DNA from: Fibrobacter sp.
Lineage (GTDB): Bacteria > Fibrobacterota > Fibrobacteria > Fibrobacterales > Fibrobacteraceae
NCBI GenBank assembly: GCA_024399015.1
Contig: JAKSIC010000032.1
Location: 1-32,062 of the forward strand
DNA length: 32,062 nt
Direction of reading: 5' to 3'
Position numbers and translations under genes: made by a program
In this document: positions 1-32,062 of the stretch, in pieces
Layout of the letters: each line of letters opens with the position of its first letter
Position numbering within the stretch: position 1 is the stretch's first letter
Notes under the pieces: generated by a model
Told to the model about the DNA's origin: nothing
The model's database searches: none
What the model saw: the letters and a program-made list of their open reading frames with translations, nothing else

Positions 1-2
1 AC

Positions 3-179
3 GAATCTTCCGACGAATGCGTTTCTTGCGGTGCTTGCGAAGCTACTTGCGACGCTGTCTTCTCCGTTCCTGAAAAGATGCAGGTTAAGGAAGGCGTTGA
101 TTTCTCTGCTTACGAAGCAGACATCAAGGACGCTGCTGGCAACTGCCCGGCTGGCGTCATCAAATTCGAAGAAGCATAA
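3..179 (+). CDS. Ferredoxin, 4Fe-4S type (3' end only)
   Basis: The window opens inside this gene; the readable frame gives 58 residues before a TAA at 177-179. The visible part carries CVSCGACEATC followed about 35 residues later by NCPAGVI, the cysteine spacing of small ferredoxins that bind one 4Fe-4S cluster and carry electrons in the cytoplasm. The acidic composition also fits. The start and roughly the first ten residues lie off the left edge. A strong intrinsic terminator follows within 30 bp, so this is the last gene of its transcript. The family call is firm; the redox partner cannot be told from here. Confidence 0.85.
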   Translation, partial: ESSDECVSCGACEATCDAVFSVPEKMQVKEGVDFSAYEADIKDAAGNCPAGVIKFEEA

Positions 180-205
180 TTTTTATTGCTTTTGAAAATT
201 TAAAA

Positions 206-235
206 AGACCGTCCTTCGGGACGGTCTCTTTTTTA
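206..235 (+). terminator. Intrinsic terminator of the ferredoxin gene
   Basis: Nine-base-pair stem AGACCGTCC/GGACGGTCT around a TTCG tetraloop, followed by a run of T. It lies 27 bp after the ferredoxin stop codon. Confidence 0.9.
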
Positions 236-261
236 TTCAAACGAGATTTAATTTATACAAA

Positions 262-289
262 AGATCCCGGGTCGAAGCCCGGGATGACA
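262..289. repeat. Palindromic GC-rich repeat (REP-like), copy 1
   Basis: ATCCCGGG and CCCGGGAT arms (264-271, 278-285) around the loop TCGAAG, followed by GACA. A closely related element in the opposite orientation lies at 22108-22135. Both are in noncoding DNA. Repeats of this appearance are dispersed in many bacterial genomes; here it lies between the ferredoxin terminator and the 3' end of the minus-strand lipoprotein gene and could also help terminate that transcript. Confidence 0.6.
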
Positions 290-338
290 ATCAATAACAG
301 GTCGGGAGGCAATCCACGATAGGATGACGGTCAGGAAT

Positions 339-2024
339 TTATTCGGCGGCGGCCTTCTGGACTTCGTACACGGCACGGATCCAGTCTGCGGTACGCGGGG
401 CCATTTCGATACGGAATTCGTCCAAGGCACCATCCCAGGTATCCACTTCGTTCCCGCTACCGCCAATACGGACCGGAGACATCATTGAGCCAAGGTAAAT
501 CGGGGAACTGAAGGAGACAGGTTCACCCACCGGTTTTCCATTCACATACATGGTATAGTTACCCATCCAGGAAACCAGGGCAACATGAGCCCATTCACCC
601 ACAGGCAACACCGTGGAGTCAGCGAGATCAAAGACTTCCATGAAACTGGGAGCACCCTTCATCAAGCTGAACTTGCCTTCGTCGTAACGCCACTGAATCT
701 TATAGGTGGAATCACCACGTTCAGAAGCAAGTACCTGACGCTTTCCATTGGGGCCGTTCCACTTTGTCCAGAAGGACATGGAGAACTGGCCGAAAGTAAC
801 ATCGACAGAATCGATGCTCATATACTGACCCGGATTCAAGGAAATGCCCTTACCCAGCAGACCAGCAGAATCAGCAACAGACTTTGCTACAGACTTGTCT
901 TTGTTAAGAACCTTTGCATCACCATTGAAATGAAGCCTGGACAAGGCGCCGTCCTGACGCTGACCTTCGCTAAACGGAACATTCATAAGCTTTGCAAATT
1001 CTTTGTTTTCAAAGATCTTGAAATTCAATTCCGTAACACCGCTATCCACACCGGCCACGCGAACCCAAAGCAAAGCCTCGGAATCAGTCCAGTAATCTAT
1101 TTCAAGGGGGAATTGCACGCCGTTATCCACGTCAATCACAGCAATGTGTTTTGTATTCACATCCGAGGGGAATTTCTTGGGATCCACCTTCACGGGGAAC
1201 AGGAATCCACCCAGGTATCCAACATTCTGCGGCACAGAAACCGTCACCACCTGGGAAGAGGCGGAATCATCCTGGGACAACGTCGGGATTTCCGTAATCG
1301 GAGTCCAGTGTTCAGACTTCGGGTTATGAATCTGGATGTCATCATAACCTTCTTCCACATAGTAGCGGAAGTCCTGAACAGCGAGCCAACTGTCATCGCC
1401 ATAGACAAAGCCAAGTTCCGGCAACACATAAATCTGCTTGGGACCGAGCGTGGTGAATTCCACACGGGCATTGACTTCCACGCTGTCGGCGTCGTCGGTA
1501 TAGGCTAGGGTAATGTCTCCCGGCGGCATGTTGTAGAAGATGAAGTAGCCGTCGCCATCCAGCTTGGTGGATGCGCTATCAGCCACACCGACAACACGCA
1601 TGCTACCAGTATTTCTGCCAGCAATGTGGCTGGAATACATGGTACGTTTGCCAATGGAAATCTTGTTGGACTTGTCAAGTTTCGCAGCAGAAAGGCCACA
1701 GTCTTCACCGGCGGAGGCGAACAGAACAACCTTTTCGTTTTCCTTCACCTTAAGCTCGTATTCACCCTTGGCGTTAGCTTCGGTAACAACAGAATCCTTG
1801 ATGCCATCCTGATCCCAGCTATCGTAGTAAGCCACCACGCGGGCACTGGGAACTGCGGCTCCGGAGACGTCCACAACCACACCTTCGTAGGCAACGGAAT
1901 TGCCGATATCGGTAACACCACCGCCAAGCTGTTGTTTTTCGGAACAGGCGGTCAAGCCGGCGAAACCAGCAGTCATCACAGACAGGGCGCCGCCCAAAGA
2001 AATCAACTTTCTAAAGGAAATCAT
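339..2024 (-). CDS. Lipoprotein with carboxypeptidase-regulatory-like, DUF2341-like and LamG domains
   Basis: Predicted surface or periplasmic lipoprotein of 561 residues. The N-terminus is a lipoprotein signal peptide with lipobox LTAC, so Cys27 would be acylated. Residues about 45-110 resemble a carboxypeptidase regulatory-like (CNA-B type) beta sandwich (YEGVVVDVSGAAVPSARVVAYY). The middle (about 265-345) resembles DUF2341, and residues about 385-555 form a LamG/concanavalin A-like jelly roll (SFWTKWNG, YVNGKPVGEP, GALDEFRIE). LamG domains often bind carbohydrate, which would suit a fibre-degrading organism, but no catalytic residues are evident. The start codon overlaps the stop of the upstream TIGR02147 gene (ATGA), with a consensus AGGAGG just before it, so the two are almost certainly co-transcribed and translationally coupled. 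Confidence 0.75.
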   Translation of the reverse strand: MISFRKLISLGGALSVMTAGFAGLTACSEKQQLGGGVTDIGNSVAYEGVVVDVSGAAVPSARVVAYYDSWDQDGIKDSVVTEANAKGEYELKVKENEKVVLFASAGEDCGLSAAKLDKSNKISIGKRTMYSSHIAGRNTGSMRVVGVADSASTKLDGDGYFIFYNMPPGDITLAYTDDADSVEVNARVEFTTLGPKQIYVLPELGFVYGDDSWLAVQDFRYYVEEGYDDIQIHNPKSEHWTPITEIPTLSQDDSASSQVVTVSVPQNVGYLGGFLFPVKVDPKKFPSDVNTKHIAVIDVDNGVQFPLEIDYWTDSEALLWVRVAGVDSGVTELNFKIFENKEFAKLMNVPFSEGQRQDGALSRLHFNGDAKVLNKDKSVAKSVADSAGLLGKGISLNPGQYMSIDSVDVTFGQFSMSFWTKWNGPNGKRQVLASERGDSTYKIQWRYDEGKFSLMKGAPSFMEVFDLADSTVLPVGEWAHVALVSWMGNYTMYVNGKPVGEPVSFSSPIYLGSMMSPVRIGGSGNEVDTWDGALDEFRIEMAPRTADWIRAVYEVQKAAAE

Positions 2025-2905
2025 TTTTCAGCCTCCTTTGAAAATTTCTTGCTCATGGGGAATGCAACCATCATCAATTCGTAAACTCGTTCAACATTGG
2101 AATCGTTTGCTGCTCGGGCAATAATCTTCTTGCGAGCCTCTTCCAAAACTTCAACAGCATAATTATACGAACTTTCGCTGATAGCAAGAGTTGTAAACGC
2201 GGCAAAGCGTTCGGTTTTCGATTTATTTTCCACAGCCCCGATAGCGTGCTGCACATATTCACGGCGGATCTGGCGGAGAGCCATGGGCGGAATCGCAGAA
2301 GCATCCAGCATCTGGGAGGTTTCTTCGTAACGGACGGCCGCGGGATTGCCACCTGCGGCTTCGTCATTGGGAATTTCACGGATCAGGCCCCATTCCACCA
2401 GGTTCTTCACAGCTTCGCGAGCCTCTTCTGTAGTAATCTGCGGGTCAAGGGAGCGTGCAAGCACCATGTAGTCCCCATTCCAGTCAGAACTTACGGCAAG
2501 TTCACGGATAATGGGATAATACCACTTGGAGAAATAAAGCTGTTCTCTAGCGCCCAGGTGTGTAAATTCGATCTGCTTGCGGATCTGGACAATCTGGCCC
2601 CAGGCGTTTTCGCGTTCATTCACCTGCTGGGCCTGGTTGTACTGTACCAGGGCTTCGAAATAGGACTTCTGCAAGGGCTCGAATTCCATGGCCCTGGCAA
2701 GCTTTTCAATAGACTTCTGCGTTAAGTTGAAACGGCCTCGAATCACATTCAGGCAATAGGAGGAACTACTGAATCCGGCCTTCGCAGCAAAAAAACGATG
2801 GCTGAACACAGCCCTCATCTTCTTCTGTTCCTCAAAGTAATCCTGGAGGAACTTGCGGAAGTCATCGTAATCGTACAAATGTTCTAACGCAGCACTCATA
2901 ACCAT
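2021..2905 (-). CDS. TIGR02147 family protein (putative regulator)
   Basis: About 294 residues, matching the TIGR02147 family, a set of paralogues described from Fibrobacter succinogenes. The N-terminus (LEHLYDYDDFRKFLQDYFEEQK) and the segment KAGFSSSSYCLNVIRGRFNLTQKSIEKLARAM, which reads like a helix-turn-helix, are characteristic. Biochemical function of the family is not established; DNA binding and control of the adjacent lipoprotein gene is an inference from the HTH-like part and the pairing. ATG at 2905 is chosen; a second ATG at 2899 and an upstream TTG at 2908 are alternatives, and none has a clear Shine-Dalgarno. Its 3' end carries the ribosome-binding site of the lipoprotein gene. 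Confidence 0.8.
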   Translation of the reverse strand: MVMSAALEHLYDYDDFRKFLQDYFEEQKKMRAVFSHRFFAAKAGFSSSSYCLNVIRGRFNLTQKSIEKLARAMEFEPLQKSYFEALVQYNQAQQVNERENAWGQIVQIRKQIEFTHLGAREQLYFSKWYYPIIRELAVSSDWNGDYMVLARSLDPQITTEEAREAVKNLVEWGLIREIPNDEAAGGNPAAVRYEETSQMLDASAIPPMALRQIRREYVQHAIGAVENKSKTERFAAFTTLAISESSYNYAVEVLEEARKKIIARAANDSNVERVYELMMVAFPMSKKFSKEAEK

Positions 2906-3012
2906 CAAAATAAATAATTTTTACACACCTAGCAACCATAAAGAACAGGTTTTAAGGGCGTTGTGAGGAATGTCAACAAAATTTTTACACAAACAAACCG
3001 TTCTGCGGGCAG

Positions 3013-3035
3013 TTTTGGGACAAAAGCTCCCAAAA
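3013..3035. other. Perfect 8-bp inverted repeat between convergent-side flanks
   Basis: TTTTGGGA and TCCCAAAA separated by 7 bases, 9 bp from the minus-strand terminator at 3044-3079. It lacks a T-run and may be part of the promoter/operator region of the TIGR02147 gene (which starts at 2905) or a second weak terminator. Confidence 0.35.
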
Positions 3036-3043
3036 AATCGCAT

Positions 3044-3079
3044 CAAAAAAAGGCCCCTCGGCGAAAAGCCGAAGGACCA
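3044..3079 (-). terminator. Intrinsic terminator of the AgmX-like lipoprotein gene
   Basis: Read on the minus strand: GGTCCTTCGGC, a short loop, GCCGAGGGGCC (with one mismatch), then seven T. It starts 18 bp beyond the stop codon of the gene at 3097-4038. Confidence 0.85.
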
Positions 3080-3096
3080 ATGATTGGATAAAACTT

Positions 3097-4038
3097 TTAC
3101 TTCTGGACAAATGTCAGCGGGAAAATCACCGTGTAACGGCCCTGCTCGGAATCCGGGAATTTCCAGCGGGCAATGGAATTCTTGAGCTTCAGGTCGAAGG
3201 ATGCGGAGCCTGTAGTCGTTGCATCCACGAAAATCCTGAAAATATCTCCACCCGGGTCCACCGTCACATTCAAGGTCAGCTTGCCGGCAATGGTAGAATC
3301 GGATTTCAAAGCTCTGTTATAAATATTGTTGATCAAGTTGGATTGCTTGTCGAGGAACTTCAGCAAGGAGGAGGCGCCACCAGCGATCTTTCCCTGGACA
3401 ATCACATCCTTCTTTGCAGGCAGAACAATGTGGGGACCCTTGGGCAGGGCTTTTTCTGCACCGGAGTCGACCTTTACGGAATCAGCCTGGGCCGCTTCCA
3501 CCTGAGGGTTCAAATCCTTCACAAAAGTCAGGGACAAGGAAATGGTGTAATGGCCCTGATCAGTCTTCGGATACTTCTGCTTTGCGAGGGAATTTCTGAT
3601 TTCGGTATTGAACTGGGGATAGTTCGTAGTGGAGGAAATTTCGGTAATGTTCTTCACGTCACCGCACACGTCCACGGTAATATCCAAAGTCATTTCGCCT
3701 TCGAAGCCTGGCTTCAAGGCGCTGTACTTTTTGTAAATGTAGTTGAGGCCAGTCTGACGTTCGTCCAGGAAGGTCATGACTGCGGGAAGGCCTCCGGTGA
3801 CTTCCTTGCCGTGCAAGGCAACTTCTTCAGCCTTGGGCAAGACAACGCCACCGGCAAAATCATCATTGGTATTGGCAGCGGCGAGTTTACGCTGTTCCGT
3901 AAAAGCGGCGGGAGCCGACGTAGCCTTCTGTTTAGGCTTACCTTCAAGAGGATCGTTACCACATGCAATAAGTGTTGCGGAAACAAGGCCCATGCACAAG
4001 GCAAGAACATAAGCGCATTTCTTTACACGTACTTTCAT
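3097..4038 (-). CDS. Lipoprotein with two AgmX/PglI (TonB-C-like) repeats
   Basis: 313 residues from the ATG at 4038. That start gives a proper lipoprotein signal (MKVRVKKCAYVLALCMG... lipobox LIAC at residues 23-26); the longer frame to 4083 puts a non-signal extension in front. The mature part contains two copies of a roughly 105-residue unit: a hydrophobic helix (LNYIYKKYSALKPGFEG, INNIYNRALKSDSTIAG), a strand pair TLDITVDVCGDV / TLNVTVDPGGDI, and a final strand YTISLSLTFVK / YTVIFPLTFVQ. This resembles the AgmX/PglI C-terminal domain, related to the TonB C-terminal fold and usually periplasmic. Tandem copies in one lipoprotein suggest an internal duplication. Its terminator is at 3044-3079; a TATATT box at about 4096-4101 on the minus strand could be the -10 element. 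Confidence 0.65.
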   Translation of the reverse strand: MKVRVKKCAYVLALCMGLVSATLIACGNDPLEGKPKQKATSAPAAFTEQRKLAAANTNDDFAGGVVLPKAEEVALHGKEVTGGLPAVMTFLDERQTGLNYIYKKYSALKPGFEGEMTLDITVDVCGDVKNITEISSTTNYPQFNTEIRNSLAKQKYPKTDQGHYTISLSLTFVKDLNPQVEAAQADSVKVDSGAEKALPKGPHIVLPAKKDVIVQGKIAGGASSLLKFLDKQSNLINNIYNRALKSDSTIAGKLTLNVTVDPGGDIFRIFVDATTTGSASFDLKLKNSIARWKFPDSEQGRYTVIFPLTFVQK

Positions 4039-4170
4039 TATCCCGTTCACTCGATTCGTGTTCGCATTTTCACGCCAACACATCCATACTCCGGCGCAAA
4101 ATATAGGTAGTGTTTACAAGAACTTCAAGATTGTTTTGCATATGCAATTTTTAAACGTGACGGGGTTCAC

Positions 4171-4222
4171 TTTTAAGCCTCTCTTATAAACCTCGCTTTT
4201 AAACCTCGCTTTTAAACCTCGC
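4171..4222. repeat. Four tandem 13-bp units
   Basis: Consensus TTTTAAACCTCGC. Units are at 4171-4183 (TTTTAAGCCTCTC), 4184-4196 (TTATAAACCTCGC), 4197-4209 and 4210-4222; the last two are identical. They lie in the 278-bp gap between tex and the AgmX-like lipoprotein gene, upstream of the latter's start. Copy-number slippage is possible. Confidence 0.8.
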
Positions 4223-4234
4223 CCACCCTCGGCT

Positions 4235-4260
4235 CTGTATACAAGAATTCCTGTATACAA
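4235..4260. repeat. Short direct repeat CTGTATACAA
   Basis: Two identical 10-bp copies (4235-4244 and 4251-4260) separated by GAATTC, each with a GTATAC palindrome. The right copy supplies the tail of the tex terminator. Role unknown. Confidence 0.6.
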
Positions 4261-4289
4261 AAAGACCTGGGAGCAAACCCAGGCCTTTT
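4256..4289 (-). terminator. Intrinsic terminator of tex
   Basis: Minus-strand CCTGGG / CCCAGG stem (4278-4283 with 4266-4271) around a 6-base loop, followed by TCTTTTT. It lies about 75 bp after the tex stop codon. Confidence 0.75.
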
Positions 4290-4361
4290 AAAATTGCGGC
4301 AAAATTTTCCCACGCCAACGAGCACAAGCTCGTAGCCGGTGCGCTCGATAAAGCGCAGAAA

Positions 4362-6758
4362 TTAGCGCATACCCTTGGCGAGGCCCTTGAGGAGGGCACT
4401 CATCTTGGCAGGCTGTGCATTACCCGGCTTCTTTGCCTGGTTGTTGCTCTTGCCTGCAATCTGAGCCTTGAGATCAGCGATAGTTGCATGCCCCTGGAGG
4501 GAGCCACGGTTCTGATTGTCGCGACCGCCGAAACCGCTACGATTACCCTGACCACGGGGGCCGCCAACACGCTGACCGCGAGGACCGCTAGCACCTGCAC
4601 CAGCCACACCGTCGACCTGTTCGGTCTTCATGGAAAGACTAATGCGCTTCTGGCCAGCATCCACAGCCATCACGCGGACCTTCACGATATCGCCCACAGT
4701 AAGAACGGTCTTGGCATCTTCAACGAACTTGTCGCTGATTTCGGAAACGTGTACGAGACCATCCTGATGAACACCGATGTCCACGAAGGCACCGAAGTTA
4801 GCCACGTTGGTCACCACGCCTTCCATCCAGCTACCGGTAATCAGGTCGTTGATGGTCTGGATCTTGTCGTCAAACTTTGCGTAACGGAATTCCTTACGGG
4901 GGTCGCGGCTGGGCTTCTGAAGTTCGCTGAGGATATCCTGCAAGGTTTCCTTACCCACTTCGTCAGAAAGGAATTCATCCAGCTTGATGCCCTTGACGGC
5001 GACCGCGTTACCCACGATTTCCTTCACGGAAACGCCGACCTTTTCTGCCATCTTTTCGACGAGGGCGTAATTTTCAGGATGGACCGCAGAGTCGTCCAGC
5101 GGGTTTTCAGCACCCGGGATACGCATGAAGCCAGCGGCCTGTTCGAAAGCCTTGGGGCCGAAGCCCTTCACCTTCTTCAAATCTTCACGGCTGGCGTAGG
5201 CACCGTTTTCCTCACGATGCTTGACGATAGCTTCGGAAAGGGTGTTGCTCAAACCTGCGACATGGCTCAGCAATGGAGCACTGGCGCTGTTCACGTCCAC
5301 CCCCACCTTGTTCACGCAGCTTTCCACCACTTCGTCCAGACGCTTCTTGAGTTCGCGCTGGTTCACGTCGTGCTGATACTGGCCCACGCCAATGGACTGC
5401 GGGTCAACCTTCACAAGTTCTGCCAGCGGGTCCTGGAGGCGACGGCCGATGGAAATTGCACCACGGGTGGTAACATCTTCCTTGGGGAATTCCTGGATCG
5501 CGATCATGCTTGCGCTGTAAACGGAAGCGCCTGCTTCGGAAACGATAACGCGGGGCGGAACCTTGCCCTTGAACTTTGCAGCCATTTCGGAGCAGAAGGC
5601 GTCGGTTTCACGGCTAGCGGTACCGTTACCGATAGCGATCAAGTCAATCTTATACTTGTCAATAAGCTGCATCAGGTAAACTGCGGAAGCAGCCTTGTCG
5701 TTCCACGGTTCGTGAGGTTTGATAATGCCGTGGTCCATGAACTTGCCGTTTTCATCAAGCACAGCAACCTTACAACCAGTACGGAAGCCCGGGTCGAGGG
5801 CAAGAACAGCCTTGTGGCCTGCGGGAGCTGCCAGCAAAACGTCCTGGAGGTTCTTGCTGAACACCTTGAAAGCTTCTTCTTCGGCAGCATCCTTGAGGAG
5901 CAAACGGACTTCACTTTCCATGCTGGGCTGGAGCAAACGTTCCCAAGCATCCTGGCACATAGCTTCAAGATACGGGGTCCAAGTGGTCTTGCCCTTAATA
6001 ATATTAGCCTTGAGGTAGCCCACCAGTTCTTCATTGGGAACTTCGATGGTAAGGCGAAGAACCTTTTCCTTTTCACCGCGGCGGAGTGCCAGCATACGGT
6101 GGCTCGGAATCTTGGAGACAGGTTCGCTAAAGTCGTAGTAATCCTTGAACTTGGTTTCCTGCTTTTCAAAGTCCTTCTTGACCTTGGAAATCATGACACC
6201 CTGTTTTTCAATCTGGGTACGGAGGTACTGACGGAACTGAGCGTTGTCAGCCACTTCTTCGGCCAGAATGTCGCAAGCGCCCTTGAGAGCAGCCTTGGGA
6301 TCGGCCAAGCCCTTTTCTTCGGAGAGGTAGATGAGGGCAATCTGTTCTGCTGTGTTGCCGGTTTCTTCCTGTTCCCACATAAGGCGTGCGAGAGGTTCCA
6401 GGCCAAGTTCCTTGGCGATTGTGGCACGGGTACGCTTCTTGGGCTTGTACGGTGCGTAAATATCTTCGAGGGCGGTCTTGTCCTTGCAGGCTTCGATCTG
6501 AGCCTTCAGTTCCGGAGTAAGCTTGCCCTGTTCTTCAATACTCTTGAGGATCGTTTCCTTACGATCAGTCAATTCCTGCAAATAGTCACGGCGGTGGCTG
6601 ATATCGCGAAGTTCAATTTCGTTAAGGGTACCGGTCTGATCCTTACGGTAACGAGCGATAAAGGGGATGGTACCACCCTGGTCCATCAGTTCCAAAGCCT
6701 TGGAAACACGCCACACTTCAATGTTCAGTTCTTCAGCAATAATTGCAGAAAAGTCCAT
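4362..6758 (-). CDS. tex: RNA-binding transcription accessory protein Tex
   Basis: 798 residues from the ATG at 6758 (MDFSAIIAEEL), the usual Tex N-terminus; the frame to 6806 has a non-homologous extension. Domains in order: helical Tex N-terminal region (about 1-190), YqgF/RNase-H-like fold (about 320-450, VLALDPGFRTGCKVAVLDE), helix-hairpin-helix pair (about 490-560, GVDVNSASAPLLSHVAGL and VKGFGPKAFEQ), and an S1 RNA-binding domain (about 640-715, GSWMEGVVTNVANFGAFVDIG). Tex is a conserved cytoplasmic nucleic-acid-binding protein acting on transcription. The C-terminal tail of about 80 residues is rich in Gly, Arg, Asn and Gln (RGQRVGGPRGQGNRSGFGGRD), resembling RGG-type RNA-binding tails and longer than in typical 770-780 residue homologues. 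Monocistronic by its own terminator. Confidence 0.95.
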   Translation of the reverse strand: MDFSAIIAEELNIEVWRVSKALELMDQGGTIPFIARYRKDQTGTLNEIELRDISHRRDYLQELTDRKETILKSIEEQGKLTPELKAQIEACKDKTALEDIYAPYKPKKRTRATIAKELGLEPLARLMWEQEETGNTAEQIALIYLSEEKGLADPKAALKGACDILAEEVADNAQFRQYLRTQIEKQGVMISKVKKDFEKQETKFKDYYDFSEPVSKIPSHRMLALRRGEKEKVLRLTIEVPNEELVGYLKANIIKGKTTWTPYLEAMCQDAWERLLQPSMESEVRLLLKDAAEEEAFKVFSKNLQDVLLAAPAGHKAVLALDPGFRTGCKVAVLDENGKFMDHGIIKPHEPWNDKAASAVYLMQLIDKYKIDLIAIGNGTASRETDAFCSEMAAKFKGKVPPRVIVSEAGASVYSASMIAIQEFPKEDVTTRGAISIGRRLQDPLAELVKVDPQSIGVGQYQHDVNQRELKKRLDEVVESCVNKVGVDVNSASAPLLSHVAGLSNTLSEAIVKHREENGAYASREDLKKVKGFGPKAFEQAAGFMRIPGAENPLDDSAVHPENYALVEKMAEKVGVSVKEIVGNAVAVKGIKLDEFLSDEVGKETLQDILSELQKPSRDPRKEFRYAKFDDKIQTINDLITGSWMEGVVTNVANFGAFVDIGVHQDGLVHVSEISDKFVEDAKTVLTVGDIVKVRVMAVDAGQKRISLSMKTEQVDGVAGAGASGPRGQRVGGPRGQGNRSGFGGRDNQNRGSLQGHATIADLKAQIAGKSNNQAKKPGNAQPAKMSALLKGLAKGMR

Positions 6759-6809
6759 AATTCTAATTCCAATTTTATAGGGTCTTAAAGCCCTGGTGAA
6801 CAACAAATG

Positions 6810-6830
6810 TACCCCACCCCGGGGTGGGTA
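6810..6830. promoter_or_regulatory. GC-rich palindrome in the tex upstream region
   Basis: TACCCCACCCC followed by GGGGTGGGTA: an inverted repeat with one unpaired C, about 50 bp upstream of the tex ATG. A second dyad, TGACA-N6-TGTCA, lies at 6866-6881. Either could be an operator or a leader hairpin; no clear -35/-10 pair could be assigned. Confidence 0.35.
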
Positions 6831-6895
6831 CTGAGGGAATATAACAATTAATTATGTCATAAAAATGACAGCAAAGTGTCAAAAATAATTTCCAT

Positions 6896-6924
6896 AAAAA
6901 AAGACCCCGACAGGCCGTCGGGGC
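6896..6924 (-). terminator. Intrinsic terminator of the dTDP-glucose dehydratase gene
   Basis: CCCCGAC/GTCGGGG stem with a 5-base loop and, on the minus strand, a following T-run. It lies about 33 bp past the stop codon. Confidence 0.9.
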
Positions 6925-6956
6925 TTCAATTTCATAACTCGTTGTCTTGCAACAAG

Positions 6957-8090
6957 TTAGCGATTCTTGTACATATTGTCGTAGTACTTTTCGTAATCGC
7001 CGCTGGTGATGTTGTCCAGCCATTCCTGGTTGTCCAGATACCACTTGACAGTCTTCTCGATGCCTTCCTCGAACTGGAGGCTCGGTTCCCATCCCAGTTC
7101 CTTCTGGAGCTTGGTGGAATCGATAGCGTAGCGGGCGTCGTGGCCAAGACGGTCAGTGACGTAGGTAATCAAATCCAGGTCTTCGTTCTCGGCACGGCCA
7201 AGAAGCTTGTCCACGGTCTTAATGACCACCTTGATGATGTCGATGTTCTTCCATTCGTTGAAACCGCCGATGTTGTAGGTTTCAGCAATCTTGCCATTGT
7301 GGAAGATGACGTCGATGGCGCGGGCATGGTCTTCCACAAAGAGCCAGTCACGAACGTTTTCGCCCTTGCCGTAAACCGGCAGCGGCTTCTTGTGACGGAT
7401 GTTGTTGATGAACAGCGGGATCAACTTTTCTGGGAACTGGTAGGGGCCATAGTTATTGGAGCAGTTGGTCACGATGGTGGGCATGCCGTAGGTGTCATGG
7501 AAGGCGCGGACGAAATGGTCGGAGCCAGCCTTACTTGCAGAGTACGGAGAATGCGGAGTATACTTGGTTGTTTCGTAGAAGAAGTCGTCACCGTAGGCCA
7601 GGTGATGTTCGCTGGAGGAAGCGGTGGTGGTAAACGGAGGTTCGATACCTTCCGGGTGGTTCATCTTCAGGGCGCCGTAGACTTCGTCGGTAGAAATATG
7701 GTAGAAGCGCTTGCCTTCGTACTTTTCCGGCAGGGATTCCCAGTAGAGCTTTGCAGCCTGCAAAAGGCTCAAGGTGCCCATGACGTTGGTACGGGCGAAG
7801 GTGAACGGGTCCTTGATGGAACGGTCCACGTGGCTTTCTGCGGCAAGATGGATAATGCCGTCGATCTTTTCGTCCTGCATCAGCTTGTAGAATGCATCGA
7901 AGTCGCAGATGTCCATCTTCACGAACTTGTAGTTGGGCTTGTCCTCGATATCCTTGAGGTTTGCCAAGTTGCCTGCGTAGGTCAACTTATCCAAGTTGAT
8001 GATGTTGTATTCAGGGTACTTGTTCACGAACAAGCGAACCACATGACTGCCAATAAAGCCGGCACCGCCAGTAATAACGATATTCTTCAT
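6957..8090 (-). CDS. rfbB: dTDP-glucose 4,6-dehydratase
   Basis: 377 residues from the ATG at 8090. Short-chain dehydrogenase/epimerase fold with the NAD-binding GGAGFIGSH at residues 8-16, YSASKAGSD containing the catalytic Tyr-x-x-x-Lys, and HISTDEVYG with the catalytic Thr-Asp-Glu triad. NNYGPYQFPEKLIP and RDWLFVEDHARAI are also family hallmarks. It converts dTDP-glucose to dTDP-4-dehydro-6-deoxyglucose in the cytoplasm. The WecE-type transaminase at 14040-15170 can use this product. The thymidylyltransferase (rfbA) and the rhamnose branch (rfbC, rfbD) are not in the window. A TATTAT box 14 bp before the ATG and the lack of a Shine-Dalgarno leave a leaderless start possible. Confidence 0.95.
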   Translation of the reverse strand: MKNIVITGGAGFIGSHVVRLFVNKYPEYNIINLDKLTYAGNLANLKDIEDKPNYKFVKMDICDFDAFYKLMQDEKIDGIIHLAAESHVDRSIKDPFTFARTNVMGTLSLLQAAKLYWESLPEKYEGKRFYHISTDEVYGALKMNHPEGIEPPFTTTASSSEHHLAYGDDFFYETTKYTPHSPYSASKAGSDHFVRAFHDTYGMPTIVTNCSNNYGPYQFPEKLIPLFINNIRHKKPLPVYGKGENVRDWLFVEDHARAIDVIFHNGKIAETYNIGGFNEWKNIDIIKVVIKTVDKLLGRAENEDLDLITYVTDRLGHDARYAIDSTKLQKELGWEPSLQFEEGIEKTVKWYLDNQEWLDNITSGDYEKYYDNMYKNR

Positions 8091-8295
8091 ATGGTTAAAT
8101 AATAACAAATCGCATGCGCTTAAACGCCCTTAATTTGGCCTAAAAGGACCTTGGCGCTCCATTTACCTGCACATTATTTCACTAATTAAGATAAAATTTA
8201 TTCTTTTTCGGTTAACTTATCCAAGAAAAGAGGCCACTCCAAGACACGAATATCTATCTTCGTAAAGATTTTGTAATAAAACCTATAGGTGGAAT
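8091..8295. promoter_or_regulatory. Divergent promoter region between rfbB and the OmpA gene
   Basis: 205 bp of mostly AT-rich DNA separating two divergent starts. The OmpA gene has AGGTGGA (8287-8293) just before its ATG. No confident -35/-10 pair could be picked for either direction. Confidence 0.4.
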
Positions 8296-10638
8296 ATGAA
8301 GAAAACAAACAAAACCTTCAAGAAGGGAGCAGCAATCGCGCTTGCCACTTTGATGGCAGCAGGTTCCGCTTTCGCTCAGAATGGCATGGGTGGCGGCCGT
8401 GACGGTATGCACCAGATCGACGCCCACACCCTCGGTCAGTGGCACGTTTCCTTCGGCGTTGGAGCTACAGGCTCTGCAGACTCTTGGTCTCTCGCCGGTG
8501 GTGGTCTTTTGATTCGTGAAGAAGGCAAGCCCGTGGCCATGAACGAAACAGCCTATTCCGCAGACATCGCTGCAAGCTTCGCCATCGGCCTCACCAATTG
8601 GTTGGATGCAGGCATCAACTTCCCTCTCTACTTTGATTCCGGTACCGACAGCGAAAACTACATCGGCAACAGTTCTTTGTCCGGCGTGGGTATCGGTGAT
8701 ATCAATCTCTGGGGCAAGCTCCGCTTCCTCGGTGGCAACAAGTCCGTTTTCACCTCCGCAGCATTCCTCCAGTTCTACATTCCCACTGGTAACGAAGACG
8801 TTGGTATGCGTCCCCGTCACTCCTGGTACCTGGACGAAAAGACCATGGCCTACAGTTCTGGCTACGCAGCCTTGGGTGGTGGTTTGATCTTCAGTTTGGA
8901 CCTTACCCGATTCAACATTCCTGTTCGTTGGAACGGTCAGGTCAGCTACCTCCACTCCTTTGACGACAATCCGTCCAACTCCTTGCTTTATAGCACAGGT
9001 GTAAACGTTGTTCCGTTCCGCTCTCTTGACTTCTTCCTGGAATTCTCCGGTGAAATGCGTCTTGATAGTGATCCGTACTACATCGAACCGATCATGGACC
9101 CGATGACCATCACCCCGGGTGTTCGATTCCACCTGAACGACAATATGGACCTGGCACTCGGTATCGAAATGGCCCCCCGTATGTTCCGAAACATCACCTT
9201 CGACTACAAGAAGGAATTGGACTACGGCAAGGACTTCATCATTACCAAGGTTGATGACCAGGGTCGTGAAACCAAGTACCGTTATTCCGCAAACCCGCTG
9301 TTCGCAGCATCCGCAGCCCTCACCTGGCGCTTCGGTGGCGACGAACGTATCAACGGCGTCAATGTGGACTCCCTGGTCCGCGTTCGTTCCGAAATCTTGG
9401 CTAAGGCAAAGGTTGACTCCATCCTCCGTAACATGAAGGCTGACACCATCACCGTTTCCAAGATCGATACCGTAAACAAGGTTGATACCGTTTCTGTTTC
9501 CAAGGTTGACACCATCGCAAAGATTGACACCATCTCCAAGATCGATACTCTGACCCGCGTAGACACCCTCAAGGTTGTGGACTCTGCAGAAATTGCAAAG
9601 AACCAGGCCAAGATGGATTCCATCGCAGCAGCAGCAGCCCAGGACAAGGCCAAGGCAGACTCTATCGCAGCAGCATCCGCTCAGGATAAGGCTAAGATGG
9701 ATTCCATTGCCAACGAAGCTGCCAAGAACAAGGCTCAGATGGATTCTCTCGCAAGACTCTCCGGCGACGACGACAAGGACGGCGTTCCCAACATGGTCGA
9801 CAAGTGCCCGGATACTCAGGCTGGCCTCAAGGTCGGTGCCGATGGTTGTGAAGTTGATACCGACAACGACGGCGTAACTGATTCTAAGGACAAGTGCCCG
9901 GAATCTCATGCAGGCGCTCCGGTTGACGAAGAAGGTTGCGAATTCGACGAAGACGAAGACGGCATCGTTGATGCTCTCGACAAGTGCTTGCATACCTTGA
10001 GTGACGTGAACGTTGACGACAAGGGCTGCCCGACCAATAAGGATGAAGATCTTGACAAGCTCAAGAGCCAGATTACCTTCAAGAAGGGTACTGCAAAGAT
10101 CAACAAGAAGTCCAACAAGGCTATGGACAAGATTGCCAAGTTGATGATCGCACGCAGCAACCTCCGCATCGAAATCCAGGGTCACTGCGACGAAAAGAAA
10201 ACTGCAGAAGACAACCAGGAAATGTCCGTGCTCCGTGCACAGGCTGTGGTTGACTACCTCGTAGCCAAGGGCGTTCCGTCCAAGTACGTCCGTGCAGCAG
10301 GCTTCGGTGATACTCAGCTCCTCGTCCAGCCCAAGATGGACAAGAAGGGCCGTAAGGCTAAGTCCAACCCGAAGAACAACCGCGTTGAATTTGCTCCGCA
10401 CGTAAAGAAGCCGAAGAAGAAGGCTGAAGCTCCGGCTGCTGAAGCAGCTGCAGCACAGGCCGCAGCTCCGCAGGCTGAATCTCAGGTAGCTCCTGCACCG
10501 GCCGCAGCACCTGCACCGGCCGCAGCTCCGGCTCCTGCAAAGGAAGCTCCGAAGGCTGAAGCCCCCAAGGCAGAAGCTAAGCCCGCAGCAGCACCTGCAA
10601 AGGGCGGCTTCAAGCAGGACGCTCCTAAGAAAAAATAG
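8296..10638 (+). CDS. OmpA family outer-membrane protein with TSP3 repeats
   Basis: 780 residues. Signal peptide ending AGSAFA-Q at about residue 27; then a beta-barrel-like region to about 345. A linker with eight or so D-T steps at 5-7 residue intervals (SKIDTVNKVDTVSVSK, KIDTISKIDTLTRVDTL; 380-425) is followed by a charged Ala/Lys/Asp coiled stretch (430-485). Three thrombospondin type-3 calcium-binding repeats follow (DDDKDGVPNMVDKCPDTQAG and two more; 488-580), then an OmpA C-terminal peptidoglycan-binding domain (590-697, IEIQGHCDEKKTAEDNQEMS ... NNRVEF). An Ala/Pro/Lys tail of about 80 residues ends the protein and is unusual after this domain. Likely an abundant cell-envelope protein tethering outer membrane to wall, as the strongly biased codons suggest. 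AGGTGGA precedes the ATG; terminator at 10669-10699. Confidence 0.92.
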   Translation: MKKTNKTFKKGAAIALATLMAAGSAFAQNGMGGGRDGMHQIDAHTLGQWHVSFGVGATGSADSWSLAGGGLLIREEGKPVAMNETAYSADIAASFAIGLTNWLDAGINFPLYFDSGTDSENYIGNSSLSGVGIGDINLWGKLRFLGGNKSVFTSAAFLQFYIPTGNEDVGMRPRHSWYLDEKTMAYSSGYAALGGGLIFSLDLTRFNIPVRWNGQVSYLHSFDDNPSNSLLYSTGVNVVPFRSLDFFLEFSGEMRLDSDPYYIEPIMDPMTITPGVRFHLNDNMDLALGIEMAPRMFRNITFDYKKELDYGKDFIITKVDDQGRETKYRYSANPLFAASAALTWRFGGDERINGVNVDSLVRVRSEILAKAKVDSILRNMKADTITVSKIDTVNKVDTVSVSKVDTIAKIDTISKIDTLTRVDTLKVVDSAEIAKNQAKMDSIAAAAAQDKAKADSIAAASAQDKAKMDSIANEAAKNKAQMDSLARLSGDDDKDGVPNMVDKCPDTQAGLKVGADGCEVDTDNDGVTDSKDKCPESHAGAPVDEEGCEFDEDEDGIVDALDKCLHTLSDVNVDDKGCPTNKDEDLDKLKSQITFKKGTAKINKKSNKAMDKIAKLMIARSNLRIEIQGHCDEKKTAEDNQEMSVLRAQAVVDYLVAKGVPSKYVRAAGFGDTQLLVQPKMDKKGRKAKSNPKNNRVEFAPHVKKPKKKAEAPAAEAAAAQAAAPQAESQVAPAPAAAPAPAAAPAPAKEAPKAEAPKAEAKPAAAPAKGGFKQDAPKKK

Positions 10639-10668
10639 GACGCACTAGCTTAAAGCGCAAAACTTGAA

Positions 10669-10699
10669 AAGGATGTCTCCAACGAGACATCCTTTTTTT
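10669..10699 (+). terminator. Intrinsic terminator of the OmpA gene
   Basis: GGATGTCTC/GAGACATCC stem with a CAAC loop and a seven-T run. Its tail runs directly into the TATATT box of the next gene. Confidence 0.92.
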
Positions 10700-10704
10700 A
10701 TATT
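10699..10704 (+). promoter_or_regulatory. TATATT box, likely -10 of a leaderless permease gene
   Basis: TATATTC lies 12 bp before the A of the permease ATG at 10711, and no Shine-Dalgarno is present. The spacing is what is expected if transcription starts on the start codon. The same arrangement occurs at 12706-12711, 16496-16501, 22146-22151 (TACATT) and 29764-29769. Confidence 0.5.
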
Positions 10705-10710
10705 CAAAAC

Positions 10711-11559
10711 ATGGCAAACGAATGGACCACAGAAATCAAGCCCAAGACAAGTCTGCTCAGCGTGGACTTCAAGGAGCTTTGGCAGTACCGCGACCTTTAC
10801 CGCATGTTCGTAAAGCGCGATATCGTCACCTGGTACAAGCAAACCATCCTCGGTCCCCTGTGGTTTTTCATTCAGCCCATCATGACCACCATCATGTTCA
10901 TGGTAGTCTTCGGTGGAATCGCCAAGATCAGTACCGATGGTTTGCCTCAGCCTCTTTTCTACTTGGCAGGCATTTGCCTTTGGCAATACTTTTCCGAAAG
11001 CCTGAACCAGACCAGCAAAACCTTCATTGACAACGCCAACGTTTTCGGCAAGGTTTACTTTCCGCGACTGGTAGTACCTATGGCAACCGTCACCAGCAAC
11101 CTGGTACGTCTTGCCATCCAAATGGGTTTGTTCTTCCTGGTGTTCGGCTACTACATGATCTTTACCGACGCACCGGTACACCCAAACCTTTACGCACTAC
11201 TCACACCCGTACTTGTGGCGATTCTCGCTGGTCTCGCCCTGGGCTTCGGCATCCTGTTCAGCAGCCTTACCACCAAGTATCGCGACCTTACATTCCTGCT
11301 CACCTTCATTGTGCAGCTCTGGATGTACGCCACCCCCGTTATCTACCCCCTCTCCACCATCGACAACCCGAAGCTGAAAATGCTGATGCAGGCAAATCCC
11401 CTGACCAGCATTATGGAAACCTTCAAGTTCGGCGTTCTCGGCGTTGGCGAATTCAGCTGGGCAGGTCTAGGCTACAGCGCAGCCTTTGCCGCAGTCCTTT
11501 TGGCACTGGGCATTATCGTATTCAACAGAATACAGCGCACCTTTATGGATACTGTTTAA
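10711..11559 (+). CDS. wzm: ABC-2 type polysaccharide export permease (Wzm-like)
   Basis: 282 residues with about six hydrophobic segments and the N-terminal LWQYRDLYRMFVKRDIVTWYKQTILGPLW region typical of inner-membrane permeases exporting O-antigen or capsule chains (RfbA/Wzm/KpsM group). The motif LTTKYRDLTFLLTFIVQLWMYATPVIYP near residues 190-215 is diagnostic. It should pair with an ATPase of the Wzt type; the only one here, at 22159, is 10.6 kb away rather than adjacent. The gene begins 12 bp after the OmpA terminator, has no Shine-Dalgarno, and is probably transcribed from the TATATT box at 10699. The next gene converges on it. Confidence 0.88.
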   Translation: MANEWTTEIKPKTSLLSVDFKELWQYRDLYRMFVKRDIVTWYKQTILGPLWFFIQPIMTTIMFMVVFGGIAKISTDGLPQPLFYLAGICLWQYFSESLNQTSKTFIDNANVFGKVYFPRLVVPMATVTSNLVRLAIQMGLFFLVFGYYMIFTDAPVHPNLYALLTPVLVAILAGLALGFGILFSSLTTKYRDLTFLLTFIVQLWMYATPVIYPLSTIDNPKLKMLMQANPLTSIMETFKFGVLGVGEFSWAGLGYSAAFAAVLLALGIIVFNRIQRTFMDTV

Positions 11560-11571
11560 ACCGGCGAGGTT

Positions 11572-12699
11572 TTAGACGTTTTCCCACTTCTGGGATTTTG
11601 CGGAAACCGCTGCAGCCTGCATCATGGCAAGGCCTTCCAGGGAGGTCTTGATTCCGCAGACATACTTGCTTGTAAAGCTACCGGTTGCAAAATACTGTTC
11701 CAGGCAATCTGCGATGTCGCGGTAGTAGTTGGCAAAAGCTTCGATGAAGCCTGCGGGATGACCCGCCTTGAAGCGGTTATAGCGGGGCAAGTTTGCAATT
11801 TTCACGTCGCCCGTACGGTCGCTTAAGCAGACGCGTCCGTGAAGGTCGCAAGTCTTCAGAGTTTCAGGTTCCAGCTGGAACCATTCTGCACTGCCTTCGC
11901 TACCAAACACACGGATGCGCAAACCATTGCGGTTACCAAGCGCAGTCTTGCTGAACCAGACCTGGGCACGGACGTTATTGGTGTACTGAACCAACGCGCC
12001 AACGTTATCCACAATCTGCGGGAACAAGCCGAAGGTGGCTTCATCTGCCACAATGCGGGTAGGACGCTCGCCAGTCAGGAAATACATCATGTTGTGCAGA
12101 TGGCTTCCCAAGTCCAAGGAAATCTTCGGGATAACCGTATCCTTCAAGCGCCAGGCCTGAGGTTTGGGCGGTTCATTGTTTGCCCCCAAGCGAAGGAACC
12201 CTTCCTGGGGCATTTCCACCTGAACCTGCTGAATCTTGCCCAGCTTACCATCTTCAATCAATTGCTTCAATTCACGGACCATAGGATAGCCCGTGTAGTT
12301 ATAAGTGGTGCAGAAGAAGCCCTTGGTTTCGGCAACGACTTTTGCAATGGACTCGCCTTCGGCAACACTTGTAGCCAAGGACTTTTCGCAAATTACCGGG
12401 AAGCCCGCTTGCAGCGCTGCCACCACAATTTCTTCGTGATAGTCGGTGGGAGCCAAAACAACGACGGCATCCAACTTGCCTTTTTCGGACTGCAGCAACT
12501 GACGGTAATCGTCGTAAACTCGGTCGGGAGCAACACCCCAAACTTCAGCAGTCTGCTTATTGATTTCGGCGTGGGTGCTGAACGCACCGGCCACCAGCTT
12601 AAAGCAGCCATCCATCTGGCTTGCCGCTTTATGAACTTCACCAATGGCCGAATTGATTCCGCCGCCAATAAAAGCAATGTTGTAAGGCTTTTTCTGCAT
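11572..12699 (-). CDS. Gfo/Idh/MocA family oxidoreductase
   Basis: 375 residues. N-terminal NAD(P)-binding Rossmann fold with IAFIGGGINSAIGEVH (residues 8-23) and VICEKSLATS (about 98-107), where the usual Glu-Lys-Pro has Ser in place of Pro. The C-terminal domain has LDLGSHLHNMMYFLTGE, the position of the catalytic acid/histidine motif. Family members oxidise or reduce sugars or nucleotide sugars, and some act on UDP-N-acetyl sugar acids; the substrate here is not determined. It is last in the minus-strand row 16449-11572, but a 58-bp gap and its own TATATT box (12706-12711) suggest it may also be transcribed alone, without a leader. Confidence 0.85.
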   Translation of the reverse strand: MQKKPYNIAFIGGGINSAIGEVHKAASQMDGCFKLVAGAFSTHAEINKQTAEVWGVAPDRVYDDYRQLLQSEKGKLDAVVVLAPTDYHEEIVVAALQAGFPVICEKSLATSVAEGESIAKVVAETKGFFCTTYNYTGYPMVRELKQLIEDGKLGKIQQVQVEMPQEGFLRLGANNEPPKPQAWRLKDTVIPKISLDLGSHLHNMMYFLTGERPTRIVADEATFGLFPQIVDNVGALVQYTNNVRAQVWFSKTALGNRNGLRIRVFGSEGSAEWFQLEPETLKTCDLHGRVCLSDRTGDVKIANLPRYNRFKAGHPAGFIEAFANYYRDIADCLEQYFATGSFTSKYVCGIKTSLEGLAMMQAAAVSAKSQKWENV

Positions 12700-12705
12700 A
12701 GTTTG

Positions 12706-12711
12706 AATATA
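12706..12711 (-). promoter_or_regulatory. TATATT box 12 bp before the Gfo/Idh start
   Basis: On the minus strand, TATATTCaaact immediately precedes the ATG at 12699, the same layout as before the permease gene. No Shine-Dalgarno sequence is present. Confidence 0.5.
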
Positions 12712-12757
12712 ATCTTTTTACGGGAACGCGACGCACTCTTTTGCGAAATGTGCGCCA

Positions 12758-14026
12758 CTACTTAAAGCGGACCTTGATATATTCGGACATCTTCGCCGTT
12801 TTTTCAGTCATTTCTTCAACAGAACCGAACTGCATAAACACGATGCCAGCCTTGTAGTACATTGGATCGGCAACTTCTTCGCCCTCCTTATACCACATAA
12901 ACTTTTCAACAATGTTCTGCTGAATTTCATCGGAAAAATCAACACCAGCGACCACGCCTGTACGGTTAGTCATGACGCAGTGGCGGAGGAAAGGCTTCGG
13001 AACGTTGTGCAGAGCCTGCTTCGATTGCGTCGCTACGCTCGCAATGACATCCGTACTCAATCCGCATTCGGCTTTCACAAGCATCAAGGGGTAATCCACT
13101 CCGGTGGCATACTTCACGAACTTGATGTACAAATCTCCCGGAGGCCTGCGGCAGATTTCAATAATCACCGGAATTCCGTCATCACGTTCAATGTACTGAA
13201 TATGAAGAATTCCATCCACAAGTTTCAAGTCGCGAGCGATGCGTTCGCTGTATTCCACCAACAATTGCAACCCGCGGGCGCTTGTGGAGCTAGGCGTATT
13301 GGCGCCGCTAACCATGTACTTGTTCAAGTAGTACTGTTCATTGTCGGCAAAATAAAACGCAACTTTGCCACCTTTCAAAAAACAGCTGAAACCATGATTT
13401 GTTCCAACAACAAACTCTTCCACCACAACGTGGTCTTCACGAGTTCTTGCCACGGCATCAGCGTAAGCAGCCAAAGCCTCATCCACATTGTTTGCGCGAT
13501 GAATTCCCTTGCCGCCAGTAAGATCTACCGGCTTTACAATCAAAGGAAACTGTAGCGGACAGAAATTCTTTTGTTCAAAACTTGCAGATTCACAACCGCC
13601 ATTAGGAGCAATTCCGATAACGGATTTGAATTCTTCTAAACTGCGAACAACCCTTGCACGGGGCGTAGGAATGCGGAGCCTTTCCGCCAAGGCACGATAC
13701 TTGTCCTTGTGGTGAATCAGTAAGCTGGTTTCATAACTATCGTGGCCAGGCAAGCCCAGCTTTTCGCAAACATAAACCGTACTGAGCAAGGCGAAATCAT
13801 TGCAGCCGGAACACACGGCGCTTACGCCTTCGGCACGGGCAAGTTCCAGCATGGCATTCTTGTCACTAAAGTCTGCAAAAACGTTCTTGTCTGCATAAGG
13901 ATGGCCGAGCCCCTCTCGCGCATTTCCCGTGGTTATGACAAAATAACCAAGAGACTGAGCCGCTTGAATCAAGGGGATTTCGGCATGGCCGCCGCCCAGC
14001 AACAAAAGACGTTTCTTATCCGGCAT
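12758..14026 (-). CDS. ATP-grasp domain enzyme
   Basis: 422 residues from the ATG at 14026. MPDKKRLLLLGGGHAEIPLIQAA is the pre-ATP-grasp Rossmann-like start; FPLIVKPVDLTGGKGIHRA is the ATP-grasp lysine and glycine loop (about 165-185), HVVVEEFVVG follows, and the metal-binding segment is VIIEICRRPPG. Such enzymes ligate a carboxylate to an amine, thiol or alcohol using ATP, and in polysaccharide loci may add amino acids to sugars; the actual substrate is unknown. The frame carries an in-frame palindromic repeat at 13018-13053 encoding DVIASVATQSKQ (about residues 325-337). It follows the transaminase by 13 bp. The longer frame to 14074 overlaps that gene and is not favoured. Confidence 0.82.
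   Translation of the reverse strand: MPDKKRLLLLGGGHAEIPLIQAAQSLGYFVITTGNAREGLGHPYADKNVFADFSDKNAMLELARAEGVSAVCSGCNDFALLSTVYVCEKLGLPGHDSYETSLLIHHKDKYRALAERLRIPTPRARVVRSLEEFKSVIGIAPNGGCESASFEQKNFCPLQFPLIVKPVDLTGGKGIHRANNVDEALAAYADAVARTREDHVVVEEFVVGTNHGFSCFLKGGKVAFYFADNEQYYLNKYMVSGANTPSSTSARGLQLLVEYSERIARDLKLVDGILHIQYIERDDGIPVIIEICRRPPGDLYIKFVKYATGVDYPLMLVKAECGLSTDVIASVATQSKQALHNVPKPFLRHCVMTNRTGVVAGVDFSDEIQQNIVEKFMWYKEGEEVADPMYYKAGIVFMQFGSVEEMTEKTAKMSEYIKVRFK
13018..13053 (-). repeat. Palindromic repeat inserted in frame in the ATP-grasp gene
   Basis: Minus-strand reading: TGTCATTGCGAGCGTAGCGA then CGCAATCGAAGCAG. GCGAGCGTAGCGACGC is partly self-complementary. It is related to the element at 17917-17960 and encodes VIASVATQSKQ, a segment that looks foreign to the ATP-grasp fold. 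Confidence 0.75.
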
Positions 14027-14039
14027 ATCGTCGCTATCC

Positions 14040-15170
14040 CTACTTAAAGAATTCTTCCACCTTGTCACAGACAAAGTTCAGGTCATCGTTACTCAAGCCA
14101 TAATACATCGGCAAGCGCAGCAGGCGATTGCTTTCTGCAGTGGTAAACTTGTCCTCCCCATGGAACTGTCCAAAGCGTTTTCCCGCGGGGGCATTATGCA
14201 GCGGAACATAGTGGAACACCGCCAGAATTTCATTCTTCACCAAATGGGCAATCATCTTGGTGCGTCCATCCAGATCAGGCATCTTGATGTAGAACATGTG
14301 AGCATTGTGCCTGCAATGTTCCGGAACCTGAGGCAACTGAATCAAGCCCCGCTGTTCAAGGCCAGACAAGCGTTCGCGATAAGCGTTCCAGCTAGCCATT
14401 CGGTTATCATAAATCTTGTTAGCTTGTTCCAATTCCGCATACAAGTAGGCCGCATTCAATTCGCTAGGCAAGTAGCTGGAACCCAGTTCCACCCAAGTGT
14501 ACTTATCCACTTCACCACGATGGAACTGACAACGGTTCGTTCCCTTTTCGCGAATGATTTCCGCGTGGTCCGCAAACTTTGCATCACGAATGAGAAGAGC
14601 TCCGCCCTCCCCCATGCTGTAGTTCTTGGTTTCGTGATAGCTATAGCAGCCAAAATCGCCCAAGGTTCCCAAGGCACGGCCCTTATAAGTAGCCATCATC
14701 CCCTGGGCAGCATCTTCCACCACAAACAGATTATGGCGGCGAGCAATTTCATTAATCGTATCCATCTCGCAAGCCACACCTGCGTAATGCACCGGCACAA
14801 TAGCCTTGGTTCGTGGAGTGATTGCTGCTTCCACCAGTTTTTCATCCAAGTTCATAGTGTCGGGGCGAATATCCACGAACACGCACTTGGCGCCGCGCAT
14901 AGCAAAAGCATCCGCAGTAGAAACAAAGGTGAAAGACGGCATGATCACTTCGTCGCCAGGCTTGATGTCGCAAAGGAGTGCAGCCATTTCCAGAGCATGG
15001 GTACAGCTGGTGGTAAGCAAAGCCTTCGCCGTTCCTGTATGCTCCTTGAGCCAGGCATGGCATTTCTGATTGAACTGACCATCGCCACAAATACGTCCGC
15101 TTTCTACAGCGGCACGAACATAATCAATCTCGGGACCAACAAAAGGAGGCTTGTTAAAAGGAATACGCAT
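14040..15170 (-). CDS. wecE: dTDP-4-amino-4,6-dideoxygalactose transaminase (WecE/RffA type)
   Basis: 376 residues from the ATG at 15170. PLP-dependent DegT/DnrJ/EryC1/StrS aminotransferase. The match to WecE is close throughout: IPFNKPPFVGPEIDYV at the start, GDEVIMPSFTFVSTADAF, IVPVHYAGVACEMDTI, FVVEDAAQGMMATYKGRALG, SYHETKNYSMGEGGA (with the PLP-binding Lys), and NAHMFYIKMPDLDGR. It should transaminate dTDP-4-dehydro-6-deoxyglucose, made by RfbB, to dTDP-4-amino-4,6-dideoxygalactose, using glutamate. The start lies 7 bp downstream of the stop of the gene at 15178-16449, so the two are probably coupled. The upstream TTG at 15176 is less likely as start. Confidence 0.9.
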   Translation of the reverse strand: MRIPFNKPPFVGPEIDYVRAAVESGRICGDGQFNQKCHAWLKEHTGTAKALLTTSCTHALEMAALLCDIKPGDEVIMPSFTFVSTADAFAMRGAKCVFVDIRPDTMNLDEKLVEAAITPRTKAIVPVHYAGVACEMDTINEIARRHNLFVVEDAAQGMMATYKGRALGTLGDFGCYSYHETKNYSMGEGGALLIRDAKFADHAEIIREKGTNRCQFHRGEVDKYTWVELGSSYLPSELNAAYLYAELEQANKIYDNRMASWNAYRERLSGLEQRGLIQLPQVPEHCRHNAHMFYIKMPDLDGRTKMIAHLVKNEILAVFHYVPLHNAPAGKRFGQFHGEDKFTTAESNRLLRLPMYYGLSNDDLNFVCDKVEEFFK

Positions 15171-15177
15171 ACACAAC

Positions 15178-16449
15178 TCAATTTAAAATAACGTAAGGAG
15201 TCCAACGCTTGTAGAAACGTTCCTGGAACTTCAAAGGAGAAAGAATCGGTTCGTGGTCACCTTCAACCACAAAGCGAACGTCCGGATGTTTGCGGGCCAA
15301 ATCAGCAACCAATCGCAAAGTTTCCATCAAGCGTTCCGTATAAGCAGAATCCAGCTTTTCAACAGGAATGCGATAAGCGGCCTGGGTTACATCACTACCC
15401 GGAGCGGTCAAACCTTCAACAGGGAACTTGGTGGCCGTGGTAGTCCACGCAGCGAAAACCTTGGGGGCGGCGGCACCCGAATCCGACGGCACTGTCAAAA
15501 CGCTATCCAGCATTTTTGCAATTTCACCATCACTCAAGGACTTGTCCCACACCACATTTCCAAAGCCCACATTACTGATGTACTTAAACCGCCACTGTTC
15601 CGTGCTATCAAGAGCAACAAAGAAATGAGTGTTAAAACCAGCAGCAGCCAACTGGGCAGGAATAAACAACGTATCACGACGACGTGTTGCCGAATCACGC
15701 TTCAATTCGTAAATCAAGTTCTCACGTTCGGCCGTTCGAGTGCGGCTGTACATGCGGCTATGCACACCCACTTGCACGGGCACACCTGCATCCCGGAACA
15801 CGGACAGTTCAGCTTCAAACCGTTCGTTATCCAAGGGAATGCCCCAGCTTTCCACCAACACAAAAACATTGCTACGGGTAGAATCCACATACCGGCGAGC
15901 CACAAAGGCAGAATCTTCCACGGAGTACTTTGCCTTGAAAGATTCCGGCAAGATTTTTTGTTCCACAGGCTTGGGCGCCGTTCTTGCCAAATAGTCCACC
16001 ACCGGGAACTGAGCCAAAGGCTGAGCCGCATAGTTGTTATAGGCAAACAGGTGCGCAATCAGCGCCACAAAAACAATCAAGTTTACCGTGGGGAATGTAA
16101 AAGGAGGAACTTTCCACATCATGGCAACAGCGAGGACGCACGTGACCACCGGAACAATTCCGTACCAACCCATGTTCCAACCCTTGATGGCAAGCAAGTT
16201 ACTCAAGTCAAGGTAAGCCACCACGAGCATCAAGGCGACAATCAAAGCCATCGCCGCATAGCGCAAGCGTGTCACGCAAAGCTTTGCCGAAGCATTCTGC
16301 GGTTTCACCCACGCAAAGCAAAGCAGCAAGGCAAATTCTTCAAATCCGAACAATCCGCGCACAATATCCTGGCCTTTTTCGAACGTAAGCAAAAAAGGCG
16401 CGATCGTGATCAAGGCACTGGCCACCAACGGATAAAGTAATCGCATCAT
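15178..16449 (-). CDS. Membrane-anchored alkaline phosphatase superfamily protein
   Basis: About 423 residues from the ATG at 16449 (a second ATG is at 16446; TTG at 16479 would lengthen it). Roughly five hydrophobic segments occupy residues 1-145. A periplasmic domain follows, with SNVFVLVESWG (about 190-200), SRTRTAERENLIYEL where a nucleophilic Thr could sit, and FVVEGDHEPI near the end. These match the layout of LTA-synthase/phosphoethanolamine-transferase relatives of the alkaline phosphatase superfamily, which move phospho-groups onto envelope glycans. The substrate is unknown, and the N- and C-terminal metal ligands are only partly clear. It heads the minus-strand row with wecE and the ATP-grasp gene. 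Confidence 0.6.
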   Translation of the reverse strand: MMRLLYPLVASALITIAPFLLTFEKGQDIVRGLFGFEEFALLLCFAWVKPQNASAKLCVTRLRYAAMALIVALMLVVAYLDLSNLLAIKGWNMGWYGIVPVVTCVLAVAMMWKVPPFTFPTVNLIVFVALIAHLFAYNNYAAQPLAQFPVVDYLARTAPKPVEQKILPESFKAKYSVEDSAFVARRYVDSTRSNVFVLVESWGIPLDNERFEAELSVFRDAGVPVQVGVHSRMYSRTRTAERENLIYELKRDSATRRRDTLFIPAQLAAAGFNTHFFVALDSTEQWRFKYISNVGFGNVVWDKSLSDGEIAKMLDSVLTVPSDSGAAAPKVFAAWTTTATKFPVEGLTAPGSDVTQAAYRIPVEKLDSAYTERLMETLRLVADLARKHPDVRFVVEGDHEPILSPLKFQERFYKRWTPYVILN

Positions 16450-16495
16450 ACGGGGTAAATGTAAATTAAAATCAACCAAAAAGTTTTTTTCTTTT

Positions 16496-16501
16496 TATAT
16501 T
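16496..16501 (+). promoter_or_regulatory. TATATT box 13 bp before the ArnC/GtrB-like start
   Basis: TATATTCcatgctATG with no Shine-Dalgarno. On the opposite strand TACATTT lies 14 bp before the divergent ATG at 16449 (16458-16463), so both divergent genes could be leaderless. Confidence 0.5.
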
Positions 16502-16508
16502 CCATGCT

Positions 16509-17477
16509 ATGAGCGAGCAAAATCAGAACTTGCAAAAAACAACATTGATTTCCTTTGTGGTCCCTTGCTATCGAAGCCAGGGAACCATCGAGACCGTGGT
16601 TAACGAAATCCGCGACACCGTCGCAAAGCAAAACGGCTCCGACGCATTGCGAACCTTCGATTACGAGATCGTTCTCGTAAACGACTGCAGCCCCGACAAC
16701 GTTTGGCAAGTCATCAAGAGCCTCGCTGCCGCAGACCCGAAAATCAAGGGAATCTGCCTCGCCAAGAATTTCGGCCAACACTGCGCCCTCATGGCAGGCT
16801 ACGCCCAGGCCACCGGCGATTACGTTGTAAGCCTGGACGACGACGGCCAGACACCCGCCAGCGAAACCTTCAAGCTCGTGGACAAACTGGAAGAAGGCTT
16901 CGACGTGGTGTACGGCTACTACGCCCACAAAAAGGAGCACCTGTTCCGCCGTTTCGGCAGCTGGACCAACAAGAAAATGGCCGAAGCTATTATCGGCCAG
17001 CCCAAGACTCTGCAGACCACCAGTTTCTTCATCATGAAGAAATTCATCGTAGAAGAAATCACCCGCTACTCCCACCCCTTCGCCTACATCAGCGGCCTGG
17101 TTTTCCGCGCCACCAAGAGCCTGGGCAATGTGGAAGTGGAACACCGCAACCGTTTGGAAGGCACCTCCGGCTACACCATCGCAGGCCTTATCCGCCTGTG
17201 GATCAACGGATTCACCGCCTTCAGCGTAAAACCCTTGCGTGCCGCCACCTTCATCGGCATCCTCTGCGCCATCATAGGCCTTGTCGCAGGCGGCTTTGTG
17301 GTGTACCAAAAACTGATGCGCCCCGAAATCCCCGTGGGCTATACCAGCATCCTTGCCAGCATGCTTTTTATCGGCGGCATGATCATGCTCCTGCTTGGCC
17401 TTATCGGCGAATACATCGGCCGAATCTACATCAGCATCAACCAGAGCCCCCAATACGTCATTAGGGAAAAGGTATGA
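16509..17477 (+). CDS. Polyprenyl-phosphate glycosyltransferase (ArnC/GtrB/DPM-like GT2)
   Basis: 322 residues. GT2 catalytic domain (ISFVVPCYRSQGTIETVV at residues 14-31, DYEIVLVNDCSPDN, VVSLDDDGQTPAS with the DDD metal motif, RNRLEGTSGYT) followed by two strong transmembrane segments (about 238-262 and 277-300) and a short basic tail. This is the architecture of enzymes that load a sugar onto undecaprenyl phosphate at the inner face of the inner membrane. The next gene overlaps by 4 bp (ATGA) and is a large membrane protein, recalling GtrB-GtrC pairs in which the loaded sugar is then added to a surface glycan. Confidence 0.88.
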   Translation: MSEQNQNLQKTTLISFVVPCYRSQGTIETVVNEIRDTVAKQNGSDALRTFDYEIVLVNDCSPDNVWQVIKSLAAADPKIKGICLAKNFGQHCALMAGYAQATGDYVVSLDDDGQTPASETFKLVDKLEEGFDVVYGYYAHKKEHLFRRFGSWTNKKMAEAIIGQPKTLQTTSFFIMKKFIVEEITRYSHPFAYISGLVFRATKSLGNVEVEHRNRLEGTSGYTIAGLIRLWINGFTAFSVKPLRAATFIGILCAIIGLVAGGFVVYQKLMRPEIPVGYTSILASMLFIGGMIMLLLGLIGEYIGRIYISINQSPQYVIREKV

Positions 17478-19222
17478 TCCGTCGCAACCTAGCCATTGCG
17501 CTTTGCATAAACCTTTTCTTTCTGGCCCTCTGTCTGATCTTTGGCGACCTTAAGTTCGGCGCCATCGACGACTACTTCATGGCGGCGGTACTTACCGGAG
17601 CCCACGGCACCGATTACAACCCCCACCTGCTCTTTGTCAACGCCCTCTACGGCTACGCGCTGATTCCACTATATAAACTGTTCCCCACCATCGGCTGGTA
17701 CTACATCGGCGAAATGTTCAGCGTGTTCCTGAGCTTCACCACCATCAGCTACATCATCATCAAAAAAATGGGAGACAAATGGGGCACGCTCATCGCCACC
17801 TTGTTCGTGGCCATGTTCGCCAGTGACTTCTACCTGGTGGTACAGTTTACCCAATGCGCAAGCCTCCTCAGCGCCACCGGCATGCTTGTCTTCGCCAACG
17901 CCGTTTGCAACAACAATGTCATTGCGAGGAGCGCAGCGACGTGGCAATCCAAGCAGTCTCTACTCAACGCCCTCCCTTACCTCTACGCCCTCGTCCTCCT
18001 TCTCTGGGGCAGCATCATGCGTTGGCAGGCCTTCCTCATGGGCATGCCCTTCTTCTGCATCGGCCTCCTTTTCAACATCAAAAAATGCTGGGCAAACAAA
18101 ATCCCCGTCATCATTACCCTAGCCGTAATGTTCATTGCCGCCTTCGGCCTCCAGCAATGGGATCGTAGCCTCTACACCACCCCCGAATACAAGCCCTACA
18201 TGGAAATCCAGGGCCCCCGCGCAGCCCTTGGCGATGGCAACAATTACAACCAAAACGCCGTCTACGAAGAACTGGAAGAAATGGGGATGTCTGCAAAAGA
18301 CTACAACATGCTCACCGAATGGACCTTCTACGACACCGAGACATTCGCCAAAGACAGCATGCAAGCCTACGTGAACATCATCAACCAGTTCAGGGACAAG
18401 AACGAAAAGAAAGACATTCCGCAAGCTCTTTTAAATGTCCTGGCCAATTCCATCAACCGACCCATCTTTTTCACATGGTTTATTGCATGCCTGCTGATCC
18501 TGGCAACAAACAAGCGTAAGTTCCCCTACCTGTGGGCTAGCCTTGGCTCCATCTTTTTCTTGATGACCATGCTGCTCGCCCAGAACCGCCTGGTGTACCG
18601 CGTAGAAAGTGGCTTCTGGCTCTACTCCGCCATGCTCGCCGTTCCCCTTTGGAACCAGATCAAATCTGAGAAGATCGACAAGTTCGTCAACAACAAATCT
18701 CTCGCAATCATTCTATCTGTCATCGCCCTCGCCAACATTTTCTCCTACGCAACAACCGGAGATGTTGTCCGTAATCCCAGTTCTGGAAAAGAAACCACCC
18801 TGGCCGTCGACGACTCCACCGATTACAAGAAAGTTATTGAATATTTTGACACCAATCAAGACAAAATGTTCATGCTGAACATGCGAACATACATGGTGTT
18901 AAGCCACCACAAAATGCCGCCCTACAAGGCAGAACCCATAGGCAGTTACAAGAACACCATCAGCTTTGGCTACTGGACCCCCTACCTGCCCGAAATCACA
19001 CAGACATTGGCAGAATACGGAATAACCAACCCCATCAAGGACGTGGTCAAGGAAAACGTCATCGTCGTAAACGAGCCTAAACTAAGCGACTTCCTGACGC
19101 GCCACTACTACGGCTCCAACGCCGACGGCACCCCCACAGGCGACACCATCGTCATCGATACATTGAAAACAATCGGAAAGACAAACTTCCTAAAATACAG
19201 ACTCTTATCCAAGCCCTTGTGA
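17474..19222 (+). CDS. Polytopic membrane protein, GT-C/GtrII-like glycosyltransferase candidate
   Basis: 582 residues with about ten hydrophobic segments in the first 430 and a soluble C-terminal part of about 150. The early FGAIDDYFMAAVLTG between the first two segments fits the Asp-Asp/Glu loop of GT-C enzymes that use polyprenyl-linked sugars on the periplasmic side. It starts within the stop of the upstream GtrB-like gene with an AAAAGG ribosome-binding site, so the two are coupled. Residues about 148-162 (VIARSAATWQSKQSL) come from an in-frame palindromic repeat at 17917-17960, placed in or next to a membrane loop. A Wzy-like polymerase is an alternative reading. Confidence 0.6.
   Translation: MIRRNLAIALCINLFFLALCLIFGDLKFGAIDDYFMAAVLTGAHGTDYNPHLLFVNALYGYALIPLYKLFPTIGWYYIGEMFSVFLSFTTISYIIIKKMGDKWGTLIATLFVAMFASDFYLVVQFTQCASLLSATGMLVFANAVCNNNVIARSAATWQSKQSLLNALPYLYALVLLLWGSIMRWQAFLMGMPFFCIGLLFNIKKCWANKIPVIITLAVMFIAAFGLQQWDRSLYTTPEYKPYMEIQGPRAALGDGNNYNQNAVYEELEEMGMSAKDYNMLTEWTFYDTETFAKDSMQAYVNIINQFRDKNEKKDIPQALLNVLANSINRPIFFTWFIACLLILATNKRKFPYLWASLGSIFFLMTMLLAQNRLVYRVESGFWLYSAMLAVPLWNQIKSEKIDKFVNNKSLAIILSVIALANIFSYATTGDVVRNPSSGKETTLAVDDSTDYKKVIEYFDTNQDKMFMLNMRTYMVLSHHKMPPYKAEPIGSYKNTISFGYWTPYLPEITQTLAEYGITNPIKDVVKENVIVVNEPKLSDFLTRHYYGSNADGTPTGDTIVIDTLKTIGKTNFLKYRLLSKPL
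17917..17960 (+). repeat. Palindromic repeat inserted in frame in the membrane protein gene
   Basis: TGTCATTGCGAGGAGCGCAG, then CGACGTGGCAATCCAAGCAG. Aligns with the minus-strand element at 13018-13053 apart from two 3-bp differences, and is read in the same frame (VIA...QSKQ). Confidence 0.78.
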
Positions 19223-19279
19223 GCCAACGCAATTGTCACCCCAAAAATTTGCGATGCACCCACTTTTTTATTAGATTAA

Positions 19280-19423
19280 TCCTTTTCCCTTATCGAAATC
19301 ATGATGGTCATCGTCATCATGGGCATTTTGGCCGCCGTGGCCGTACCCAAGGTCTTCTCCATCGCAGAAACGTTCTTGTGCCAAACGACCACAATTATAC
19401 AAGCATATTTCATCAGATTTTGA
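19280..19423 (+). pseudogene. Type IV pilin, N-terminal fragment
   Basis: After an in-frame TAA the frame reads SFSLIEIMMVIVIMGILAAV then AVPKVFSIAE: the class III/prepilin hydrophobic helix (normally GFTLIEIMVVIVIMGILAAVAVPK). There is no start codon or leader peptide before it (the residue before FSLIE is Ser, preceded by a stop), and the pilin similarity ends at about 19369, after which the frame runs through unrelated residues to a TGA at 19421. A C-terminal pilin fragment lacking exactly this part lies at 30705-31091 in the same orientation. The piece seen here is surely non-functional as it stands. Confidence 0.8.
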
Positions 19424-19611
19424 AATCACAGTTTGTGATTTCAAAGAACATTTTCCCCGTAAGCAACCTTATCGTGGTGCAAAAATTGCACCTCGATAAC
19501 AGTTTGATGTCAATTTTTTTGATATCAAATGTTTCACACCCATTTCAAGTTGTGCAACTTGAGGTCGATTTTTCCGACTTCAAGTTTCAAGGTCGTTTTT
19601 TCCGACCTTGA
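19419..19611. repeat. Hairpin cluster A (six inverted repeats)
   Basis: Inverted repeats at 19419-19445 (11-bp perfect arms TTTGAAATCAC), 19469-19499 (TTATCG-T-GGTGCAA arms), 19503-19529, 19545-19562, 19558-19584 and 19587-19611. Most have arms of the type (C)AAGGTC or GGTGCA and an A/T-rich loop of 3-7 bases. Read on the minus strand, they spell LKSQTVISK, SRCNFCTTI, LISKKLTSN, (none for the fourth), LKSEKSTSS and SRSEKTTLK, resembling the LRSxxxT motif of the ORF6N gene at 20861-21877. Cluster fills the gap between the pilin fragment and the broken PIN gene; nothing else is seen in that gap. Confidence 0.8.
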
Positions 19612-19689
19612 TCCTAACACTCCCAAGGCAATACCATCAGCAGCAACACCTCGTCAATCAGCCAAAGTCACCAACAAATTCCTCCAGCG

Positions 19690-20000
19690 TTTTCAGATTT
19701 ATCTTGGGAAAGCCAACATTCCTAAGTTTCCTAAACATCCGGATCCATCTTTATCAATCACAATCTGAAAAACGGGTCCTTTCGTACAACATTGTTTGAA
19801 AACTGCACCACCCTCATAAACATAGCCGAAATCATCGGAGCAGCCTTCTCTCTAAAGATTTCCTCATATTCAAGCAAAATTTCGGTAGAAACACAAAGTA
19901 CATATTCTTCATCCAGGAACTTTTTCCACAGAAAATGGTAGGGAGTTCTACTACCAAGCATTTGCAGCATGGCATTCGTATCAATAACGATTTCTCGCAT
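19690..20000 (-). pseudogene. PIN-domain toxin (COG1569-like), broken
   Basis: Starts MREIVIDTNAMLQML at the ATG at 20000, 2 bp after the antitoxin stop. IDTN holds the first catalytic Asp, and STEILLEYEEIF the conserved Glu of PIN ribonucleases. The frame stops at 19758 after 80 residues (VRKDPFFRL), well short of the roughly 140 expected. Beyond the TGA the same frame continues LIKMDPDV, matching the family's 'FFRFNLIxxDPDDNKF', and then degenerates through further stops and a frameshift near 19720, so the last catalytic Asp region is lost. It is therefore read as an inactivated toxin. Cluster A hairpins begin about 80 bp further on. Confidence 0.7.
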
Positions 20001-20002
20001 GG

Positions 20003-20236
20003 CTACCCCCGATAAGGAGTACGAAGATGTTCTGATTTCAGCTGTTCCAGTTTTTCCTGGCCAAAAGATCCGTCTTCCCAACGCCTATCAAGCTCTTGTT
20101 CAAGACGTTCTGCATAAAAATTTTTTAGAAGTTTTGTCAACGCAGCCAACTCTTCTTCACTAGTAACGCTAGCGAAGGACTCAACTACCAGCATTTGAGC
20201 CGGATTCAGAGAAGCCAAAGTCAGTTCGTCAATCAT
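20003..20236 (-). CDS. Antitoxin of the PIN-domain pair
   Basis: 77 residues from the ATG at 20236 (MIDELTLASLNPAQMLVVES), preceded by a GGGAG ribosome-binding site at 5 bp; an upstream ATG at 20290 is less likely. The protein is acidic and mostly helical, ending EHLRTPYRG, resembling small antitoxins encoded directly before COG1569 PIN toxins. The stop is 2 bp before the toxin ATG, the classic antitoxin-first operon. The antitoxin frame is intact although its toxin is broken. Confidence 0.65.
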   Translation of the reverse strand: MIDELTLASLNPAQMLVVESFASVTSEEELAALTKLLKNFYAERLEQELDRRWEDGSFGQEKLEQLKSEHLRTPYRG

Positions 20237-20447
20237 AAAAACTCCCGTTTGCTCTTGGCTAATATAGATATTATTCTGCACTTGTTGCATATTCTTTTTC
20301 CTTTCCGTTTTACAGGCGTGAACAAAAAACGGATTCACCTTGGTCGGACTGCACAAATATAACGCAGAATTCTTAAAAGATGCCACCAGTTTTTGACGAT
20401 TTGCTCATTTACACTTAGCCAACATTCCATAACAAAAAGAGAGCGTA
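20237..20447. other. Upstream region of the toxin-antitoxin pair
   Basis: AT-rich DNA with no convincing gene. It should contain the promoter of the antitoxin gene, but I could not assign boxes with confidence. Confidence 0.3.
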
Positions 20448-20859
20448 AACTTGAAGTCAAATTTTTTGACCTCAAGTTGCTAAAACACAAAAAAAACATT
20501 TTCAATCTCACTGAATTCCGTTATATTATTAAAATCCAATTCAAAATCTACACCATGAAATTTTGAACCCGTCACACTTTATGACCAGATTTTTTCAGCG
20601 AGGTCTAAGGTCAGAAATTTTGACCTTAGAAATTCCAAGATATTCGCTTGGTCGCTAAATTGCCTTTTGAAACCACTCATGCACACACATACGCCTTGTT
20701 CCGTAAAGGCATAGGGATAAGTTCATCTCAACACATTTATATTTGCGGTCAAAAAATTTGACCACAAATTTCAAGGTGGATTTTTTGCACCTTGAACATA
20801 TTCGACATACTCCATAGTCACTTCGGAATTCAACTTGAAGTGCAATTTTTGCACCTCAA
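20448..20859. repeat. Hairpin cluster B (five inverted repeats)
   Basis: Inverted repeats at 20448-20478 (14-bp arms, one mismatch), 20604-20630 (10-bp perfect arms TCTAAGGTCA), 20741-20769 (13-bp arms, one mismatch), 20770-20796 (9-bp perfect arms TTCAAGGTG) and 20835-20859 (11-bp arms, one mismatch). Minus-strand peptides: LRSKNLTSS, LRSKFLTLD, LWSNFLTAN, SRCKKSTLK and LRCKNCTSS. The last one begins 2 bp after the ORF6N stop codon; the third and fourth abut each other. Several single mismatches are A/C on the plus strand, which become G-U wobble pairs in minus-strand RNA. Confidence 0.8.
20579..20769 (-). pseudogene. Decayed ORF6N-domain gene fragment
   Basis: On the minus strand the frame reads NLWSNFLTANI, then after a TGA TYPYAFTEQGVCVCMSGF, then a further LEFLRSKFLTLDL before a TAA at 20579. 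PYAFTEQGVCVCMSGF aligns with PYAFTEQGIYMLMSVL of the intact ORF6N protein, and the distance from LWS to PYAF is 17 residues in both, so this is a genuine relic of a second copy. The second LRS segment downstream is out of place for the domain order and comes with its own hairpin (20604-20630). Confidence 0.65.
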
Positions 20860-20860
20860 A

Positions 20861-21877
20861 CTAAACTAAATCACCCAACACCTTCTCAATCAGCTCGTGA
20901 TAGACTTCAGGGTATTCAATGTCGTCTATCGTTGTCACGCGCTTTCCAGCATCCTTACTTGATGCGCCACAATGGAACATCTTTTCATGGTCTGTTTTGT
21001 AATCCAACACAATATAGCGATCATGGAATATACCGCCTGCAGGCCTCCGCTCAATATCCACATCAGGCCTAGCAGCCTTGAAGTCGTCAATCATCGTTTG
21101 AGTCAAAGCGCAGCCATTCCGCTGGTCGCTAAAAATCGTCACATTCACATTCTGAGCAACACCTCGCAATAAATCCAGTGTTTTTACGCCAACAAAATCA
21201 TCAAACATGAAAATTGACTTCTGAGCCATGCCATAAATCTGCGTGTAAGCGACATCAGCCTCCAGTTTTTGCCCATTCAGAATCAGGTGGTGCTTGTAAG
21301 TAGACGGGTCGTGGAAAAACTCCATGACCTTGCCCAAAGAATCTTGGGTTTTCAGAGACTCCACCTCCAAACGAGCCACATCCGTACGAATTTCCGCAAT
21401 TTCGCGGGAATGTTGTGCCGTGAGGGTTGCTATTTGAACACAATTTGAACAACCCAACAGTTGTTGATTTTCTGTAGCAATGTAATCCTTCATGCCCTTG
21501 AAAAGACGGACAAGAGCTTTGCTTTGAGCTACTGCCAATGGCCCCCTCAAAACAGACATCAACATATAGATTCCCTGTTCCGTAAATGCATAAGGTCGGA
21601 ATTTTGAATATTTTCCCTGTTCTAAGGTCGGTTTTTCCGACCTTAGAATTTCATGATATTCTTCTTTCGTCAACTGAAATCGAAAATCAGCATCAAAACG
21701 TTCAATATTGGCTTTAACCTGTTCATTAAAACGCTTGGTACTATACCCATAAATTTCCGCCAGATCGGCGTCAAGCATCACCTTTACACCACGGATGGTG
21801 TAAACCTTGCTCTTCAGCAAATTCTCGTCAATGAGAGAAAACTCGGCACTATTGCCGGCAACCACATTCTTTTTCAT
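20861..21877 (-). CDS. ORF6N domain protein with C-terminal PLD-like domain
   Basis: 338 residues. N-terminal ORF6N DNA-binding domain (about 18-130): VYTIRGVKVMLDADLAEIYG, STKRFNEQVKANIERF, FRFQLTKEEYHEILRSEKPT and PYAFTEQGIYMLMSVLRGP. A helical linker follows (about 140-190). The C-terminal part (195-338) looks like a PLD-like fold: VAYTQIYGMAQKSIFMFDDF, VTIFSDQRN, then GGIFHDRYIVLD and HCGASSKDAGKR, where HDR replaces the usual HxK. ORF6N proteins are common in phages and mobile islands. A perfect 12-bp inverted repeat at 21620-21648 encodes residues 77-86. Likely promoter at 22045-22073. The gene ends 2 bp before another hairpin of the same family. Confidence 0.82.
   Translation of the reverse strand: MKKNVVAGNSAEFSLIDENLLKSKVYTIRGVKVMLDADLAEIYGYSTKRFNEQVKANIERFDADFRFQLTKEEYHEILRSEKPTLEQGKYSKFRPYAFTEQGIYMLMSVLRGPLAVAQSKALVRLFKGMKDYIATENQQLLGCSNCVQIATLTAQHSREIAEIRTDVARLEVESLKTQDSLGKVMEFFHDPSTYKHHLILNGQKLEADVAYTQIYGMAQKSIFMFDDFVGVKTLDLLRGVAQNVNVTIFSDQRNGCALTQTMIDDFKAARPDVDIERRPAGGIFHDRYIVLDYKTDHEKMFHCGASSKDAGKRVTTIDDIEYPEVYHELIEKVLGDLV
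21620..21648. repeat. Perfect hairpin inside the ORF6N coding sequence
   Basis: Arms TTCTAAGGTCGG (21620-21631) and CCGACCTTAGAA (21637-21648) around TTTTT. On the coding strand it spells ILRSEKPTLE, the motif variable among ORF6N proteins. It belongs to the same family as the hairpins of clusters A and B. Confidence 0.9.
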
Positions 21878-21889
21878 GAATTATTCTAC

Positions 21890-21906
21890 GGGATTCCCGA
21901 AATCCC
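21890..21906. other. Small inverted repeat upstream of ORF6N gene
   Basis: GGGATT-CCCGA-AATCCC, 13 bp before the ORF6N ATG. It could form a leader hairpin in the mRNA and limit translation; no other support. A looser inverted repeat (GAGAGTTAATCACCTCT against AGAGGATTAATTCTC) lies at 21991-22035. Confidence 0.4.
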
Positions 21907-22044
21907 ATGCTCTACGCATGCTGCCGAGGGGCCGATCCCCCCTCAGAGGTCCTGCGGAAATGCGATTGCACGTTCCAGCGACACATGGCAGAGAGTTAAT
22001 CACCTCTCCAATTTCAGCTAAGAGGATTAATTCTCACGGCAATA

Positions 22045-22073
22045 AAGATACACAAACGTTCACTACCTGTCAA
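22045..22073 (-). promoter_or_regulatory. Candidate sigma70-type promoter for the ORF6N gene
   Basis: On the minus strand TTGACA (22073-22068), 17 bp, then TATCTT (22050-22045). That predicts a start near 22038 and a leader of about 160 bases before the ORF6N ATG. Confidence 0.5.
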
Positions 22074-22107
22074 GTAGTATTTACACGTTCCTCCAAATCC
22101 TCCAACC

Positions 22108-22135
22108 TGTCATCCCGGCCTTGAGCCGGGATCTC
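22108..22135. repeat. Palindromic GC-rich repeat (REP-like), copy 2
   Basis: ATCCCGGC/GCCGGGAT arms (22112-22119, 22125-22132) around CTTGA, preceded by TGTC: the reverse orientation of the element at 262-289. It is followed by a T-run and ends just before the wzt start region, so it may also act as a terminator for plus-strand readthrough. Confidence 0.65.
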
Positions 22136-22145
22136 CTTTTTTTAC

Positions 22146-22151
22146 TACATT
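22146..22151 (+). promoter_or_regulatory. TACATT box 13 bp before the wzt start
   Basis: TACATTCccgaacATG, no Shine-Dalgarno; same layout as the other probable leaderless starts in this window, with one base different from TATATT. Confidence 0.4.
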
Positions 22152-22158
22152 CCCGAAC

Positions 22159-23460
22159 ATGGCTACCGCAATCGAATTCGAGAACATCAGCAAGCAGTAC
22201 CGCCTGGGCTTGGTAAGCACAGGCACGCTCAGCCACGACCTCAATCGATTCTGGCAGACCAAGATCCTGCGCCGCGAGGACCCCTACCTCAAAGTGGGCG
22301 AAACCAACGACCGCGCAAGCAAAGGTTCCAGCGACTACGTGTGGGCCCTGAAGGACATCAACTTCAAGGTGGAACAGGGCGACGTCGTGGGCATCATCGG
22401 CCGCAACGGCGCAGGCAAAAGCACGCTCCTCAAGCTGCTCTCCCGCGTGACCGCACCCACCACGGGCATCATCCGCGCCAAGGGCCGCATCGCAAGCCTG
22501 CTTGAAGTGGGCACCGGCTTCCACCCCGAAATGACCGGCCGCGAGAACATCTACATGAACGGCGCCATCATGGGCATGACCCGCGCCGAAATCTCCCGCA
22601 AGCTGGACGAAATCGTAGACTTCAGCGGCTGCGAACGCTACCTCGACACCCCCGTCAAGCGCTACTCCAGCGGCATGACCGTACGCCTGGGCTTCGCCAT
22701 CGCCGCCCACCTGGAACCCGAAATCCTCGTGGTGGACGAAGTGCTGGCCGTAGGCGACGCCGAATTCCAGAAGAAAGCCATCGGCAAGATGCAGGACGTA
22801 AGCAAAGGCGAAGGCCGGACCGTGCTGTTTGTGAGCCATAATATGGGGGCGGTCAGGAACCTGTGCAAGACGGGGATTGTGCTGAATCAAGGACAAGTTG
22901 CATTTGAAGGAAGTGCGGAAGAAGCGATTGGGTTTTATACAAGTAATCAAAACATACAGTTTCCTACCACACGACGATTATCCTCCGAAGACCATCTCAG
23001 CAATATAGCCCTGACAAAAAATCTCGAAATAATAGAAGCAAGGCTGCTTAACGATCCTAGTGAAATTGGAACTGATGAAGATTTGTCCATTGAACTTATT
23101 GTTCAGCAAAATAATCGCAAAAAAGAATATTGCCAATACACAATTCTTTTTTATGACGATGCGGGAAATCGCGTAGAATGTTTTTATACAAACCTTCTTC
23201 ATATACCGAACAAAGACACCTACACGACAAAAATCATTATAAAAAATCACAATTTGTACCAAGGAACATACACTATTAGAGCTACTTTAGGCATTCGTGA
23301 TTTTTCCACCGCTGTAACAAACTACGACGCAACAGCTGATATTTTGGCTTTTACCGTAAAATATCTAAGTAAAAATAAAAAATGCGAATATAGCACTAAC
23401 AGTAAATGGTATAAAAGCATTTATCGAAACATAGAACCATCAAACATTGAATTTTTCTAA
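22159..23460 (+). CDS. wzt: ABC transporter ATPase for polysaccharide export with Wzt-type C-terminal domain
   Basis: 433 residues. The ATPase half (about 1-255) has Walker A GRNGAGKST (about 82-90), signature YSSGM, Walker B ILVVDE and the H-loop FVSHNMG. The C-terminal half (about 275-415) is a beta-rich extension like the Wzt C-terminal domain, which recognises the modified end of the glycan and sets chain specificity. It should work with the Wzm permease at 10711 to export O-antigen-like chains across the inner membrane. Codon choice changes abruptly near 22850-22900: the first half is GC-rich and host-like, the last half AT-rich like the genes after it. The stop is 3 bp before the next ATG. 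Confidence 0.92.
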   Translation: MATAIEFENISKQYRLGLVSTGTLSHDLNRFWQTKILRREDPYLKVGETNDRASKGSSDYVWALKDINFKVEQGDVVGIIGRNGAGKSTLLKLLSRVTAPTTGIIRAKGRIASLLEVGTGFHPEMTGRENIYMNGAIMGMTRAEISRKLDEIVDFSGCERYLDTPVKRYSSGMTVRLGFAIAAHLEPEILVVDEVLAVGDAEFQKKAIGKMQDVSKGEGRTVLFVSHNMGAVRNLCKTGIVLNQGQVAFEGSAEEAIGFYTSNQNIQFPTTRRLSSEDHLSNIALTKNLEIIEARLLNDPSEIGTDEDLSIELIVQQNNRKKEYCQYTILFYDDAGNRVECFYTNLLHIPNKDTYTTKIIIKNHNLYQGTYTIRATLGIRDFSTAVTNYDATADILAFTVKYLSKNKKCEYSTNSKWYKSIYRNIEPSNIEFF

Positions 23461-23463
23461 AAT

Positions 23464-24561
23464 ATGAAAAAACTAGTTCTTGTTGGCGAATTTAATTCAC
23501 CCAACATGGGTGACTCCGTTATTTTTCATGTTTTTTTAGCTCTTTTAAGAAAAGAATATCCCCAAAAAATAATCACAATTGATATATCCGATTATCGAAA
23601 CCCGACTCACTTATTTACACGCGTTATTAATAAAGCCTGCCATTATCTGGGAGATCTTTGGAAATTTGTTACATATCCTTATATGAGAATTAAAACATCA
23701 CTACGCATTCCAACCAATTCCTACATTTGTTTTGTTGGTGGTGCTCTGTGCCAAAATTACTTTGCAAATTCAATCAGTGCTATATTACGAACTGGCAAAG
23801 TAAAAAATTGTTTTATAGACTTTTTTTCAATAGGGATTGGGCCATCATCGCCCCAAAATGAAAAAAAAATATTATCTGCAATATCATCTTGTAACAAGAT
23901 AAAACTAACAATTCGTGATGGTTGGAATTATTGGAACAGCAAACACTTTACTTATCAAATCCAATCTGATATAGCGATTTGTTCATCCCTTATATACAAG
24001 GGTAATGAAAAAAAAGAAAAAATATTGGGCATAGGAGTCATATCTCTTCAAAGCTATAAGTTGAAATATCCTAACAATACACTCACAATAATGCAATACC
24101 AACAAAGTTTAAAGGAACTTATACAAGACGCCATTTCCATGGGATACAAAGTTGAGCTATTTTGCAATGGAGATATTCCCGATTACGACCAAATGCTCCA
24201 AATAAAAGAATACCTTAACAACAATGATGTCAGTATCGCAAGAAGACCCCAAAATCATTTGGAATTGGTTGATTTAATAAATCGATATTCATTTATTATC
24301 GCATCAAGACTTCATGCCATTATCATATCCTATTCATTCCATATACCATTTTTTGCTATCGGCTGGGATCCTAAAGTTGACGATTTTTTAACAAGAATTC
24401 AAAGAAATGATTTGGGAAAGCCTCTTAACTGTATTCCGTCTATTGATTGGAATGATGTACTTCAAAAACAAAATCTTAGAAGCGAAGATTTTCTACTATT
24501 AAAAAAACAGCAAAACACACTAATTCAACGAATAAAGACGATTGTTTCTAATATATCTTAA
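23464..24561 (+). CDS. Polysaccharide pyruvyl transferase family protein
   Basis: 365 residues. VLVGEFNSPNMGDSVIF at the start, SYICFVGGALCQNYF (residues about 88-102), IRDGWNYW, and the C-terminal IASRLHAIIISYSFHIPFFAIGWDPKVDDFL are the landmarks of the WcaK/CsaB/PssM family, which adds pyruvyl ketals (or in some members transfers other groups) to exopolysaccharide sugars. The fold is GT-B-like. The exact acceptor is unknown. It follows wzt by 3 bp with no Shine-Dalgarno, so translation is probably coupled. AT-rich codon use marks it as part of the acquired cassette. Confidence 0.82.
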   Translation: MKKLVLVGEFNSPNMGDSVIFHVFLALLRKEYPQKIITIDISDYRNPTHLFTRVINKACHYLGDLWKFVTYPYMRIKTSLRIPTNSYICFVGGALCQNYFANSISAILRTGKVKNCFIDFFSIGIGPSSPQNEKKILSAISSCNKIKLTIRDGWNYWNSKHFTYQIQSDIAICSSLIYKGNEKKEKILGIGVISLQSYKLKYPNNTLTIMQYQQSLKELIQDAISMGYKVELFCNGDIPDYDQMLQIKEYLNNNDVSIARRPQNHLELVDLINRYSFIIASRLHAIIISYSFHIPFFAIGWDPKVDDFLTRIQRNDLGKPLNCIPSIDWNDVLQKQNLRSEDFLLLKKQQNTLIQRIKTIVSNIS

Positions 24562-24623
24562 AAATGTTTTAGCACAACTTATTGTACACTAAAGAAAATC
24601 ATTTTATTTTTTTAATATTTACC

Positions 24624-25757
24624 ATGCCCCTCCTCTTTGATCTTTCTGCAACACAGCCTAGTGCCGCCATCAAACGTCATGGTGGAGGTAAATATTGCGA
24701 AATGTTATTCTTCGCAATGTGTCAAAGAGAACTCAAATTTCAAGCATTTTGGGATTCAAGCAGGTATATAAATCCAGAAGTTCTACAATCTGCAAAAAAA
24801 GCAAACATACAGCTTCACGACATCAGAAATACATCCCTAGACAACATCGCAAAAACACAAAATATTACGCATATTTACTCCGCTCTTCCAGAAGGTATTC
24901 TACCGTGGCCAAATTGCAAAATCCTAGGCACAGTCCATGGTTTACGGTCATTAGAAATGCCGTTCGATTTTTTCTCTCATTGGCAGTTAGACAACGGATT
25001 TATAGGGTTAAATACACTATTAGCATGGAAGAACAACAGGAAACATAAAAGTCTACTAAAAACGTACTATAAAGAGCTTCTAAACAGAAGTAATTTTGAC
25101 TTTGTTACCGTGTCCAATCATTCCAAAAGAGTGATCCAAGAAGTTTGCGGGAAATCGAACATTCCTGTATTTTATCCTCCATCAACTACAATCCAAACAT
25201 CTGTCCAAGAAAACAAGGAAAAATATTTTCTTTTGGTTTCCGCAGACCGGATTGAAAAAAACTGCACTCGAGCAATCATCGCCCTAGACCAACTAATATC
25301 AGCCAAAAAAATATCTAGTGATTTTTTTGTCAAAATAACAGGCTGTCAAGAAAATAAAGCACGCTATAGAATAAGAAACAAAGACAACTTTAGGTTCCTA
25401 GGCTATATTGAAGAAGACGAACTCAACAGCCTATACGCAAACGCATTCGCCTTTATATACCCCTCCTTAAACGAAGGTTTCGGCTACCCTCCATTAGAGG
25501 CTATGAAATTCGGTTCGCCCGTTCTCGCATCCAATGCTGCGTCAATCCCAGAAGTTTGCGGAAACGCAGCTTTGTACTTCAATCCAACATCAATCAACGA
25601 AATAAAGCTCAAAATTCTCGATTTGCTAAATGAAGACACATATGCCAACTTGAAAAAAACAGGTCTATCTAGATTTAAAGAAATTGAAGCGAAACAGAAC
25701 GATGATTTGAACAATCTCATAGATTGGATTATTTATAACTCCCCGGCAAACAAATGA
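24624..25757 (+). CDS. Glycosyltransferase family 4
   Basis: 377 residues from the ATG at 24624 (MPLLFDLSATQPSAAIKRHG, a common GT4 beginning); the TTG at 24582 adds an unlikely extension. GT-B fold: an N-terminal acceptor half with ILGTVHGLRSLEMPFDF, and a C-terminal nucleotide-sugar half with LLVSADRIEKNCTRAI (about 205-220), FRFLGYIEEDELNSLYANAF and the E-x7-E motif YPSLNEGFGYPPLEAMKFG (about 285-305), then SIPEVCGNAALYFNP. Cytoplasmic, adding one sugar to the repeat unit; the sugar is not predictable. It overlaps the next gene by 4 bp (ATGA). Confidence 0.88.
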   Translation: MPLLFDLSATQPSAAIKRHGGGKYCEMLFFAMCQRELKFQAFWDSSRYINPEVLQSAKKANIQLHDIRNTSLDNIAKTQNITHIYSALPEGILPWPNCKILGTVHGLRSLEMPFDFFSHWQLDNGFIGLNTLLAWKNNRKHKSLLKTYYKELLNRSNFDFVTVSNHSKRVIQEVCGKSNIPVFYPPSTTIQTSVQENKEKYFLLVSADRIEKNCTRAIIALDQLISAKKISSDFFVKITGCQENKARYRIRNKDNFRFLGYIEEDELNSLYANAFAFIYPSLNEGFGYPPLEAMKFGSPVLASNAASIPEVCGNAALYFNPTSINEIKLKILDLLNEDTYANLKKTGLSRFKEIEAKQNDDLNNLIDWIIYNSPANK

Positions 25758-26566
25758 TTTTAGAAAAACTTCGTAACAACCCAACTTGTATCAAAATCTA
25801 TTCATACCTAAAATGGCATGAACGTTTTGCACTAATCAAAAATTTCGGGTTCAAATATAAATGCCCTTTTTGCGGTTATCATGCTAGAAAATTTATTCAA
25901 ATTGGACAAACACATAAAGTCATTTTTGAGAAAGAAATTATAGGGTGCGGGCAGCGATTTGCCGAGTGTACAAAATGCGGTTCAACAGACAAAGAACGAC
26001 TTGTATTCACGTATTTACAAAATTGCACCAACCTCTTTGCAGATCCAAGCAAGTCCGTTCTTCACATGGCCCCCGAGTTGAGCTTAAGCAAGCAATTTTT
26101 CAAGCACAAGTTCAAAGAATATGTATGTGGTGATTTCTTTGCCCCAGGCTATGAGGACGCCTATCCAAGCTATGTAAAAAACATCAACATTTTAGATATT
26201 CCGTACAATGCAAATTACTTCGATGTTGTAATATGCAACCACGTTTTAGAGCATGTAGAAGAAGATGTCAAGGGAATGTCCGAAATTTTTCGTGTACTGA
26301 AGAATGGTGGTTTTGCCATACTTCAAGTACCAATTTCATATAAAATTGAGAAAACATACGAAGATTTCAGCATAACAGATTCTAAGCTTCGCGAAAAAGC
26401 ATTTGGACAATGCAACCATGTAAGAATTTACGGTCCTGATTATGTTGATAGGCTTAAAAGCGTCGGATTTAAAGTAGACGTAATATCAAATTTAGCGCAG
26501 ACCTATCCCAAAGCCGGATTAAATGCAAAAGAAAAAATTTTTATTTGCCGCAAAGTTGACCTATAA
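25754..26566 (+). CDS. SAM-dependent methyltransferase with N-terminal zinc-ribbon-like part
   Basis: 270 residues. Residues 34-75 hold CPFCGYH, then CGQRFAECTKCGS, a cysteine arrangement expected to bind zinc. A class I methyltransferase (Methyltransf_11 type) follows: SVLHMAPELSLSKQF, YVCGDFF, NILDIPYNANYFDVVICNHV (motif with the acidic cofactor-binding residue), LEHVEEDVKGMSEIFRVL and GGFAILQVP. Two Cys-rich knuckles before a methyltransferase are common in surface-glycan loci. A role in methylating a sugar, perhaps as a chain end that the Wzt C-terminal domain recognises, is inferred from context. It overlaps the GT4 gene by ATGA, and the next gene converges on it after 17 bp. Confidence 0.82.
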   Translation: MILEKLRNNPTCIKIYSYLKWHERFALIKNFGFKYKCPFCGYHARKFIQIGQTHKVIFEKEIIGCGQRFAECTKCGSTDKERLVFTYLQNCTNLFADPSKSVLHMAPELSLSKQFFKHKFKEYVCGDFFAPGYEDAYPSYVKNINILDIPYNANYFDVVICNHVLEHVEEDVKGMSEIFRVLKNGGFAILQVPISYKIEKTYEDFSITDSKLREKAFGQCNHVRIYGPDYVDRLKSVGFKVDVISNLAQTYPKAGLNAKEKIFICRKVDL

Positions 26567-26583
26567 ATCATATATAGATTCAT

Positions 26584-27552
26584 TTAAAAAACGGACGAAA
26601 ATTTTCTCACAAACTTTTCAACTAAATCAAACCTAGACTTCTTGCCCAACATTTTCCTTTCAAACATATCTCGAACAAGACCGTATAGCGCGGTCTTTTT
26701 TAATTCATAGTCAACATTATCGTACAACTGAACCGGGCCATCAAACGCTTCCAACGGGTTCTTTAACATCAGCACAACATAGTCATTAAGCCCATCCTTT
26801 TTTACTATTTCCCAAAAAGACTTTCGTTGAAAAACATAAGGTTTATCACCTTTTTCCTTCATCCAGCCAGTAAAGAAATGAACCAGTTTTGCTTTGGGGA
26901 AATATTTCCAAGACCGACTAATCTGGGAATTGTAATTCCCTGGTAACAACGGAACATCATCTCCATACAATTGCTTAAAGGCATAGTTCAAAGATGGCAT
27001 GTCAATATAATATCCAGACTTTGATGTTTCCAACCATTTTTCATGCCATATTTTAAAAAACTTTCGAGCCTTTTCAGAATCACGAGAAAACAGCACACCT
27101 CCATTCACATATTTCCGAACTTTAGGATCGCAATTCGTACGCTCAAAATCCTGATTTACACCCTCAATAGACTGACTTTCATTTAGTAAGCAATGAGCAT
27201 CAAGCACACCCATTACATCCGCAGTAAAATCAGATTCATCTACTGGTGAAGCCCACACTGTATCCGAATCCACATACAAAAAATCTCCATCAACAATAGA
27301 TCGCAGGGTCGTTTTCAATGTTCTTGACCTAGCGATACTCGGAACAGAATCTTCAAAATCACACACTACATATTCATCAACAAGATCTCTAAGCACCACT
27401 AAGGACTTGTCGTTGCCTTTATCCATTTTATCATCTACAATCAGCGCAATTTTTGCTGATTGAGACACAAATTTCAAGGATGCAACAGAAACCAAGGTTT
27501 GTTCTTGATAAAAACCTTCCGTAGATCCAACTAATACATAAACAAACTTCAT
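26584..27552 (-). CDS. Glycosyltransferase, GT8-like
   Basis: 322 residues. Starts MKFVYVLVGSTEGFYQEQTL, with VDGDFLYVDSDTVW (about 88-101) carrying the DxD metal-binding motif, YVNGGVLFSRDSE (about 143-155) and LVHFFTGW near the end, the HxxGxxKPW-like position of GT8 enzymes. GT-A fold; retaining transferase expected if the family call holds. It is the only reverse gene between two plus-strand blocks, and it diverges from the GT2 gene at 27605 with a 52-bp AT-rich spacer containing the palindrome GTTATA-TTTAA-TTATAAC-like sequence. AT-rich codon use. Confidence 0.7.
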   Translation of the reverse strand: MKFVYVLVGSTEGFYQEQTLVSVASLKFVSQSAKIALIVDDKMDKGNDKSLVVLRDLVDEYVVCDFEDSVPSIARSRTLKTTLRSIVDGDFLYVDSDTVWASPVDESDFTADVMGVLDAHCLLNESQSIEGVNQDFERTNCDPKVRKYVNGGVLFSRDSEKARKFFKIWHEKWLETSKSGYYIDMPSLNYAFKQLYGDDVPLLPGNYNSQISRSWKYFPKAKLVHFFTGWMKEKGDKPYVFQRKSFWEIVKKDGLNDYVVLMLKNPLEAFDGPVQLYDNVDYELKKTALYGLVRDMFERKMLGKKSRFDLVEKFVRKFSSVF

Positions 27553-27604
27553 CGTAAGCCCTTCATAATGTTATATTTAATTATAACAATTAATTGTCTT
27601 TTGT

Positions 27605-28630
27605 ATGATTAAAGTTTCCGTCATCGTACCTGTCTATACAGTTCCCTTAGAGTATCTAAGAGAATGTTTCGACTCTCTTAAAGACCAAACAATGCGAGAA
27701 TGCGAGTTCATCATAATCTCAGACGGAGCTCCAGATGCAGAATGTGCAATTTGTGATGAATATGCAAAAAACGATCCAAGATTTAAATTCTTCCGCAAAG
27801 AACATGCCGGGGTTTCTGCAACCAGAAATTACGGAATTGAACAAGCGCAAGGCAAGTACATCACATTCGTTGATGCTGACGATAAGATTGTTTCAACAAA
27901 TTGTGAGATTGCATATAATTTTGCACAAGAACATTCTAGCGACATTGTAATATGGGAAGCCGAAAGATTCGGATGTACCAAACGAAAGTCTAAATTTTAC
28001 AAAAATGAATTAATCGACACCATTGAATACGAAGAAACTCTAAACATTTGCAAAAACACTGTCTTCACATTCTCTGAACGGTACAGCATATTTTCTCTCG
28101 TATGTTGCAAGCTTTTCAAAAAAAAATTACTCCAAGAAAACAATCTTAAATATCCGACGGATTTATCATTCAACGAAGACCGTTTGTTCAACATCTCCGC
28201 ATTTAAGGCTGCAAAAAAAATATCTTATCTAAATAAGCCTTTCTATTTCTATCGAATTCACAATCAGTCTACATCTCACAAATTCGTCAACAACGCTTTT
28301 TATGAATTTACAAAATTTTTAAAAATGTTTGATTCAAACGATGCTAAGCTTTACAAAAGTTCGGTATCTCATGAATATGTTAGATCGTTTTTTTTAAGCT
28401 GGGCTTCTTATTATCTGCATCCGGCAAATAAAACGAATTTAAAGCAAAACATTTTACAATTAAAAGCAATCATCCTTTCAAAAGATTTTCAAACACACAT
28501 AAAGGGTGTTTCAATATGCAATTTTTCATTCTTATTAGGAATTGAAATAGTCTTCTTTAGGCGACGCTGTACCTTGCCGCTTTACCTTCACTACATCAAG
28601 TTTTTAATACTCACCCGAGTAAAAAAATAG
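27605..28630 (+). CDS. Glycosyltransferase family 2
   Basis: 341 residues. Classic GT2 beginning: KVSVIVPVYTVPLEYLRECF (residues 3-22), EFIIISDGAPDA, GVSATRNYGIEQAQGKYITFVDADD (about 76-100, with the DxD), and FNEDRLFNISAFKAAKKISYL near 193-213. Inverting transferase in the cytoplasm, specificity unknown. The C-terminal third (from about 225) is basic and amphipathic, which might associate with the membrane. No Shine-Dalgarno is present. It converges with the GT2 gene at 28647 with only 16 bp between the stops and no clear terminator. Confidence 0.88.
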   Translation: MIKVSVIVPVYTVPLEYLRECFDSLKDQTMRECEFIIISDGAPDAECAICDEYAKNDPRFKFFRKEHAGVSATRNYGIEQAQGKYITFVDADDKIVSTNCEIAYNFAQEHSSDIVIWEAERFGCTKRKSKFYKNELIDTIEYEETLNICKNTVFTFSERYSIFSLVCCKLFKKKLLQENNLKYPTDLSFNEDRLFNISAFKAAKKISYLNKPFYFYRIHNQSTSHKFVNNAFYEFTKFLKMFDSNDAKLYKSSVSHEYVRSFFLSWASYYLHPANKTNLKQNILQLKAIILSKDFQTHIKGVSICNFSFLLGIEIVFFRRRCTLPLYLHYIKFLILTRVKK

Positions 28631-28646
28631 GCTGATACTAAGTACA

Positions 28647-29516
28647 TCAACGAAGTTTCATTCTTATCCCATCAAGCAGTCCCTTTAGGGCTGCTTTTAA
28701 TTTTGCAAATGAGTTTTTCTCAAAAAATGGGACAATGAAAACTCTGGCCAGCAGTTCAGTGGTGATACTTATTTTATTCACGTAACGATTATATTTTCTA
28801 ATGAAATAAACCGTATTGCGAGAAATGTAATAGTGTCGTATTGGGGAATGGTTTGTTAATATGCAATCTCGGCCAAGAATTTTGATTTTTTTCGCATGAC
28901 CGATTTCATGCAAAAGTCCAACAAAATCAACTTTTAAAATACGATAACCACTCTCGTGCAAAGACAAACAATAATCAAAATCCACATAATCAATAAACAT
29001 TTGATTATCAAAGCCGCCTATATTTTTTGCAACACAAGCGTTCATCAAACATCCTGACGTAATCGCTACAGGAACAAATTGGAGTTCACGTTCTTTATAA
29101 CTCTTAAATTTTAAATGTCTCTCAATAATCCCATTGGAAACAATCCCTGTATTACGATCATAAATGCCGCATGACAACATTCCAACGTTCTCTGCATTCA
29201 AATACTTTTTATAGCAATCTATCAAACCTTCTTTACAAACAGAATCTTGATCCAAAGTCAGCAGCCACACGTCACCATGTTCCGTCACATAATCCACACA
29301 CTGATTCAAGGCGAACGCAATACCTTCATTCTTTCTATTCAAAATTAAATGACAATCAAATTGACTAGCAAGATCCCTGACATCATCAACATTCTGCGAT
29401 CCATTATCAACAATAACCAAACTATCAACTTGAGACCTTACGGATTCAAGGTTTGCACGTAGGCGATTTTTTTCTGGATTATATGTTACAATAGATGCCC
29501 AAATTTTTTTGCACAT
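28647..29516 (-). CDS. Glycosyltransferase family 2, rhamnosyltransferase-like
   Basis: 289 residues. IWASIVTYNPEKNRLRANLE (5-24), SLVIVDNGSQN, LNRKNEGIAFALNQCVDY, WLLTLDQDSV (about 82-91, with the DQD metal motif) and FDNQMFIDYVDFDYCLSLHE (about 169-188). This pattern matches the dTDP-rhamnosyltransferase-type GT2 group (RgpF/WbbL neighbours), although the sugar cannot be predicted and could be dTDP-Fuc4N or another donor. It starts 7 bp after the stop of the small antitoxin-like gene, so the two are likely co-transcribed on the minus strand. Confidence 0.85.
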   Translation of the reverse strand: MCKKIWASIVTYNPEKNRLRANLESVRSQVDSLVIVDNGSQNVDDVRDLASQFDCHLILNRKNEGIAFALNQCVDYVTEHGDVWLLTLDQDSVCKEGLIDCYKKYLNAENVGMLSCGIYDRNTGIVSNGIIERHLKFKSYKERELQFVPVAITSGCLMNACVAKNIGGFDNQMFIDYVDFDYCLSLHESGYRILKVDFVGLLHEIGHAKKIKILGRDCILTNHSPIRHYYISRNTVYFIRKYNRYVNKISITTELLARVFIVPFFEKNSFAKLKAALKGLLDGIRMKLR

Positions 29517-29523
29517 AAATCAA

Positions 29524-29757
29524 TCAACCATAAATACCGAATCTTTCATCAAGACATTCGTTCATAGATTCTCGAACATTTATAGACTCTGCATCAACAC
29601 AACCAGAAAAATTTTTCAGCAAGGTTACATCGCCCTTCATAGCAGAATTTTTCCAGCAGCTCATTGCGTCAAGCAGAACAACAAGCAATTTTGCCTGTTG
29701 TTCTGCAGTAAGTAACAAAACGCTCTCCGTATATTCAGCAAAAACAGTTTCCGACAT
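29524..29757 (-). CDS. Small antitoxin-like protein
   Basis: 77 residues from the ATG at 29757 (MSETVFAEYTESVLLLTAEQ). I do not recognise a named family. The helical, acidic composition, LTAEQQAKLLVVLLDAM and the C-terminal MNECLDERFGIYG resemble small antitoxins found in front of PIN toxins, but no toxin follows; the next gene, 7 bp downstream, is a glycosyltransferase. A TATATT box lies 12 bp before the ATG (29764-29769) and there is no Shine-Dalgarno, so this may be a leaderless gene. The alternative TTG start at 29787 would place that box inside the gene. Confidence 0.5.
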   Translation of the reverse strand: MSETVFAEYTESVLLLTAEQQAKLLVVLLDAMSCWKNSAMKGDVTLLKNFSGCVDAESINVRESMNECLDERFGIYG

Positions 29758-29763
29758 ATCGTT

Positions 29764-29769
29764 AATATA
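29764..29769 (-). promoter_or_regulatory. TATATT box 12 bp before the small antitoxin-like gene
   Basis: TATATTaacgatATG on the minus strand; the spacing is the same as for the permease and Gfo/Idh genes. Confidence 0.45.
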
Positions 29770-29796
29770 TAAATAGTCTTCGACCAATGCAAGCCA

Positions 29797-30633
29797 TCAC
29801 AGCCTATTGAACTTTCTCATTTCCTTATCCAAGAAAGTATCCACGTATTTGGCGTAGATTAAGGTCGTATCCAAGTTGCGGTGGCCTAACAGCTTACTTG
29901 TAGCCGGCAGCGGAATTCCTAAGGAAATGCAAGTTGTTGCGAAAGTATGTCGAGCCAAATGGCAATGGATATACTTTGTAAATCCAAGTTTCTTCGCCGC
30001 CTTGCGTAAGCGACGATTGAAGGTGCAGTTTTCCACCACATGGAAAACAGGCTCGCATCCACTCAATTTTGAGGGCAACAGCAGCCGTGCCTGAACGGGA
30101 ATAGGAATATAAACAACCTCCCCCGTCTTATGAGTCTGCTTACGGATTTTCCAATCGTAAATTTCGCTAGCCTTCAAAGAACACAAGTCACTATAACGAA
30201 GCCCAGTAAAGCAACTAAACAAAAAGATCTTGATACATTCTTGTTCCTTTTCCGTTAGTCTCGCATGGTTATCCGAAAAACTGAGATAAAGCTGTTTCAG
30301 CTCACGAGTCGTAAGAAAACCTCGACGGGTAAAAACACGACCTATTTTCACCCCCGCAAAAGGATCAATTTCTATCAGCCCCACCTTGCGCAATCGATTG
30401 ACAAATATCCTGAAAACTTGCAACGCCTTGGTTACCGTCGCCGGCTTATTTCCCTTTTCCTGCAAATGAGCCTTAAAGTCACGAATTACTTTTTCATCAA
30501 TAATATTACACTCAAGATCAGGCATAAAGTAACGAATCTTGCGCAAGTTCCACTGATAGGTTTTGATGGTCGCCTCAGTCAGTTCACCAGGGTTATTTTT
30601 CAAATCTTCGATTGCAGCGTCATAAAAAAGCAT
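29797..30633 (-). CDS. Tyrosine recombinase / site-specific integrase
   Basis: 278 residues from the ATG at 30633, which has AGGAGG 4 bp upstream. N-terminal SAM-like core-binding domain (about 1-100, TEATIKTYQWNLRKIRYFM, RDFKAHLQEKGNKPATVTKAL), then the catalytic domain: CFTGLRYSDLCSLKASEI with the first Arg (about 155-170), THKTGEVVYIPI with the Lys, HLARHTFATTC with His-x-x-Arg, LLGHRNLDTTLIYAKY with the last His and the nucleophilic Tyr. All catalytic residues are present, so it should be active. It lies 70 bp from the C-terminal pilin fragment and points away from it, at the right end of the accessory segment, as integrases of islands often do. XerC/D-like in size. Confidence 0.9.
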   Translation of the reverse strand: MLFYDAAIEDLKNNPGELTEATIKTYQWNLRKIRYFMPDLECNIIDEKVIRDFKAHLQEKGNKPATVTKALQVFRIFVNRLRKVGLIEIDPFAGVKIGRVFTRRGFLTTRELKQLYLSFSDNHARLTEKEQECIKIFLFSCFTGLRYSDLCSLKASEIYDWKIRKQTHKTGEVVYIPIPVQARLLLPSKLSGCEPVFHVVENCTFNRRLRKAAKKLGFTKYIHCHLARHTFATTCISLGIPLPATSKLLGHRNLDTTLIYAKYVDTFLDKEMRKFNRL

Positions 30634-30647
30634 ATAGCCTCCTAGTA

Positions 30648-30663
30648 CCTGGAACATTCCAGG
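30648..30663. other. Palindrome upstream of the integrase gene
   Basis: CCTGGAA-CA-TTCCAGG: perfect 7-bp arms with a 2-bp centre, located 15 bp upstream of the integrase ATG and next to the pilin fragment. It could be an operator of the integrase gene or a recombinase binding site. Confidence 0.5.
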
Positions 30664-30704
30664 AACGCGCAAACATTGAAAAATGCAAATGCAATTTCAA
30701 CTCG

Positions 30705-31091
30705 ATTTCATCCAAAACTACTGCAGAATACGTGAAGTTGCAGGACGCTTATGTTGCTGAGGTCGGTACTGGCATCGGTGGCTGGAAGAAGATTGGCTAC
30801 GCAATGGCCAACTCTTCTGCCTTTACCTACGGTGGTTATACTGATAATGCATCCGTACTTTTGACTTCAGGTAAGGAAAATGCATGGACTGCTACTGCAA
30901 ATGGCGCTCTGAACGATTGTAAGGTTAGCTCCGTTTGGTCTTTGGATGTAGTTGCAAACGCAAATGCTGGCGGCATTGCTACATACAAGGCTGACATCAC
31001 CAACAATTCTGCAGGTGATTGCTCTGCCCTTACCCCGAACTTTGAACGTCTCTCTACTGGTAATAACTTCAAGCTGAAGAGCGCTTCCTAA
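30705..31091 (+). pseudogene. Type IV pilin, C-terminal fragment
   Basis: About 128 residues reading ISSKTTAEYVKLQDAYVAEV and onward through WKKIGYAMANSS, NAWTATANGALNDCKVSSVW and SAGDCSALTPNFE, with two cysteines placed as in Fibrobacter-type pilin globular domains. The conserved hydrophobic N-terminal helix and prepilin cleavage site are missing; the open frame extends back to 30612 only through sequence overlapping the integrase start, which does not resemble pilin. An intrinsic terminator follows. The missing helix is present, alone, at 19280-19369. Not functional unless joined again to an N-terminus. Confidence 0.8.
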
Positions 31092-31112
31092 GTTTAAAGA
31101 AAAATTAAGAGG

Positions 31113-31144
31113 AAATCGGCATCGAAAGATGCCGATTTTTTTTG
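31113..31144 (+). terminator. Intrinsic terminator after the pilin fragment
   Basis: AAATCGGCATC/GATGCCGATTT stem with a GAAA tetraloop followed by T-run. Its survival shows the original pilin gene ended here. Confidence 0.92.
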
Positions 31145-31150
31145 TTCTTA

Positions 31151-31942
31151 TCATGCTGCATTGTTCTGTCCCACCGAGGTTAAGGTTTCCCCGGTGGTAG
31201 TGTTTTCTGTACTCGCGTTCGCCGCCTGCCCAGAATTTTCTGTAACGGCACGTTTTTCTGCACGAGACTTGTCACGACTCTTGTAGAGGCTGCGGCGAGT
31301 GTCCGCCATCAGTTCCACTTCGCGTACAAATTCTCCACAGTCGGAATCGTTCTTGGTCGCAGCCATGTACTTTGCGAAGTTCAGCAAGAGATAGAAGGCC
31401 TCGGTACATTCATTGCGGATCCTGTTGTTGGTCTCCTGCTCGCGGATCCTACGTTCCTCCACGCAGCTCTTTACCGCGGCAAGGTATTCCTTTTCTGCAG
31501 AAAACAGCAGGGTGAACCACTGTTCAAGATCGCTGCCCCCGTAGATTGCGGCGTAAGTTTCTTCTGCAATCAGTTCAGAAACATTGGCAATCGTCAGGTC
31601 GATCATGGCGGTGAGCTTATCACGGTCCGCATTCGAAGCGCCAACATAGTCCTTCACGATCTTCCACACTTCCGCCGCCAACTTTTCCATTTCGGCGTTA
31701 GGGTGCCTGGTAATGGACTTTACGTAACTGCGGAATCCGCAGAAAGCCTCCACGCGCTTGGAACCGTTGATAGAAGCGATCTTCCTTGCCTCGGTTTCGG
31801 CGATGCTGCTGATGTATCCTCCGAACTTGTCTACCGCCGTGGTGTACGTATCAAGCAAGGCGCGGAATTCCTTGACACTGATCTTGTTGGCCTGCTCCAC
31901 TACGTTCTTGTGAAAACCGGTAGTGTCAAGGGTTTTTCGCAA
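31151..31942 (-). CDS. DUF6261-like hypothetical protein
   Basis: 263 residues. Predominantly helical, with long charged stretches (FSAEKEYLAAVKSCVEERR and on to NNRIRNECTEAFYLLLNF) and a low-complexity Thr/Asn/Ala C-terminus (ENTTTGETLTSVGQNNAA). The outline resembles the DUF6261 family, of unknown function, often found beside mobile elements. The only start after the upstream in-frame TGA is a TTG at 31942; a GTG at residue 15 (31900) is an alternative. With a rare start and no clear ribosome-binding site, a 5' truncated gene is possible. The stop is 7 bp past the pilin terminator region, convergent with it. Confidence 0.5.
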   Translation of the reverse strand: MRKTLDTTGFHKNVVEQANKISVKEFRALLDTYTTAVDKFGGYISSIAETEARKIASINGSKRVEAFCGFRSYVKSITRHPNAEMEKLAAEVWKIVKDYVGASNADRDKLTAMIDLTIANVSELIAEETYAAIYGGSDLEQWFTLLFSAEKEYLAAVKSCVEERRIREQETNNRIRNECTEAFYLLLNFAKYMAATKNDSDCGEFVREVELMADTRRSLYKSRDKSRAEKRAVTENSGQAANASTENTTTGETLTSVGQNNAA

Positions 31943-31967
31943 AAATAGTTTGTTCCAACATCAGATT

Positions 31968-32062
31968 CTAGGCCAGGTTCTTCCTAGCTTTTTTCAATTC
32001 TGTTTCAATTTCCCTTTGGTTTTCAAGTTCATAGAGGTGTTTCATATTCAAGTATCGCTTGG
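31968..32062 (-). CDS. 3' end of an unidentified gene (partial)
   Basis: The right edge cuts this minus-strand frame. The last 30 residues (KRYLNMKHLYELENQREIET then ELKKARKNLA) are charged and coiled-coil-like, ending in a TAG at 31968-31970. Not recognisable from so short a piece; it might also be a short gene starting at its internal ATG (32044). Confidence 0.4.
   Translation of the reverse strand, partial: KRYLNMKHLYELENQREIETELKKARKNLA

Follow-up and report, generated by a model that had tools for sequence, protein, structure and literature searches.

The window analysed here, 32,062 nucleotides of a Fibrobacter sp. contig (JAKSIC010000032.1), carries on its minus strand an intact gene of the ORF6N family, the sole ORF6N gene of its genome at the family cut-off (Table 1). 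A preliminary description of this DNA had reported a perfect 12-bp inverted repeat over residues 77-86 of the gene, and a repeat search bears this out, with arms at 21620-21631 and 21637-21648 that are 100% complementary. A partial third copy of an arm lies nearby, at a site (21591-21601) where the relatives L039, L040 and L135 have different bases. Perfect palindromes with arms of at least 9 bp and a spacer of 3-9 nt occur 10 times in the 32-kb window, compared with 0-1 times in base shuffles, and 4 of these 10, all of the same design, lie in the ORF6N gene or no more than about 1 kb from it. At least 10 further palindromes of this design were found at 19419-20859. Three of them belong to what is left of another, disrupted ORF6N loop region and the others are free-standing, five of these in a cluster whose surroundings hold no recognisable ORF6N coding. 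Between the palindrome clusters, two small overlapping ORFs on the minus strand (19758-20386) look, by eye, like a toxin-antitoxin pair of PIN-like type. The gene itself stands within a surface polysaccharide cluster (14160-28630) with genes for an ABC transporter ATPase, a pyruvyl transferase and glycosyltransferases.

Table 1. Coordinates of the ORF6N gene, its palindrome and the related features in the window
Feature	Position	Strand	Remarks
ORF6N gene	20861..21877	minus	Intact, 338 aa; ORF6N domain, coiled-coil helices, putative PLD-fold C-terminal domain
Perfect coding palindrome	21620..21648	minus	12-bp arms, 5-nt spacer; encodes ILRSEKPTLE (aa 77-86)
Partial third arm copy TAAGGTCGGAA	21591..21601		33 nt from palindrome; encodes part of KFRPY
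Conserved ORF6N-domain continuation PYAFTEQGIYMLMS	21551..21592	minus	Anchor in all alignments
Broken second ORF6N loop region (remnant)	20639..20862	minus	LRCKNCTSS ... NLWSNFLTAN ... YPYAFTEQG; tblastn E=3e-7
Three palindromes in the ORF6N remnant	20741-20769, 20770-20796, 20835-20859
Palindrome TCTAAGGTCAGAAATTTTGACCTTAGA	20604..20630		Outside any intact gene
Intergenic palindrome AACTTGAAGTCAAATTTTTTGACCTCAAGTT	20448..20478		One mismatched pair
Five clustered palindromes of this design	19419..19611		19419-19445, 19469-19499, 19503-19529, 19556-19586, 19587-19611

The Pfam ORF6N profile (PF10543) matches residues 23-109 of the encoded protein (E=1.9e-30; 105.4 bits against a cut-off of 27.8), and the PADLOC profile PDC-S05, a candidate defence profile, matches residues 11-333 (E=9.8e-101). 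An AlphaFold2 model (mean pLDDT 77, pTM 0.43) has helices at 36-43 and 47-56 and strands at 66-68 and 96-98, and the palindrome-encoded loop lies between the strands with a pLDDT of about 56, the least confident stretch within the folded domain. As modelled, this loop would take the position of the wing in a winged helix, and the ORF6N domain appears winged-helix-like. The C-terminal half gave Foldseek matches to PLD-fold nucleases and phosphodiesterases (Tdp1, NucT, Zucchini) and carries the motif HDRxxxxD...GxSxKD, with H285, D286, R287 and D292 invariant; compared with the PLD motif HxK(x)4D, R replaces the lysine.

Presence across the ORF6N family

In an HMM-based census, a palindrome score of at least 7 was reached by 176 of 186 distinct ORF6N domains and a score of at least 9 by 149, whereas the same-length stretch just downstream reached these values in only 14 and 3 of 179 cases. 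Sixteen census domains are a biased sample, having been retrieved by pattern searches, and leaving them out made no material difference; the subsets collected blind to the palindrome were all high (31/31, 63/65, 24/25, 22/24 and 14/15). The apparent exceptions are mostly palindromes with one or two mismatches, which are found in about 43% of distinct palindromes and are fixed in some clades. Palindrome-bearing ORF6N genes come from the genus Fibrobacter, Bacillota, Bacteroidota, plasmids and viral contigs, and the palindrome sequence usually differs between them. Confinement to the window gene, the outcome that the preliminary description had named as speaking against its proposal, is ruled out: the palindrome is near-universal in ORF6N domains, and relatives of the gene have one at the same place.

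Tandem arrays and broken copies also occur. One ORF6N gene (L167, 1417-2496; an open frame of 360 codons) has five palindromes in the loop at 42-bp steps and one more in the N-terminal tail. A Fibrobacter ORF6N gene (L115 / L127, G043:C46) is frameshifted inside one of three tandem palindromes, and the inner part of that palindrome is two bases shorter than usual.

Constraint at the DNA level

Resampling the synonymous codons of 131 ORF6N genes 300 times per gene, according to each gene's own usage, yielded a mean loop score of 3.6, compared with 10.9 observed and 3.7 in a control segment of the same genes. All but 3 of the 131 genes were exceptional at the 5% level, and 102 were unmatched by any resampling. 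The nucleotide alignment of many ORF6N genes, suggested in the preliminary description as a check for compensatory substitutions, did reveal them: across 45 distinct 27-mers, 97.8% of cells were paired and 10 of the 11 arm pairs were altered on both sides, with 137 both-side-changed cells against 32 in shuffles. Pairing fell to 37-45% when the register was slid by one column, and the covariation picture was unchanged with 70 distinct palindrome units.

The palindrome is also kept when frame and peptide switch, from the RSQIAT type in codon phase 0 to EVANCDL (L253) or LVANCDRF (L245, L228) in another phase, and L219 is likewise in another phase. A peptide motif, LRSxxxTS, was rejected as the cause because other frames and peptides stay palindromic and synonymous resampling fails to yield a palindrome. 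The palindrome is thus a feature of the DNA that the encoded residues leave unexplained. A mirror kept while its letters change suggests that the DNA of the gene, besides the protein, has some role.

A palindrome in DNA always implies a hairpin in the RNA, and copies closely flank some genes on one side or the other. An mRNA hairpin that governs how the gene is translated or how stable its message is nevertheless appears very unlikely. Sense-strand mismatches comprise 9 G.U, 12 A.C and 16 others, and the lack of G.U enrichment over A.C argues against the paired RNA being what is selected.

Location and turnover

The palindrome sits at one fixed place of ORF6N genes and is almost confined to these genes and their edges. 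For one palindrome core, GGTCRCAAWTTGYGACC, 17 sites were counted across about 413 Mb from 118 Bacteroidota genomes, compared with no occurrence of the reversed pattern used as control. By coordinates, an ORF6N domain encloses 12 of these sites, another 4 are no more than about 250 bp away and 1 is unlinked; the 12 genomes that hold the core are all among the 32 with ORF6N, and none is without it. With a second pattern, in Fibrobacter, most true matches were in or beside ORF6N genes, with few exceptions (L137, L139). An interspersed palindromic repeat of the REP or RPE kind was considered and rejected, since 16 of the 17 sites are in or near ORF6N instead of unrelated places.

The palindromes turn over as units. 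Where two genes share 84-94% identity in the DNA of their 90 flanking codons, their palindromes often differ, with similar numbers of changes per arm. Together with the paired arm changes and the near-universal presence, such whole-palindrome replacement upholds the earlier suggestion that the palindrome reflects selection or recent exchange; selection and mutational symmetrisation both fit the data so far. Conversely, the window palindrome is identical at 29 of 29 positions to those of L039 and L040, whereas most of the remaining gene is only 47-75% identical, and the likeness extends past the palindrome into the next few codons of the loop. This identity would fit an exchangeable or mobile palindromic module, in which hairpin cassettes move between ORF6N genes, and into their edges, by short-tract recombination or through a hairpin-acting enzyme, and are based at the gene in the way that REPs are based at RAYT genes. 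The clustering of extra palindromes at ORF6N genes, including nine in the spacer and the ORF6N remnant of the window, and the spacing of tandem copies (39, 42 or 57 bp, all multiples of three) point the same way. Such a module is improbable, however, given the lack of conserved ends, target duplication or a shared core sequence, the near-absence from unrelated genes in the 413 Mb of Bacteroidota DNA, and the lack of any transposase or recombinase linked to the palindrome.

Fast turnover in genes with 84-94% identical flanks and among E. coli strains (see below), together with the tandem expansions of the loop, could also reflect an evolvable contingency loop, in which frequent mutation at the hairpin would diversify the recognition loop of a defence protein. 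A hotspot has no need of perfect symmetry, however, and the recognition role of the loop is putative; we regard this explanation as highly improbable.

Upstream copies of the palindrome were found in 16 of 125 ORF6N genes, and most genes are without a promoter-proximal copy. The upstream copies agree with the internal core of their own gene at 8.3 of 12 positions and with those of other genes at 7.3 of 12 (p=0.0015), a small difference between comparisons that are not independent. In Bacillota, the ORF6N genes L075, L097, L112 and L113 have another common palindrome just upstream, of the type TTAGCTTACA-AGC-TGTAAGCTAA, at an operator-like position about 340-360 nt before the PYAFTEQG codons.

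Palindromes in sister families

RhuM, a Bro-N subgroup and DUF1016/YhcG have palindromes of their own at fixed places and in other codon phases, an extension beyond the preliminary description. In RhuM (PF13310) of Bacteroidota, the EGEL helix is directly followed by the palindrome, which lies in codon phase 2 (e.g. AACTGTTCGGAAATTCCGAACAGTT, CAGTTATTCGAAATTTTCGAATAACTG and TACGACAGTTTCCAAAATGGAAACTGTCGTA). A score of at least 7 was reached in 20 of 23 RhuM genes, only 8 of which were never matched by 300 resamplings, so that the null test is weaker here than in ORF6N. The palindrome is also present in RhuM of Enterobacter and an alphaproteobacterium, and an internal palindrome is absent from the RhuM genes examined in Aeromonas, Vibrio and Ligilactobacillus. 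About 11 of 30 Bro-N genes are palindromic, mostly in one subfamily and mostly in phase 1 (e.g. GTTTCAGTTGTCGACAAATTGTCGACAACTGAAAC), and one has a palindrome copy at -60. DUF1016/YhcG nucleases have a phase 0 palindrome in Burkholderia (GGATTGTGCAGACACTGTCTGCACAATCC), Hymenobacter and Granulicella. No palindrome was found inside KilA-N genes of the same Bacteroidota genomes, and the search of phage Rha returned ORF6N cross-matches only. All four palindrome-bearing families are phage-defence candidates in PADLOC (ORF6N and RhuM as PDC-S05, Bro-N as PDC-S13/S04 and DUF1016 as PDC-S02).

The yhcG gene of E. coli is present in 4417 genomes. In K-12 it has three palindromes, which stand at codons 106, 119 and 132 with a spacing of 39 bp; the third of them has 15 perfect pairs. 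Two palindromes, their arms different but again symmetric, are found in an allele of 92% identity, and a further allele combines a single perfect copy with a frameshifting deletion. In two further E. coli copies (L409, L410), similarity to yhcG is lost part-way through the third palindrome (around nt 385 and 406), and a transposase gene adjoins both broken copies, with IS1 in one. REPs are insertion targets, and by analogy coding palindromes may be too.

Symmetry of this kind could arise by mutation without function, the main alternative to a functional site. A surface loop that tolerates change would hold an ancient palindrome, multiplied by slippage, whose arms are equalised by template switching during replication (quasipalindrome correction), each mutation in one arm being copied into the other. 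The mechanism is established: template switching at short inverted repeats homogenises arms and inverts spacers in coding DNA, and in quasipalindromes it produces the same paired arm changes as a mutational process, not as a conserved feature of a family (PMC8604942, PMC8794818, PMC7202029). Symmetric multi-base changes in both arms, which mark template switching, do separate close relatives in our data. The symmetric differences between the tandem copies of L167, the E. coli yhcG alleles with one, two or three palindromes and symmetric changes, and the low model confidence of the palindrome-encoded loop are consistent with this explanation, as is the partial third arm copy of the window gene, possibly a template-switch copy itself. 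However, mutation alone leaves unexplained the near-absence from the rest of the 413 Mb, the recurrence at fixed places of four families in different frames and the absence from KilA-N, and we consider it somewhat unlikely as the whole explanation.

A candidate site for the encoded protein

We tentatively prefer to regard the palindrome as a DNA-level cis element of the gene family and a candidate site for the encoded protein. The covariation, the synonymous null, the contrast between the census and its downstream control, and the ORF6N-specific location argue for such a site, as do the persistence of the palindrome through changes of frame and peptide and its replacement as a unit. Dyad symmetry and recurrence in several families with DNA-binding helices are in line with it, and some upstream copies resemble their own internal core, with the Bro-N copy at -60 as a further case. 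In addition, the modelled loop is flanked by strands that follow the HTH helices, and BstA offers a precedent in which a gene holds the DNA element that switches its own protein off. The lack of a promoter-proximal copy in most genes argues against a site, as do the mismatches in about 43% of distinct palindromes, fixed in some clades; moreover, template switching alone also gives mutual arm change.

In the mechanism that we envisage, a dimer of the encoded winged-helix protein would bind the dyad-symmetric palindrome, which would serve autoregulation or mark the gene as self, by analogy with aba of BstA. ORF6N genes with very different palindromes have near-identical recognition helices, which counts against this mechanism in that reading of the site would fall to the variable loop. 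With the site placed in the codons of the wing loop, a short recombination tract could swap the loop together with its cognate site, so that reader and site would stay matched. The paired mutations would probably be supplied by template switching in the hairpin, and a protein site and template switching may both hold. The broader proposal that in ORF6N, RhuM, Bro-N and YhcG alike the loop-coding DNA is the recognised site, with specificity and self-site inherited or exchanged together, appears unlikely at present.

Comparison with known systems

The nearest parallel is BstA, a DNA-binding KilA-N-like phage-defence protein whose coding sequence is overlapped by the DNA-based element aba, 63 bp long and located, with its direct CCCGCC repeats, at the 5' end of the gene (PMC8585504). 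Both systems combine a defence or candidate-defence DNA-binding protein with a DNA element inside its own gene. In contrast to the terminal direct repeats of aba at the 5' end, the window gene has an inverted repeat at codons 77-86, and the ORF6N element is a variable, dyad-symmetric palindrome in the domain-coding part with a putative role in autoregulation or self-recognition. Rickettsia palindromic elements are in-frame palindromic DNA in protein genes (Ogata 2000, 2002, as cited in PMC4316617 and PMC10969869); they are about 100-150 bp long, alike in sequence and located in unrelated genes, whereas the ORF6N type is 25-35 bp, sequence-variable and family-locked. PARCELs of Mollicutes are dyad-symmetric, tandem and variable coding DNA spread by HGT (PMC2996958). 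Each of their 75-bp units codes for an amphipathic repeat of 25 residues, in many cases within a membrane protein, unlike the putative DNA-binding wing loops; the ORF6N units are 13, 14 or 19 codons and usually single, and the window protein has no PARCEL Pfam match. Mitochondria of Nematomorpha (hairworms) have perfect inverted repeats in functional genes (PMC6649704), a likeness in position inside genes, but these belong to animal mitochondria, reach 284 bp and occur in many genes.

Our search of the open literature turned up no account of palindromes in genes for ORF6N, RhuM, Bro-N or DUF1016; since it missed most subscription journals, they may have been described before. A conserved DNA feature within the coding sequence of four such widespread families of defence candidates would offer a way into the function of these genes, and alignment-based readings of protein evolution in these loops would need to be redone at the DNA level. 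The yhcG gene, with three palindromes in K-12 and natural alleles of one and two, makes the question of selection or template switching concrete. At several loci (L237, on a Treponema saccharophilum plasmid, L396 and L400), ORF6N and RhuM genes lie within or alongside type I restriction-modification loci, with genes for a methyltransferase and a specificity subunit as neighbours.
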